NCBI GenBank assembly: GCA_030068145.1
Contig: JAPJBO010000982.1
Span: 1-64,000, forward strand
From: Diplonema papillatum
Lineage: Eukaryota; Euglenozoa; Diplonemea; Diplonemida; Diplonemidae
Direction of reading: 5' to 3'
Length of the DNA stretch: 64,000 bases
Part shown: positions 1 through 64,000 of the stretch, one piece after another
How positions within the stretch are numbered: the stretch's first letter is position 1
Layout: each line of letters starts with the position of its first letter
Position numbers and translations under genes: made by a program
The notes under the pieces: model-generated
Databases searched by the model: none
The model's input: only the letters and a program-made list of their open reading frames with translations
What the model was told of the DNA's origin: nothing

Positions 1-262
1 AAAGACGGGAAAATACGACCTTCAAGTGCTCCAAGACCAGACGACTGTATAGTGTTGCAAACGAATCGCAAGCACACTGAAGTTGGGACCCCAACACACT
101 GAAATCAAGTGCTCCTAGGCAGACGAACTGTTAGTGTTGCGAACGAATCGCAAACACGCTGAGATCGGGACCCCACACTGAAATCGACTGAGAACAACCT
201 GAGCGATCTCTCTTGATAAAATATTCAAGCGCCGAAGGCGCAACCACCCAATCCGACCTCCA
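1..262 (-). repeat. Inverted copy of the 343-bp repeat
   Basis: Read on the minus strand this segment matches the 343-bp unit that is tandemly arrayed from about 880 to 3000. It shares the hairpin GCGCCTTCGGCGC, the run of alternating 'CACTGAAATC...CAACACTAACAGTTCG' type segments and the flanking order. It therefore forms a long inverted repeat with the following array, separated by about 600 bases. The left end is cut by the window edge. Confidence 0.85.
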
Positions 263-880
263 CACTGAACAGCGATCTCACAAGTGCTTTGCTACTGGAG
301 ACCGAATGGATGTTGGGCAAGCAATGATGCGGTGCCCGAGTATCCGCAAGACGTATTGTTCAGCGGGAGTTGAGAGTCTCTGCCAAGGTGCTAGCTGCCG
401 CCGTGGGCCAAGCGATCAAAAGAACCAGCGACACAACCTGTTAACACTCGCAGGCGGTCGCACCCACCAGCCAGAACGCCCCCGGCTGCGCCATCATCGA
501 CGCAATCATCATCGTTTACGACAAGGCCGCGTCGTTGTAGGCGCACGGCACCAACAACGTAATTATTCTCTCTCTGATGACAGCCACACATATAGGTGGA
601 TGGGGAGACAAATAAATACATAGTTACTTACTTTCCACACTTTTGTTCTTGTTGCGCAGCCAGCTACGATGAAGCAGGACAAACCGGATTTGTACGCTAC
701 AAGTGCTGTTCCAATCCATTCGCTTGGAGGATGGTAAACCAACCCCAACTCCACCACACAGGAATGTTAACAGAGAAAACACCTCCACATCGCAAACAGC
801 GCTGGCGAAGGAGTCTTGTGGCAGCTACAGGTACTATTTTGACTTCTTCCGGGTTTTCACACTCTTTTTCGCTCGCTTTT
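263..880. other. Spacer between inverted repeat arms, no gene recognised
   Basis: No convincing coding region is seen; the short open frames here lack protein-like composition. Positions 668-770 are a diverged copy of a second repeat block (block B) that recurs near 1745-1860 and 3010-3070. Confidence 0.6.
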
Positions 881-3300
881 CGTTGATTCATAAAATCTCT
901 GTTTCGTGTGTACAAAGTCGGATTGGGTGGTTGCGCCTTCGGCGCTTCAATGTTTTATTAAGAGAGATCGCTCAGGTTGCTCCCAGTCGATTTCAGTGAG
1001 TTTGCGATTCGTCTGGCCTTGGAGCACTTGAAGGTCGTACTTTCCCCCGACGGGGTTTCCGACTTGTTCCGGTTTTACAGGCTACTTTTTGCTCGCTTTT
1101 CGTTGATTCATAAGATCTCTGTTTCGATCCGACTTTGTACACAAAGTCGGATTGGGTGCTTGCGCCTTCGGCGCTAGAATCTTTTATTAAGAGAGATCGG
1201 TCAGGTTGTTCTCAGTCGATTTCAGTGTGTGGGGTCCCAATCTCAGCGTGTTTGTGATTCGTTCGCAACACTAACAGTTCGTCTGCCTAGGAGCACTTGA
1301 TTTCAGTGTGTGGGAGTCCCAACTTCAGCGTGTTCGTGATTCGTTTGCAACACTATACAGTCGTCTGGCCTTGGAGCACCTGCATCTCGTACTTTCCCTC
1401 GATGGGGTTTCCGACTTGTTCCGGGTTTACAGGCTCCTTTTTGCTCGCTTTTCGCTGATTCATAAGATGTCTGTTTCGTGTGTACAAATCGGTTTCGGTG
1501 GTTGCGCCTTCGGCGCTTGAATCTTTTATTAAGAGAGATCGCTCAGGTTGTTCTCAGTCGATTTCAGTGTGTGGGGTCCCAATATCAGTTAGTTTGCGAT
1601 TCGTTTGCAACACTAACAATTCGTCTGCCTAGGAGCACTTGATTTCAGTGTGTGGGGTGCCAACTTCAGCGTGTTTGTGATTCGTTTGCAACATTAAACT
1701 GTCGTCTGGCCTTGAAGCACTTGAAGGTCGTTTGAGTGTCGGGGCAGCACAACCCTGATTCGTGGGCTACAAGCGGTGTTCGCATCCACTCGCTTGGAGG
1801 ATGAAACCCAACCCCCCTACATCACCACACAGGAATGTTGGAAGCAGAGAAGCCGCACCAGAAGCGGTATGGGAGTCATTGCCGATCTGTGGAAGGTTCA
1901 GGTACTTTTTGAAGTGCACTTTTCGCTGATACAATATGCAAGCACCATACAGGACATTGAAACAGCCTCGGAACCGTGCCGGCCTTAGTTCTTGTTGGCT
2001 GATCAGTGGTATGCCGTAGCATCTTTTCGTGCACTTTCCCGCTGATTCCCTGTTGTCGTGTACAAAGTCGGATTGGGTGGTTGCGCCTTCGGCGCTTCAA
2101 TCTTTTATTAAGAGAGATCGCTCAGGTTGTTCCCAGTCGCTTTCAGTGTGTGGGGTCCCAATCTCAGTGTGTTTGCGATTCGTTCGCAACACTAACAGTT
2201 CGTCTGCCTAGGAGCACTTGATTTCAGTGTGTGGGAGTCCCAACTTCAGCGCGTTTGCGATTCGTTTGCAACACTATACAGTCGTCTGGCCTTGGAGCAC
2301 CTGCATCTCGTGCTTTCCCCCGACGGGGTTTCCGACTTGTTCCGGTTTTACAAGCTACTTTTTGCTCGCTTTTCGTTGATTCATAAGATCTCTGTTTCGT
2401 GTGTACAAAGTTGGATTGGGTGGTTGCGCCTTCGGCGCTTGAATCTTTTATTAAGAGAGATCGCTCAGGTTGTTCTCAGTCGATTTCAGTGTGTGGGGTC
2501 CCAATCTCAGCGTGTTTGCGATTCGTTCGCAACACTAACAGTTCGTCTGCCTAGGAGCACTTGATTTCAGTGTGTGGGAGTCCCAACTTCAGCGTGTTTG
2601 CGATTCGTTTGCAACACTATACAGTCGTCTGGCCTTGGAGCACCTGCATCTCGTGCTTTCCCCCGATGGGGTTTCCGACTTGTTCCGGTTTTACAAGCTA
2701 CTTTTTGCTCGCTTTTCGTTGATTCATAAGATCTCTGTTTCGTGTGTACAAAGTTGGATTGGGTGGTTGCGCCTTCGGCGCTTAAATATTTTATTAAGAG
2801 AGATCGCTCAGGTTGTTCTCAGTCGATTTCAGTGTGTGGGGTCCCAATCTCAGCGTGTTTGCGATTCGTTCACAACACTAACAGTTCGTCTGCCTAGGAG
2901 CACTTGATTTCAGTGTGTGGGAGTCCCAACTTCAGCGTGTTTGCGATTCGTTTGCAACACTAAACAGTCGTCTGGCCTTGAAGCCCTTGAAGGTCGTTTA
3001 AGTGTCGGGGCAGCACAACCCTGATTCGTGGGCTACAAGCGGTCCCCTACATCACCACACAGGAAAGTTGGAAGCAGAGAAGCCACCCCCAGAAGCGGTA
3101 TGGGAGTCATTGCCGATCTGTGGAAGGTACAGGTACTTTTTGAAGTGCACTTTTCGCTGATACAATATGCAAAAACCATACAGGACATTGAAACGGCCTC
3201 GGAAACGTGCCGGCCTTAGTTCTTGTTGGCTAAACAGTGGTATGCTGTAGCATCTTTTCGTGCACTATCCCGCTGATTCGTTCGCAACACGAGCAGTTTA
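880..3300 (+). repeat. Composite tandem repeat: 343-bp units plus block B
   Basis: Units of 343 bp follow each other head to tail. The segments beginning at 2229 and 2572 are almost identical over their whole length, and partial units lie at 880-1300, 1300-1700 and 2900-3000. Block B (about 300 bases, with 'GGGCTACAAGCGGT') interrupts the array near 1745-2030 and 3010-3260, giving a longer period of about 1.26 kb. Open frames in the units (about 111 codons) are the same sequence repeated and are not taken as genes. Confidence 0.85.
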
Positions 3301-3627
3301 GGAGCACTTGATTGCAGTGTATACTTGAGCTCAGCGTGTTTGTGATCTGTTTGCAACACTTTAAAGTCGTCTGCCTCGGATCACTTCATTTCAGACTACG
3401 ACTAGAGTATTGCTGCAAGTGCTCAAGTGCAAACTGCTACTATTACGGCCGTGAAGCGCACACCGGACACAAAGCAAGACGACCGCATGACACGACACGT
3501 GCAAAGAGTTCTAAGGTCGATAGCGGCTTTGTGCAGTATCATCAGAGTTCTTTTTTTCCGACGTTTTTTCTCGACATTTTTTCACCTTTCCCCCCCCAAT
3601 TATTTTTCCGGAACTTTCTCCGAAAAA
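3301..3627. other. No gene recognised
   Basis: The first 100 bases are a degraded end of the preceding repeat. The rest is unique sequence running into a pyrimidine-rich stretch (3540-3610), with no supportable feature. Confidence 0.5.
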
Positions 3628-4053
3628 GGTACCGATAAGGTCGCAACCTCAAAAATAGGTACCGATAAGGTCGCAACCTCCAAAAGAGGTACCGATACCG
3701 TCGCACTCTCAAAAGGTACCGATAAGGTCGCACCTCGTCTTTTTTTCAGACTGCTTTTTTCTCGAAAAAAAATTTTCCGTTTTTTCTTCTTCAAAAAGGT
3801 ACCGATAAGGTCGCAACCCCAAAAAGGTACCGATAAGGTCGCAACCTCCAAAAAAGGTACCGATAAGGTCGCAACCTCCAAAAGAGGTACCTATAACGTC
3901 GCAACCTCCAAAAGAGGTACCGATAACGTCGCAACCCCAAAAAGGTACCGATAAGGTCGCACCTCAAAAAGGTACCGATAAGGTCGCAACCCCCAAAAGG
4001 TACCGATAAGGTCGCAACCCAGAAATGGGCAAAAGAGGTACCGATAAGGTCTC
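3628..4053. repeat. Minisatellite with GGTACC in every unit
   Basis: About 13 units of 25-31 bases, consensus GGTACCGATAAGGTCGCAAC followed by CTCAAAAA, are interrupted at 3740-3798 by a T/A-rich stretch. Each unit carries the palindrome GGTACC. Variants (GATACC, TATAAC, GATAAC) show point changes between units. Frames stay open on both strands only because of the unit length. Confidence 0.9.
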
Positions 4054-4185
4054 ATGCGACGTTATCGGGACCGCCGCCATCTAGGGGTCGAACTGAGTAT
4101 TGAGCACCCGAAGCTACGGGCAAGCACCAGGGTCGCGAGATTCTGCAACGTACGCAAAGTCGCAAACTCCGAAAAAAAATATGCC

Positions 4186-4250
4186 GAACCGGGTAAAACC
4201 TGGGACACCCAGGCCCATTTTTGGGGGGTTTCCCAGGTTTTACCCGGTTC
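4186..4250. repeat. Inverted repeat, 20-bp perfect arms
   Basis: Arms 4186-4205 and 4231-4250 are exact reverse complements (GAACCGGGTAAAACCTGGGA on the left). They enclose a 25-base C/G-rich loop in which a few more pairs can form. It would fold into a strong hairpin in RNA or extruded DNA. No gene boundary nearby explains it. Confidence 0.9.
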
Positions 4251-4864
4251 AACAAAAATCCAATTACGGTAACTTCTCTTTTGGCAAGTCAGGCCAGCCC
4301 ACGAAGTCATTTGAGAGCCGTTCTCTCTTACGTATGACCGTGCGCGCACATCAAAATGGCAGCACAACAATAAACATAAGCACTCGAATTTACGAAAGGA
4401 AAACGTTGGGAGCACGGGTCCTGGGCATTGAAAAAGTGATGGCCTTGGTCATCCAATCCTCTGTTCTCACTTATCTTCCTCGCACATAGATGCAAAGCTC
4501 CGACTTGCACTGAATCTCGTGCTTTCAGAGCTACAAGGGGCTGTCCAACCCGCGAAATACGACGACTCTTCCATCCAATGCACGACACTTTTCATTATTC
4601 CCGGTGAACCCGTCATTCTTAAAGACAGAGAGAGAGAGACGAAGTGAATTCTTTTGATTTCCTTCTTCCAAGAAATTTTCAATGATTAATTGATTGAAAA
4701 ACAGGTAAAGGAGGTGGACACTGAAAAGAAACTGTGTCGATTGAACATGTGCTTCAAACGTCAGGTTCTTGTAACCTGAGGCGAAAGGTGGTGCGATTCG
4801 AAGCTCGCAGTGCTTCGTTCGTTCCTCCGATACGTAGCCAAGGAGTCATGCGCAGTCAGACCAA
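4251..4864. other. No gene recognised
   Basis: Only short uninformative open frames are present. A purine-rich GAGA run lies at 4625-4640. Nothing else can be supported. Confidence 0.5.
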
Positions 4865-4868
4865 ATAC

Positions 4869-5081
4869 CATGCAGGGTCAAAACCTTGTGTCTTTTTAAA
4901 ACGCTCCTGCGGGGCCGATGGAGCCCTAAAAATTTTTTCGGAAAAAAAAAATTTTGCTCAACTTCCTCAAAAATTACTGCAGAGTTTGTTCCAAACTTTT
5001 AAAATTCAAAAAACCCATTTTTTTTCTGGAATTTTTTTTTTTTGCCATTTTCAAAAAGACACAAGGTTCTGACCCTGCATG
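4869..5081 (+). mobile_element. MITE-like element, copy 1
   Basis: A 213-bp element with terminal inverted repeats of about 30 bp starts CATGCAGGGTCAAAACCTTG and ends with its near reverse complement. The interior is T/A-rich. Direct repeats ATAC (4865-4868 and 5082-5085) flank it as a 4-bp target duplication. There is no coding capacity, so it would depend on a transposase elsewhere. Confidence 0.85.
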
Positions 5082-5301
5082 ATACAGGGCTCCTACCCGA
5101 AGTGCGACTGCTACAAAACCAAAAACATTGCCCTACGCACAACGGAAAAAATTGCAAACGAATCCAACCATCGGGTTTAGCTGACGGAATGCAGCTTGTC
5201 GTCCATCATTGGTGCACCGAGCGCGCCTAATGCCTAGCGCACCAGCACTTCGCAGGCCCATCCTACGACGTTACATTCCATGCGGCACTGGGCGTACATA
5301 C

Positions 5302-5513
5302 CATGCAGGGTCAAAACCTTGTGTCTTTTTAAAACGCTCCCGCGGGGCCGATGGAGCCCTAAATTTTTTTTTGGAAAAAAAAATTTTTGCTCAACTTCCT
5401 CAAAAATTACTGCAGAGTTTGTTCCAAACTTTTAAAATTCAAAAAACCCAATTTTTTTCCGGAAACTTTTTTTTTGCCACTATCAAAAAGACACAAGGTT
5501 TTGACCCTGCATG
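5302..5513 (+). mobile_element. MITE-like element, copy 2
   Basis: A 212-bp copy in the same orientation as copy 1, with TIRs CATGCAGGGTC/GACCCTGCATG and 4-bp direct repeats ATAC at 5298-5301 and 5514-5517. It interrupts the third CBM1-like module of the minus-strand gene between DKQG and YAQC. Confidence 0.9.
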
Positions 5514-5995
5514 ATACCCTGCTTGTCCATTGTAAAGCACTTTCTGCCAGCAGTGCAGCATCCTGGTGCACCGACACAGCTGTCGTTGTCCTTGATAACT
5601 TCAGCGCACGCCACAGCGGACGTCGGCACAGGTGTCAGTTTATACTCGAGCGTAACAGCATTTCTGGCCGCTCGCGTTGATCGCGTTAGAATGTTGCAAG
5701 TCCAGCAGTCATCAGTAGGGCTGCAGCTCGGGCGGCACTGGGCGATTGTTCCCGCAGGGTCCATCGTGTAACACTGTGTACCATCCTCGCAACAGCTTGG
5801 CGCCTGACTGCAGCTGCTCCACGTTTTGATGACTCTGTCGCACGGCGTCACATCGTCACACGTGAACCCATCGACCACAGGATCGCATGTTTCACGACAC
5901 TGGCGTATGTCCCCATGTCGTTCAATGTGTAACACCTAGTTCCCGCAGCACAGCACCCTGGGTCATCCTGGCAACTGCATCCCAATGCAATGTAT

Positions 5996-6207
5996 CATGC
6001 AGGGTCAGAACCTTGTGTCTTTTTGGAAATGGCCAAATTTTTATTTCCAGAAAAAAAATGGGTTTTTTGAATTTCAAAATTTTGGAACAAACTCTGCGGT
6101 AATTTTTGCGGAAGTTGAGCAAAATTTTTTTTTGCCAATTTTTTTTTTTGGGGTCCATCGGCCCCGCGGGAGCGTTTTAAAAAGACACAAGGTTCTGACC
6201 CTGCATG
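5996..6207 (-). mobile_element. MITE-like element, copy 3
   Basis: A 212-bp copy in the opposite orientation to copies 1 and 2, flanked by GTAT at 5992-5995 and 6208-6211 (ATAC on the other strand). It sits between the Pro/Thr linker (PGPGQCTEY) and the first Cys-rich module of the broken CBM1-like gene. Confidence 0.9.
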
Positions 6208-6324
6208 GTATTCCGTACACTGCCCAGGCCCTGGTGCTGCCGTCGTCGGAGCACTTGTCGGAGGTGCACTGGTCGGTGACACCGGCGTGGGGGAAGGCCT
6301 GGTTGGTGGAGCATTCGAAGGCGG

Positions 6325-7275
6325 GGCATCCGTCGGTGCGTTCGTCGGTGGTGCATACGTGGGCGGTGCGTCCGTCGGTGGTGCAGACGTAGGCGGTGCA
6401 TTCGTCGGTGGTGCAGACGTAGGCGGTGCAGACGTAGGCGGTGCGTTCGTCGGTGGTGCAGACGTAGGCGGTGCGTTCGTCGGTGGTGCAGACGTAGGCG
6501 GTGCGTTCGTCGGTGGTGCAGACGTAGGCGGTGCGTTCGTCGGTGGTGCAGACGTAGGCGGTGCATTCGTCGGTGGTGCAGACGTAGGCGGTGCATTCGT
6601 CGGTGGTGCAGACGTAGGCGGTGCGTTCGTCGGTGGTGCAGACGTAGGCGGTGCATTCGTCGGTGGTGCAGACGTAGGCGGTGCGTTCGTCGGTGGTGCA
6701 GACGTGGGCGGTGCATTCGTCGGTGGTGCAGACGTAGACGGTGCAGACGTAGGCGGTGCATTCGTCGGTGGTGCAGACGTAGGCGGTGCGTTCGTCGGTG
6801 GTGCAGACGTAGGCGGTGCATTCGTCGGTGGTGCAGACGTAGGCGGTGCGTTCGTCGGTGGTGCAGACGTAGGCGGTGCATTCGTCGGTGGTGCAGACGT
6901 AGGCGGTGCAGACGTAGGCGGTGCGTTCGTCGGTGGTGCAGACGTAGGCGGTGCATTCGTCGGTGGTGCAGACGTAGGCGGTGCGTTCGTCGGTGGTGCA
7001 GACGTAGGCGGTGCATTCGTCGGTGGTGCAGACGTAGGCGGTGCAGACGTAGGCGGTGCGTTCGTCGGTGGTGCAGACGTAGGCGGTGCATTCGTCGGTG
7101 GTGCAGACGTAGGCGGTGCGTTCGTCGGTGGTGCAGACGTGGGCGGTGCGTTCGTCGGTGGTGCAGACGTGGGCGGTGCATTCGTCGGTGGTGCAGACGT
7201 AGGCGGTGCGTTCGCCGGTGGTGCAGACGTGGGCGGTGCGTTCGTCGGTGGTGCAGACGTAGGCGGTGCGTTCGG
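6325..7275. repeat. 30-bp (2 x 15) coding minisatellite
   Basis: About 30 units of GGCGGTGCATTCGTCGGTGG plus TGCAGACGTA, with occasional single 15-bp half units (for example near 6415, 6735, 6905, 7030). The unit is a multiple of three and lacks stops, so several frames on both strands are open throughout. The minus-strand frame giving SAPPT/NAPPT joins in frame to the linker of the CBM1-like gene and is the biologically sensible one. The Gly/Val/Ala frame on the plus strand and the Cys/Thr and His/Arg frames are by-products. A third-position A/G alternation marks two unit types. Confidence 0.85.
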
Positions 7276-7290
7276 GAGTGCGCTTCGGGA

Positions 7291-8314
7291 TCACGCGGAT
7301 CACTTCGACGCCCGTCCATCCGGCCGCGTGCAGAAACGCCGCCGCCTGCACTGGCGAGATCGTCCGCGGAAACCCGTCGACGTCCCAGACCAGGCCCGGC
7401 TGTCCCGGCTGCTCCTCCTCCTGCGCGGCTGCTGTCCCCAGCAGCGCTCTCATCGCCGCTTCGGCCTGCTCACCCTCCCCTTTCAGGACGCCCATGCCGC
7501 GCACACTGACGATGAGGCTCGTTTTCGCGCGCGCGGCGGCTTCCCTTGCCTCGTCCAGGGCAAGGTCGTCCCTCAGCCAGAGAGCGCCCCTCCCGTCTCC
7601 TTTCAGCGTCGTGAAGACGCCTTGCTTCCCGGAAGCCGCCAAGGCGCCCTCCTTGCTTCGTCCTGCGACTCTCAGTAGAGCGCGGATCTGGGCCGTGGGG
7701 CCGGGGGTGCCGCGCGTCTCGATCCCCGTAAGCGACACGATGTCCTCCCGGGGCACGCCTTCTCCCACGAAGTGGCCCGTCAGCCAGGCCCTGGCGTCCG
7801 CCCCGCAGCCCGTCCACGCCTCCGCCGTCGTGTACCGTCGTGCGACTACCACGGATACCCTGTGTTCGTCCGCAGGCGGCAGAGGCGCGCAAGTCTTGCG
7901 GAGCAGCGTCCCGACCAGCTCGTCGCCAAGCTGCAGCAGGACGGCGGGGCGGACTTCGGTCCGCAGCCCTCTGCGCGTCGCCACCGCCGTCTCCACCCCC
8001 CCGGCTTCGCGCCTCCTGGCCCCGAGGACGACCACAGCCAGTCGTCCCTTCCGGGTGCCCTTCTTCGCCAACTCAATGGCGTCCGCCCATGTCACCAGGG
8101 CCACGCCCTGCGTCGTCTCCGGCTTCCTCACGTCGTCGGCCGTCACGACCGGAACGGGCCAGTCCTCCGGCCTGAGCTGCGGCAGCGGGCCTCGCCGCTT
8201 TTCCACCAGCACCCAGCCAGAGCCAGGTGCTTTCGTGTCGTTGGCCTGCGTCGGCCGCGGCGGCTCAGCAGAGTCGCCGCGTTGCCCGGGGCCACCGCGT
8301 GGAGGTGCAGGCAT
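7291..8314 (-). pseudogene. LINE retrotransposon N-terminal region (ORF1-like), truncated
   Basis: From an ATG at 8314 about 340 residues of protein-like sequence run to near 7291, rich in Ala, Arg and Val. It ends with a segment (VWDVDGFPRTISPVQAAAFL, then a GW motif) that resembles the small RNA-binding-type fold in the N-terminal region of LINE polyproteins of dinoflagellates and related algae. The frame then runs into the minisatellite, so the remainder of the element (endonuclease, RT) is absent. It lies head to tail behind the 3' end of another LINE fragment on the same strand. Assignment rests on general resemblance only. Confidence 0.5.
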
Positions 8315-8331
8315 GATGTTTTGTGTATTTC

Positions 8332-8337
8332 TTTATT
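8332..8337 (-). promoter_or_regulatory. Poly(A) signal AATAAA of the LINE 3' end
   Basis: AATAAA on the minus strand sits just after the LINE 3' untranslated segment and about 20 bases before the ATG of the following fragment. Placement fits a LINE 3' end, but no poly(A) tail is visible. Confidence 0.35.
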
Positions 8338-8339
8338 TG

Positions 8340-10324
8340 ATATTTCGTCCAGCCCCGAATTTGTTGCAGTAGTGAGTGTGTGGGCCTTTGAAGCGTGGAT
8401 GATGCCTCTCGCGCTGCTCCCCTTTAGAGGTTCCTGGTCCATGCCAGGTGGACCGTCGTATTGGCGAGCAGCAGCCTCTGCCATGACAAAGCTCAGCCGG
8501 TGGTAGGCCAGCTGGGACACCGCCGCAAAGGGCTCCTAGTCGTGTCGCCTGTGCGACACGATTGCCTTCAGCTCCGGCCGCGCCGAACGTGTCGACAACC
8601 AAGGGGACTAGGATGCCTCGGAGAAGTCGTTGCTCCGTCCAGACCGCCTCCTCGTACTTCTTCCGCTTCACGTCCTCGTATTTCGTCGCCGCCCGGGTTC
8701 TCGACCGCGTGCTCCAAGCCGCGCGCCTGGAGCGGGAACGTGATCGCTACGTCGATCATCCGGGCCCTCTCCTCGCGCTGGTACATGATGTCGAGGCGCA
8801 GCCGTTTGAAACCCTTCCCTATAAAGGGCGCGGCCTCGACCGCGGGCGTCAGGACGGCTTCTCTCGCTAGTTTGGCCACCTCGTCCTGGAGCGCCGTGTG
8901 TGCCTGTGTCCGCAGTCCCACGTTCATGCACGTGAGGGAGTGGTCCCCGAAGACGTCGGCCACGTTCTTGTCGCACAGCCGGCACATCCTCTCCTCTGCT
9001 GCCACAGCGAGGCCCAATCTCTAGGACATTCCACTCCATCGCCGACAGCCACATGTGGGCCGGCGCGTCGGGGGTCCCGTCCAGCCACGAGGACGCGTGC
9101 AGCTCGCGTCCTCTGAGGCCTTCTGGCCGGTGCCAGAGTCGGGTGATTGTGGTTCTTCGCTCGCATCTTCGCATTGGCGTCGTCGGGTCGCAGCTGGGGG
9201 CCGCGCTGCCTTGGAAGGTGTCCGCCGGGCTGGGGTGTTGGTCCATCGTCGCTGTGCTGGGGGCACGGGAGACGGGCGGGCCCCTCTCAGCACGTCGCCA
9301 TGGCGCCGCGGGATCGGTCGTAGTTGAGGGTTTTAGGTCGAGGCCATGGCTGGAGGATTCGTTGCTTGTCTCTCCGCGCTTGCGTCGGAGCCCGCATTGG
9401 TGCACCACAACGTGTCAGGAGGTGCTTTAAGCAGCACTCGATGTCGGCATCGTCGTCGGGCCCGTGGTGGTCCCGGCAGCATTGCTCCGGCTTGATCATT
9501 GCACGCGTTTTGCACCGGCTACACTTCGTTTTCGAGCATGTGTCGCAGATTGTGCGGCGCCCTTCCGTCATGGCCAGCGACGCAGGCACCAGCACCGGCT
9601 GCACAGAGCGTGTCAGCGTCGGCCTCAGCACCTCCCACTCCGTGGGTCCCAGCACGTTCAGCACGCAAAGCCGAGTCGTATTGTGGGAACACGTCTCGAC
9701 CCCACGTCTCGTTCGACAGGCAAGGCACGCGCAGCACAGGCCTTCAGGACAGCCGTCTCCACACCCGCGAAGGCGGGACGCAGTAGCCTGTCGGTCACCC
9801 GTGGCACGCCGTTCGAGCGAAGGCTCTTCACCGTGTCCATTCCCCGTGGGAAGCGGCGAAGGCAGCTGCAAGGTTTCGCACAGGTTGCACAGCGTCTTGA
9901 GCAGCGTCCACAGCCTGGTGCCCCATCTGGATGTTGTGCAAGTCTTTGACATTCCACAGGACCTCCCAGTTGTCGCCACCTCGCTCTTCGCCCGGTTGAG
10001 GTGCATCCCCGAGACCGCCCCCTCGCCCTCGAAGTGCCTCAGCCATTCTATCAGCACTGCCCACGGCCGCGATCGCACCGATGTCGAGGTAGAAGGAGCG
10101 CGCTTCGACCCGCGGCCTGTCGGCGCTCGTAGCTCCTCCGCCACCTTCGCTACCAGGGCCCGGGGATCGGCACCAGTCTGTCGCGTGAGCGTGCACACAT
10201 CCTGGCAAAGACAGGCACATTGGGCCAGGCGTGCAGAAATCACTTGCGCACGTGTCAGGCAAGCACCGGCAACACAGGTCGCAAGTGCCAACGAAGTAGC
10301 CGCATGGGGGACCCCCAGTCCCAA
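8340..10324 (-). pseudogene. LINE retrotransposon 3' half: RT end, zinc knuckle, endonuclease-like domain
   Basis: Several minus-strand frames together give the C-terminal half of a non-LTR polyprotein. Near 10090-9970 is an RT palm segment (FYLDIGAIAAVG, then GMHLNRAKSEV); one Asp of the usual Y-x-DD is missing and the frame shifts within it. Frame switches continue to about 9300. From 9017 to 8570 comes a knuckle C-x2-C...GDHSLTC and a region ending RMIDVAITFP that resembles the restriction-like endonuclease of R2-type and algal LINEs. This is followed by KRKKYEEAV and PLVVDTFGA in the next frame (8671-8333). Shifts and the damaged active site make it inactive. The last about 70 bases (8377-8445) recur at 44577-44643. 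Confidence 0.65.
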
Positions 10325-10653
10325 TCAGGGAAACTCCCCGAAACTACCCGAAACTCCCCGAAACTTGGGTTGGGATCAGGTGGCCCCTCCGACTTTCTCC
10401 ATGATGCTAGCATCATCCCTTACTACCCCAACAACTGACTACAGTTCCCCCGAAACCACAAAGAAGAACACGAAACGGATGTCAGCAGGCTAGAAACATG
10501 AAGTGCACTTGCTTATTTCACGCCCCAATCTCCAACTTTCTCCATGATGCTAGTGTCATCCCTCATTACCCCAACAGCTGACTAAAGTTCCCCCCCAGTT
10601 TTTACACAGATTGCGGGGCTCGGTTCTGGGGGGGAAAGGCTGGAAGAAGCCCG
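10325..10653. repeat. Direct repeat pair, no gene
   Basis: Two copies of a segment of about 75 bp (ACTTTCTCCATGATGCTAG..., ending ...AGTTCCCCC) lie at 10390-10460 and 10536-10600. Nothing else is recognised. Confidence 0.7.
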
Positions 10654-11187
10654 ATGCTCGACGCCAGTAGATGGAAGGTGGTTACCGTCCTTGTCCTCGC
10701 TGCGTTTTTTTGTTTTGACGCACGTGTATCGGATACTGGGCGTGTCAAAACCGACGTACCACGTGTATTGGATACTGGGCCTGTCAAAACTGCATTGGGT
10801 ATTGCGCCTATCCGATACATCTTGGCTCCTGATGCCCAACTTCAGTACCACAACCACCGGTTTTTTAACACTGACGCTGATGGCTTACACGTTGGTTGGT
10901 GGTGGGACTTGGAGAAACAGAAGGCGAAGCTACAGGTTAAGGAGCAGGCAACACCGGTCATGCTTCCACAATCTGCAGTCGATCAGATTGTGACCGGAAA
11001 GCGGATCCTGTTCATAGGTGTGCTGCTTCTCTTCCTACCCGACCTGTTGCAAAAAGGGCCGATCCTACACCACCATGGTTACAGTTCTTCTGGGTTTCCT
11101 GAAATCGAAACCCATAGGGATAGCCGGACTTTCTTTCTTGGCCCATGTCCGAACTACCCCCAAGGGTTCATGCGCACGGGCAAATAA
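10654..11187 (+). CDS. Doubtful open frame with signal-like N terminus
   Basis: A 177-codon frame opens with a hydrophobic stretch (VVTVLVLAAFFCF) and has a second one near residue 115 (RILFIGVLLLFLPDLL). No family is recognised. A 46-bp duplication (GTGTATCGGATACTGGGC and GTGTATTGGATACTGGGC, about 10722-10800) lies inside. The frame could be chance; codon use is unlike the GC-rich genes elsewhere in the window. Confidence 0.2.
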   Translation: MLDASRWKVVTVLVLAAFFCFDARVSDTGRVKTDVPRVLDTGPVKTALGIAPIRYILAPDAQLQYHNHRFFNTDADGLHVGWWWDLEKQKAKLQVKEQATPVMLPQSAVDQIVTGKRILFIGVLLLFLPDLLQKGPILHHHGYSSSGFPEIETHRDSRTFFLGPCPNYPQGFMRTGK

Positions 11188-11215
11188 AAAGCTTTTCAGA
11201 CAAGAAAAGCTTTTT
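11186..11215. repeat. Hairpin, 12-bp perfect arms
   Basis: AAAAAGCTTTTC (11186-11197) and its reverse complement (11204-11215) flank a 6-base loop. It lies just after the doubtful frame ending at 11187. Confidence 0.8.
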
Positions 11216-11619
11216 GCTGCGCAGCTGTCCTCAGTCGTTAGCGCACGATTGCGCGACGGCTGGCCACATTGGCGCCGGACTGCATGATCTGCTGCACCCG
11301 ATCCCGAACTGGGTCGCTGGAGCGCTGCTCCGTTCTTGTCGTGTTGCAGTTCTGGTGCGCGACTCGGGCGCGGACAGCAGTTCTTGCACTTGCACGCATA
11401 AGAGGTGGTTTGCGTTCTTCGGGTGTGCTAACTACAACAGCTGCAGCAGCTGGGCAAGCACATTCTCTTGCTCCCTGAAGTGCGCAATGGTGAACTGCGG
11501 TTACCTTCGGTGCAGATAGCCCTTGTTGTATTCTTTATATGGGACGAGCAGAGCGGCCTGCACCTGTGCACCTTCGTGGTTCACCAGCACCTGCTCGTGC
11601 GTGTCCCAATGTGGCACCG
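11216..11619. other. No gene recognised
   Basis: Open frames here are short and overlapping, and none resembles a known protein. Confidence 0.4.
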
Positions 11620-12170
11620 GAGTGGAGACCCACGAAGGCGACGTCCTCGATGAACTGGCTTAGAACAACCTCTGCACCCCGCACCCGCCGATGAACCCCG
11701 TCTGCTGGAGGCAGCGCGGGGGTAGCGTGAACCTCAGGCATGTGCCTCCCGTTCCAGGTGAGAAGCGAGATGGCTCGCTCCGCGATCATGCCCGCCGCGC
11801 TCACCAGGTGCTGCTTCGCGCCCGTATGCAAGCGGGCGGTCACTAAGCTCCGCGGAGCTCTCGGGAGCGGCATCTGGGGGCTGGGGAACCCCAAGGGGTC
11901 CCACAGGCCATGCTGGAAAAGAGCCACCTCCCCGACGCGTGGACTGTGCTGGCGTATGTGGTGACGACGCAGTTCTACTCGGCGTGTGCGAGGTTGCCCC
12001 ACCACACCTCATACTGCGAAGGACGCACCGCTTGGGCGGTGGGAATAGCCTTGCGTTATAGACGGGGGGCGGTGCGGTCACGTATGGCCGCCTGGGAAAC
12101 CTGGGGGCCAGGGGGGTTGCACGCAGCAGGGACACGCACACACAGTCAGAGGTGTAAACAGCAAACGGCG
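11620..12170 (+). repeat. Degraded retroelement-like segment, arm 1 of an inverted pair
   Basis: This segment matches, in reverse complement, most of 13930-14600. Shared landmarks are the 'AGGCATGTGCCTCCCGTTCC' region, the 'GTGCGAGGTTGCCCCACCACA' region and 'GCGGTCACGTATGGCCGCC'. A plus-strand frame near 11910-12120 reads LPDAW...RLPHHTSY-x-EGRTA, faintly like the end of a copia-type integrase. The family assignment is a guess; the homology between the two arms is what the sequence shows. Confidence 0.55.
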
Positions 12171-12541
12171 TGTGCGCGATGCGTTTGCGGTGCTGCAAAA
12201 AACTCCGACCGCCGTTGTGGAACACTTTGGGTGGTGTACAGCGGACGGAATGGAACCTGTTTGCCCCGAGGGTTTTACCTAACATGCAATGTTGGAGGAA
12301 ATGAGCAACGCGTCACAAAGCACCCACGGCGTCTCTCACTTGCGCCCTGTTCCACTGAACCAACGTACAGGGCAAAGCGTTCACCGAAACGACTCCCTTC
12401 CCTCATCATTTTCTCTCTTTCGGCCGTGGCATGCTAGTGACGTGTTCTCATTTTTGACCAGGATGCCGTCCTGATGTTCTCGACATCATGACTCTGGGGA
12501 AGTACTCCCACCCCCCCGCTCAAACTCATCATTCTCACACA
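12171..12541. other. No gene recognised
   Basis: No supportable coding or repeat feature. The last bases (12515-12542, ending CTCACACAG) look like a splice acceptor for the exon candidate that follows. Confidence 0.4.
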
Positions 12542-12542
12542 G

Positions 12543-12767
12543 GTGACAGCATTCTACGGTATTTGTACCTGGCGGTTCTCCGAAGTATTGATGAATCGCA
12601 AGATCTCGAGAACGACTTTGTGGTAGAGAGTGCGAATCAATTTCTCAAGAAGTACGCGACAGCTGATCTAACTGCCACCGCCCAGTCAAACAGTCCACCG
12701 GGCAATCAGAGTCATCGCAACATATACTGGCAAAAGGAATGGGACAGCTGGAGCCAGTTCCTGAATG
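12543..12767 (+). CDS. Orphan internal exon candidate
   Basis: A 225-base open segment is bounded by an acceptor-like CTCACACAG and a donor-like GTATGC, the same donor hexamer as the well-supported intron at 47224. The translation (DSILRYLYLAVLRSIDESQD near its start, QKEWDSWSQFLNG near its end) has balanced, amphipathic composition and looks like real protein. No family is recognised and partner exons were not found. It could be a remnant of a gene broken up by surrounding retroelement debris. Confidence 0.35.
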
Positions 12768-13085
12768 GTATGCCTTCTGTTTATATAAGCGCAAGCTTGG
12801 TAGGAAATGCTCGACGAAGCTGCCAGACAAAGATTTGAAGGGGCCCCAAGTGCTGTAACCCCCCAAACACTCCAGGTGAAAAATCATCGAGTGGAAACAC
12901 ACACACACACCGGGGTGGTGTAAGCGAAGAACAAACAGAGAGCCAACGTGTACCAACCCACCGTGTTTCAGAGAACCAACGTGTAAGCCATTAGTATTCG
13001 AATGGTCAAGGTAGGCGGGACAGGGTTAGTGTCGTGTGGGGGCTGAAGGATGGTGAGCTTCCGAGGTTTGGGTGCTGACACCCCC
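12768..13085. other. No gene recognised; short CA repeat
   Basis: Contains (CA) repeats at 12898-12912. The motif CCAACGTGTAAGCCAT near 12978 is the inverse of a 16-base stretch near 10881. Confidence 0.5.
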
Positions 13086-13640
13086 CTAAAAGAACTCGGC
13101 CTCTCCCTCGATTGTGCCGTAGAGCACCGTGGATGTGGCCTCCAGGTCACTCCACATCCAGCCCCTGTCGGCCCAGGACACATCCCTCCTCGACGTGTCC
13201 ACAGTTGTGCCGCTTCCGTCGAACCCCCTCTTGAATAACCTCCAGTGGCCGTACAAAGGATGGACCAGCGGCACACATCCGCCTCTGCCTCCGTCGGCAT
13301 CCTCTTCAACTTCGACCCAGTAGATGTGGCTCTCGTCCACTGCCCCACACGCAGAACAGAGCTCGTTCGTTGAGCCTCCCCTGCACTTTCGTCGGGTAGG
13401 AGCTGAAGCCGCCAGCAATGGCGACTCTCACCAGCTGCGGTCGTGGGGTTGCATCCTCCAGACTTCCAGAGTGGTGTGTTGCCTCGAGGTCGACACCATC
13501 GGTGGACCTCCACCAGAGTTTCCCCCGGCGTCGTCCTATCCAGGCATAGTTCACCATCTTTCGGGTCCCAACAAGTGTACTTGACCTCAAATCCCTTTCC
13601 AGTAAATCAGGATCGGGATGTGCTGCGTCCTCAAGGATTG
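13086..13640 (-). pseudogene. Retrotransposon C-terminal fragment, zinc-knuckle and RNase H-like
   Basis: Minus-strand frames give VNYAWIGRRRGKLWWRST, then (after a frame change) C-SAC-GAVDESHIYW, a C-x2-C...H knuckle of the LINE type, and FDGSGTTVDTSRRDVSWADR. The latter recalls the first strand of RNase H (x-DGSG-x(n)-RR-x-GW), with GTIEGEAEFF resembling the helix that carries the catalytic Glu. Frames shift at least twice, so this is a dead fragment. Assignment to a LINE RNase H region is by motif likeness. Confidence 0.45.
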
Positions 13641-13929
13641 GCACATCTCCCTTTCAGTGCGGCTTATAGGGTTGACACCCTAAGCCTCGCACACGTGTGA
13701 CTCCTTGCTCCGTGTTTCAAGACGGGTAGTAGAAGATCGCTGTGTCTGACATGAGCCTGTGAGAACTTAGCCACGCTGTACATTAACGGAGGCGCGCACA
13801 TTGTCCGGAGACGCCGAGACTTACCTTCCTTCAATGCATAGCGGGTTGGATCTCAGCGTAGCCGTCCCGGGATTTCTCGAGGTCGCTCCACAGGCCAGGT
13901 CCGTGTCGGCAGCTGAAAGGGGTCGCATC
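13641..13929. other. No gene recognised
   Basis: Nothing supportable. Confidence 0.4.
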
Positions 13930-14600
13930 GACATCTGTTCCGGAGTATCTCCAGGTGGCTCCTCTCAGGTTTCCCAGGCGGCCATACGTGACCGCACCGC
14001 CCCCCGTCTATAGCGCAAGGCTATCCCCACCGCACCGGCCTAGCGGTGCGTCCTTCGCGGTATGAGGTGTGGTGGGGCAACCTCGCGCACGCCGAGTAGA
14101 AGTGCGTCGTCACTGCATACGTCACCTGGTACAGGACCAGATTTTGGACCGTAGATCAACGCTCGATCAACGCAGATCAACGATCGATCACGGTCGATCA
14201 TGGTCGATTAACGCTCGATCATGGTCGATCAACGCTCGATCACGGTCGATCAACGCAGATCAACGATCGATCACGGTCGATCATGGTCGATCAACGCTCG
14301 ATCACGCTCGATCAGGGTGGTCCTGTACCAGGTGAATACGTCCCGGGATCTCGCTTCTCACCTGCAACGGGAGAGGCACATGCCTGAGGTACAGGCCACC
14401 CCGCGGCTCCAGCAGACGGGGTTCTTCGGGGGACACCCTACTGTAACGAAGAAAGTTCAGCTTTCCAGAATAGTTAACCATGTCCCCGCGTGAAGTTTCA
14501 ACGGTCAACCCTTCCTTCAAAAAGAGACGACTGCGTGTGCAGAGGTCGTTCCAAGGCAGTTCATCGAGGACGTCGCCTTCGGTGGTCTCCACTCCGGCTC
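13930..14600 (-). repeat. Degraded retroelement-like segment, arm 2 of an inverted pair
   Basis: Reverse-complement match to 11620-12170. Relative to arm 1 about 200 bases are missing after position 14340. The TIR element at 14122-14335 is inserted in it, and the intact target is visible in arm 1 near 11950. Minus-strand translation near 14470-14540 contains MVNYSGKL, recalling MVNYAWIG of the fragment at 13086-13640, so these pieces may come from related elements. Confidence 0.6.
14122..14335. mobile_element. 214-bp TIR element with GATC-rich core
   Basis: Perfect 18-bp terminal inverted repeats (TCACCTGGTACAGGACCA at 14122-14139; its complement at 14318-14335) are flanked by 5-bp direct repeats ATACG (14117-14121, 14336-14340). 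The interior (about 14150-14312) is an array of 10-12-base units such as TCGATCAACGC, TCGATCACGG and TCGATCATGG. The uninterrupted target is present in the homologous inverted arm near 11950. It is non-coding and so non-autonomous. Confidence 0.9.
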
Positions 14601-14708
14601 CACATCGAGATGCGCATGTCCATGGGCGTGGCAGTTGGACAGCTCGTCCCACCAGACACCGGGTAAAATCAATAAGCAACCGCAGGCACAGCAGCGGCGT
14701 TCGATCAG

Positions 14709-15434
14709 ATGTGTTGCGACTGTCACCGAACGCCGGAAAAGAGCCACATACCGACTCACTGGAAGACCCAGAAGGAGAACCGATTTTACGTAAATGAGAA
14801 GAAGGGGGTCGAGGCATCCTTCTATTTCATTCACGGGGATGCTGGTGGGCATGGAATTGCACACGACTACCAAGCCTGCGCGGCATCAAAGAGAGCTAGC
14901 ACCCCTATTCCGACTATTCCGACGACTGAGCCAATATGGTCTGGCCGGCCTGTTGAGCTCGCAGAGGCCCTACGGGCCGCGAACCAAACATTTGATGCGG
15001 TCGTTGTAAATGCAGGGCTTTGGTACCCGCTGTGGACGAAAAACCAGACGTACATGGTCGCGATGATCGACGCACTCTCCTCCATCCTGCGCAAAAAGGA
15101 GGATGGTCCTGCGCCGGTGGGCGTGTGGCTCTCCCCATCGTCTCGCTGCAACGCTCCGAAAAATGGAACGGCGACCGCACCTGAGCCAATGATCCTTGAC
15201 GCACTTCTTAATGCCTCCAACAAAACCGGCGTCGCCTGGAAACACTACGACATCTTTTCGCTCACCAAGCAGCGGGAAATGAAGCAGCTCGGCCCGGTGC
15301 CCCAGGTGCGCAACGTGCGCAACGTGCGGCGGCAGGACGTGCTGTGCTCGCAGGAGTTTGTCGACAACGTGGGGCACCTCCAGCCGTACCTTTACAAAGA
15401 GTTTTCGGCCGGCCTTCTGAGGCTGTTTGCGTGA
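14709..15434 (+). CDS. SGNH hydrolase / PC-esterase-like protein, 3' end
   Basis: The frame ends at 15434 and is protein-like from about residue 20. Notable segments are HGDAGGHGIAHDYQ, FDAVVVNAGLWYPLW and, at the C terminus, FVDNVGHLQPYLYKEFSAGL. The NAGLW strand and a closing D-x2-x-H followed by P-x-x-Y-x-E match the third and fourth blocks of SGNH/PC-esterase proteins, which remove or add acyl groups on glycans; the nucleophile Ser block (GDS) is not seen. The first about 20 codons overlap degraded retroelement sequence, so the true 5' part is missing or in another exon. Codon use is GC-rich like the host-type genes. It may be an intact last exon or a truncated gene. Confidence 0.45.
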   Translation: MCCDCHRTPEKSHIPTHWKTQKENRFYVNEKKGVEASFYFIHGDAGGHGIAHDYQACAASKRASTPIPTIPTTEPIWSGRPVELAEALRAANQTFDAVVVNAGLWYPLWTKNQTYMVAMIDALSSILRKKEDGPAPVGVWLSPSSRCNAPKNGTATAPEPMILDALLNASNKTGVAWKHYDIFSLTKQREMKQLGPVPQVRNVRNVRRQDVLCSQEFVDNVGHLQPYLYKEFSAGLLRLFA

Positions 15435-16296
15435 TCCATTGGCAGCACAGACGGAACAAAGCAACCTTCGCGTCTGTCACCGCCCGCCTGGCGCCGCGCA
15501 ACGCCCGCTTCAACCCGCTGGGTACACACCGCCCTCGTGTTCCCCGAACACGCCTCCCCGCGATTGAGCAACCCGATCCGACTCGGTGCTAGCACGCGCC
15601 GCCCCCCACCCAGCACGACGACAACCGAAGGACGACCATCGTCCCACCTGAGAGAGAACCACGCAGTGGGGTGTCCGGATCCCGCGGGAATGGCGCCATC
15701 ACTCCAACTCCGTCAGGGTACCTGTACTGTTCTTTGAAAACCCGAAGAATTGCAGCGTTGTTGCAAGTCGCCTGGTACAGGACCAGATTCTCGACCGTCG
15801 ATCACGCTCGATCACGGTCGATCAGAATGGATTTATTTCTGCACAATAATCACGTGGCGATACTGAATATGCGCACTCTGTGGAGTGTCGAGGTGCTTCG
15901 CCCTCCTTGGATCGTCGCGGTTTTTATAATCAGCACTCCTTGGATTGTCGCAGTACTTCGCGCTCGATGGATGTCGACACCCCAGCCCGCCGTCAGGAGT
16001 TCTAGAACACTGCGGTACTGCGAAACCCGCTGCATCCCATCCAGCAACTCGCAACGAAAGACTCTGGCCGTGGTCCAGCCAGAGTGGAGAAGAACACGAA
16101 GAGACCTCGATAGGGCGTGAAGTAGAAGTCGCGGTGCGTTGACAGCAAAGACAGGAAAATTGTGCCCCGACCTTAGAAACGGGGGCGTACGAAGCGAAGG
16201 GCACACCAAAGATACACCTTTAGCCACTTCCTTGGTGCGCTTCCCTTGCACACCCCCGGGGTCAATAAACGGGAATGAGAACAGGCCATTGGATGC
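15435..16296. other. No gene recognised; partial second TIR element
   Basis: At 15771-15828 the sequence repeats the left TIR region of the GATC element (TGGTACAGGACCAGATT then GATCACGCTCGATCACGG) without a right end, so it is a broken copy. Two related stretches with GGATCGTCGC and GGATTGTCGC follow at 15905-15960. No gene is supported. Confidence 0.5.
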
Positions 16297-16348
16297 AAGC
16301 AAAGCAAACATCTGCCTTTTTCCGAGAAAAGGCAGATTGGCTTTGCTT
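16297..16348. repeat. Hairpin, arms of 22-24 bases
   Basis: Arms 16297-16320 and 16327-16348 are near-perfect reverse complements (AAGCAAAGC...ATCTGCCTTTT), with a 6-base loop. Confidence 0.8.
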
Positions 16349-16727
16349 CCATTTGCCTGCGATTCGCGTTCTTTTTCTCCTGTCATTTCCTCGAGCAAAT
16401 AACCGCAAAACCATACATCGCGAGAGTAGGAAAAAGTGGGTCGCCCTAAACCGTTTTCGCTCCAGCTACTGGGTTTTTAGTGGGTAACATGGTTCCACCC
16501 GCCTCCGGCCATGAGTCCCACACTCTTACTTCGTGAATCAGATTTGTGGGTACCACGAAGGTGTGTTATGTCAGGGCGAAAAAAAGCGGGGATCCCGCTT
16601 TTTCTGAAGGCGGGGTACAAGTATGCTTAACCTACGAAACAAAATTGAGCACCCCCCCCCACGGTCGACCGGGGTAACGAACTGGATGCTTCCTCCGAGT
16701 CTTCCTCCCCCCCCCCCCAAAAAAACA
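16349..16727. other. No gene recognised; small hairpin and C tract
   Basis: A 10-bp hairpin (AAAAAGCGGG-GAT-CCCGCTTTTT) lies near 16581-16603. A pyrimidine tract with 12 C residues ends in AAACAG at 16727, which resembles a splice acceptor for the USP segment that follows. Confidence 0.5.
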
Positions 16728-17164
16728 GGGAGAAGCCCTACACCGAGTCAGTTGAGGATCTGATAAAGAAAGTGCAAAACAAGAGAGCAACCAAAGTGGA
16801 CGACTTCCCCTGTAGCACCTGTAACAAAAAGACCGTTGGATCCACGAAGGAAGATTACACATTTCCAAAGCAAATGGATGTAACACTGCAACGAGCACAG
16901 CTATCGAAAAAAACACGCGAAGAAATAAAAATACCAGCCCGCACCCCGATCCGACAAACCATACTGATCGGTGAAGACTCCTACACGGTAAAAGGCTTCA
17001 TTATCCACACCGGAAGAGCAACGGCAGGTCATTACTATACCGTGTTAAAGGAAGACGATGAATGGGTATGCTACGACGACCAGCAAGTATCCGTACTCTC
17101 ATGGGAGGAATGTGCCAGGAGATTCACAACCAATGGCTACGTCATCTCTCTCGAGAAAGCGTAA
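16728..17164 (+). CDS. Ubiquitin-specific protease C-terminal fragment
   Basis: The frame running to a stop at 17164 has half of the USP zinc ribbon (CSTCNKKT) and the USP His box: KGFIIHTGRATAGHYYTVL, then DEWVCYDD. The His of AGHYYT and the Asp of CYDD are the usual catalytic pair. The segment KQMDVTLQRAQLS and later VSVLSWEE fit neighbouring USP strands. The Cys box is not found upstream. It begins behind an acceptor-like pyrimidine tract (AAACAG at 16722-16727), so it may be a last exon of a host deubiquitinase, or a fragment of another USP-bearing retroelement. Its sequence differs clearly from the USP domain at 23.0-23.9 kb. Confidence 0.6.
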
Positions 17165-17951
17165 ACACTTTCACCTGGTGGAAGTAGTGCCCCGTGGCGG
17201 TTGGTTACGAGCCACAACCCAATTTGTAAACCCCCTTTTTTTAAAGAAAAACGGACGAAGGGAGGAGGAAGTGAAGCCATAGCACATGGTTTCAAACCAC
17301 GGAGTCCTGGACTCCTTTCCCACACTTCTTCAGCAAGGCAGACGCACAAAAGGACGGTGCCACGGCATGATTCGGCAGCCGCTGCTAAACGAACATCGAC
17401 GTGGGCGGCATAGAGAAAGAAGAACTACTCTACGGCACCAGAAAGTCCAAAAATACCATGGTAAAGAAAATTAACGTTAAAATTAGAAGTAAAAGGAGAA
17501 AAAAGAAATTGTCGACAACGAAAGAAAGAACAGAAAAAACAGAAAACGGGAAAAAAAGAAAAAAAGAAAAAAAGAAAAAAAAAGAAAAAAAGACTCTGCA
17601 TTCCGCGAAGAAGACTTGATGCTAGCATCAAACACTTAGAGGCAAGTAGCGCCTGAACACGAAACTAAGATTTTCCCCCCTACCCATTCCAAGCACGTTC
17701 TTGCAATCCCCCCATTCCAGTAGGGTACTTCGCGTAACGCGACTTGCTGCCCTCAGCACGCAGGATTACTTCCTCGCACTCTTTTCCTTTTGGTACTTCA
17801 ACCATTGGTGCTGCACACGGCAACCCCATGTCCACTGTGCTCTGCGGAGTTTACTTCGCAGATTGCCACCGTAAAAAGAAGACAAGTCAGTGCTGCCTAG
17901 CGAGTCGCAGTCACAATCAGGGCGAGTGCCCTGAGTTTTTTAACTGATTGC
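17165..17951. other. No gene recognised; A/G-rich strand and repeat end
   Basis: 17460-17605 is strongly purine-rich (AAAGAAAAAAAG runs). 17684-17708 repeats the terminal motif CATTCCAAGCACGTTCTTGC of the hammerhead-like repeat family. Near 17370 is a piece of the dispersed family 'GCCGCTGCT...ACGTGGGCGG'. Confidence 0.5.
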
Positions 17952-18212
17952 TCAGACACGGTTGTAGGGGCCTTCTCCCCGTGACGGATTCGCCTGTGCT
18001 CTAGTAGCACGGGTGGTCGGCTGGCTGTGACGAGCTACAATCAGCCGCCTGACAAACCAGACTCACACCGCAGTCCTGTCTGCAGACACTCAGGTTCCAC
18101 GCTGATGATGGTCCGCCTTATGTGTCCGTGGCTTAAAGGACCGAAACACGGCGAAGACGGGACCAGTGCGGTGTTGAGCACATACCCATTCCAAGCACGT
18201 TCTTGCAAACCC
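17952..18212 (+). repeat. Dispersed repeat with hammerhead-like core, copy A
   Basis: A block of about 260 bp recurs at 33652-33895 and 34858-35115, with short copies near 32755 and 32935. It contains CTGATGA (18102-18108), a potential stem GGTCC/GGACC and GAAAC (18143-18147), the conserved boxes of a hammerhead ribozyme. CTCACACCGCA (18062-18072) can pair with TGCGGTG(T)TGAG (18167-18178) and close the motif. An extra U after CTGATGA and imperfect third stem mean activity is uncertain. It ends with CATTCCAAGCACGTTCTTGC and a C tract. Penelope-like elements are known to carry hammerheads in their terminal repeats, and this copy abuts a truncated PLE. Confidence 0.45.
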
Positions 18213-18225
18213 CCCCCCCCCCCCT

Positions 18226-18490
18226 AGTCGTGGGTGACGTTTACCTCGCGGCCTTTGTCCGGATCCCCCGGAATGCCCACGACATGACTGTCCGTGCCCC
18301 GTCACCCTCCATGGTGCTTCCTACTCAGGATCGACTACCCGACTTGCCTGCACCCCCAGGTTCAGCCGGTAGTTTGATGAGCCGGCAGTCGGAAGGCTCA
18401 CCTGACTCCTTCTGCCCCTTTGGTAATTCGCCACCCTGCCCGCCCTTGCCGGACTCTTTTTATTTACTTTTTCCCGCCCGGTGTCGCTGA
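18226..18490 (+). pseudogene. Truncated Penelope-like element, USP end (copy 1)
   Basis: Translation from 18230 (DVYLAAFVR..., later TVRAPSPSMVLPTQD) matches the C-terminal end of the USP domain and following Pro/Ser-rich segment of the large element ORF (23870-24100). Everything 5' is missing, and about 440 bases including the C-terminal finger are deleted relative to the full copy. The body is 5' truncated, as expected for target-primed retroelements. Confidence 0.8.
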
Positions 18491-18800
18491 TGACTAACGG
18501 ACCGTCGGACCCGTCCCAATGGGGGTACTTATGGAAGCTACAATGAAGGCTTAGACCGGTACGGGCTACATGGCAACCCCTGCTCAACATGTAGAACGTG
18601 GGGGGCCCTTGATCACATTCATTGCGGGTGTGGTCGTGGTGTCGGTCGCAATAGTCGCTTTGCTAGCCAAAGAGAGAGATAGAGAGAAAAAGCGCCAGAG
18701 AGAAAAGAAAAGATAACGTTATCTTCCGGAAAAGAAGGGTTACGCGAACCCCCGAAAAAATAATTACCCCAAAAAAATAAAAACAAAAGAAAAAAAATAG
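18487..18800 (+). mobile_element. 3' tail of PLE copy 1
   Basis: From GCTGATGACTAACGGACCGT at 18487 this is nearly identical to the tail of the full copy (24541-24830). It includes GAAGGCTTAGACCGGTACGG, a GAGA run, the palindrome AAGATAACGTTATCTT and the close ACCCCCGAAAAAA. It defines the 3' end shared by two copies. Confidence 0.85.
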
Positions 18801-19771
18801 AAACCCGGGTCAGCATATAAGCCCCCTGGAGCCAAGCCCGTGCGAGAGGCCACAGAAGCAGTAAGCGCTCGTCGTCTTCCTCAGAACCCACCTCTGATTC
18901 CAGCCACTTCCCCTAGTAGCTACTCGTGGCTGCTGGTAACTAATGGTGGCTACTCGTGGCTGCTGGTGACTAATGGTGGCTACTCGTGGCTGCTCGTGAC
19001 TAATGGTGACAGTCAACGCCGCGTGGGTGCGGGCTATTGATATTAACATCATGTTTCAAACCCCCGATTGGGGTGTCGGGGGTACAAAGGTGCAGTTGCC
19101 CGCATCCATTGGCCCAAATACCCCAAAAACCACACTTTGAAAATTTTTTGTGGGCCCACTTTTGCCAGGGAATTTTGATTATTTCACCTTACAGAATTCG
19201 ACCACCCAGCCTCCAAGGCAACTGCACTGTAGAAGGGGGGTCCCTTGCAAAGTCGTTGGGGGCTCTCAGGGTAGTGTTCAGCCCCGCTGTACCACCAACC
19301 ACGGCATCGAGACCGGGCAGAGTCTAGGAGTATTCCATCCTGCCCCCGTACGGCCTCGTTACTTCCAACCGGGATTGTACCATTGTTCGACAACCGAAAA
19401 CCCAGAACACCGACAAAGACGCGCTGGGCCCTGAGCCTAGCAAAAAAACCAACAGCAGTAGTTTAGAAGCGTGAATCCCCTGCCCCTTGTGAATTGCACT
19501 ACACCGACTGCCCAGCCGAGCAAACCACCCCGTCCGCCCGCCCCTCCCCAACACCCCTTCCGTTACGTTACGTACCATCAGCTCTCCTCCGTCCATCATT
19601 AGACCTCCCTCTACGACGATTCTTCTTCCACCACTAGACCTCCCTTCGCCACCCCCCTACAACACCCTAGCCCGACACCCTGACCCCCCACAAATCCCCC
19701 TCCGTTCTACACGTCCGGTTTTGCGACAACCCGACCCACAAACGCACGGGACCCTGCCGGAACGTGCCGAG
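18801..19771. other. 5' flank of the PLE; small minisatellite
   Basis: At 18918-19010 three units of about 30 bp (TGGCTACTCGTGGCTGCTGG plus TGACTAATGG) are arrayed. From about 19030 sequence leads into the element; its 5' boundary could not be fixed. The PLE reading frame is already open from about 19560, without ATG, and is Pro-rich there. Confidence 0.5.
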
Positions 19772-22700
19772 ATGCGTGTGCCACCAGCCGACGCGGATAT
19801 GCGACGACGCCCGGAGTTTGCGAAGCCGTTCCTCGCGCCTTTCTTCCAAACCGACTGTGTTCGTGCAAAGACGGAGAAGACGACACAGATCGACTGGCTG
19901 AAGTGGAAGGAGCAGGGCTCGGAGTTTACGAGCCGATTCCTGAGGAGATACGAGAGGAGGCTCGCACACACATACGCGACACTCAAGCTCCAGCAGCCGA
20001 CGAATCCGAGCAACTACAGGGCTTCGGGGCTTATCTATGGGCTCGTGGATTCACATGCTAACCTGTTGTATGTCGGCAAGACGGCAAAGACGATGCAGGA
20101 AAGGGTCGCCAAACACTGGTCTGCCAGGAACACCAAACAAGACCAGTTCAAACGTCACCTGCAGAACCTCCCCTCCCCGCCGTACTCGTTCGTGCTCTAC
20201 GACATCCCTGGTGCGTTCTATGCCGACGGGAGATCGTTCGACAGGGTGTCGGAGCCGATAGAGATGGCGTTCATCGCGATGCTGCAGCCGAGGTTCAACA
20301 CGGTGAGGACGACCAGCGGCTTGAACAACCGAAGGAAAAAGCCCCGCGCTGCTCCGTCGTTCACAAAGGCGTCGGGCAACGAACCGGACACCCCAGGGGC
20401 CTCTCGTGAACGTGGGGAACCGTGGGTTCACGTGGATGGTGAGCAGATACGGATCGACCAAGGTCGGGGGAGGTACTTCGGCATCCGTAGACAACTGCAG
20501 CACCTCTTCGGGCTTGAGGAAGACGTACTACAGAAGTATGACGTGAACCCGTGGATGAAGAGCCGGGTGTACAGGGTCCGGACATGGGTTCGGCGGTTCA
20601 TGGCCGAGCACCTGCAGCTTCCGAAAGTGGGGATCCTGGACGAGCTGCTCACGGCACGGCTCGGTGAAATAAACCACCTCGCGAAGAAGAAGAAAAGTGC
20701 GGCGCGAACTCCGTGGTTCTGTATCCAACAAGTCAGTAAGTTGCTCGACGAACGCAAACTGGCCGCCATCTTTCGTCACGATGCGCAACTCCGTGCTCTC
20801 CTCGCCGACCCCACGGAATTCATCAATACAAGGGTCTCTACATCACTCAACCCCCCCCTTGGTGTCCTCCTTTCCAACTTCACGGAGGTATCAAGGCAGA
20901 CGACCCCGGAGCCGGCCCCTCCGCCCGAGGAATGCCCGTGTCAGAGATATCTACTACAAGGATACCACATCCAGGGCCATGCGTGTGGGCAGGCACACCT
21001 CCTCGACACCAGCAGCGAGCTCGTTACACTCTTCGACAAAGGTCGCAAGTTCCGACCGGACGGCGGCGACGAGGCCATTTGTACTGAGGTTGATAAGGCG
21101 GTGGCTTTGTTCATCGAAGGGTATTTCAGCGATTCCCCGCCTAGTTTCGCCAGGCTACTGCGGGAGAAGATACTGTCGACTGTCGGCGTGGCGAGAATCG
21201 GGGCCGAACCGGAGGTGACGACCACGACGCGACGACGCCTGCGGGAACTGTACAAGGACGTCGTGATTCTCCCGGTCGACAAGAGCTCACATGACTTCGG
21301 GTTCGTATGCAGACGATTCTACAACCAGGATCTATACACGAAGGTCAACCACAGCGTAAACTACGCCCCGAGCGAAAAGACACCGGAGGAAGTCGTTGCA
21401 GACCACAAGACATACCTGGACGACAGAGGGCTGAGCCCCACGAACACCCTCCCCTATTTGTATGGTACCTTGAAACTACATAAGGAGGTGATAACCATGA
21501 GGTACATAGCGGGGGTCTCCCGCAAGAACACTGTGGGCCCGGAGGAGACGTTCCCTGAACGCGAAACACGCCGCCCGGATGCGACATTCTCATCAACGAC
21601 AGATGCGCAGCTAGATCTGACGGGGTTGTTGAAATCGGTCATGGAGATCTTACGGAGGGAGGACAACGACCGTTTCAATGCGACCGGGTTCAGGTTCTTC
21701 TGGATCACGGAGTCCAGCGACGACACGGCCTTCTTCCTGAAGACTCATGTTGATGAGCTCTCGGGTCTAGTTGCTGGTACGTTTGACTTCACAACCATGT
21801 ACGACCAGCTGGGGCTCGAGGAGCTGTCGGAAGAGATTTCCAATACCATCGACGAGGCTTTTGCGGCGGAAGCCGAACGGCTTGGCATACGGGTTGAAGA
21901 CCTAGTCCTGGTACGACCGAAGAGCCAGCACGGGCCGCAAAGGAAGAAACGCTGTTTTACTTTCAAGCTATCGACGGAGCTAAGTTCGCAGCAGGCAGCG
22001 TATTCCGCGCAGGACCTCAAAGCTCTCCTTGCCTTCTGCCTAGCGAACACGTATGTACTGGTGAATGGCACCCTCATGCGGCAAATACTGGGCATCCCGA
22101 TGGGTGCTAACGCCTCCCCGGACATTGCAAATCTCTTCTGCTACGCAAAGGAGAAAAGGTACATGCTGAAGCTCCTGGCTGAAAAGGAAATCCGACGGGC
22201 TACACTCCTCAGCATGACGCGCCGTTTCATCGATGACCTACTGTGCTTCGGGACGAAACCCCCGCCCGAATCCATCTACAGCATGCGATACAAGCAGACG
22301 AACACATGCGTAGGGGATTCCACCTTCCTTGGCATACGAATAAGACACGAAGTCTCCGACGCGTCTGGAAGGAGGTACATGCGACTGTCGGTTCTGGACA
22401 AAGCGAAAGCCTACCCATACCGCCCCCTCGCGTACACGTCGGTCCTCTCGACGGCCCCGTCCAACTTCGGTTCGAGTATCCTCATTGGGGCCCTCGTTCG
22501 TAACGGTAGGATCGCCAACAACCTGTATGACTTCAAAACTGAGATGAACAACACGGTTTTGAAACTCATGCGACGCGGTTACCGTAAGAGCGTACTAAAG
22601 AGCGGTTTCCGCAAGTGGCTACTAGATACGTATCCGGAGGCTAAGTTTGGCGAGCATTGCGGGAAAGTGCGTGCACATTTCTTTTGGCTGATCCACGAGG

Positions 22701-24265
22701 TGGAACGTGTCCTGTTGATGCCAGAACCGGCCGCGATGGACCAGGCGATTGAGCGCCTTCTGGCTGAGAAGCCCTTTGTGAAGTACAGAGGCCACCCCCA
22801 ACCCGTTCCAGAAGCCGACTCCCCCCCACCGCCATCCCCCGAGACGTCGGCCCGACAGGCAGACTCGACCACCCCCCCTGAGTCCACACGGAAGGGCCAC
22901 AAACGAAAGGCTGAAGGGGACGAGCAACGTGACTCGAAGCGACGCCGGGCGAATGCCTGTAAACCAGCTCATGCAGTTCCCCCGACATCCACACGCTGCC
23001 AATCGGTCATCTGTGCAAGTCCGCCTTTCGTGAAGCATGATCCGGCACTGTTTGGTCCTGCCGGCCTCCCAAATCTGGGGAATACGTGCTTCCTTGGTGC
23101 TGTGCTGCAACTCCTCATACGGGTTGAACCGATCAGGGAGATGTACTGGAGCCTTGCTCAGGACCGCCTCAACTGCTGTGGGTTCCTCCGGGACTTCCTG
23201 GCTTACTTTGCCGTATTAGCAAGCTCGCGCGACAGCGGGGACCAGCGCAGCCAGGACTGTCGAAGAATGGGTGTGCAGGCCGTCTTAAACATGTTCCCAA
23301 ACTTCTGCGATGCGCTGCAGCACGATGCACACGAAGCATTGGTAGCGATCCTGAACGCGACTGAGACGACGCTGGGACCGGACGAAACCGAGGCCCCCTG
23401 CCCGGGCTACCAGCTCTTCTTAGCATGCGTGGAGAACCGTTGGACCAACACGACACGATGTGAGGCATGTGGACGAACTAGTTCCAGCCCTCAGGCGGTA
23501 CAATGTCTGCAGATCCCCTGCGGAAAAAGGCTGGAAGATTCTCTCTGCGTACGCGGGTTTGTAAATCCGAAGAGAGGGTGCGACTGCGAAGCTGTAGGGA
23601 CTGTGGCAGAGGATACGAACCTCCGGCTAACGGCTGATTGTGTACTGATGCAATTTGGCATCTACACGAGAAATGGCGCTAGACGCCGGAATGACGTTGG
23701 GTTACCTCTCCTCTTAGAGCTACCGGGCCACCTACTGCGCCTCGCTGCAGTCGTGGTGCACTTGGGGGAGAGTACGGCTAGTGGGCACTTCGTCACGTAC
23801 GTTGCGCAAGACTCAGGTTGGATCCTCTTCGACGATCTACGGGTCAGCCTCGTCGAGGACATTCCTTGGGACAATGTTTACCTCGCGGCCTTTGTCCGGG
23901 TCCCCCAGATTGCCCACAGCGTGACTGTCCGTGCGCCGTCACCCTCCATGATACTTCCTGCTCAAGATCAGCTACGCGGCTCGTCTACGCCCCCAAATTC
24001 TGCCGGTGTTGTGGTGAACCGACAGTCGGAAGAATCACCTAACCTGCTCTACCCTTCTGGTAGTCCATTGCCCTGCCCGCCCTTGCCGGACTCCTTATGC
24101 CCGACCCCGCATGGTCAGCTGTTGGAGCAGCAGTGGGCGGGATCCCCTGCGCTGCGGTGTCAACACTGCGCCATCGAGTGTACCAAAGATGGGCAGAAGT
24201 TTCAGGGTTTGAAGGGACTCCGTGCACATGAGAGACGTTGCCGCCTCGCGAGTGAAAGACTCTGA
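19772..24265 (+). CDS. Penelope-like retroelement polyprotein: GIY-YIG + RT + USP + zinc finger
   Basis: 1497 codons from the first in-frame ATG, with no stop or shift. Residues about 86-180: GIY-YIG nuclease (LIYGLVDS, LLYVGKT, ERVAKHW, and E-x3-I-x-ML-x-PRFN). Residues about 500-850: reverse transcriptase with PVDKSS, PYLYGTLKLHK, FDFTTMYD (catalytic Asp 672), GIPMGANASP and RRFIDDLL (Asp 821, 822). The order GIY-YIG before RT matches the Naiad/Chlamys type of Penelope-like elements; classical Penelopes have it after. Residues about 1090-1385: a complete ubiquitin-specific protease with LPNLGNTCFLGAVLQLL (Cys 1106), LQHDAHEAL, a zinc ribbon (C-x2-C...C-x-C), SGHFVTY (His 1339) and LFDD (Asp 1354). 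A CCHC-like finger follows (C1463-x2-C...H-x4-C). Codon use is less GC-biased than the host genes. All catalytic residues are present, so it may be functional. The role of the protease, for example removing ubiquitin from the element's own protein, is inference. Confidence 0.88.
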   Translation: MRVPPADADMRRRPEFAKPFLAPFFQTDCVRAKTEKTTQIDWLKWKEQGSEFTSRFLRRYERRLAHTYATLKLQQPTNPSNYRASGLIYGLVDSHANLLYVGKTAKTMQERVAKHWSARNTKQDQFKRHLQNLPSPPYSFVLYDIPGAFYADGRSFDRVSEPIEMAFIAMLQPRFNTVRTTSGLNNRRKKPRAAPSFTKASGNEPDTPGASRERGEPWVHVDGEQIRIDQGRGRYFGIRRQLQHLFGLEEDVLQKYDVNPWMKSRVYRVRTWVRRFMAEHLQLPKVGILDELLTARLGEINHLAKKKKSAARTPWFCIQQVSKLLDERKLAAIFRHDAQLRALLADPTEFINTRVSTSLNPPLGVLLSNFTEVSRQTTPEPAPPPEECPCQRYLLQGYHIQGHACGQAHLLDTSSELVTLFDKGRKFRPDGGDEAICTEVDKAVALFIEGYFSDSPPSFARLLREKILSTVGVARIGAEPEVTTTTRRRLRELYKDVVILPVDKSSHDFGFVCRRFYNQDLYTKVNHSVNYAPSEKTPEEVVADHKTYLDDRGLSPTNTLPYLYGTLKLHKEVITMRYIAGVSRKNTVGPEETFPERETRRPDATFSSTTDAQLDLTGLLKSVMEILRREDNDRFNATGFRFFWITESSDDTAFFLKTHVDELSGLVAGTFDFTTMYDQLGLEELSEEISNTIDEAFAAEAERLGIRVEDLVLVRPKSQHGPQRKKRCFTFKLSTELSSQQAAYSAQDLKALLAFCLANTYVLVNGTLMRQILGIPMGANASPDIANLFCYAKEKRYMLKLLAEKEIRRATLLSMTRRFIDDLLCFGTKPPPESIYSMRYKQTNTCVGDSTFLGIRIRHEVSDASGRRYMRLSVLDKAKAYPYRPLAYTSVLSTAPSNFGSSILIGALVRNGRIANNLYDFKTEMNNTVLKLMRRGYRKSVLKSGFRKWLLDTYPEAKFGEHCGKVRAHFFWLIHEVERVLLMPEPAAMDQAIERLLAEKPFVKYRGHPQPVPEADSPPPPSPETSARQADSTTPPESTRKGHKRKAEGDEQRDSKRRRANACKPAHAVPPTSTRCQSVICASPPFVKHDPALFGPAGLPNLGNTCFLGAVLQLLIRVEPIREMYWSLAQDRLNCCGFLRDFLAYFAVLASSRDSGDQRSQDCRRMGVQAVLNMFPNFCDALQHDAHEALVAILNATETTLGPDETEAPCPGYQLFLACVENRWTNTTRCEACGRTSSSPQAVQCLQIPCGKRLEDSLCVRGFVNPKRGCDCEAVGTVAEDTNLRLTADCVLMQFGIYTRNGARRRNDVGLPLLLELPGHLLRLAAVVVHLGESTASGHFVTYVAQDSGWILFDDLRVSLVEDIPWDNVYLAAFVRVPQIAHSVTVRAPSPSMILPAQDQLRGSSTPPNSAGVVVNRQSEESPNLLYPSGSPLPCPPLPDSLCPTPHGQLLEQQWAGSPALRCQHCAIECTKDGQKFQGLKGLRAHERRCRLASERL

Positions 24266-24900
24266 ACCGTCGTTTGGGCCTCATCGAATTCCTGACTGTT
24301 GGCTGGTCTATTTTACGCTCTGCACCCGTTCACCCTGACTAACGGGAAACAACTCGAAGTGTTCTATACGGGTGAATGCGCACTATCATGAGAGGATGAA
24401 GGCACGCATATCCCGCCTGGCCCTGTGCTAGGCGTAGTTTTAGGTTGTACTTATTTCCGAACAACCTACCACGAGCTTATCCACCCACACACCCAACTTT
24501 TTCCCCTTTCTTCTAAATTCTTTTTTTTTTTTTTTTCCCCGCTGATGACTAACGGACCGTCGGACCCGTCCCAACGGGGATACTTATGGAAGTTACAATG
24601 AAGGCTTAGACCGGTACGGGCTACATGGCAACTCCTGCTCAACATGTAGAACGTGGGGAGCCCTTGGTCACATTCAATACGGGTGTGATCGTGGTGTCGG
24701 TCGCAACAGTCGTTTGGTAGCCAAAGAGAGAGATAGAGAGAAAAAGAGCGCCAGAGAGAAAAGAAAAGATAACGTTATCTTCCGGAAAAGAAGGGTTACG
24801 CGAACCCCCGAAAAAAAAAAAAATAATAACACAAAAAAACAAAAACCGGGGAAAAAAAAAAAAAAAATACAAACCGACGAAGACCCCAAAAACCTTTTTC
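24266..24900 (+). mobile_element. 3' untranslated region and tail of the PLE
   Basis: About 270 bases unique to this copy, then a T tract (24520-24536), then the tail shared with copy 1 (24541-24830), ending in A-rich simple sequence. The 16-bp palindrome AAGATAACGTTATCTT is kept in both copies. CTGATGA lies at the start of the tail but no matching GAAA box and stem were found close by. Confidence 0.75.
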
Positions 24901-24978
24901 AACCTCTCCAATTCCCTTCAAGCTAGACCATTATACAACGGCCCCCCCCCCCCTGGTCGGGGTGTTTTATTTCTGGAA

Positions 24979-25038
24979 GGGTTCGGTTTTGGGGTCGGTT
25001 TCGGGTTCGGTTTTGAAACCGACCCCAAAACCGAACCC
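24979..25038. repeat. Hairpin, 23-bp perfect arms
   Basis: Arms 24979-25001 and 25016-25038 are exact reverse complements (GGGTTCGGTTTTGGGGTCGG on the left), with a 14-base loop. The right arm runs on into the minisatellite below, so the left arm is an inverted copy of part of the repeat unit. Confidence 0.9.
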
Positions 25039-25290
25039 AAAACCGAACCCAAAACCGAACCATCCAGAATTAGTTTTGGAAACCGAACCCAAAACCGAAC
25101 CCGAAACCGAACCATCCAGAATTAGTTTTGGAAACCGAACCCAAAACCGAACCCGAAACCGAACCATCCAGAATTAGTTTTGGAAACCGAACCCAAAACC
25201 GAACCGAACTCGAAGCCGAACCTTCCAGAATTAGATTTGGAAACCGAACCCAAAACCGAACCGAACCCGAAACCGAACCTTCCAGAATGA
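25016..25290. repeat. Minisatellite of about 54 bp
   Basis: Four to five units with CCAGAATTAGTTTTGGAAAC followed by tracts of CGAACCCAAAAC. Each is composed of smaller hexamer-like blocks (CCGAAC, CCAAAA). Confidence 0.85.
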
Positions 25291-27079
25291 GTTTTGCAAC
25301 AGTTCCCGGGGTTTTCCGAGGGGCGGGTGGGAGACGCGAAGTGGGGCCATCTTGCGAAACCGCGCACGTTTTCTTTTCATCGGGAACGCCCTCGCAGACA
25401 AGAGGGTTTCTTGCAAGCACGACAATGCAGTTTCGGAGTTTGGCTGGGGCGGCGCATTCTGTTACGCAGTACCGCAGGTGTCCTGGGGCAAGCTCAGGCG
25501 GGAACAAAAATCCCGCACAGCGCGGAAGGGTAAACGCCTGCTCGATTGATCTTCAGTACCGATCGGTGTGAAAGCATGGCCTAACGATCCTTTGGTCTCG
25601 CCTCATGTTCAAGGGATGGAGACAGGGGCAACACATGGCTGTCGGCCGTTCCTGCGGAACGGTGCCTGACGTCGGGAGACTTCCTGCCAGACCTTTGCAC
25701 AGGACCACCCCATTCAGAACATCTGCGGACTTATCGGTCGACGCTCCCGACCCCCGCCAGCACATCGCGCGGGACCGCCAACATGGAAACAGGCTAGAAA
25801 CCCCGTGTCCACGCGGTGCCATCTCACCCGTTTCTCATCCGCCCCCTCGGTCGTCCGTTTACCTCCCCCCTGCTGTGCGCGCTTCGTTTTGCCTTCCACG
25901 CCTCCTTTTGCTCGGACGTGTTGTTTATGGGAAGAGGTGACCACGCGTGCTCACCTCTCCTCTTCGACGATCGAGATCCCGGAGTGTTTTCCGTTTTCCT
26001 GCTTTTTTTTCGCCTTCTCCACACCTTCCAACAACATCTGTGGCTCATTCGTTCGACTCCTGTTTGCCCAAGCGAATCCCGGGGAGCGCTGGCCGATCGA
26101 AAGCCGCTTGTTGACTCCTGCAAAAAGCGGAGAAGAAAGCGAGGGGTCTCGGGGGCTCGGGGGAAGCCCAGCAACGTTGTAGAGGATATACTACATCTGT
26201 GGCTACGTCTGAGGTACCCAGCCAGTTTTCCAACGGGTGGCTAGGAGAAACAACCCACTGGAACTTGACCAGCTTTGCACGAAGCTCAGCTTTCTCTTCG
26301 GGTCCGCTCGACAGGTCCCACCTTGGGTGCAGGACTGCTTGACGTCGCCTTCGGTACCGGAGAGCTGCTGGCGGGGATTGAGGAGATAAGTTGCACTGTA
26401 ATGTTTAGGCAGAACACTGTACGTGCACTTCCGCACCTCCTCTGCACGCAAGTTCCCTCAGTGGGGTACCGCAAATGTTCATCAGTAGTGTAGACATCGT
26501 GCTGCTATCAGCAATGTAAGACGCAACCGTTAGGGCATCCTGCTTCGTTTTCAGCCGCTGAGCAATCGAAGTCCGTCTAGCACGGGAAGCCGCCTAGGCT
26601 GTCGCAAGGGATGTCGTTCCACGTCGGGGAGGGAATTCTACTTCGGCACCTTGCACTTGTCACTTTGAACCAAGAAAGGTAGAAAGAGGGAGCAGTGACA
26701 TTACTAGCGATGGGGTAAACCCCGCAGAGGCCTTAGAGAGTGAGAGAAGATGGCTACTGCGAGGGGATGGCGGGTGGGCCTTACCCCGGCACTCGTTGCA
26801 AGCAACGGACTACTTGGTGCAAGATATGTAAGCGAGACACGAAGCGAAAGGGCCAACACATAATTAAGCTCCGAAAACCATGTCAATCAAGGGTGGGCGG
26901 GTGGGAAAGCAATTTGATTTGCCCAAACAACCCAAGTACCCTGTACGTTTAGGTGCCTCAAGGATTCCCTCGATGAATCGGGATACCAGTTTCCACGGGA
27001 GAAAAAGGGACATCTGCACGGTTTGGGTGTGGTGTGAATATCACCAGAATAGTGGCAGGAACCTTTGCAGTTGGACCCT
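25291..27079. other. No gene recognised
   Basis: Many overlapping short frames but none convincing. 25545-25600 (TTCAGTACCGATCGGTGTGA, then AGCATGGCCTAACGATCC) recurs diverged at 49748-49800. 26270-26460 holds ordinary sequence without a recognisable product. Confidence 0.4.
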
Positions 27080-27300
27080 TTTTTGACCCCCCCTAAGCGC
27101 ACACGAACCCGTGTCCGAAGAACCTAGAGAGAGGTTCGAGCGCGGGCCTATTCGCAGAAGCGCCCCGCGCCCGAGGTGGGACCTGCAAGGGTCGGTTGAT
27201 TCCCTGTGTCGGTGGCAGGCAGGCGGGGGCGGTGGCGAGTGCTTCGGCGCCGGATGGAATGGAAGATCGATCGGTACATCCGGCCGGAGCTGAAGATGCT
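27080..27300 (+). repeat. Duplicate of the 5' end of the hypothetical gene at 31.6 kb
   Basis: Matches 31455-31680 closely: GACCCCCCTAAGCG, the GAACCCGTGTCCGAAGAACC region, and the ATGGAATGGAAGATCGATCG start region through CATCCGGCCGGAG. It diverges immediately afterwards. This is a promoter plus first-codon copy without the body of the gene. Confidence 0.8.
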
Positions 27301-28243
27301 TCGTCCCACGCTGCCCGCACAAATATGTAAATTTTAGGCAATTCTTCGTGACATCAAATGGTGTTACCCACTAGGAGCCTACACAACTTCTATCAAACTT
27401 CTATATTCAGGGGGGGTGTGTCACTTTTTGTTTTGATATGTCAAAACTGACCACCCTATGGCAGCGCACACAGTCACCAAAGGTTTCACTAAATCGACCA
27501 ATTTTTGATGCTATGAGCGCAGGTGTCCCCGGTCTCTCTGTTCCCGAGGGTTCAGAAAAAAAGATGACCCCCCTTGGACGCGTTCAACCCGATATAATTA
27601 TATTTAGATCATACCGGGAGCGCGTGTGGTACGTGTGATATGTGCATGTTGCTCCCGAGAAGACACAGAATGGAAAGATCGGTCACGAAGTCGTCAAAAT
27701 ACCACCTCGGATCCCAAAAAGGTTGTCCCCCATGGCCCCTCCTTTTGCACTTCACTTCACCAGGCATATTGCCATCCCCTATGAGCGCACTTCAGAACTG
27801 GGATGGCAGGTACTGAAGAACAGGGATGCTGCAAAATCTGCGGTGCGAAAACCTGGAGAAAGGTTGCTTCGTTTCCTCAGCCCGAAGTGAAGAAGAGACT
27901 GGTACAAGAGGATTCATCTGTTTGAAGTGCCTCCAGGAGTGTGGTGCCACGCGGAGGAAGTGCACACGACTACGACTGCAGCAACAACTACGACGGCAAG
28001 GTGCAAGGTTCCAAAACGACTACTTGGACAGCGTCTTCAAGCTGTCCGAATTGGATGCTTGTTGTGAACGCTCCTGTCTATGCACCCCCCAGAAGTATTC
28101 TGCTTCGGATGCTACACAGCGTGCCTTTCGGCGGAGCAGAACCCATCTGCCTCTCGATATCCTCTGGAAGGAGCAAATTCGGGCAAAGTGCCGACCACTG
28201 ACAGCCGCAAAACCTCGGCCGTACAAGGAATACAACGCATTAT
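27301..28243. other. Possible coding remnant, unassigned
   Basis: A frame reading ...PPEVFCFGCYTACLSAEQNP... to AVQGIQRII (about 28080-28243) is interrupted by MITE copy 4 and continues as ASWWWDGSAP after 28453 when the element and one target copy are removed. No family is recognised. ACAACTTCTATCAAACTTCT near 27380 recurs near 29550. Confidence 0.3.
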
Positions 28244-28449
28244 CATGCAGGGTCAAAACCTTGTGTCTTTTTGGAAATGGCCAAAATTTTATTTCCAGAA
28301 AAAAAATGGGTTTTTTGAATTTTAAAATTTTGGAACAAACTCTGCGGTAATTTTTGCGGAAGTTGAGCAAAATCTTTTTTAATTTTTTTTTGGGGTCCAT
28401 CGGCCCCGCGGGAGCGTTTTAAAAAGACACAAGGTTCTGACCCTGCATG
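28244..28449 (-). mobile_element. MITE-like element, copy 4
   Basis: A 206-bp copy in the orientation of copy 3, TIRs as in the others, flanked by TTAT at 28240-28243 and 28450-28453. This copy shows that the 4-bp target duplication is not always ATAC/GTAT. Confidence 0.9.
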
Positions 28450-28453
28450 TTAT

Positions 28454-29854
28454 CGCATCTTGGTGGTGGGATGGTAGTGCGCCTGATACCAGCCGGCAGC
28501 AAAATAAACGGGTACTCTTCAAGACGGCAGAAGGTGGGGCGTTCCACAGGGTTGTGCACAAGCCGGACATCGTATTATCATGCACGATTCGAAGGTGAGC
28601 GTATCTTACTCTCACTTCTGCAAGCGACGACCGTCCAAACAAAAAGAGCCGGCGCAGTTAGTGCGATCGGAGACGGAAACTGTGCACAGAAACTCCCGGT
28701 ACTCTTCCTCTTGCTTCCCTGTCCTGAGGGCCACCGTGTGTATACCAGACGGAAAACTCTCAAATGCGAAGAGCTCAGTTGCAAAAATATCACACAAGCT
28801 TCAAATGCACCCTCGAAGGGCCTCGAGACCGCTAAGGAGGGGGCCGAACTTTTAAGCTTGGATTTCGACCAAATAACCAGGGAAAAGTTGAGAGCCTGGA
28901 GTTAAGGGGTTAAATGGATGAACCAGGGAAGGAACAAATCTGCACATAACAATGTCATGTACGTTCACGATGATCGTGAACAAAGTTATGCTGAAACAAG
29001 GAAAGATGGCAGCAGAAACCGCACCAGTCCTCTCCCAGATAGCACTGGGCACTTACGAGCAGTGCATGGCGGGATTGCCGCGGCTGTTTTGAAATACGGT
29101 GACCACGTCAGCAACGCCGGTGGCCCGTCGGTTTGGCGCGGCTGTGATGCAAAACGGAGCCAGTCGCCCAGCCAGTCGCCCAGCCAGCTGCCCAGCCAGT
29201 CGCCCAGCCAGTCGCCCATCCAGCTGCTCAGCCAGCCGCCAGGACAACACCCTTGTGAGCTGGTGGCAGGGAAAGGCCGAGGCGAGCCATCCAGTGCATC
29301 AGCACAAGAAACGCAAGGTCGCTTGCACATTCGCCCCTTGCCAAGATGAACATCACAGGTGGTCAGAAAGTACTGGAGGTGTTGGCAAGGCCAGTGTCTT
29401 TACCTCGCCCGAAATGGGTCCAAAGGGCCGCGTGCAGCGCGAACCACAACCGCAGTTGGGCTTGCGCGCAGAAAACGGGAGTTCGGCTCAAGAAAACATC
29501 AGCGTTGTGCACCATCATTATAACAATAAAAAGTGACACCCCCTACTCCATACAACTTCTATCAAACTTCTATATTCAGCATTGTGGGTAACACCATCAA
29601 AACGGGGAATTATAGGACTTCTGCACGGTTTGGGTGTGTTGGAAATCACCTCTATTCTGACCATTTGCTTGTATCCCAAAAGTCGGACCTTTTGTTATCG
29701 GGGTCAACTCTCTAGAACGAAAGGATGAGCTTACGTGGACCGCTCATCTGCGATGGGTAACTCGGTCGTCGGATCTGATGGAAATCGATACCGGCAATCC
29801 GATGTTGAGTAGTCCAGGTAGTCGTTCGGGTCTTTCTGTTCCCTGCATCGACTC
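28454..29854. other. No gene recognised; 12-bp tandem repeat
   Basis: After the possible continuation of the interrupted frame (to a stop near 28595) nothing is supportable. At 29159-29235 six units of the type CAGTCGCCCAGC/CAGCTGCCCAGC are arrayed. 29535-29660 shares segments with 27000-27410. Confidence 0.5.
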
Positions 29855-30985
29855 TCATTCGTCCGTGACTGCACTGACCTGGGTCATGCCTTTCTGCTGT
29901 ACCTTCGACCAGTCTATGTACTCTTTAAAAGTACCAGAGGTCCAGCTACCCGCTCTTAGTAGGACTCCTAAGTCCGGGTTTTCGTCGTTTATGTCGTGCG
30001 CAGCCCCCCTACGGAAGCTGCGCGTTCCCCACCCAATGACGGGCTTCTGGTCGCGGTCTGCCTTCAACTTCACATTCTCCAGCACGATTGGATAAGTGAG
30101 TTGGAATACCCGTCGGCCAGGCTCGGTCGTGTTCTGGATGAACGGCCACAAGTAGTGGACTGGGCACATGGAACGCCATCCTACTGTAACGGTCGTGGCC
30201 TTGCATGTGCAACCCCTCGTTAAAACCTCTCCGCCTTGTTTGCTTTTCCGGGAGGCGAGGACAATATGCAACTCCTGTTGGAATCGGAAGACGGAGCTGT
30301 GTCGCTTCGATGTCTGAACGTCGTGGAGAGCTGAGTGAGGGGCGTCGGTCTCGAGCCCTCGACAGAGAGGAAGCACTTCGTTGTTCGTCCGGAGAAGGAA
30401 GACGTACGACAGCACCGCGAGTGCGTTAAATTCGCGTAGCAAGCTCTTGGACGGTGTCGAAAACTTCGTGTCGGCCAGTATTTTGTCCAAGAGCTGGGAC
30501 GTTATCGGGTCCATCTTGTGCGTTGCCTTCTGCTCTCGACGGATCCCTTTGATCGCCTCCTGAACCCCTTTCGTGCGCTGTCGAGAGTCGATGCGGAGGT
30601 ATCTTTGCACCTTCTCTAGTGCTGACAGGGAGCATTCTGCCGTGTCAGCGTTTGTGTGCAGCGACACGTAGCCTTCGAGCTCTGTCGTGTCGATCGGGAA
30701 GTGCGCGATGCTCATCGCGTTCGCGTACCGGCTCCATGATCGAACAGCGCGGAAGTACTGGTACCAGGTTTCGCCCTTCACGTACGAAACCTTCAGATGC
30801 TTGACTGCATCTCGAACCATCTCGCGTGCGACCATAGGCGATGCCGCTTCGAGTGCTTCCAGCTTCCTCTTCATCGGCACGTGGATGCTTCTTATGCCGT
30901 TGTCCGACCCGTCCTTCGCGTGTTCCATAGCGTCAGTCAACATCTGGATGACTTCCGATCCGGTCGGGTACGCCAATGCGGACAT
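29855..30985 (-). CDS. Tyrosine recombinase (integrase-like)
   Basis: 376 codons from an ATG at 30985. The N-terminal part is helical (HLKVSYVKGETWYQYFRAVR, a core-binding-type region). The catalytic part shows VFLLRTNNEVLPL (first Arg), GTRSFRRGAAHDI (second Arg box) and LLRAGSWTSGTFKEYIDW with the likely nucleophile Tyr. In the second box the usual His-x-x-Arg reads Arg-x-x-Arg. Tyrosine recombinases cut and rejoin DNA; in protist genomes such stand-alone copies usually belong to Crypton- or DIRS/Ngaro-like elements, but no RT or terminal repeat was found beside it. A short possible 5' UTR intron (donor GTACGTAAGT, acceptor CCTATAG) precedes the ATG. The frame is intact. Confidence 0.65.
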   Translation of the reverse strand: MSALAYPTGSEVIQMLTDAMEHAKDGSDNGIRSIHVPMKRKLEALEAASPMVAREMVRDAVKHLKVSYVKGETWYQYFRAVRSWSRYANAMSIAHFPIDTTELEGYVSLHTNADTAECSLSALEKVQRYLRIDSRQRTKGVQEAIKGIRREQKATHKMDPITSQLLDKILADTKFSTPSKSLLREFNALAVLSYVFLLRTNNEVLPLCRGLETDAPHSALHDVQTSKRHSSVFRFQQELHIVLASRKSKQGGEVLTRGCTCKATTVTVGWRSMCPVHYLWPFIQNTTEPGRRVFQLTYPIVLENVKLKADRDQKPVIGWGTRSFRRGAAHDINDENPDLGVLLRAGSWTSGTFKEYIDWSKVQQKGMTQVSAVTDE

Positions 30986-31454
30986 CTTCTATAGGTGGGT
31001 GGGCGGGAAAACCTTTGTACTTACGTACGCTTGCATTTCAGGCCTGCATGCCCCATCAAAAGCAATCGAAAAGAAAAGAAAAGAGCGTTCTACCACCTCG
31101 CGCGGTGTCACGGGATGTTTGGCAGCCGCTGCTAAACATGTGCATGTTAATCCGTGTGGTTCATGTACTTAAAAGAACTCAATGCTAAACAAACATAACG
31201 TGGGCGGCGCCGAAGCTTTACCAGCTTCGGCTGACACCATTTGCGCACTTAACCATGGTTAAGAAGACAACTGAAAGCATAGACACAAAGATAGCCCAAA
31301 GCATCTGCAGAATAACACGAAAAGCCTCTAGGCAAAAACCCGTTTTCACACTTCTTCTTTGGAAGAAGGTTCCGAGGCGGTCGTAGAGGTTGACTAGACG
31401 CTAACAAAACATGCCAATCCCTGTCACGCAGTGTCATTGGGATTGACTCTTCCT
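30986..31454. repeat. Dispersed repeats, no gene
   Basis: 31125-31205 is a member of the 'GCCGCTGCT...AACGTGGGCGG' family (also 17370, 50945, 51397, 53535). 31205-31350 matches the unit arrayed at 50380-50690 (GAAGCTTTACCAGCTTCGGC, then ATCTGCAGAATAACACGAAA). Confidence 0.75.
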
Positions 31455-31639
31455 TTTTTGACCCCCCTAAGCGACAGGACCACAAAACTGAAAACGCACC
31501 CTTTCTCGAACCCGTGTCCGAAGAACCTAGAAAAAGGTTCGAGCGCGGGCCTATTCGCAGGGAAGCGCCCCACGCCCGAGTTGGAACCCGCAAGGGTCGG
31601 CGGCAGGCGTGGGGGGCGGGGCGAGTGCTTCGGCGCCGG

Positions 31640-32713
31640 ATGGAATGGAAGATCGATCGGTACATCCGGCCGGAGCCGCCGACGACGCTGGAGAGCACGT
31701 GGAGCAAGTCGACGGGTAGAAGCCCGTCGAGGGGCCAGCGGCGGTTCTGGGGGTCGACGCGGGCGTCGCAGTTCGAGACGGAGAGCAGGAAGGAGCTCAA
31801 GGCGCACCAAACCCGCCGGGGGGTATTCAACTGCACCGGCGGCGACGGCGTGCCGCCCCGCGCCGCTCGCACCCTCGACGAGATCTGGCAGAACACCATC
31901 CGAGACCTCCCGGCCGAGGCGCCGGACATCGCGCGCAGGCAGATGATGGGGGGCCCGGACCCCCACCTAACCCCGGCCGCAGGCAGCGGCGCAGAAGGCG
32001 TGGGGGGGGGCTCGTCGGCACCGCTGCTGGTGCTCGATCCGCCGGCATTCCGCAACTGCGCGCTGCGCCCCTCGCGGATTCGCGAGATGGCTCCCGCACC
32101 CTCCGGGTTCGAGGGCAGCGTCGTCGACCCGTCGGCGGGCGGCGCCTCGTTCGCGGGGACAACCGGGCAGCAGCTGATGTCGGTGCCGCGCCGGAGGGAG
32201 GCACTCGAGCTGGAGGCCGCGTCGAACAAGGCGGTCCGGGCCCTGGGCGAGGCGAGGAAGAGCTACAAAAGGCTCGCGTTCATCGCTCGCCACCGGCACC
32301 CGAACGGCGTGCTGTCGTCGGAGTCGGTCCACGAACCGTCGTCCGACGTGTACCGCCAATCCGCGGCGTGCCTGCAAGCGGAGACCAGCAAAGCGGCGCT
32401 GGAGAGAACCAACCGGCAGCTCCTCCTGTCCTCGCGGCCGGCGGTCGCGTGCGACTCGACGGTGCTGCGGCACGAGGGAGTGCCCGACGGGCAGCGCCCG
32501 CCGACCCTCTTCCAGCGGAAGAAGGCGGGCCCGCCGGACCTGCCGGGCGCGCCGCGGCGGCAGTCGTTTTCGGTGGTCGCGATGGCGGAGCCGGTCCCCC
32601 TCCGGCGGAGCCAGAGGCGGCTGGACGCCCTCAGGTTCGCCTCGTCGCGGGGGCGCACCCGCGACCTCATCACGGGGCACCCGATCGAGACCGCCAAGTG
32701 CCCGTACCGCTGA
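31640..32713 (+). CDS. Hypothetical protein ending RDLITGHPIE...
   Basis: 357 codons from ATGGAATGG at 31640 (MEWKIDRYIRP); an open frame extends 42 codons further up but that part lies in the duplicated upstream segment. The protein is basic, with helical stretches (ALELEAASNKAVRALGEARK) and a conserved-looking C terminus SSRGRTRDLITGHPIE. LITG-type endings are seen in some ciliary proteins, but I do not claim that family. GC-rich codon use is like the other host genes. Pieces of both ends are duplicated: the start at 27.1 kb and the last about 100 codons at 32.9-33.3 kb, where the RDLITGHPIE motif is read again. A single exon is assumed. Confidence 0.5.
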   Translation: MEWKIDRYIRPEPPTTLESTWSKSTGRSPSRGQRRFWGSTRASQFETESRKELKAHQTRRGVFNCTGGDGVPPRAARTLDEIWQNTIRDLPAEAPDIARRQMMGGPDPHLTPAAGSGAEGVGGGSSAPLLVLDPPAFRNCALRPSRIREMAPAPSGFEGSVVDPSAGGASFAGTTGQQLMSVPRRREALELEAASNKAVRALGEARKSYKRLAFIARHRHPNGVLSSESVHEPSSDVYRQSAACLQAETSKAALERTNRQLLLSSRPAVACDSTVLRHEGVPDGQRPPTLFQRKKAGPPDLPGAPRRQSFSVVAMAEPVPLRRSQRRLDALRFASSRGRTRDLITGHPIETAKCPYR

Positions 32714-32744
32714 CACCTCCCAACCCCTACCCTCTTCCCTCTAC

Positions 32745-33300
32745 CCCCTCAAACCAGACTCAGACACTCCAGTTCCGCGCTGATGCGTCCGTGACTGAAA
32801 GGACCGAAACACGGTGCGGAAGCTACGGTTTCACGCCGGCGAAAAGTCGAGTTGGTGGCCGGAACAAGGCAGTCCGAGCGCTGGGTGAAGCGAGAATGTT
32901 ATTTGTCAGTTCAAACCAGACTCGGACACTCCGGTCCTTGCTGATGCGTCCGTGACTTAAAGGATCGAAACACGGTGCGGAAGCCATGGGTTAACGCCGA
33001 CGAAAGGTGCTCGAGTTGGTAGCCGCGTCGAATGAGGCGTTTTGAAAAAAGTCAGTCGACGATCCGTTGCCCGACGCGGGGACCAGCAAAGCGGCGCTGG
33101 AGAGAACCAGTAGGCAGCTCCTCCTATCCACCCCGGCCGGCGGTCGCGTGCGACTCGACGGGGCTGCGACACGAACACTCAAGTTCGCGTCGTCGCGGGG
33201 GAGCACCCGCGACCTCATCACGGGGCACCCGATCGAGACCGGCAAGGATGGGAAGAGTCGCAAAGCGACCGCGCGAGGACGATGATTCGAATGAGTGCAA
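32745..33300 (+). pseudogene. Degraded duplicates of the preceding gene's 3' end, mixed with hammerhead-like repeats
   Basis: 33075-33250 repeats the segment ETSKAALERT...RDLITGHPIET of the gene above with internal deletions; 32860-32895 repeats NKAVRALGEAR. Between them lie two short copies of the repeat with CTGATGC, a GTCC/GGAC or GTCC/GGAT stem and CGAAAC (about 32753-32830 and 32920-32995). Confidence 0.7.
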
Positions 33301-33310
33301 ACGCCAGAAG

Positions 33311-33532
33311 CACGACACGGTACGATCGAAGAGGTAGCCATCCAGTGGCTAGTGCAGCCCATCGCTACAGATATTCTGCATTCTAACCTCAATAGCCTAT
33401 CGACAGTCTATCAGCAGGCTAGCATAGTACACGACACGGTACGATCGAAGAGGTAGCCATCCAGTGGCTAATGCAGCCCATCGCTACAGATATTCTGCAT
33501 TCAAACCTCAATAGCCTATCGACAGTCTATCA
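33311..33532. repeat. Two-unit tandem repeat, 119-bp period
   Basis: ACGACACGGTACGATCGAAG through CTATCGACAGTCTATCAG occurs at 33311-33414 and 33430-33532 with three or four differences. Each holds the inverted repeat TAGCCA/TGGCTA. Confidence 0.9.
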
Positions 33533-33651
33533 GTGCCCGTACCGCTGACAACACCCAGCCCCCCGCCTCTTCCCCATCCCCAACCCCTCACGTCCTGTCT
33601 GCAGACACTCCGGTCCCATGTTTTAAGCACCCCTTTGCTACCCCAAACCTC

Positions 33652-33895
33652 CGACGCGGTTGTACGAGCCTTTTACCCGAGACAGATTGACCTGTGCTCT
33701 GGCAGCATGGGTGGCCCCGATTGTACGACAGCCGCCTGGCAAACGAGTCATCGTCCGTGTTCCGCGCTGATAATGGTCAGCCTTATGTGTCCGTGGCTTG
33801 AAGGGATGAAACACGGCGCAGAAGCGACCAGTGCGGCGTTCAACACACAACATTAATCATTCCACGCACGTACTTGCACCTCTCCCCGTTTCCTC
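33652..33895 (+). repeat. Hammerhead-like repeat, copy B
   Basis: Aligns with copies A and C along its length (CGGTTGTACGAGCCTT..., ...CCTGTGCTCTGG). Here the core reads CTGATAA and the second stem is weakened (GGTCA/GGGAT), so this copy is probably inactive. Confidence 0.6.
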
Positions 33896-33904
33896 TGGCA
33901 CCAT

Positions 33905-34640
33905 CCAATCTCCCGTTGTAGTCGAAGACCTTCCTGTGAAAAGTGTGGTGGATCTCATGAATGAATCCCCATAGATCAACGCGCATGCGCACCATCTCCG
34001 ATTGTCATCGAAGATCCCGCGTAAAAAGTGTCCCATCGGCCAGCCGATGATATGAACGCACACAGGGACGTCCAATTGCTGCCCGCATCCGATGCACCCG
34101 ATTCCTGTTTCCTTCTCCTCATGCGTGCACATGGGGTCGTCCCACCGAAGCTCTGTTTGTTAGCGAAGACCCCTCCTGTGAAAAAGTGTAGTTCTACATT
34201 GGCCTGCCGATATCATGATTGCACACAAGGTCACTCTCAGGTTCGCGCTGTCGCGACCATAGCCCATCGCAGACTACCGAAGCTCTGTTTGTCATCGAAA
34301 CCCCTCTGTGAAAACGTGCAGTCCGTTTGCCTGCCCATGCCATGAGTGCACATAAGGCCGCCCTCAGGTTCGCGTTGTCACGCGACCATAGCCACACAGA
34401 AGCTCTGTTTGTCACCGAAGACCCTCGTGTGAAAAGATTGTGCACAATGGACTGCCGACGCCATGAGTACACACAAGGCCACCTTCAGGTTCGCGTTGTC
34501 ACGCGACCTTAGCCAATCGCTGACCGCCGAGGCTCTGTTTGTCACCGAAGACTTCCCTCCTGTGAAAAATGCTGTACACTGGCCTGCCGTCATGAGAGCA
34601 GCATATAAGGATACCCTCAAGTTCACCTTTTGCCACACGT
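33905..34640. repeat. Tandem repeat of about 130 bp, six diverged units
   Basis: Each unit contains GAAGCTCTGTTTGTCATCGA or a variant and CCTCCTGTGAAAA, then CATGA-GTGCACA and TCAGGTTCGCG. Successive GCTCTGTTTGT motifs start near 34147, 34280, 34399 and 34531. No coding frame persists. Confidence 0.8.
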
Positions 34641-34857
34641 CCTCAGCCCACGTACACCGAATAGCCCACCCATTTTCTGTTGGCTTTCCTCTGAAGAAGT
34701 CGTGGGACATCAGCCTGGCGATGTCACCCCACGATTCCATGGCAGCATCACGAGTCTTTGCTTGTCGCGAGGGCGCCGGCTGCAACCTTTCCACCTAGAA
34801 AGCTGCCACAGCGAAGCCCGAATACGTACGAGAGAAGCACTGTCTTCCCACTCCTGC

Positions 34858-35115
34858 CACACGGTTGTATTTTCCTCACCCCGAAGGATTCACCTGTGCT
34901 CGCGCTGCATGGCTCACGGACAGTCACCAGGGTCTGCCTAATAATTATGTGGGGGTTCCCTCCACCAGGCTCACACCCGCAAATCCCTGTCTGGAGACAC
35001 TCAAGTTCCGAGCTGATGATAGTCCGCCTCTGGTGTCCGCGGCTCAAAGGATCGAAACACAGCGCAGAGGTGCGGTGTTGGGCACAAATCCTTTCCAAGC
35101 ACGTTCTTGCAATCC
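34858..35115 (+). repeat. Hammerhead-like repeat, copy C
   Basis: Core CTGATGA at 35013-35019, stem AGTCC/GGATC (with a G-U pair) and GAAAC at 35054-35058. The outer pairing is GCTCACACC-CGCA (about 34969) with TGCGGTGTTGGGC (about 35071); its compensatory G-U changes relative to copy A suggest the stem is real. Ends TTCCAAGCACGTTCTTGCAA like copy A. Confidence 0.5.
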
Positions 35116-36159
35116 CCCACATGGTGGCAGGACCGCGTTTCTTCGTTGTCGTGCTCTTTGGTGCTTCGGCAGTGCGCACATGGCGATTCCACTGCGGCCC
35201 ACCCACGTCCGCTGTATTTTGTGGGGGTCCTTGCGATTCTCTGCCTGCTGTAAGAGCGCAGGGGGGATTGCTCTCCACGTTTTCCTTTTTTTTGACTCAC
35301 ATCGACCACCCCCCCGCACGCTCTCTCTCGCACCTTCCCGCTGAAGAAGGTCCACCTCATGTGCTCGTGGATTACCATTCCACGTTTTCAACCCAAAGTC
35401 TCCGCAACCTTTTTCCAAGGGCTACGGGGACCCTGTATACAACACACCGCAGAGCTCGCTTCAGGCCGATAGGCGACACAGATTTTGAATCAAACTATCA
35501 GGATACCGTTTTCAATATTGTAAGCAAATCCTGCATGGGATCGTTGACCGGACCCCTTTGAGTTGCTGCTCACTATTGCGGGAGTCGGAAAGCCTGCGTG
35601 ACCTAAAGCAGGACTCATTTCGCGGAGAAAAGCGAAGAAAAAACGAACCCTCGTTTTTCTTGTTTGTATAAGCACCCGCTTTTTTTGTAGGAAATACTTG
35701 AGACTGCCGGTTGCCCAGTTGCGAAGTCTCAATCAAAAAGGCGTGGTGCTCATCGTGCCGGTGACTCCCCACTAACGCTACAAAATTCCAAGCTCAAAGG
35801 AAGTACATGTGCTGTAGCCACACGAAACACAGGCAAGTCTGGGTTTAGTGACGGGCGTGAGCGTTCAGCGAAAATCTTCCCACTTGGACATGGTCGTGGT
35901 GTAGTTGTACAAGGCAGCCCCTCGAGTATTTTTGTGTGTGCGAACGATTCTTGTGGCGCAATTGCTGCGCGGGAGTGTTTTGGTCGGACACACCTCCATT
36001 GTTGTCCCTGGGTCTTGAGCCTGAACGTGATTAACTGAAGCACAGGCGATGCACCGCCATCTACCCAGAAATGAAGTCACAATGTGAGCAGCTGTAGAAC
36101 TTCTTACCAAATAAACAAGTCTCAGGTGAAGCAGCCAGGTGAAGCCTGCGTCACCTGAA
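35116..36159. other. No gene recognised; one dispersed repeat
   Basis: 35660-35870 is a diverged copy of a repeat also present at 60575-60712 and, inverted, at 58325-58430 (AAGCACCTGCTTTGTAGGAA, then CACACGAAACACAGG). Nothing else is supported. Confidence 0.5.
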
Positions 36160-36681
36160 CTAACCACGGCAAAAACGGATCTTGCGCTTCCTTTGACCAA
36201 ATTCTCCCGAACTCGGTTCGGGCGGAACTGTGTGTTCATTGCTGCCAACACGTTCTGATCCAGTGTGCGCGTACTCAACGCTGCAAGTGCAGCTCGTGGT
36301 GCTCACCCTGGCTTCATCGTGCTTGTACCAGTTAGCAGCCTGTCCACAGAAGACTTCAGTGTGCTCAGCCAATGTCAGCGTGTTGGCAAGAGCGTGTTCC
36401 CACGCTATGACTGACCAGGCCTGGACTTCGTGGTCAGTAAATTTGACAGTGTCAACAAAGTAGTACGCAAGCAAATCGCTGATTCGCCGCTTTTTGCTGT
36501 CGCTTGAACAGCGAATATTTGCGATGCTTTGCTTGCGTTCTATGGACTTACCATGGCATATGGACACGCAGTGCGTGACTTCGCATGATCTTTTTCCAGC
36601 GCTGGTACCTATCGACCCTGTCGACACGCGCGACTGTATCCACCGCGATACGGCTCTCCCGTATTTTTTTTTAGTACTCAC
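36160..36681 (-). CDS. Possible exon(s) of an unknown gene
   Basis: The minus-strand frame lacks an ATG at its start. Its middle (KKRRISDLLAYYFVDTVKFT, DHEVQAWSVIAWEHALANTL) has convincing protein composition. Donor-like GTAAGT at 36549 and acceptor-like tracts suggest it is split by introns. No family is recognised. Confidence 0.3.
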   Translation of the reverse strand: MSTKKKYGRAVSRWIQSRVSTGSIGTSAGKRSCEVTHCVSICHGKSIERKQSIANIRCSSDSKKRRISDLLAYYFVDTVKFTDHEVQAWSVIAWEHALANTLTLAEHTEVFCGQAANWYKHDEARVSTTSCTCSVEYAHTGSERVGSNEHTVPPEPSSGEFGQRKRKIRFCRG

Positions 36682-37307
36682 AATCTTGCGGGTTGCCCTT
36701 CAATGTATTGTGCAGGCTAAAAGGACGTTGGCAACGTGTTTCGGTGGTTGGTTCAGAGTTCCTTACCTGAAATGACACAGGGTAAATACAAGTGGAAAAC
36801 GATCAGCCGGCGCGCATTCAAACAAAACGAAGCGCCTGTCTTTTTTGTGTGTGTACAAAAGAAACCTGAAAGAACCTTTCCCACGAGAGCACCCTTCATC
36901 CCTACCACGTCCGTCAGCCAACGGCACCGCCGGAGGAAAAGAAAAAAGAGAAGCGCATCCCGTGCCCTGACCGTTTCCGTTCGCAGCCCCCGGCGTCAGT
37001 AAACACCTGCTGAGCAATCGAGCAAGCAACTTCGGCAGTCTCTCGCAGTGGAAGCCTGCTGAGGAGACTGTGCTTTGATCCTGGCTTGCGCATGTTGGCA
37101 ACCTCACACAAAGCTGAACCTCACAAGCACAAAACGTCGAAAGACACCAATCAATATGGGCGTGTCCAGTCCATACGGGATCGTCGGAGACACAAAAAAT
37201 TAGCATGGCACTTTCTTTTGTTTGTGCACACTAGCGGAACTCACCTGCTTTGGTAAGTTTCATGTAGTACGCTGCCAACTACTAATTTTTAGTACCAACA
37301 ATGCATT
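36682..37307. other. No gene recognised; dispersed repeat at the end
   Basis: 37205-37307 is the reverse complement of 50195-50300 and a diverged relative of 41387-41497 (GGTGAGTTCCGCTAG, TTGGCAGCG, ACAATGCATTGTT). The rest holds nothing supportable. Confidence 0.5.
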
Positions 37308-38063
37308 GTTAACACCAGGGATTATCCTTTATGGTTAAAAAAATATTTTTTCACCAAAAAAAAAAAATTCTGAAAACAGGCCGGTGAAAAAAGATTTTTT
37401 AACCATGGGGATTTCTGGTGAAAACTTTTTGGCAAGGGACCCAGGCTACAGGCTCAGATCCTGGAGTCGTAGTTGCTGTTTTGTGTACAGCCTGCCGTCC
37501 AGAAATATCTCTGGGGCCATGAGGGGCGTTGGGATTAGCGTGTTGGGGGGCGCCTGCTGTGAGCAGCTTCGCCCTGCCTCGATTCGTTGAAAGGCGTTGA
37601 GGCCATCATGCCGTAGTGCCGTAGTGCCCACTGGGTCTGACAAGTGAAGGCTACAACTAAGTGGAGAAGCAGCAGCCAGATTGTGTTTTCCATCACCAGT
37701 ATTCAGTCACTGGAGGATCGTTTGCTATCCTGAAGCTCACAGGCCTGAAAGGATTTGAAGCTACAAGAGATGTCGCTCGCCGCATTTGGTTTTAGTGGTG
37801 CTGCCACTGGCCCTGATGACAATACATTGCAGTACGACTACAGCAACTGGAAGGGACCGAAGTTGGAGAACAGGCTCTCCTGAGAGGTGTCCAGCAACCG
37901 GGACGAACAGGTTGAAAAATGCGCAGCTCTTTGGGACACTGCTTGCTTCAGCAATCCCAGCTTTCCCACGCGCAGCGTGGGGAAAAATTTTTTCTGGCCA
38001 TATCAAAGATTTTTTAACCGGGATTTTTCAGAATTTCGGGGATTAGAATAACCCCTGGTTAAC
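37308..38063. mobile_element. Candidate TIR element, 756 bp
   Basis: GTTAACACCAGGGATTATCC at the left and the complement GTTAACCAGGGGTTATTC at the right form imperfect inverted ends. Sub-terminal T/A-rich stretches on both sides share AGATTTTTTAACC. No target duplication is clear and the interior codes for nothing recognisable, so this is tentative. Confidence 0.35.
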
Positions 38064-38244
38064 ACACACAAAAAAAAAAATAAGCACATAAGGAAGAAAC
38101 CCATCCCTCCTTCGGCACCCGGCACCCACATCAGGTATTCACTCTGGAGTGTACTGCGAACACACGCACACGACACACGCTACCACTCGTACATGACCGG
38201 CGCCTGTTGATTGTTGCTCGCAGGGTGGGTGGGCCTGCAGCTGT

Positions 38245-40032
38245 ATGACCCAGGTGTCGGACGGAGGGGCGGCGCGCGGCGGGTGCGGCGACGGCGATGA
38301 CTGCGGGGAGCCGCAGCCGCACCGGCAGCCGACCACTGCCATTCCGGCGACCGCGGACATCATCGCGCGGCCGACCGGGGCGGGCTGCTTGCTCTCGCTG
38401 AAGGCACCGCCGGTGCCAGAGACCGACGACGAGCAAGACGACGAAGTCGACGAAGCAGACACGCTGCCCCAAGCACATTCCGACACGAGAAGCATTGCAG
38501 CCGAGGAGACAGCCGATGGCGAGAAAGCAGACGACTCGGACACGCTGCCACAAGCGCATACCGACACAAGAAGCATTGCAGCCGAGGAGACAGCCGATGG
38601 CGAGAAAGAAGATGGCTCGGAAAAGCTGCCACAAGCACATACCGGCACAAGAAGCTTTGCGGCTGAGAAGACAGGCGACTACGAGCAAGAAGACAGTCCG
38701 GAAATACAGCCACCAGGGCAGATTGATGGTGGATGCTCCAAACCCGATCAGGCCGCAGCGACAAGCGACGGCGAACAAGGACCCGAACCGGATCTGAACG
38801 AAGAACCGGGCGAGAAAGACAAGCAGGAAAACTGCCCGGAACCGCAGCCAAACCGACAGGCGGGCGAAACGGGCATCGAGCGGAGTCAGACAAGCGGCAC
38901 CGGGCAAGGAGGCGACCTAAACGTGCATGACACAGACAAACCGACCGAATCATCTTCGACAATGCCTGGCACCGAAGGTCTTGGCGGCTGTTCGAGTTCG
39001 AAGGATGACGACAACTCAGGTGAACCGTGCACTGCCGACACAGGCAAACCGACCGAATCGTCTTCAACAGCGCCCGGCACCGAAGGTCGTGGCAGCTGTT
39101 CGAAGGATGACGACAACCCTGCCGAAGGAACCGCAGGCGAACCGTGCACTGCCGACACAGACAAGCCAGCGGAATCGTCTTCAACAACGCCTGGCACCGA
39201 AGGTGTTTCCGGCTGTTCGAAGGACGACGACACCACCGACGGAGCAACCGCAGGCGACCCGTTCCCTGCCGATACAGGCAAGCCAGCGGAATCGTTCCCT
39301 GCCGACACAGGCAAGCCAGCGGAATCGTTCCCTGCCGACACAGGCAAGCCAGCGGAATCGTCTTCAGCAATGCCTGGCACCGGAGATACCGATGGTCTTG
39401 ACGGCCGTTCGAAGGATGACGACACCACCGACGGAGCAACCGCAGGCGACCCGTTCCCTGCCGACACGGAGGCACCGGCCGGAGCGCCAGCGCCCGCCAC
39501 GGGCCCCGGCGACGCACGGCGCACGAGCGACGGGTCCCGACCGTTCCGCCGGATGACGACGGAGCGGCGGCTGAGCCGTGAGGAAACGTTCGTGACGATC
39601 CCGGCGGGGCCGCGTGTCCCGGTGCCGCCGCCTCCGCGGCCGCCGCAGCACCGGCTGCCGAAGAGCTGCGCCCGGCGCAGGAGCGAGCCCGGTCGGACAG
39701 GCGGCGGAGGCGACCCGAAAGTTCCGCCGAAAGAGACGGCAGGTGCGCTCGACGGGGCAGACACACTCTCCGCCGACGCGGGCGGCGCCGGCGGTCGGCA
39801 CAGCTGCAAGGCGCAGCCCAAGTGGCTGCCGGCAACGGTGCTGCTCGACGAGAACCGCGCGGTGTGGCTCCAGCTCAAGAAGAAGGGCCTCGCCCCTCAG
39901 GTCGACGCCGACTACTACGACACCGGCGAGCTCCGGGTCCTGCGCGGGATGATCTCCGCGCTGCGCTGCAAGTATCCGGACGGAGTGGTATGCGCACTTG
40001 TCAGATCAGCCGCGACAGCCTGCGTGTGCTAG
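38245..40032 (+). CDS. Acidic low-complexity repeat protein
   Basis: 595 codons from an ATG at 38245. Residues about 70-140 contain repeats of ADTLPQAHTDTRSIAAEETA type; residues about 230-410 contain four to five repeats of about 35 residues (AD-TGKP-ESSST-PGTEG, then CSKDDDN) and a short run of PADTGKPAESF. The C-terminal part (KPKWLP-like, WLQLKKKGLAPQ, YYDTGELRVLRGM) looks globular. There is no signal peptide or membrane segment, and no known family. Near the end the sequence GGAGTG|GTATGC (39987/39988) matches the splice donor used elsewhere in the window, so the last 14 residues may be intronic read-through and the gene may continue downstream. Confidence 0.5.
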   Translation: MTQVSDGGAARGGCGDGDDCGEPQPHRQPTTAIPATADIIARPTGAGCLLSLKAPPVPETDDEQDDEVDEADTLPQAHSDTRSIAAEETADGEKADDSDTLPQAHTDTRSIAAEETADGEKEDGSEKLPQAHTGTRSFAAEKTGDYEQEDSPEIQPPGQIDGGCSKPDQAAATSDGEQGPEPDLNEEPGEKDKQENCPEPQPNRQAGETGIERSQTSGTGQGGDLNVHDTDKPTESSSTMPGTEGLGGCSSSKDDDNSGEPCTADTGKPTESSSTAPGTEGRGSCSKDDDNPAEGTAGEPCTADTDKPAESSSTTPGTEGVSGCSKDDDTTDGATAGDPFPADTGKPAESFPADTGKPAESFPADTGKPAESSSAMPGTGDTDGLDGRSKDDDTTDGATAGDPFPADTEAPAGAPAPATGPGDARRTSDGSRPFRRMTTERRLSREETFVTIPAGPRVPVPPPPRPPQHRLPKSCARRRSEPGRTGGGGDPKVPPKETAGALDGADTLSADAGGAGGRHSCKAQPKWLPATVLLDENRAVWLQLKKKGLAPQVDADYYDTGELRVLRGMISALRCKYPDGVVCALVRSAATACVC

Positions 40033-40169
40033 GTTGAGGTTACTTTGGATTAGAATGCAAGTAATCTGTCTGCATTGCCGGCGTCGCGGTTATCTCTTCG
40101 CACGTGATGTGTCACGTTTTCGCCTCTTCAGCCTCGCTTTCAAACGCGTGTACAGGATCCCCCTACATA
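40033..40169. other. Short intergenic or intronic segment
   Basis: No feature beyond the possible splice donor just upstream. Confidence 0.4.
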
Positions 40170-40335
40170 CCTCTTAGAGTTGATCAAAATAGTACATGTT
40201 TCCTTAGAGTTGTCCATTATAGTACATCCCAAGATAGTACGGTTTTTCTTAGAGTTGATCAAGATAGTACATGTTTCCTCAGAGTTGATCAAGATAGTAC
40301 ACGTTTCCTTAGAGTTGTCCATTATAGTACGTTTT
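40170..40335. repeat. Minisatellite of about 30-33 bp
   Basis: Five to six units of the type TTAGAGTTGATCAAGATAGT plus ACATGTTTCC, with a variant TTGTCCATTATAGTAC. Confidence 0.85.
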
Positions 40336-41548
40336 GCTCATGGTATGGTCTCTTATCCTGTTCTGTTCTGTCCTGTGGGGTCGGATGCCAGTCGGCCACG
40401 GATCACAGACAAGTACTCCAAATACACAACGGCGTCTTGTTGCCTTCAGGCACTAAGACGTTGGCCGGGTGCAGGCACAGCCGGGTTGACAGGCGGGCTG
40501 ACGCACCGTGAGCAGAGCAGTGTGCCGCTGGGAAGCGTTGCTGCAACGTTGTTTGCTAATTCGAGAACACCCCTGCTGACCGAGTTTGGACCAAACCTCA
40601 GTAGGTGAAGCTCGGGCCCTGGTCGCGGGTGCAAACAGGGAATGAGCTTCTATATCCACATTTGGACTGTCAGTCCAAATGTGGAAAAGCCGGTGGGGAA
40701 AAAGAAGAAACAAAATGGCACTGCACCATCACCCAGGCCGGCCAATGTGCAATCCGAGGCACTGTCGTGAAGGCACGTCGCGTCGCGCTGTGTTGAGCCC
40801 ATTCCTGAGTGAAGACGCAACAAGCCGTTAGCGGTCCAAGTTTTGAAAATGGGCCGGAGACCAAGCTAATGCCCTGGCGCAAGCCGCGTGTACCAAACGT
40901 CATACTTCGGGAGCGGGCCGCCAACGCGTTCCCCCCGAGCCGTAGCCTTGCTGCTGCGGCGGTTTTCCCGCAGCATAAGCCGAGCGAAAATAGTTAATTA
41001 TCCTAGAGGGAAATAGCTCTTTATTCTCTAGGGAAATAGCTATTTATTTCCGAGCAAAAGGTAGTTTTCTGCACGAGTAGTGTTCCAGTGTGCCACGAGT
41101 GGCCATACCCAACCCCCAACCTTGCACAGGTCGGTAGGGCCCTGATCGCGGCTGCAAACCGCGTGTCTAAAACGTCATACTTCGGGAGCGCCCGCCAACG
41201 CGTTCCCCCCGAGCCTTACCCAACCCCCAACCTTGCACAGGTGCAACAGCCGGCGAAACCACCTGAGCCGGACGCGGCGAAAGCCGTCGTCTGCCGACGC
41301 CCAACCTCTCCGTTACGTGTCAAAGCGTCGGAAGAAGCAGAGCGAACGTATGTCGTGTTTCCGACACCACACTTTCGTTGTTGTGTTGTTTGCTTTAACA
41401 ATGCGTTGTTGGCACTAGCATTTGGTGGTTGGCAGCGCACCTCGTGCAACTTGCCAAGAGGTGAGTTCCGCTAGCGCGCACGAACAAACACGAAGAGCCA
41501 TCCGAAATTTTCATTCCCAGACGAAGAAAGTTCCAAACTAGCACTCCT
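40336..41548. repeat. Dispersed repeats, no gene
   Basis: 40656-40684 is a near-perfect palindrome, arms CCACATTTGGACTG and complement around one T. The surrounding 40640-40930 recurs diverged at 48605-48960 and 49310-49380. Two direct copies of ACCCAACCCCCAACCTTGCA (41107, 41218) and of a 55-base stretch with AACGTCATACTTCGGGAGCG (about 40898, 41172) follow. 41387-41497 belongs to the family also at 37205 and 50195. Confidence 0.75.
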
Positions 41549-41576
41549 TTGTCGCACAATAAGCCCTGCTTCCTTG

Positions 41577-41730
41577 GCGTCGTCGTCGTCGGAGACATCC
41601 AGCGACGAAGACGCTTGCGGCGTCGAAGAAGGCCCGATCAAGCTAGACGCCCTCCTCGGGGATGGCCGCCGAGGAAAGGGCGGGACGCCACGTGGGAAGG
41701 CCGGTGGGAAGATGCTGGAAGGTGTTCTGA
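41577..41730 (+). pseudogene. Partial duplicate of an internal exon segment
   Basis: Matches 41985-42130 of the following gene (Ser-rich run, EEGPI-LDAL-GD). It reads in a different frame from the long open frame that crosses it and ends in TAA near 41734. Confidence 0.7.
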
Positions 41731-41871
41731 AGTAATCTGCAATCTAAAAGTGATCCAACGCGTGCTAAAAGGTGTTCTGCAGGTGTTTGAAAATGTTCTA
41801 AGCGACCTAACGTGTCGACCGCATATTTTCCTGCAACGTTCTACAGTGTCCTCATCCCACACAATCCGCAG

Positions 41872-42577
41872 ATACCAACACGAGCTTCGCGACCTGCTAA
41901 AGCACCTCGACCGCGTCAAGACGAAACGAGACGAGCTGGAGCAGCGGCGGCGGCACTTGGAGGCCAAGCGGCAGCAAGTGGCGAAGCGCCTTGCTTCCTT
42001 AGCGTCGTCGTCGTCGTCGGAGACGGACAGCGGCGAAGACGTCAGCGGCGGCGAAGAAGGCCCCATCGGGTTGGACGCCCTCATCGGGGACGCCCGGCCG
42101 AGCAAAGGGCGGGAAGACGTCACGTGGGAACGCCTGGAACTCGCCCGCATCGCGGAGAAGTGCACGAATGAGCTGAGCAGCGTAGTGGAGCGGCTGGCGT
42201 CGACCCACGCGGATAACCTGCTGCACGTGCTGGCCCCTCGGCTCCGGGCTGAATTGACCGAGAAAACACCCCCCGTGCCCGTGGGGAGGCCTGTGCAGCG
42301 CGGTGCGTCGCCGGTTCAGGTGAACTTGTCCGGGACGCTGTCGTCGACGCTCGATGCGTTGGGCGGTCTTTTGGAGCACCGCCTGCATCAGCCTGCGGCA
42401 GGGTACATCGCGGAGCTGCACCAAAGGCTGGCGTTCGCCGTGGGGCTGTTCAAAGACGACGGTGAGGACTCGGAGGAAGAGTCTCCCGCGGCGGAGGCGG
42501 CGGCGGCTGTAGAGCAACCGCAGCAGCAACACCTGCGCCAACAACAGCGGCGAGGGCAAGAGCTGCAGCAACAGCAA

Positions 42578-42612
<35 letters not shown>

Positions 42613-44284
42613 AGAACATCAACAGCACCAGCAGCAACAACAACAGCGACCTCAAGAGCTACATCAAGAGCAACAGCAACAGCGACAACAGGAGAAGCAC
42701 CAACAGCCACAACAGCAAGAGCAACGGCACCCAGAACAAGAACACCAACAACGAGAACAGCAACAACAACAACAACAACCCCACGAGCAGCACCACGACT
42801 ACCACCAGCACCCCCAGCGGCAGCAACACCGGCGGCGGTCCCAGGAAGAGCAGCGGCGCGGGGACGGGGGCGGAATTTGCGCCGCGCCCCCGTGCGCGTG
42901 CCTGCGCGACGGCGGCACGCGCGTGTCGCGGTTCTTCCACGCGCTCGACGTCGACGGTGACGGCCGCATCACCGCCGATGACCTGGCCGCGGTCCTGACG
43001 GCTGCTACAGGCGAGCCGTGGCCGCGGTCGAAGGCTCTAGCGGTGCTCACCACCGCGCTGCGCAGCAGAACACCCAGCCTGGGTGTCCCCCCTTGCTCCA
43101 TCGCACCGACGGACTGCGACCCGCTTTTTGCCGTGAAAGCCTGGGAGTACGTCCGAACCCTAGTGCGGGAGCCGAGAACGCTGGCGACCGCACGCAGGAA
43201 AGCCACCCTCATCGAACGGGTGAAATCGGACGAAATCAAGTGCAAGCGGAAGTCCGACAGGAAGATGCAGGCCGTCCAGAGGCAGATCGCAGGCGCGAAC
43301 CGGGAGGCCATGCGGTTGAAAGCCGACACGGCGCTGGACAGGCTCCAGCTTTCGGCCGCCATCGGCCGGAAAAAGAGGTTGATCGACCAAATGCATGCGA
43401 TCCAGGCCGAAGCCCCGGCGCCGCCGCCCGCCCGGCCGGTGCTGACCCCCCGCGAGGAGGTCATCCTCCGCAGCCACCGCTGCATCCAGACAGCCGCCGA
43501 GCTCCGCCGGTCCAACCCGGACGCGGCAGCCAGCCTCGCCGCGACCAGACGGGCCCAGAGCAGGGCCGCTGCGCAGCGGGGGACCCCCCCGGCCAAGGGC
43601 GCGACCCCCACGGCACTCCCCGCCCGCCCCCCGCATTTCCCCCTCCCGCCGCTGGTGTCGGTGCACCTTGTTTCCGTCGAGCACCCGCTGCTCGAAGGGA
43701 CGTATCGGTACCAGCCGGCGCGCAACGCGTGGGTTGCGAACCCGGCGCTGCATGCCACCGCCCAGCGGGGAAGCACGCGCCGAAGCGCGGCGGGTGGGTC
43801 GAATGGCTCGCAAGCTTGCACTCCCGACGTCGTCACGTTGCCCGATGGAGTTGAGCCGCTTCTGTTGAAACCCGCCGTTTCGTGCGGGCGTGACTCTACC
43901 GGTGGTATCTCGACGACAGTGACGTGGATTGTCGAAGGAGCTGAGACCGGTGTGCTGCTCTTGGAGAGTGAGCCTGTGGGTGTGGCTGCTGACTGGATGG
44001 CGGATCCAGCGGCGCCCGGGTTGAAGGAGCAGTTTGTCGCTTTAAAGTGGGCGGGGTCTCCGTACACGACGGTTCTGTGCGAGGCGAGGCTGCCGAGCGC
44101 GGTGCAGGCGAGGCCCCTGCTGGAGGGGAGCGCCAAGGCGCTGACCCGCGCGCTGCGTGCGTGCCCCATACCGGCCGCTTTCGCGGACGATCCGCTGCGG
44201 AAGGCCCTCGACTTGGCCCACGGGGCCTCCAACGAGGAAACCGAAGAGAGCTTCCTGCGGTCGGTTCGAGAGCTTGTTTCCTGA
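41872..44284 (+). CDS. Coiled-coil, poly-Gln, EF-hand protein (3' exon)
   Basis: About 804 codons of open frame ending at 44284. No ATG exists in frame near its 5' end; an acceptor-like CATCCCACACAATCCGCAG at 41853-41871 suggests an upstream exon. Order: coiled coil (RDLLKHLDRVKTKRDELEQR), Ser/acidic stretch, helical region, Gln-rich tract (42510-42840), one canonical EF-hand loop DVDGDGRITADD from 42947 (calcium ligands all present), a second helical basic region with KRKSDRKMQ, then a Pro-rich linker and a C-terminal domain with VSVEHPLLEGTYRYQP. This suggests a calcium-responsive scaffold, perhaps cytoskeletal; that is inference. Codon use is strongly GC-rich. The final third is duplicated at 44.7-45.2 kb. 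Confidence 0.6.
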
Positions 44285-44553
44285 CCGCCTGTCGCGGGAA
44301 TTCCGTCTGTTCCGGTTGGATGGATGGGCTCAGAGTGCTCACCACCATACCACAGCCTGCAAAACTCGAACCACAACATCACCTTTGGACGTCGCAAAAT
44401 TGGGCTGCCTCGACGAAGCACCGGAAGAAAGCATCCTAGTTGCGGAGAACGCTCGAGAAACCTGTCTCTTGACGACCTTTCAGGAGGTTGCATGCAGCGT
44501 GCGGGCTTACGTACCGACTCATCGTGCTTGCGCACAATCGCGTACTGCACTTG

Positions 44554-44749
44554 GAGAGTGAGCCTGTGGGCGTGTGTGTGTGGGCCTTTGAAGCGTGGAT
44601 GATGCCTCTCGCGCTGCTCCCCTTGAGGTTCCTGGCTCATGCCAAAGCGCCGCCGCCCGGGTTAAGGGGTTGCGGCATCAGGCGTGGGCCAGGGCCAGGG
44701 AGGCTGTTCGGAGGGACCGTTCGCGGGCTTCCGAGAGTGAGCCTGTGGG
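44554..44749 (-). mobile_element. LINE 3' fragment with 17-bp target duplication
   Basis: GAGAGTGAGCCTGTGGG occurs at 44554-44570 and 44733-44749. Between them (44571-44732) lies a minus-oriented LINE 3' end whose last about 67 bases match 8377-8445 (GGGCCTTTGAAGCGTGGATG...). It is 5' truncated, inserted by target-primed reverse transcription into the duplicated gene end. Confidence 0.8.
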
Positions 44750-45225
44750 TGTGGCTGCCGATTGGATGGCGGGTCCAGCGGCGCCCGGGTTGAAGGTGCA
44801 GTTTGTCGCTTTAAAGTGGGCGGGGTCTCCGTACACGACGGTTCTGTGCGAGGCGAGGCTGCCGAGCGCGGCCCCTGCTGGAGGGGAGCGCCAAGGCGCT
44901 GACCCGCGCGCTGCGTGCGTGCCCCATACCGGCCGCTTTCGTGGACGATCCGCTGCGGAAGGCCCTCGACTTGGCCCACGGGGCCTCCAACGAGTAAACC
45001 GAAGAGAGCTTCCTGCGGTCGGTTCGAGAGCTTGTTTCCTGACCGCCTGTCGCAGCGCTTTAGGTGTGCGGAATTCCGTCCGTTCCGGTTGGATGGACAG
45101 ACTCAGAGTGCTCACCACCACGCAGCCTGCAAAACTCCAACCGCAACGAGCAGCCCCAGCGAAGCAACGGAAGGAAGCATCCTAGTGGAGAACGCTCAAG
45201 AAACTTGTTTCTTGACGACCATTCA
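44733..45225 (+). pseudogene. Duplicate of the EF-hand gene's C-terminal end and 3' flank
   Basis: Matches 43964-44480 with about 95% identity by eye, including the ALKWAGSPYTTVLCEARLPS region. It has a small deletion (VQAR missing) and an early stop (GAGTAA in place of GAGGAA). No promoter or 5' part, so not a gene. Confidence 0.85.
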
Positions 45226-46164
45226 GTTCAGGTGCAAATGCCACGCGTGTAATCGAAGGCAGGGTTTGCAGCAACATACACACCAGCCTGGCACATGGCA
45301 CCGGGGGTGACAAATGCAGGCCCTCGTCGCAGATTCGCCGCATTCAGCCGTTCGAAGAAGACTAAGGAAAAAGAAAAAAGAAAAAGAAAAAGGCCGCTCC
45401 TGGTCCAGGATTGTGACGGTCAACCACAGCTTGCAAAGCTTGAGTCGGAGGCAGCACAGTGCCACAACCCCGTCCGCTCTGCCCTGTGGCTGACCGTCTC
45501 GACGAGCTTGTGTTCAGCGCGAGCGCCAAGCCCCAAGGTGCGCCAAGCCTTGATGCTTTAGTTTGGGAAATCGGTAGCCACTTGACCCGTGGCTCTGCAG
45601 TACCGCCGAACACGTGAAGCTTGGCTCCCGTGTAGCAGGCTTTTCCTAGTACCCTCAGCCGTTCGAAAGAAATAATATTGCGTTTTCCATGCGCACGTCT
45701 TGAAAAGTTGCAGTTTTCCTCTCCCATATATCTGTAAGTTTCCCAAAAGAAAAAGGTCTGCGAAAAAGAGATGAAGTCTCCGCCCTCGGCAGCCCATTTC
45801 CATGGGCGACGAGGACCAGACGACCGATCCAAATAACAACATGAAAAAGTGAATCCGGGGGTTTGCTCTCGTTTCGGGCTAGTGCTGCGTTGGTGGGGGA
45901 CTTATCGGCTCAGCGAACCACACATACTCGACTCTCGTTCATGGTTGTTGAAAGTAGTCCGCTCCCTTGAATGCTGTTTCGCCAGATAGTAGGTAGGGAC
46001 AGAAGGAATCTCAAGGGTCCATTCGTGCACGTCTTTATTTAGAAGACGAGGCATTTGGATACCTTAAGGGAGTCGTAATTACCCGCGTTTGACCTGATGG
46101 GCGCCAGTGGTTGTTCACGGGACCGCTCCGACATGGCGTGTTGAGCTGGAATGTGTGGTAGTCG
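45226..46164. other. No gene recognised; dispersed repeat
   Basis: 45385-45530 is related to 49440-49550 (CCGCTCC-GGTCCAGGA, GTGACGGTCAACCACAGC, GCTGACCGTCTCGACGA). The remainder holds no supportable feature. Confidence 0.5.
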
Positions 46165-46497
46165 TGCATGGCTTCGACGAGGGGATTCACTGCGACCACC
46201 TGGATCCTTGTGTTTCATCGTGACCTCTCTCGTACTGGCGCTGGTGCGTCCTTCTGCAGGCACTCGTTGCATGGCGTCGACGAGGGGATTCACTGCGACC
46301 ACCTGGGTTCTTGTGTTTTGTCATTGGACTCTCTTCCCACCAAGCTACGGTTGGGTCATGCTGGCGCTGCAGGCTCTCGTTGCATGGCGTCGACGAGGGG
46401 ATTCACTGCGACCACCTGGGTTCTTGTGTTTTGTCATTGGACTCCCTTCCCACCAAGCTACGGTTGGATCATGCTGGCGCTGCAGGCACTCGATGGC
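46165..46497 (+). repeat. Tandem repeat, about 113 bp, three units
   Basis: Units start ATGG-TTCGACGAGGGGATTC or GCGTCGACGAGGGGATTC near 46168, 46271 and 46385 and run through CTACGGTTGG and TGGCGCTGCAGGC. The second and third are nearly identical. Confidence 0.85.
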
Positions 46498-46730
46498 TCG
46501 CATGAAGGGTTTCCGTGCCACTCTGGGTTGCGTTGTGTGTGTGGGAAGGGGGCAAACAAGAGATGTGCGGTTCCTTTGGCCTCGTTGATTGCATCAATCA
46601 GCCTTTCCAACCTCGAGACGAGTGGAGAGAACAAGAGTACATCGCCCTTCTCGGGACAGTGCATGATTCCACTCGACGCTCATCTCATCAAGCTAACTTG
46701 CTAGTTTATGTTTATGTGCGTGGAATTCTG

Positions 46731-46916
46731 ATGCGGAGTATAGCTGATGTGTGCTTGTGCGTGTTATCTTAGAGTCCGCGCGTGTTGTAGCCTGATGCGG
46801 AGTATAGCTGATGTGCTTGTGCGTGTTATCTTAGAGTCCGCGCGTGTTGTAGCCTGATGCGGAGTATAGCTGATGTGCTTGTGCGTGTTATCTTAGAGTC
46901 CGCGCGTGTTGTAGTA
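46731..46916 (+). repeat. Tandem repeat, 62 bp, three units
   Basis: TGATGCGGAGTATAGCTGAT then GTGTTATCTTAGAGTCCGCG begins near 46731, 46794 and 46856; the units are identical apart from a 2-base indel. It lies about 200 bases before the membrane protein gene. Confidence 0.9.
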
Positions 46917-47124
46917 GCTTCGCACTCGGGTCACACCCAACGCTCCGAGTGTCCTTCGATTGAGATCCCATGTCGTTTTGGAGTCCGGAACCCCTGACAG
47001 GCAAGACAAAGACACAAAAGCGCAACAATCGAAGAGAGAAAGGGGAGGTGCCGGGCTGAGTGAGGAGAGCTTCGCAGGGGGAGGTGACGCGAGTCAGCGG
47101 GGGGACGGGGCGGTCGTTGGCAAG

Positions 47125-48428
47125 ATGATGGGCGAGGGAGAGTGGCAGAAGACGTTCACGCTGATTACGATCGTCATCCACTTCGTCCACCCGTTGCTCT
47201 GCGTCGCGAATTACCTCGACTGGGTATGCTTCGTTCACTTGTGTTGCAGTGAGGAGACCGCAAACTCCGGAGAGATGGTCCCTGCGCTCTAACTCGTCTC
47301 TCTCTTTTCACTCCTTGCCGCTCGAAGGCGAGCGATTTGCACGTCAACTCCACAGCGCAGACACGCGGGATCTTCCACGGCGGACCACACCGTTTCACTC
47401 CAAAAAATACCAGTTTAGATTGTCAACGCTCAATTTTCTTCCACCCCAAGCCGCAGCAGGGGCAGGTACCGAGGCCACTTCAGGACAAAGAAAATGACAC
47501 CAGCCGACTTTTTTGAACATCGCATGTACGCTAGCATCAAACATGCTTGAGAGGCAGGGTTCCGTCTAAACCTTAAACTAGTCTATCCCTTTCCCACCTG
47601 TGTTGTGTGTTTTCTACTTTACATTTTCTTCGAAGCAGAGTATACACTGCGAACATGTATGAGCGGCAGTGTTCTGCCTAAAGCTTAAACTAGTACTTCC
47701 CTTTGACTTTCATCAACACCGTGCAGGTGCGCCATGAGGAAGAGGAGCTCGGGAGCCGGACGGTGAATTTGTACCTGGCAGCGACTATTATAGCGACGTT
47801 GATGTACCTGATGGTGGCGTCCGTGTTCTACATGTGGGCGTACCGATGGCCGCTGCCGGAGGAATACGCGCAGAAGAGGCGGATCTACGGCGTTATCGTG
47901 AACCTGCTGTTTTCCGACGTTCCTTTGTTCGCCATCGAGGTCGACATCATCTGGAAGGTCGGCGGCTTCGTCGCGGGGATCCAGGGCGCGTGCTTCCTGT
48001 TCACGTGCTTGTCGTTCGCGTACAGCGGCATCCGGACGTGGATCTACCTGATGATCACCGTCATCAAAGCGACGCACCCCCGCCACCACGGCGGCGTGGC
48101 AATGCCGGGGCACATGGGCGGGGGGTATGCTGGCGGGGGCGGCATCGGCGGCGGTTACGGGATCACCACGCAGCCGTACCAGCCGCAGAACCACGACTAC
48201 GACCTGCGGAGGCGCGACCCGTCGATGAGCCAGGGCGGGCTGCAGATGGGGCCCACCGGCGGCGTCCCGACCGGCGCGATCGGCGGCCGCTCCGCCGCGT
48301 ACGGCGGCGGCGGCGGGTACGGAGCGAGCCCCTTCGACTACAACAGCGGCGGCGGCGCCCCGGGCATGGGCTACGCCGCCGGCGGCATCGTCCCGCAGTC
48401 GCGGCCCGTCACGAACGAGTGGAACTAG
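47125..48428 (+). CDS. Four-helix membrane protein with Gly-rich tail, two exons
   Basis: Exon 1 47125-47223 (MMGEGEWQKTFTLITIVIHF...YLDW), intron 47224-47726 (GTATGC ... ACCGTGCAG, 503 bases), exon 2 47727-48428. The join is in phase 0 and gives 266 residues. Predicted membrane segments: residues about 10-30, about 45-67, a third around NLLFSDVPLFAIEVDIIWKV and a fourth around ACFLFTCLSFAYSG/WIYLMITVI. After the last helix comes a His/Arg patch and a long Gly/Tyr/Pro-rich cytosolic-type tail ending PVTNEWN. No family is named with confidence. The intron contains a repeat stretch also found near 59.84 kb (GAGACCG-AAACTCC, GAGAGATGGTC). Codon use is GC-rich. Confidence 0.7.
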
Positions 48429-50378
48429 CGCACCTCCTTCCCCTACCCAACGATGATACACCAGCCAGGCCGCCAGTTTCAATTTTCTCCATGGCAACAA
48501 GCTTGCTTGTCTGTATCAAAAAGTGTCGGGTGGCAGCGTGCGGTGCCAAATCACTTACAAAACGGCTGTGCGCACGAATAGAGCCACGACACTTTTTTGC
48601 AAGAAATCAGGGGATTAGCTTCTACATCCATATTTGGGCTGTCAGTCCAAGTTTGGAAAGACCGCCGAGAAAAAAAGAAATAGAAACAACTACAAGAAAC
48701 AGTCTAAAAAATGGGACTATACCACCACCAAGCCCCGGCAGAGTGGCCAATGTGCAAATCTGAGGGCCTCTAAGGGCCCAGCCTTGTCGTGAAGATACGT
48801 CGCGTCGTGCTGTATTGAGCCTATTTCCTGGGCTGCAGGTCTTTCGAAGAATTCGGCGAATACAATGTATCGAATGGGTCGGCGGGTGTGAGGCAACTTC
48901 TGTTCGCACTGCCCTTGCGACAGGGTGGTGGAGGAGGGGAGCAAGCTAACTTGGATGTCTATGCATGATGGACAAACCCGTTTCTTCGGGCCTGGAAATT
49001 TGGTGTACCATACCGTTTTTTTTCCCGGCTCGCTACGCGAGCCGAAAAATTGATTATCAGTATTTGAAGAACACTGAGTGGAGATGACCTCTACGATACA
49101 TCAGAGGGCCACACATGTTACGACCATTAGTTAAGTGCGTAGCGTGTAACTCCATTCTTCTACTGTACTCAGAGACAAGATGTTGTGGTACCGGGGGTTC
49201 CAGTCGACAAATCCTGGCTGTTGCTACACCGCGACACTAGCGGTTGCGGCTGGAGAGGAGGCAGAGACCCGTGCAACACTGGCAGGTGAGTCCCCTAAGT
49301 GCAGAAACCGCTGAAAAACAGTGAATCCACAAAAAGCTGTTAGCGGCCCAAAATTGGGGAGACCAAGCTAATGCCCTGAAGAAATGCAAAAGAAAAAAGA
49401 AGGGATTGATAGCAGAACCACCACCCAAGGAAAGGAAACGAAAAAGGAAACGGCCGCTCCGGGTCCAGGAACGTGACGGTCAACCACAGCGTGCAAAGCT
49501 TGAGTCGGAACCCCGTCCGCTCTGCCCTGTGGCTGACCGTCTCGACGAAGTCCAGAAGCTAGAGTTAGAGAGGGCTGCCCGAGTCACGCCCGAAAAGGGG
49601 GTGTTCTGCGCCCAAAACACGTGTCGTGTGCATGTGCATTCGAGAAGCGGGTGTAACACCCGCTTTTTAACCGCCAGCTTCAGCAAGCTCAGCTGGAACA
49701 GAAATCTCGCGTAGAGCATCAGGGTAAAAGCTTGCCCGAAACACGGTCTTCAGTACCGACCCTCGGTGTGAAAGCATGGCCTGACGACCCTTTGCCCCCA
49801 CCCTGGGCCACACCGGCCTTCCGAGGTTTGTTGTACGCCGTATTACTACAAGGACGGGCACCTGACTCTTCGGGATCCAAGGGCCGTACTAAGCCCCGTG
49901 CGATGGAGGACACTGAGGTGTGATGGAGCGGCGCCTCGAGCACTGCTTCGTTTCCTTTTGTGACCTCCTCTTTGTTCTTTTTTTTTTTTTGGCGAACCCT
50001 TGTCCTTTTTTGTTTTTGTTTTTGTTTTTCTAGCGTTTATTGTGGTTTAGAGGTTCGGTGGTTTAGGGTCTCCGGTTGACCATTGAGGCTGTGAGGCGGG
50101 CAGTAGGTATGCTTATACACTTTAGCTACGGCTGGCCATGTTTGTAAGTGTTGCGACCGACACCAAGAAGAAATTCGCTTAGTTCGTCCGTATGTGGTTA
50201 ACAATGCATTGTCGGTACTAAAAATTAGTAGTTGGCAGCGTACTACATGAAACTTGCCAAAGCAGGTGAGTTCCGCTAGGTGCGCACAAACAAAAGAAAG
50301 CGCCATACTAATTTTTTGTGCGCTTTCGTTGGCCACCCGTTGCGCTCTGGCCCCTCACAGCGGCTTTCTTTTCGTCGA
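48429..50378. repeat. Dispersed repeats, no gene
   Basis: 48605-48960 and 49310-49380 relate to 40640-40930. 49440-49550 relates to 45385-45530. 49553-49685 recurs at 53945-54070 (CAGAAGCTAGAGTTAGAGAG, ACACGTGTCGTGT, then a CGGGTGT/ACACCCG inverted repeat). 49748-49800 relates to 25545-25600. 50195-50300 is the inverse of 37205-37307. No gene is supported. Confidence 0.65.
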
Positions 50379-50690
50379 AGCTTTACCAGCTTCGGCTGAC
50401 ACCATTGGCGCACTTAACCATGGGAGAAGAAGACGACTGAAAACACAGACACGAAGATAGCTCAAAGCATCTGCAGAATAACACGAAAAGCCTCCGGGCA
50501 AAATCCCGTTTTCACACGACTGAAAGCATAGACACGAAGATAGCTCAAAGCATCTGCAGAAGTACACGAAAAGCCTCCAGGCAAAATCCCGTTTTCACAC
50601 GACTGAAAGCATAGACACGAAGGTAGCTCAAAGCATCTGCAGAAGAACACGACAAGCCTCCAGGCAAAACCCCGTTTCGTTTTCACACTT
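50379..50690. repeat. Tandem repeat, about 75-80 bp, three units
   Basis: ACTGAAAGCATAGACACGAA through CAAAATCCCGTTTTCACAC is repeated from about 50436, 50518 and 50602. A single copy with the same 5' flank is at 31205-31350. Confidence 0.9.
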
Positions 50691-52725
50691 CTTCTTCTTC
50701 TTTGATATGCCCACTGCGGCACAACAGCCACGAAAGCCGTAGGGAAGCTACCCGTTCGTGAGAGAGATATGCCTCAGAGTCCACACGAGACGATGCCCCC
50801 CAAAACCTAAACCTCAAACGGTACTTGCCCAGTTTCACTGAGGAGTGCCCTTTCCCTGACAGAAAAGAGTGCCAACACTACTTCCGCGCAGTAGTTGAAT
50901 TCACAAAGTCCAAGCACTTATATTGCACGATGTCGCGGGGTGAGCCGACAGCCGCTGCTCAACGGCTTCATCACGTAAACGGCCCTGAGACTACTCCCCT
51001 CAGGTGACACACCACTGAGCTCGTTTTGATCCATACTTTAACCCTTTACGGGCGGTGGACTCGAAAAGGTCAGAAGCATGGGTTGGAGTTCGGACGCTGC
51101 GCCTCCAGGGTGAAGACACATCAAAAAAGGAACTGTGTTTGCTGCTGCGGACAGAGTGTGTTACGAAACCTTTAAAGAAGCAACAGGCTCCCCATTTTAT
51201 ACCTCTTATACAACTCTTGGGCTTGGCCCCGCAGCTTCTCCTGAAGGCTTTCACCCTCGACAGACCCCATATCCCCCCCGTCCAACTTCCCGGTTCCGGC
51301 GAGCTACGAGGGAACGAACCTGTAAGAGTGCCAACGTCACTCTTTCTACAAGGTTGTCTATCCATGATAACCAACTACATACAAAAGATGTCACGGGATA
51401 AGCCGCTGCTTGACGGCACACAGTGCATGCTGATCCGATCCATGTGGTGCTTAATGGCTTTGTCACGTGGGCGGCCCTGATGTAACCCCCCTCAGGTGAC
51501 ACCAGCGACTGTCTTTAACCATACTTCAACTTTCTTTCCTCCCGAGTGGTCTGGCGCTGGGCGCATGTTCTCGATCCGGGATTCCACCCGAATTTCTCGC
51601 TCGAAGTGCGGTCGAAACCGCACGTGCGAGTCTCGGGTCTGTCATGTGTGGGCATCCACCGTCAGGTGGGCGAGGCTTGATGCAGCGTGTTCCGTGGGAG
51701 GGACAGGCGGGGGTACATCTCTCACCCACTCGCATGAGTTCTTGTGGTCTTTGGCGGCAATTTACGCGGGGAAGGTGTCTTTAGGGCGCTGCTGAAAGGT
51801 AACTCCGTTGCTCATGCGTGTCTAAATAATCCAGCTCGACTCAACTGTGTGACCTTGAAACCGCGGGGTCGAGGGGGATACAGTTGGCCGAGGCAGGAAC
51901 CAACCCTGACCGTGACAGCGGTGTGTGATGCAACAGCAAACTCGCTGACTTTTCCGCGAACACATCATAGCACATCAAAATGTGTGGATTATCTACCCCG
52001 AGTGAGTCAAAATGTGTGGATTATCTACCCCAAGCTACCCAAGCCCATGCACTATACCAGCAGCACAGGCGTGTGCACTCCACCACCTCGGAATGATCCC
52101 GCCAGAGTGGACATCCATCCCGCCTTCGCCCCATACCCAGCGTACGACCGTTTGAATTAGTGGCGCTAGTATACAAGCATCCATTGCCCTGAAAAGAAAT
52201 GGCTGCGCGCACATACAGAGCAGTTTGCCTGGCCTGCAACCTTGCAACCGCCCGGCAACCTGCAACCAACAATATGGAGGTTTGAAAGAAATTTAGACTT
52301 CGAACCAAAACCCCGTTTTCGACCTTTAACTCTGAAAAAATGTCGGAAAAGTCCAAAAAAAGAAAGAACCCATTCGAGGAAGGCCACGGGGACCTCAACG
52401 TCCCGGATTCTCAAGCGAAACTTTCACTCCATAGACGCGGACAAGTGAACATAAGTGTCAAAAGACAGGAAGGCAAGAACTCCCCGAAGCATCATTTCCA
52501 CCCTCCCAGGGAGTATCCTTGATCCTTTTTGTCTCCTTCTTCTATCGTTCCACGTTCGATCGCACCCGGTTCGTGATGGAAAACCGCGAGTTGGGGTGCA
52601 GTGGGAGTGTGCAATCCTGTTGAATTATATGCCCCCGACTGACAGATGGGGAACACTGCAAACTTGCCCTTTAGGTCCCAGAACTCCGGCCTAACTAAAT
52701 GGCCCCACCTGCCTTTTACTGACAG
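50691..52725. other. No gene recognised; dispersed repeat members
   Basis: 50935-51015 and 51390-51500 are two copies of the 'GCCGCTGCT...CGTGGGCGGCCCTGA...CCCCTCAGGTGACACC' family. 51970-52035 contains two copies of AAATGTGTGGATTATCTACC. A possible exon reading RKECQHYFRAVVEFTKSKHL lies at about 50858-50930 behind TTTCCCTGACAG, too short to name. Confidence 0.45.
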
Positions 52726-52904
52726 CCGGAGTCTTAAAGCAACACGGGCTCTCAACACAAGAAGCAGTCCAGAAAGCAGGTCTCGAGGTGGATCATACTC
52801 AATGGGCATGGGACTTTTCACAAATGAGCCAACAGAGCTGTGTGTCCGTTGATGCCCCTCGCAAATACATCCGACGGCTGCGACACATTGCTCGATGCCG
52901 GCCG
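52726..52904 (+). CDS. Orphan internal exon candidate
   Basis: 179 bases bounded by a strong acceptor (CCTTTTACTGACAG) and a strong donor (GTAAGAGC). The translation contains VLKQHGLSTQEAVQKAGLEV, WAWDFSQMSQQ and RKYIRRLRHIARCRP, a balanced helical, basic sequence. No family is recognised and neighbouring exons were not identified with confidence; a possible next exon starts after CGATCCTGCAG near 53033. Confidence 0.4.
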
Positions 52905-54445
52905 GTAAGAGCAAGCATGTCACAACCGTTTCTGAAGGAAGAGGCGAAAAACATGGGCAGGGGGGTCGAATAATAACCGTTATTTGACACACGTCTGGTT
53001 GTCTAAAAACGACTACCACTATTCGATCCTGCAGTTCCTACTGTTCGTTGGCTACCCGGAACTTTTTTTAGTATTCGACAAATCGAAAAATAACACAGTG
53101 TTCTTATTCGACCCCCCCCCCCCCCCCCCCCCGTTGAGACCTGCCGGCCCTAAAACGGCACAGGACTGGTTCTCCATTGACAAACGCCTTGCTTAAGCTC
53201 GGCACCCGGTTGCTTTGGCAACCTGTCGCTTTTGTGACGCCACAAACTTCGTTTCCCGAGACGTTACCATACGGCCCAACCCCCGAACACCAAGAGAGGT
53301 ACAGTTTGGAAGGGACTGCATGTCAAAGCAGGAAAAGGCATATGGAAACGCTCAGAACCGATAAAGAACAAAAAAAGTCGTAACCCAACACAGGACGAGA
53401 AGGAAGGAGCAGCACCACCAGAACCGAGAAAGAACAAAAAAAGAAGAATACTACGCACCAAACCCACCACCCTCCCCAACCCGGGCTTCCTTTTTACCCC
53501 TGCAAACCCGTGAATAGGTGCTACGGGAGTATCTGGCAACCGCTGCTTAACAGTGCATGCTTAACAGTGCATGCTAATCCATGTGGTTCATGTACTTAAA
53601 AGAACTCAATGCTTAACAGTGCTCACGTGGGCGGTGTCTTCGGACAGCACCTCGTGATGTTCGCATCACAAAACAAAGAAGACAGTGAAATGGTCGTTAC
53701 CTGGTCGGGTTTCGCTCGCGACCGTTTCCTGAACAATCCTTCACTAAATCCGCGGTTAAATAACCTGGCCTCAGTGGTGCAAGCACCACGCGCTCTTCAA
53801 ACCCAAGAAACATTTTCCCCCCTTTAGACAACCTCGCAATTTCTGAGGTTAGTTCTGAGCGTCAGGCCTGTGGACACCTAGACAGTGCGACTATGCAGGG
53901 ATCCAGTCTGGCAACAACGCAGCACATGAGCTGCACGGTGAAGGTCAGAAGCTAGAGTTAGAGAGGGTTTGCACGAGTCACACCCGAAAAAGGGGTAACC
54001 CAAAACACGTGTCGTGTACATGTGCATTCGAGAAGCGGACGTGGAACCCGCTTTTTAACTAGCCAGCTTTAGCTCCAGCTTCTGAGGCATGGACTGCGCC
54101 GAGTATGCAGCTTGTGCATTACCCCCCACAAAAATTTCCCTGCTATCCCTGTTCTGGCTTTTTCCCTTCGATTTCGAACTCCTTTCGTTTCGCAGCTCAT
54201 CTTGCTTCTTGCCTGCCACCATTCGATCCTGAGATGTCCTGTCTGTCTGTTTACATTTCCATTGCGTATAGTTAGTCGTCCCATCCTAGAGTTACTCTGT
54301 CGCCTCTCCGAACACTCCTTCCCTTTCTTCTCCTTCGCTGGAGCTCACAAGCGCTTTGCAGCAGTAGCGTCCGCTTTGCACTCAACCGCGGCGCTATCCG
54401 ACCCTACTCTGCTGCCTCGGGAGCTGGAGTTAATAAAGCGGTATC
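52905..54445. other. No gene recognised; long C tract and repeats
   Basis: A run of about 21 C residues lies at 53111-53132. 53535-53635 is a member of the 'GCCGCTGCT/ACGTGGGCGG' family. 53945-54070 duplicates 49553-49685. AATAAA at 54432 directly precedes the satellite array. Confidence 0.6.
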
Positions 54446-57400
54446 ACACCCAAATTTCGGGTGTGCGTCCACACGCGTTTTGGTTGTAGCACCCGCATTT
54501 CGGGTGTGCGTCTACACGCGTTTTGGTTGTAGCACCCGCATTTCGGGTGTGCGTCTACACGCGTTTTGGTTGTAGCACCCGCTTTTTCGGGTGTGCGTCT
54601 ACACGCGTTTTGGTTGTAGCACCCGCATTTCGGGTGTGCGTCTACACGCGTTTTGGTTGTAGCACCCGCATTTCGGGTGTGCGTCTACACGCGTTTTGGT
54701 TGTAGCACCCGCATTTCGGGTGTGCGTCTACACGCGTTTTGGTTGTAGCACCCGCATTTCGGGTGTGCGTCTACACGCGTTTTGGTTGTAGCACCCGCAT
54801 TTCGGGTGTGCGTCTACACGCGTTTTGGTTGTAGCACCCGCATTTCGGGTGTGCGTCTACACGCGTTTTGGTTGTAGCACCCGCATTTCGGGTGTGCGTC
54901 TACACGCGTTTTGGTTGTAGCACCCGCATTTCGGGTGTGCGTCTACACGCGTTTTGGTTGTAGCACCCGCATTTCGGGTGTGCGTCTACACGCGTTTTGG
55001 TTGTAGCACCCGCATTTCGGGTGTGCGTCTACACGCGTTTTGGTTGTAGCACCCGCATTTCGGGTGTGCGTCTACACGCGTTTTGGTTGTAGCACCCGCA
55101 TTTCGGGTGTGCGTCTACACGCGTTTTGGTTGTAGCACCCGCATTTCGGGTGTGCGTCTACACGCGTTTTGGTTGTAGCACCCGCATTTCGGGTGTGCGT
55201 CTACACGCGTTTTGGTTGTAGCACCCGCATTTCGGGTGTGCGTCTACACGCGTTTTGGTTGTAGCACCCGCATTTCGGGTGTGCGTCTACACGCGTTTTG
55301 GTTGTAGCACCCGCATTTCGGGTGTGCGTCTACACGCGTTTTGGTTGTAGCACCCGCATTTCGGGTGTGCGTCTACACGCGTTTTGGTTGTAGCACCCGC
55401 ATTTCGGGTGTGCGTCTACACGCGTTTTGGTTGTAGCACCCGCATTTCGGGTGTGCGTCTACACGCGTTTTGGTTGTAGCACCCGCATTTCGGGTGTGCG
55501 TCTACACGCGTTTTGGTTGTAGCACCCGCATTTCGGGTGTGCGTCTACACGCGTTTTGGTTGTAGCACCCGCATTTCGGGTGTGCGTCTACACGCGTTTT
55601 GGTTGTAGCACCCGCATTTCGGGTGTGCGTCTACACGCGTTTTGGTTGTAGCACCCGCATTTCGGGTGTGCGTCTACACGCGTTTTGGTTGTAGCACCCG
55701 CATTTCGGGTGTGCGTCTACACGCGTTTTGGTTGTAGCACCCGCATTTCGGGTGTGCGTCTACACGCGTTTTGGTTGTAGCACCCGCATTTCGGGTGTGC
55801 GTCTACACGCGTTTTGGTTGTAGCACCCGCATTTCGGGTGTGCGTCTACACGCGTTTTGGTTGTAGCACCCGCATTTCGGGTGTGCGTCTACACGCGTTT
55901 TGGTTGTAGCACCCGCATTTCGGGTGTGCGTCTACACGCGTTTTGGTTGTAGCACCCGCATTTCGGGTGTGCGTCTACACGCGTTTTGGTTGTAGCACCC
56001 GCATTTCGGGTGTGCGTCTACACGCGTTTTGGTTGTAGCACCCGCATTTCGGGTGTGCGTCTACACGCGTTTTGGTTGTAGCACCCGCATTTCGGGTGTG
56101 CGTCTACACGCGTTTTGGTTGTAGCACCCGCATTTCGGGTGTGCGTCTACACGCGTTTTGGTTGTAGCACCCGCATTTCGGGTGTGCGTCTACACGCGTT
56201 TTGGTTGTAGCACCCGCATTTCGGGTGTGCGTCTACACGCGTTTTGGTTGTAGCACCCGCATTTCGGGTGTGCGTCTACACGCGTTTTGGTTGTAGCACC
56301 CGCATTTCGGGTGTGCGTCTACACGCGTTTTGGTTGTAGCACCCGCATTTCGGGTGTGCGTCTACACGCGTTTTGGTTGTAGCACCCGCATTTCGGGTGT
56401 GCGTCTACACGCGTTTTGGTTGTAGCACCCGCTTTTCGGGTGTGCGTCTACACGCGTTTTGGTTGTAGCACCCGCTTTCGGGTGTGCGTCTACACGCGTT
56501 TTGGTTGTAGCACCCGCTTTTCGGGTGTGCGTCTACACGCGTTTTGGTTGTAGCACCCGCATTTCGGGTGTGCGTCTACACGCGTTTTGGTTGTAGCACC
56601 CGCATTTCGGGTGTGCGTCTACACGCGTTTTGGTTGTAGCACCCGCATTTCGGGTGTGCGTCTACACGCGTTTTGGTTGTAGCACCCGCATTTCGGGTGT
56701 GCGTCTACACGCGTTTTGGTTGTAGCACCCGCATTTCGGGTGTGCGTCTACACGCGTTTTGGTTGTAGCACCCGCATTTCGGGTGTGCGTCTACACGCGT
56801 TTTGGTTGTAGCACCCGCTTTTTCGGGTGTGCGTCTACACGCGTTTTGGTTGTAGCACCCGCATTTCGGGTGTGCGTCTACACGCGTTTTGGTTGTAGCA
56901 CCCGCATTTCGGGTGTGCGTCTACACGCGTTTTGGTTGTAGCACCCGCATTTCGGGTGTGCGTCTACACGCGTTTTGGTTGTAGCACCCGCATTTCGGGT
57001 GTGCGTCTACACGCGTTTTGGTTGTAGCACCCGCATTTCGGGTGTGCGTCTACACGCGTTTTGGTTGTAGCACCCGCATTTCGGGTGTGCGTCTACACGC
57101 GTTTTGGTTGTAGCACCCGCATTTCGGGTGTGCGTCTACACGCGTTTTGGTTGTAGCACCCGCATTTCGGGTGTGCGTCTACACGCGTTTTGGTTGTAGC
57201 ACCCGCATTTCGGGTGTGCGTCTACACGCGTTTTGGTTGTAGCACCCGCATTTCGGGTGTGCGTCTACACGCGTTTTGGTTGTAGCACCCGCATTTCGGG
57301 GTGCGTCTACACGCGTTTTGGTTGTAGCACCCGCATTTCGGGTGTGCGTCTACACGCGTTTTGGTTGTAGCACCCGCATTTCGGGTGTGCGTCTACACGC

Positions 57401-57868
57401 GTTTTGGTTGTAGCACCCGCATTTCGGGTGTGCGTCTACACGCGTTTTGGTTGTAGCACCCGCATTTCGGGTGTGCGTCTACACGCGTTTTGGTTGTAGC
57501 ACCCGCATTTCGGGTGTGCGTCTACACGCGTTTTGGTTGTAGCACCCGCATTTCGGGTGTGCGTCTACACGCGTTTTGGTTGTAGCACCCGCATTTCGGG
57601 TGTGCGTCTACACGCGTTTTGGTTGTAGCACCCGCATTTCGGGTGTGCGTCTACACGCGTTTTGGTTGTAGCACCCGCATTTTCGGGTGTGCGTCTACAC
57701 GCGTTTTGGTTGTAGCACCCGCATTTCGGGTGTGCGTCTACACGCGTTTTGGTTGTAGCACCCGCATTTCGGGTGTGCGTCTACACGCGTTTTGGTTGTA
57801 GCACCCGCATTTCGGGTGTGCGTCTACACGCGTTTTGGTTGTAGCACCCGCTTTTTCGGGTGTGTCTC
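54446..57868. repeat. 43-bp satellite array, about 80 units
   Basis: Unit ACCCGCATTTCGGGTGTGCG plus TCTACACGCGTTTTGGTTGT plus AGC, repeated almost without change for 3.4 kb. Each unit holds a small hairpin (ACCCG-CATTT-CGGGT). Variant units with CTTTTTCGGGT (about 54583, 56819, 57852), CTTTTCGGG, CTTTCGGG or a missing T mark sub-blocks; the pattern at 54523-54705 is repeated at 56759-56941. 43 is not a multiple of three and the unit contains TAG, so it does not code. Confidence 0.97.
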
Positions 57869-58947
57869 GGGCACATCCTCTTTCTTAACTCCAGCTTTTG
57901 GGCGGGGCCCCACCGTGCGGCGGGAGAGACGTGATCTCCTGCCGATGGCAATGCCGTTCACGGCGTTAGACGTGGTGACGTGTGCGCCTCGAACCGACCT
58001 GCCTGCAATGCATGCAATACCTACAGCGCAGGCAAACCGGCGCGACACACATTCAGAGATGGAATTCTTAGATCGCAGGCAGAACTAGTTCCTAAGTATT
58101 CTACGGGTGAAATGCGTTGAAATCCAGCTGGGTTGGTGGCAGGAGGGGGGGGAGTTTCTTTATTTAGACCGTTCTGCGTGCGTGTGTGCTGGGATTGGTA
58201 AGAAGGCAGATAGGAAGTGTGCCATGCGGCGGGGGCTGGTTGAAGAAGCGCGACGGCAGGGTGCCTGCGAGCCCCGGCCGGCGGTTCACGACGCTGGACG
58301 TCGCGACGTGCGCCTCGAACCAAACCCAGATTTACCTGTGTTTCGTGTGGGCTACAGCACATTTACCTCCTTTGATCTATCGCAACTGGCAGTCTCCTCA
58401 AGCATTTCCTACAAAGCAGGTCCTTATACAAAAAAAAATACTTGGAACTAGTTCTGCAAGAATTTCATCTTTGAGTGTGTCGCTGGCGCCTGCCTGCCTG
58501 CGCTGTAGATATTGCACGCGTTGCAGGCAGCTCAGTGGCGGGCGTAAGCGTTCAACAAAAATGCCGAAGCAACTCAGAATTGGTTGAAATTCGTCTGCAG
58601 GTTGGTGGCAAGGGGGGAGTTTCTTTAGTCAGGCTTATTTAGACTGTTCTTTTGCGCGCGCGTGCGTGTGTGTACGCTGGGATTGGCAAGGAGGCAGACA
58701 GAAAGTGCGAACCATGCGGCGGGGGCTGCCCAGCGCGCCGCGGGATGGCGTGACGGCAGGGTGCCTGCGAGCCCCGGCCGGCGGTTCACGACGCTGGACG
58801 TCGCGACGTGCGCCTCGAACCGACCTGCCTGCAACGCGTGCAATATCTACAGCGCAGGCAGGCAGGCGCCAGCGACACTCAAAGATGAAATTCTTGCAGA
58901 ACTAGTTCCAAGTATTTTTACGACGTTGCCGACTCGACGTCGCAGGA
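57869..58947. repeat. Amplified 5'-region copies of the COQ8-like gene
   Basis: Segments matching the promoter, leader and first codons of the gene at 61253 lie at about 57955-58110 (partial), 58130-58330 and 58588-58915. Each holds CTGGGATTGG, GCGGCGGGGGCTG, then GCGGTTCACGACGCTGGACG, and is followed by a tail with GCGCAGGCAGGCAGGCGCCA and AAATTCTTGCAGAACTAGTT. An inverted tail copy lies at 58443-58535. 58325-58430 is an inverted copy of 60575-60690. Confidence 0.85.
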
Positions 58948-58962
58948 GTGGCGGCACAGAAT

Positions 58963-59817
58963 ATGCCCCTATGCCTGAGCACACGGGGGATTCCCCCCAT
59001 CGGAACCCCGCCGGTACTCGTGGAGAGGGTCCAGAAGCTGATCGGGACCATCTCCATCGAGATGGCGCAAGCGCAGCGTAATATCGCGACGACGCGCCCC
59101 TGGGAGCTTGCCTCCGCCGCGGCAGGGAGATATGACGTTGAGCTGGCAAGGGACAGCCGTGAGCTCCTCACGAAGCAGATCGGGACGCGCTTCGCGGCGA
59201 CGCTAGTCTACTGGCTAAGGAATCTACGTTGGGTCAACACCCCCCCTCTCCCTACGACCGGCGTGGAACTCGCTTTGGATTTTGAGGCCTACACGCGATC
59301 CAAGCTGCCTGGGGAAACGTTTGCCGAAAAAGGGTTGCAGATAGGATATCTAACACGAGCCATCAACGACCTAAGCTTTGCTGACACGGGGGCCTCAGCC
59401 TTCCCCGGGAAGTGGCGTCAGGGTGTATGCTCTTTACGCTGCCTGGGTGCGCCGGCAATGCCGGGATTCACACACCGTCCACGTTTTGCGGCTGGACGGA
59501 GGACAGAGGCGATGTTAAACGGCATAGTAGCAGTTTGCTCCAAAGACAGCTGGAATGACGCCAAACCCGTGTACCCTCAGGACGTAGCCTTCGCTCAATG
59601 GAAGCTGAAGTTTCCCATCAAGGTGTTAGCCGCCGCCGTAGGCCGCGCAGTCGCGAGGAAGAAGAGGGCCCGCAGCGTTACAAGGCGGCGATCCCCCGCG
59701 AGACGAGCTCGCCCGCCGGCCAGAGCGCCCGCTGCAGCACCAACTCCGGTGCCGCCACTCACTGTAGCAGAGCCGCAACCTGCAGCGCGCCTCCGGAGCG
59801 ACTTACGCCCGCCGTAG
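58963..59817 (+). CDS. Retroelement C-terminal domain fragment
   Basis: 284 codons from ATG at 58963 to a stop at 59817. The middle (FAATLVYWLRNLRWVN...GVELALDFEAYTRSKLPGE) resembles a domain found C-terminal to reverse transcriptases in algal retroelements (W-L-x2-LRW...ELx-DFE-x2-T-x3-LP). The end is a basic Arg/Ala/Pro-rich tail. The 5' part is cut by one of the amplified COQ8 leader copies, so it is a fragment, though its frame is intact. Confidence 0.4.
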   Translation: MPLCLSTRGIPPIGTPPVLVERVQKLIGTISIEMAQAQRNIATTRPWELASAAAGRYDVELARDSRELLTKQIGTRFAATLVYWLRNLRWVNTPPLPTTGVELALDFEAYTRSKLPGETFAEKGLQIGYLTRAINDLSFADTGASAFPGKWRQGVCSLRCLGAPAMPGFTHRPRFAAGRRTEAMLNGIVAVCSKDSWNDAKPVYPQDVAFAQWKLKFPIKVLAAAVGRAVARKKRARSVTRRRSPARRARPPARAPAAAPTPVPPLTVAEPQPAARLRSDLRPP

Positions 59818-60737
59818 CAGTGCGAAGAGAAGTGAGGAGACCGGAAACTCCCCGGAGAGATGGTCAGATGGTCCCTGCACTCTAACTCGTCTCTCTCTCT
59901 CTCTCTATTTTTTTTTGTATAAGCACCAGTGCTCCCGCTAACCTCACTTTTGGTGAGGAATTCAAAAACCTGTTTGGGACTTGTTTTTTTTTTTTGTGCC
60001 CCCAATTTTTTTCACCCCCCGTGTTGTTGTGCAGGCTATTAGCTTCGTTTTTGTCTTGGATTCCCTACCAACTTTCTTTTGCCGCTCTGAGACCGAGAAA
60101 GCTTTTCTCCAGGGGGGTCCGGGGGGCTTTGCCCCCCGGCGAACGGTACGGTACAGGTGGAGAAAGTTTGCACTTCTCAGTCTGTTTGTCACAATAAACA
60201 CTGCACATTCCTGGAGGCAACAACCCATTTCAAATTCAACCACCACTCGACACTGCGTGCTGGTGAATCATTGGCACGAGTAGACGCAAACCAGAGATCA
60301 CATGGAACAAAGCACTTGTGTTGACTCGGAGAGAATCTGTCAAGAAATCCAGGGCTGCTTCTGATCCTCGACTCTCTTTCTCGGCTCCAGCCCCCGTGGC
60401 AGCCCCAGACTTCTGCCCGCCAGCCCGTGAGTAGACTGTGATGCAGTGCTTTGGCTACACGATACCACCAACGGGAAAAAGGTGAGGAATTCCTCATGAG
60501 GAATTCCTCACCCTCTTTTTTTGAGCCTCTTTTTTTTTGAGGAATTCCTCGCACTTTTTCGTTAGCGGGTGCACTGATAAGCACCTGCTTTGTAGGAAAT
60601 GCTTGAGGAGACTGCCAGTTGCGATAGATCAAAGGAGGTAAATGTGCTGTAGCCCACACGAAACACAGGTAAATCTGGGTTTAGTGGCGGGCGTAAGCGT
60701 TCAACAAAAATGCCGAAGCAACTCAGAATTTGTTGAA
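59818..60737. other. Non-coding; strong palindromes
   Basis: 59820-59910 shares GAGAGATGGTC...CTCTAACTCGTCTCTCTC with the intron at 47.25 kb. 60085-60180 forms a long imperfect hairpin with a GGGGGGC-TTT-GCCCCCC tip. 60481-60512 is a perfect 32-bp palindrome built on GAGGAATTCCTC; the core recurs at about 60539. 60575-60712 is the dispersed repeat also at 35660 and 58325 (inverted). Confidence 0.75.
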
Positions 60738-61130
60738 ATTCGTCTGCAGGTTGGTGGCAAGGGGGGAGTTTCTTTATCCAGGCTTATTTAGACTGTTCTT
60801 TTGCGCGCGCGTGCGTGTGTGTACGCTGGGATTGGTAAGAAGGCAGACAGAAAATGCGAACCATGCGGCGGGGGCTGCCCAGCGTGCCGCGGGATGTGTT
60901 GAAGAAGCGTGCCGGCGAGCCCCGGCCGGCGGTTCACGACGCTGGACGTCGCGACGTGCGCTTTCTTCATTTAGTCCGTTCTGTGTGCGTGTGTGTGCTG
61001 CTCGAACCGACCTGCCTGCAACGCGTGCGATATCCACAGCGCAGGCAGGCAGGCGCCAGCGACACACTCAAAGATGAAATTCTTGCAGAACTAGTTCCAA
61101 GTTTTTTTTTTGGCGAAATTTAGTGAAATT
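60738..61130 (+). repeat. Further copy of the COQ8 5' region
   Basis: Matches 61131-61366 and 58588-58915 from CGTCTGCAGGTTGGTGGCAA through GCGGTTCACGACGCTGGACG, with a 45-base insertion in the middle of the tail. The first codons (MRRGLPSVPRDVLKKR) are readable but soon leave the frame. Confidence 0.9.
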
Positions 61131-61252
61131 CATCTGCAGGTTGGTGGCAAGGGGGGAGTTTCTTTATTCAGGCTTATTTAGACTGTTCTTTTGCGCGCGC
61201 GTGCGTGTGTGTACGCTGGGATTGGTAAGAAGGCAGACAGAAAGTGCGAACC

Positions 61253-63247
61253 ATGCGGCGGGGGCTGCCCAGCGTGCCGCGGGATGTGTTGCGGAAGCGT
61301 GACGGCAGGGTGCCGGCGAGCCCCGGCCGGCGGTTCACGACGCTGGACGTCGCGACATGCGCCTCGAATGCCGCGGGGGTCACCCGGGAGGCGGCTTCGA
61401 TCGCGTTCGTCCTCGCCTCGCGCTCCTTCCGGGCGGCGTCGCCGTTCTCCCTCGACAGCTTGTTCCCCCACGGCCTCACTCTCGAGCAGCTGGAGGCAGC
61501 CGCAGCCGGGCTACAACGCATGGCCTCCTCGCCGCTGCCCTGTCCATTCTCCCCGGCCGCGACGCAGCGCCCGACTGCAGACGACGGCCCGCCTTCCCAC
61601 CAGATCAACGAAGAGCTCCTTCACCTCCGCCGAGAGCACAACGAGCTGCTCAAAGTCCTCATCGACATGCAGCGGCAGATCCAACAGCAGCAACAGGCCT
61701 CCGGCCAGACGGGTGGGGTTGACCGTTTACCACGCGTGGAGACCGGCCCCGTAGGGGTGCCGGAAAAAGCGCGAAACCCGGCGAGCGAGCCGCCTGCGGG
61801 TACGCCAGGAGGGCAGGCGCAGCCGGTGCACGTGCCCGCTGCCAGCGCGGCGGTCGCGGTGGCGGAGGCTGAACCCGCGCTGACCACGAGCCAGGTGCCG
61901 GCTTCCTCGCTCGGGCGGGCGTGGAGCATGGGCGGGCTGTTCGCGCGCCTCGCGTTCGACGCGAGCAAGCGGCGGGTGTTCGGGAGGCCGGAGAACGACA
62001 GCGCGGGCGTGATCAGCACACGATCGCTTGATGTGATGGTCGACCGGCTCTGCCACATGCGCGGGGCCGCGCTGAAGCTCGGGCAGATGCTGAGCATCCA
62101 GGACGAGGGCCTGGTTCCAAAACACGTGCTGGAAGCCTTCAAACGCGTCCGCGACCGCACCCACGCCATGCCGCAGCACCAGCTGCAAAAGGTGCTCGCC
62201 GAAGAGCTGGGCACGGACTGGCGGGCGAAGTTCAAGGCTTTCGACGACACTCCGGTGGCTGCCGCGTCGCTGGGGCAAGTCCACCGGGCGACCCTTCCGT
62301 CCGGAGAGGAGGTGGCGGTGAAAGTGCAGTTTGACGGGGTGTCCCGGAGCATCTCGTCTGATGTGTCGAACCTGCGGTGGCTGTTCTCCTTCGGCATCCT
62401 CCCGAAGGGGTTGTACGTCGAAAACATCCTCCGGGAGCTGCAGCGCGAGCTGGAACGAGAGTGCGACTACACCGGGGAAGCCGCGCGGCAGGTCGCCTAC
62501 TCGAAGTGTTTAGAAGCAGACCCGGAGAGGCACGGCGGGCTCGCGATGATTCACGTGCCCGCGGTGTTCCCCGAGGTATCGTCGAAACGGGTCCTCACGA
62601 CGGGGTGGGTCAATGCGACGTCCGTGGACCGGTTCTTCGACAAGCCGGAGGACGCGCTGCCCCCAAACCGGCGGAACGCCATCGGGGAGACGTTCCTGCG
62701 GCTCACGCTGAAGGAGCTCTTCGACTGGCGGATGATGCAGACCGACCCGTCGTTCGCGAACTTCCTCTGCGGGGAGGACGGGTTCTACCTGATCGACTTC
62801 GGCGCCGCTCGGACATACGACAGGGAGTTCGTGGAGAAGTACCTCCTCTTGGTGTATGGGGCCACAGTGAACGACCGGGAAATGGTCGTCAAGAACAGCC
62901 TGGAGCTCGGCTTCCTGACCGGGGAAGAGTGCGCCGAGATGCTCGACGCGCACGTGCAGGCGGCGTACGTGGCGAGCACGCCGTTCGCGCGGCGGGGCCC
63001 GGCAGACTTCAGCTCGTTCGACATGTCGGCGGCGATGGCACCGCACGTCAAGACGATGCTGCGCCTGCGGCTGACGGCGCCGCCGCTCGAAGTCTACTCG
63101 CTGCACCGGCGGCTCAACGGGTGCTTCCAGCTGATGGCGAAGCTGAAGGCGGTCGTCGACTGCCGCCGCGTCTTCATCGACACGCTGCGCTCCATCGCCC
63201 CGACGCTAGCGGAGGAGACGAGGAAGCAGCTCGTCCTGAAGTACTGA
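61253..63247 (+). CDS. COQ8/ADCK-type atypical kinase (ubiquinone biosynthesis)
   Basis: 664 codons, single exon, from ATG at 61253 (MRRGLPSVPRDVLRKR). The Arg-rich, acid-poor N terminus suits a mitochondrial targeting sequence. Residues about 125-165 are a short coiled coil with QQQQQ. The UbiB/COQ8 core begins near MGGLFARLAFD: the KxGQ motif is LKLGQML (Lys 275), then the Ala-rich loop AAASLGQVHRA, VAVKVQF, ERECDYTGE, the COQ8 hallmark MQTDPSFANF (Asp 498) and LIDFGAAR (Asp 515). All signature residues are present. COQ8 proteins are matrix-side membrane-associated ATPase/kinase-like factors that support the coenzyme Q synthesis complex. The first about 35 codons lie in a sequence amplified four times upstream, and an 80-bp tandem repeat starts at the stop codon. 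Alternative starts are Met at 61520 or 61928. Confidence 0.88.
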   Translation: MRRGLPSVPRDVLRKRDGRVPASPGRRFTTLDVATCASNAAGVTREAASIAFVLASRSFRAASPFSLDSLFPHGLTLEQLEAAAAGLQRMASSPLPCPFSPAATQRPTADDGPPSHQINEELLHLRREHNELLKVLIDMQRQIQQQQQASGQTGGVDRLPRVETGPVGVPEKARNPASEPPAGTPGGQAQPVHVPAASAAVAVAEAEPALTTSQVPASSLGRAWSMGGLFARLAFDASKRRVFGRPENDSAGVISTRSLDVMVDRLCHMRGAALKLGQMLSIQDEGLVPKHVLEAFKRVRDRTHAMPQHQLQKVLAEELGTDWRAKFKAFDDTPVAAASLGQVHRATLPSGEEVAVKVQFDGVSRSISSDVSNLRWLFSFGILPKGLYVENILRELQRELERECDYTGEAARQVAYSKCLEADPERHGGLAMIHVPAVFPEVSSKRVLTTGWVNATSVDRFFDKPEDALPPNRRNAIGETFLRLTLKELFDWRMMQTDPSFANFLCGEDGFYLIDFGAARTYDREFVEKYLLLVYGATVNDREMVVKNSLELGFLTGEECAEMLDAHVQAAYVASTPFARRGPADFSSFDMSAAMAPHVKTMLRLRLTAPPLEVYSLHRRLNGCFQLMAKLKAVVDCRRVFIDTLRSIAPTLAEETRKQLVLKY

Positions 63248-63575
63248 GGTCCGTCATCTGAGTAACGCTAGCTTTCGACAACGCAAACCTACCCCTGTGG
63301 TGACGGCGTTTCAGATTCACACACTACTGAGGCCCGTTGCCAAGTAACGCTAACCTTTCACGATGCAAGTCTACCCCTGCGGTCCCGGCATTGCAGGTCC
63401 ACACTACTGAGGCCCGTCATCAAGTAACGCTAACCTTTCACGATGCAAGTCTACCCCTGCGGTACCAGCATTGCAGGTCCACACTACTGAGGCCCGTCAT
63501 CAAGTACCGCTAGCCTTTACAGCGCCAGCCTACCCCTGCGGTGCCTGGACTTCAGGTCCACACTACTGAGGTCGC
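63242..63575 (+). repeat. Tandem repeat, about 80 bp, starting at the COQ8 stop codon
   Basis: Units TACTGAGGCCCGTCATCAAG, TAACGCTAACC..., GTCTACCCCTGCGGT, CAGGTCCACAC begin near 63242, 63323, 63403, 63482 and 63561. The first unit's TACTGA contains the last codon and stop of the COQ8-like gene. Confidence 0.9.
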
Positions 63576-63659
63576 TGCTGTGGGCGGTGCCACCAGCGCC
63601 AACAGCCGCAGCGTTTCCCGAGCGTAGCCCCCACGCGCCTCTGGCAGCAGCAGTGTGAA

Positions 63660-63725
63660 CTTGAAATGCAGGTACCACGAGGGGTAGGCTTGCATTTGTC
63701 ATAGGCTAGGGTTACTTGATAACGT
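63660..63725 (-). repeat. Inverted single copy of the 80-bp unit
   Basis: Reverse complement reads ATCAAGTAACCCTAGCCTAT and CAAGCCTACCCC, i.e. the same unit. It overlaps the stop codon of the minus-strand gene below, so the repeat sits at the 3' ends of both convergent genes. Confidence 0.85.
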
Positions 63726-64000
63726 TGTCCGAAGACGATCTCGATGCGGACGAAGACGATGGCGACAGGCTGGTGATATCCAGCTCCATTTTCTGAACCA
63801 TTTTCTGAATGCTACGCTCTCGCGCCGCGTTGGGTTTCCCCGCCGGCAGTTCTGCCGAGGCAGTCGCACGGGGGGACGATCTTGATGTGGACGAAGACGA
63901 TGATGTGGTGGAGAGGCAGGTGTTATCCAGCTCCATTCTCGGAATGTTGCGCTTTCGCGCCGCGTGCTTTTTCTTGAATTTGGCACTTCCCGTTGCACCT
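63712..64000 (-). CDS. C-terminal end of a basic, Ser-rich protein (partial)
   Basis: The minus-strand frame is open from the window edge to TAA at 63712-63714. It begins SAKFKKKHAARKRNIPRMEL, a basic nuclear-localisation-like stretch, and ends with two related blocks: MELDNTCLSTTSSSSSTSRS and MELDITSLSPSSSSASRSSS. These arise from a 150-base tandem duplication in the DNA (63737-63830, 63880-63965). Family unknown; the 5' part lies beyond the window. Confidence 0.5.
   Translation of the reverse strand, partial: GATGSAKFKKKHAARKRNIPRMELDNTCLSTTSSSSSTSRSSPRATASAELPAGKPNAARERSIQKMVQKMELDITSLSPSSSSASRSSSDNVIK

Follow-up and report, generated by a model that had tools for sequence, protein, structure and literature searches.

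A Penelope-like retroelement of Diplonema papillatum with an N-terminal endonuclease and a C-terminal ubiquitin-specific protease domain

Can one retroelement protein combine an endonuclease, a reverse transcriptase and a whole deubiquitinase domain, and what would the element use the last of these for? The question was raised by an open reading frame in the window, which here means the whole 64,000-nucleotide stretch of DNA from the marine flagellate Diplonema papillatum that was analysed. The frame, at 19772-24265 on the forward strand (the strand of all window features below unless stated), is free of internal stops and encodes 1,497 residues and a stop codon. Its domains are, in order, a GIY-YIG endonuclease (EN), a CPC motif, a reverse transcriptase (RT), a proline-rich spacer, a ubiquitin-specific protease (USP) and a C2HC finger. 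The uninterrupted frame with GIY-YIG, RT and USP claimed by an earlier sequence-only reading was thus borne out, and the fusion in the window is confirmed as real.

The endonuclease occupies about residues 80-190 (20009-20341). Pfam PF01541 matched residues 86-128 with an E-value of 7.9e-4 and a score of 20.1, below the cut-off of 22.6; among relatives P0003 reached the cut-off (22.6), and P0004 (23.0) exceeded it, as did each of the three proteins of family B that were scanned (25.6-26.5). The CPC (CxC) motif with C388 and C390 (20933-20941) is invariant in all seven sequences of the alignment. The telomerase-like RT and its thumb cover residues 386-1010 (20927-22801). We assigned it from the motifs FDFTTMYD (21782-21805) and RFIDD (22223-22237), from aspartates that all 17 aligned relatives retain, and from a predicted fold (model m682d94cfcaea, pLDDT 88) whose best matches among solved structures were telomerases; both RT motifs named earlier, FDFTTMYD and IDD, are present. 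The Pfam search that had been proposed recovered the USP (family UCH), left GIY-YIG under the cut-off in the window copy and gave no RVT_1 match up to E 1 in that copy; RVT_1 matched one of the three family B proteins scanned, below the cut-off. In the predicted structure of the RT, helices separate the strands of the fingers from motif A. The spacer carries a basic bipartite stretch, KRK...KRRR (22901-22948), present in P0001, P0003 and P0004, whose sequence makes it a possible nuclear localisation signal. The C-terminal finger (residues 1463-1490, 24158-24241) was also there as described, its type being C2HC rather than CCHC; similar fingers were found by reading in P0007 and P0016.

The USP (peptidase C19) domain spans residues 1095-1375 (23054-23896). 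Pfam UCH matched residues 1098-1363 (E 4.1e-20, 72.9 bits, cut-off 23.9), and every box quoted earlier as intact was found: the Cys box NLGNTCF with Cys1106 (23087-23089), QHDAHE, the zinc ribbon with Cys 1230, 1233 and 1270 (within 23054-23896), the His box GHFVT with His1339 (23786-23788) and the Asp box FDD (23831-23836). The Cys, His and Asp boxes, the zinc ribbon and the whole fold of peptidase C19 are all represented, and the active-site residues are conserved across 11 divergent USPs. The top structural matches were USP12 and USP46; further matches included USP1 and Ubp8, the deubiquitinase of SAGA. USP12, USP46 and USP1, all deubiquitinases, share with the element USP the entire catalytic fold, the triad and the zinc ribbon; however, identity is about 20-23% and only the element USP is retroelement-borne. 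Judged from sequence and model, it is a complete, intact-looking deubiquitinase domain that would be enzymatically active on a putative substrate considered below.

We searched the genome (271 Mb in 2,910 contigs; the published assembly is reported as about 280 Mb, PMC10161547) with the ORF protein. Of 1,435 first-look candidates 31 were scored, giving 33 matches, and 24 of these 33 were full-length and stop-free: six near-identical copies over residues 1-1497 and 18 copies at 86% over residues 1-1496. The other nine were partial, one with a stop. So the want of further copies, which the sequence-only reading had named as a ground for dropping its claim, did not arise. Chance or misassembly is implausible because other intact copies have different 3' flanks, and the fusion is a family trait and no local accident. 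In this family (A), P0004 represents a third subfamily (71% over the RT, 68% overall), and the NCBI protein P0002 of Diplonema papillatum was 100% identical over the queried residues 395-1075.

A 171-aa USP tail at 16649-17164 of the window led to a second family (B). It had at least 150 matches among those scored of 1,253 candidates, 63-100% identical, and many of these tails terminate open frames of 1,417-1,525 residues. Family B proteins (three read and a fourth) have a basic N-terminus, GIY-YIG, CPC, RT and USP in the same order as family A, and the four examined are without the C-terminal finger. UCH was matched in the three scanned at E 9e-16 to 4e-18. Families A and B share 30-31% identity over the whole protein.

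A UCH profile search showed how such elements weigh on the USP content of the genome. Among the best 149 of 935 candidates, which were scored, 112 had a family A-like span (to profile position 240) at 76.5-85.9 bits, an assignment that follows the table of spans and scores rather than the sequences; 34 exceeded 86 bits and were host-gene-like, some being duplicates or single exons, and three were other fragments. The lower-scoring pattern of family B had no row among these best 149 of 935, and that family contributes at least 150 further USP tails beyond them. Most USP domains among the best 149 of 935 thus appear retroelement-borne. Two intact elements, P0003 and P0004, are annotated at NCBI as 'putative ubiquitin carboxyl-terminal hydrolase 16', and the NCBI gene models P0006, P0010 and P0014 join element pieces to RRP12, a Mg/proton exchanger and dynein intermediate chain. 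USP counts and 'USP16' annotations in this genome are inflated by retroelements. The available part of the genome paper's text (PMC10161547) contains neither 'penelope' nor 'ubiquitin'.

The element itself is longer than its ORF. The window copy, a 5'-truncated member of family A1 delimited by pairwise BLAST, measures 5,677 bp (19277-24953); its 3' UTR and poly-C terminus (24266-24953) recur in the other family A copies of the comparison. Its 5' end falls 274 bp inside that of L021 (pairwise BLAST), which is also short: L022 and L023 have 7,222 bp in common at 99.9%, L027 and L028 have 7,457 bp in common (pairwise BLAST), and a family A tandem pair on contig C230 has a repeat distance of 7.9 kb. 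From these stretches a complete element of family A probably measures close to 7.9 kb. The family A 3' end reads ATACAACG, mostly with A or G, followed by 6-21 C, in 11 of 11 places; second loci of the same place were excluded, and L004 and L005, which have an identical 3' flank and may be a single place assembled twice, were counted as two. In family B, (A/G)ACTAAG...T is followed by 5-19 C in 23 of 24 loci, the exception being L029. C-runs also occur at some 5' junctions (L021, L024, L026, L035 and the fragment at 18229). Penelope-like elements (PLEs) with an N-terminal endonuclease have an insertion bias to simple repeats.

Of the 12 long loci of family B, eight have pseudo-LTRs, with one copy of the 3' end upstream and another downstream. 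Their identity was 97.4-100% in L030, L031, L034, L035, L037 and L038, reaching 100% over 436 bp; of the remaining loci L033 is split and L036 is the tandem array described below. Family A showed the tandem pair and an 84-bp repeat in L027, and neither pseudo-LTRs nor tandem copies were seen at the window copy itself. Contig C510 holds three head-to-tail family B copies (79901, 85627 and 91353) with a spacing of 5,726 bp. No hammerhead ribozyme family matched up to E 1 in five element loci.

Other pieces surround the element in the window. At 16721-17685 lies a 5'-truncated family B copy with the C-terminal USP part, 3' UTR and C-run end (97.9% to a family B query). A family A2 copy, likewise truncated at its 5' end and interrupted by an internal gap, lies upstream of the element at 18229-18805, after a poly-C run; it matches two distinct stretches of L028, at 97.8% and 95.2%. 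Directly 3' of the element, at 24979-25296, a GAACCCAAAACC-like unit forms short repeats, both tandem and inverted. Fragments of 28S rRNA were found at 13431-13701 (reverse strand) and 25440-25621, matching the about 3,600 scattered 28S rRNA pieces reported for the genome (PMC10161547). The ORF at 61244-63244 encodes an atypical kinase domain of the ABC1 type (E 1e-57) and is probably a host gene.

The same fusion was then sought, as had been proposed, outside this species, and it was found in P0018 and P0031. P0018 (1,232 residues) is encoded by a transcript with the tag Rhum_TRINITY, which makes Rhynchopus humris, another diplonemid, the probable source; it holds CPC, RT and USP, so one assembled transcript spans both RT and USP. 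In P0007 (43% identity over the RT) the RT is followed by several C2HC fingers and these by a divergent USP, and P0015 has a partial RT and a USP. P0031, known from 14 member sequences, combines paired cysteines ahead of its GIY-YIG with a CDC motif, an RT and a USP (E 2.9e-18) and is, by these sequence features, a Naiad-like element. The carriers of the fusion are a diplonemid clade and this one Naiad-like element. Pfam found no USP in P0016, P0023-P0028 or P0033-P0035, several of which are fragments. Of these, P0023 is an N-terminal-endonuclease element whose extension after the RT contains NPNGACGYIL, slightly like a cysteine-protease box; its C-terminus matched no Pfam peptidase or other family up to E 1. 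P0034, the product of a transcript tagged EG and probably of Euglena gracilis, has a GIY-YIG-like start, CPC, RT and a long tail, and its element type may extend more widely in Euglenozoa. Among viral contigs, 52 stretches fit one of two patterns and none encoded a relative.

The RT tree comprised 17 sequences, two each of families A and B, without P0015 and without a named Chlamys reference. Families A and B, P0007, P0018 and P0016 formed one group (100/99), and P0031 fell in another group, of six (98/97). This tree has an arbitrary root, long end branches on P0031, P0034, P0035 and P0028, of which P0034 and P0035 meet, and odd composition in P0018 and three others. A single clade of all USP carriers and P0016 was rejected (AU p 0.0015), which suggests either two or more gains of the USP or an early gain followed by repeated loss. 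In the USP tree, the grouping of all retroelement USPs was not rejected (AU p 0.23 with P0031 and 0.33 without, against four cellular USPs only). So of the two trees that had been proposed, the RT tree decided against one USP clade and the USP tree rejected neither grouping.

Has the element kept its USP under selection? Nei-Gojobori comparisons between subfamilies were made for RT and USP within family A and within family B, the ratio between A and B not being computable. For A1/A2, B1/B2, B1/B3, B3/B4 and B1/B4 in turn, omega was 0.199, 0.258, 0.120, 0.097 and 0.126 in the USP, 0.061, 0.111, 0.070, 0.064 and 0.073 in the RT (the USP value being 1.5-3.3 times that of the RT), and 0.340, 0.582, 0.441, 0.194 and 0.339 in the pre-USP spacer (29-84 codons); in all three regions the B1/B3, B1/B4 and B3/B4 ratios are rough because synonymous sites are near saturation. 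The C-terminal tail with the finger gave 0.402 (A1/A2). Amino-acid changes per site were fewer in the USP than in the spacer (A1/A2 p 0.0046, B3/B4 p 0.0012) and more than in the RT (A1/A2 p 2.6e-10, B1/B2 p 0.038). The spacer was itself under constraint in A1/A2 (p 0.00017) and B3/B4 (p 0.0032), and none was detectable in B1/B2 (p 0.51). Purifying selection acts on the USP in families A and B (omega 0.10-0.26), and from these values and tests the domain is kept less tightly than the RT.

The element was probably active in Diplonema papillatum until recently. The reading we favour, and think somewhat more probable than all others together, is that it is an N-terminal GIY-YIG PLE whose single protein ends in a USP used for its own transposition, most likely by deubiquitination in cis. 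The protein would bind its own RNA, and the endonuclease would cut DNA, with a putative preference for poly-C/poly-G tracts. The RT would then prime from the cut DNA end, paired with the C-run at the 3' end of the RNA. The canonical Penelope element is reported to begin copying inside its RNA, via homology to the cut DNA (PMC11167929), and by analogy the pairing of the C-run with a cut G-run may be the same trick. Tandem copies with pseudo-LTRs would result from this copying. The USP would most likely strip ubiquitin in cis from the ribonucleoprotein of the element, so that this rare protein escapes the proteasome, and possibly it also acts where the DNA is cut, on ubiquitin attached to chromatin or to repair proteins. 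The order of these steps, like the activity and substrate of the USP, is proposed here by inference.

USP1, USP12/46 and Ubp8 deubiquitinate histones or replication/repair proteins, and their place among the structural matches fits a USP that acts in trans on such proteins at the target, allowing intermediates of integration to be accepted and repaired. The NLS-like stretch adjoining the USP in family A also fits, as does the DNA-repair role proposed for Ulp1 and OTU in DNA transposons (PMC2836005). But fold likeness among USPs is no guide to substrate, and many unrelated USPs lie within 2-3 Z of the top matches; we give this action in trans perhaps one chance in a few. A processing protease that cuts the polyprotein of the element itself is improbable. 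Some viral polyprotein-cutting proteases have deubiquitinase activity, and the polyprotein here is long and multi-domain with a proline-rich spacer ahead of the USP; however, none of nine proteins (P0015 left out) has Gly-Gly within the 100 residues that precede the USP, which disfavours self-processing.

Slightly less probable still is passive capture, in which the USP would be a host domain that the element carries along to no purpose. Against this, the USP is under purifying selection in both families, its active site is conserved across the divergent USPs and it recurs in the Naiad-like P0031 of another RT group. The 'hydrolase 16' annotation of intact copies and the gene models joined to host genes might suggest that the fusion is an artefact of the assembly or of gene models, or that a host USP gene simply lies next to a retroelement. 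We regard this as very nearly out of the question, because a single frame occurs in many copies with different 3' flanks, family B has the same architecture, and the P0018 transcript of another diplonemid holds RT and USP together.

The preferred reading, use of the USP for the element's own transposition, has wider consequences. A selectively maintained USP suggests that such elements gain by undoing host ubiquitin tags in order to spread, and ubiquitin is indicated as an obstacle that a PLE must overcome. The USP also offers a clean active-site mutant for testing the role of ubiquitin. More tentatively, and with a somewhat smaller chance of being right than wrong, PLEs may have recruited USPs on two or more occasions, as a function central to their transposition and directed against ubiquitin-based host control, and may have multiplied in Diplonema to the point where most USP domains of the genome are retroelement-borne, a mobile reservoir that could affect host ubiquitin signalling. 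Diplonemids are reported to be among the most abundant marine microeukaryotes (PMC10161547).

How does the element compare with known systems? The earlier assignment to Penelope-like elements of Naiad/Chlamys-type order is supported by the N-terminal GIY-YIG, CPC, telomerase-like RT, pseudo-LTRs (family B) and tandem copies. N-terminal-endonuclease PLEs are defined by an EN that precedes the RT and is linked to it by CxC; they have an insertion-in-fingers domain and are not known to have a hammerhead ribozyme. The present element has a telomerase-like RT, GIY-YIG and RT in one ORF joined by C388 and C390, and, mainly in family B, pseudo-LTRs and tandem copies, with the hammerhead absent in the five loci. 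The Chlamys group is not known to have the CCHH motif in its endonuclease; by reading, a single cysteine precedes GIY-YIG in family A and scattered ones in B, unlike P0025 and P0031. The element is therefore supported as an N-terminal-endonuclease PLE with an added C-terminal USP, and such PLEs are now placed in diplonemids.

Chlamys and Naiad, reportedly described by Craig et al. in 2021 as PLE groups with an N-terminal GIY-YIG, are like the present element in having GIY-YIG, CxC and telomerase-like RT in one ORF, with pseudo-LTRs, tandem copies and no hammerhead found. The present element differs by its C-terminal USP, diplonemid host and C-run termini. Chlamys-group elements are also reported in Ectocarpus (PMC12477816). 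Canonical Penelope/Poseidon elements likewise have a telomerase-like RT with GIY-YIG and pseudo-LTRs, whereas their endonuclease is C-terminal, a hammerhead ribozyme is present, and the available text describes no USP (PMC11167929).

Peptidases that remove ubiquitin or SUMO are joined to transposition proteins elsewhere. Ulp1 proteases are reported in the non-LTR retroelements NeSL and Utopia (PMC4640811), and Ulp1 and OTU in fusion with DNA transposases, with peptidase C19 joined to a transposase (pfam01609) of Trichomonas vaginalis (PMC2836005). A USP in a transposon thus has precedent, but NeSL and Utopia carry Ulp1, not USP, and the known C19 case involves a DNA transposase. In agreement with the sequence-only reading, no USP in a PLE was found in the literature searched, the defining 2021 paper on N-terminal-endonuclease elements lying outside that search. 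So Ulp1, OTU and C19 peptidases in other transposons were already known, and what is new here is a USP-carrying variant of the N-terminal-endonuclease Penelope-like elements.
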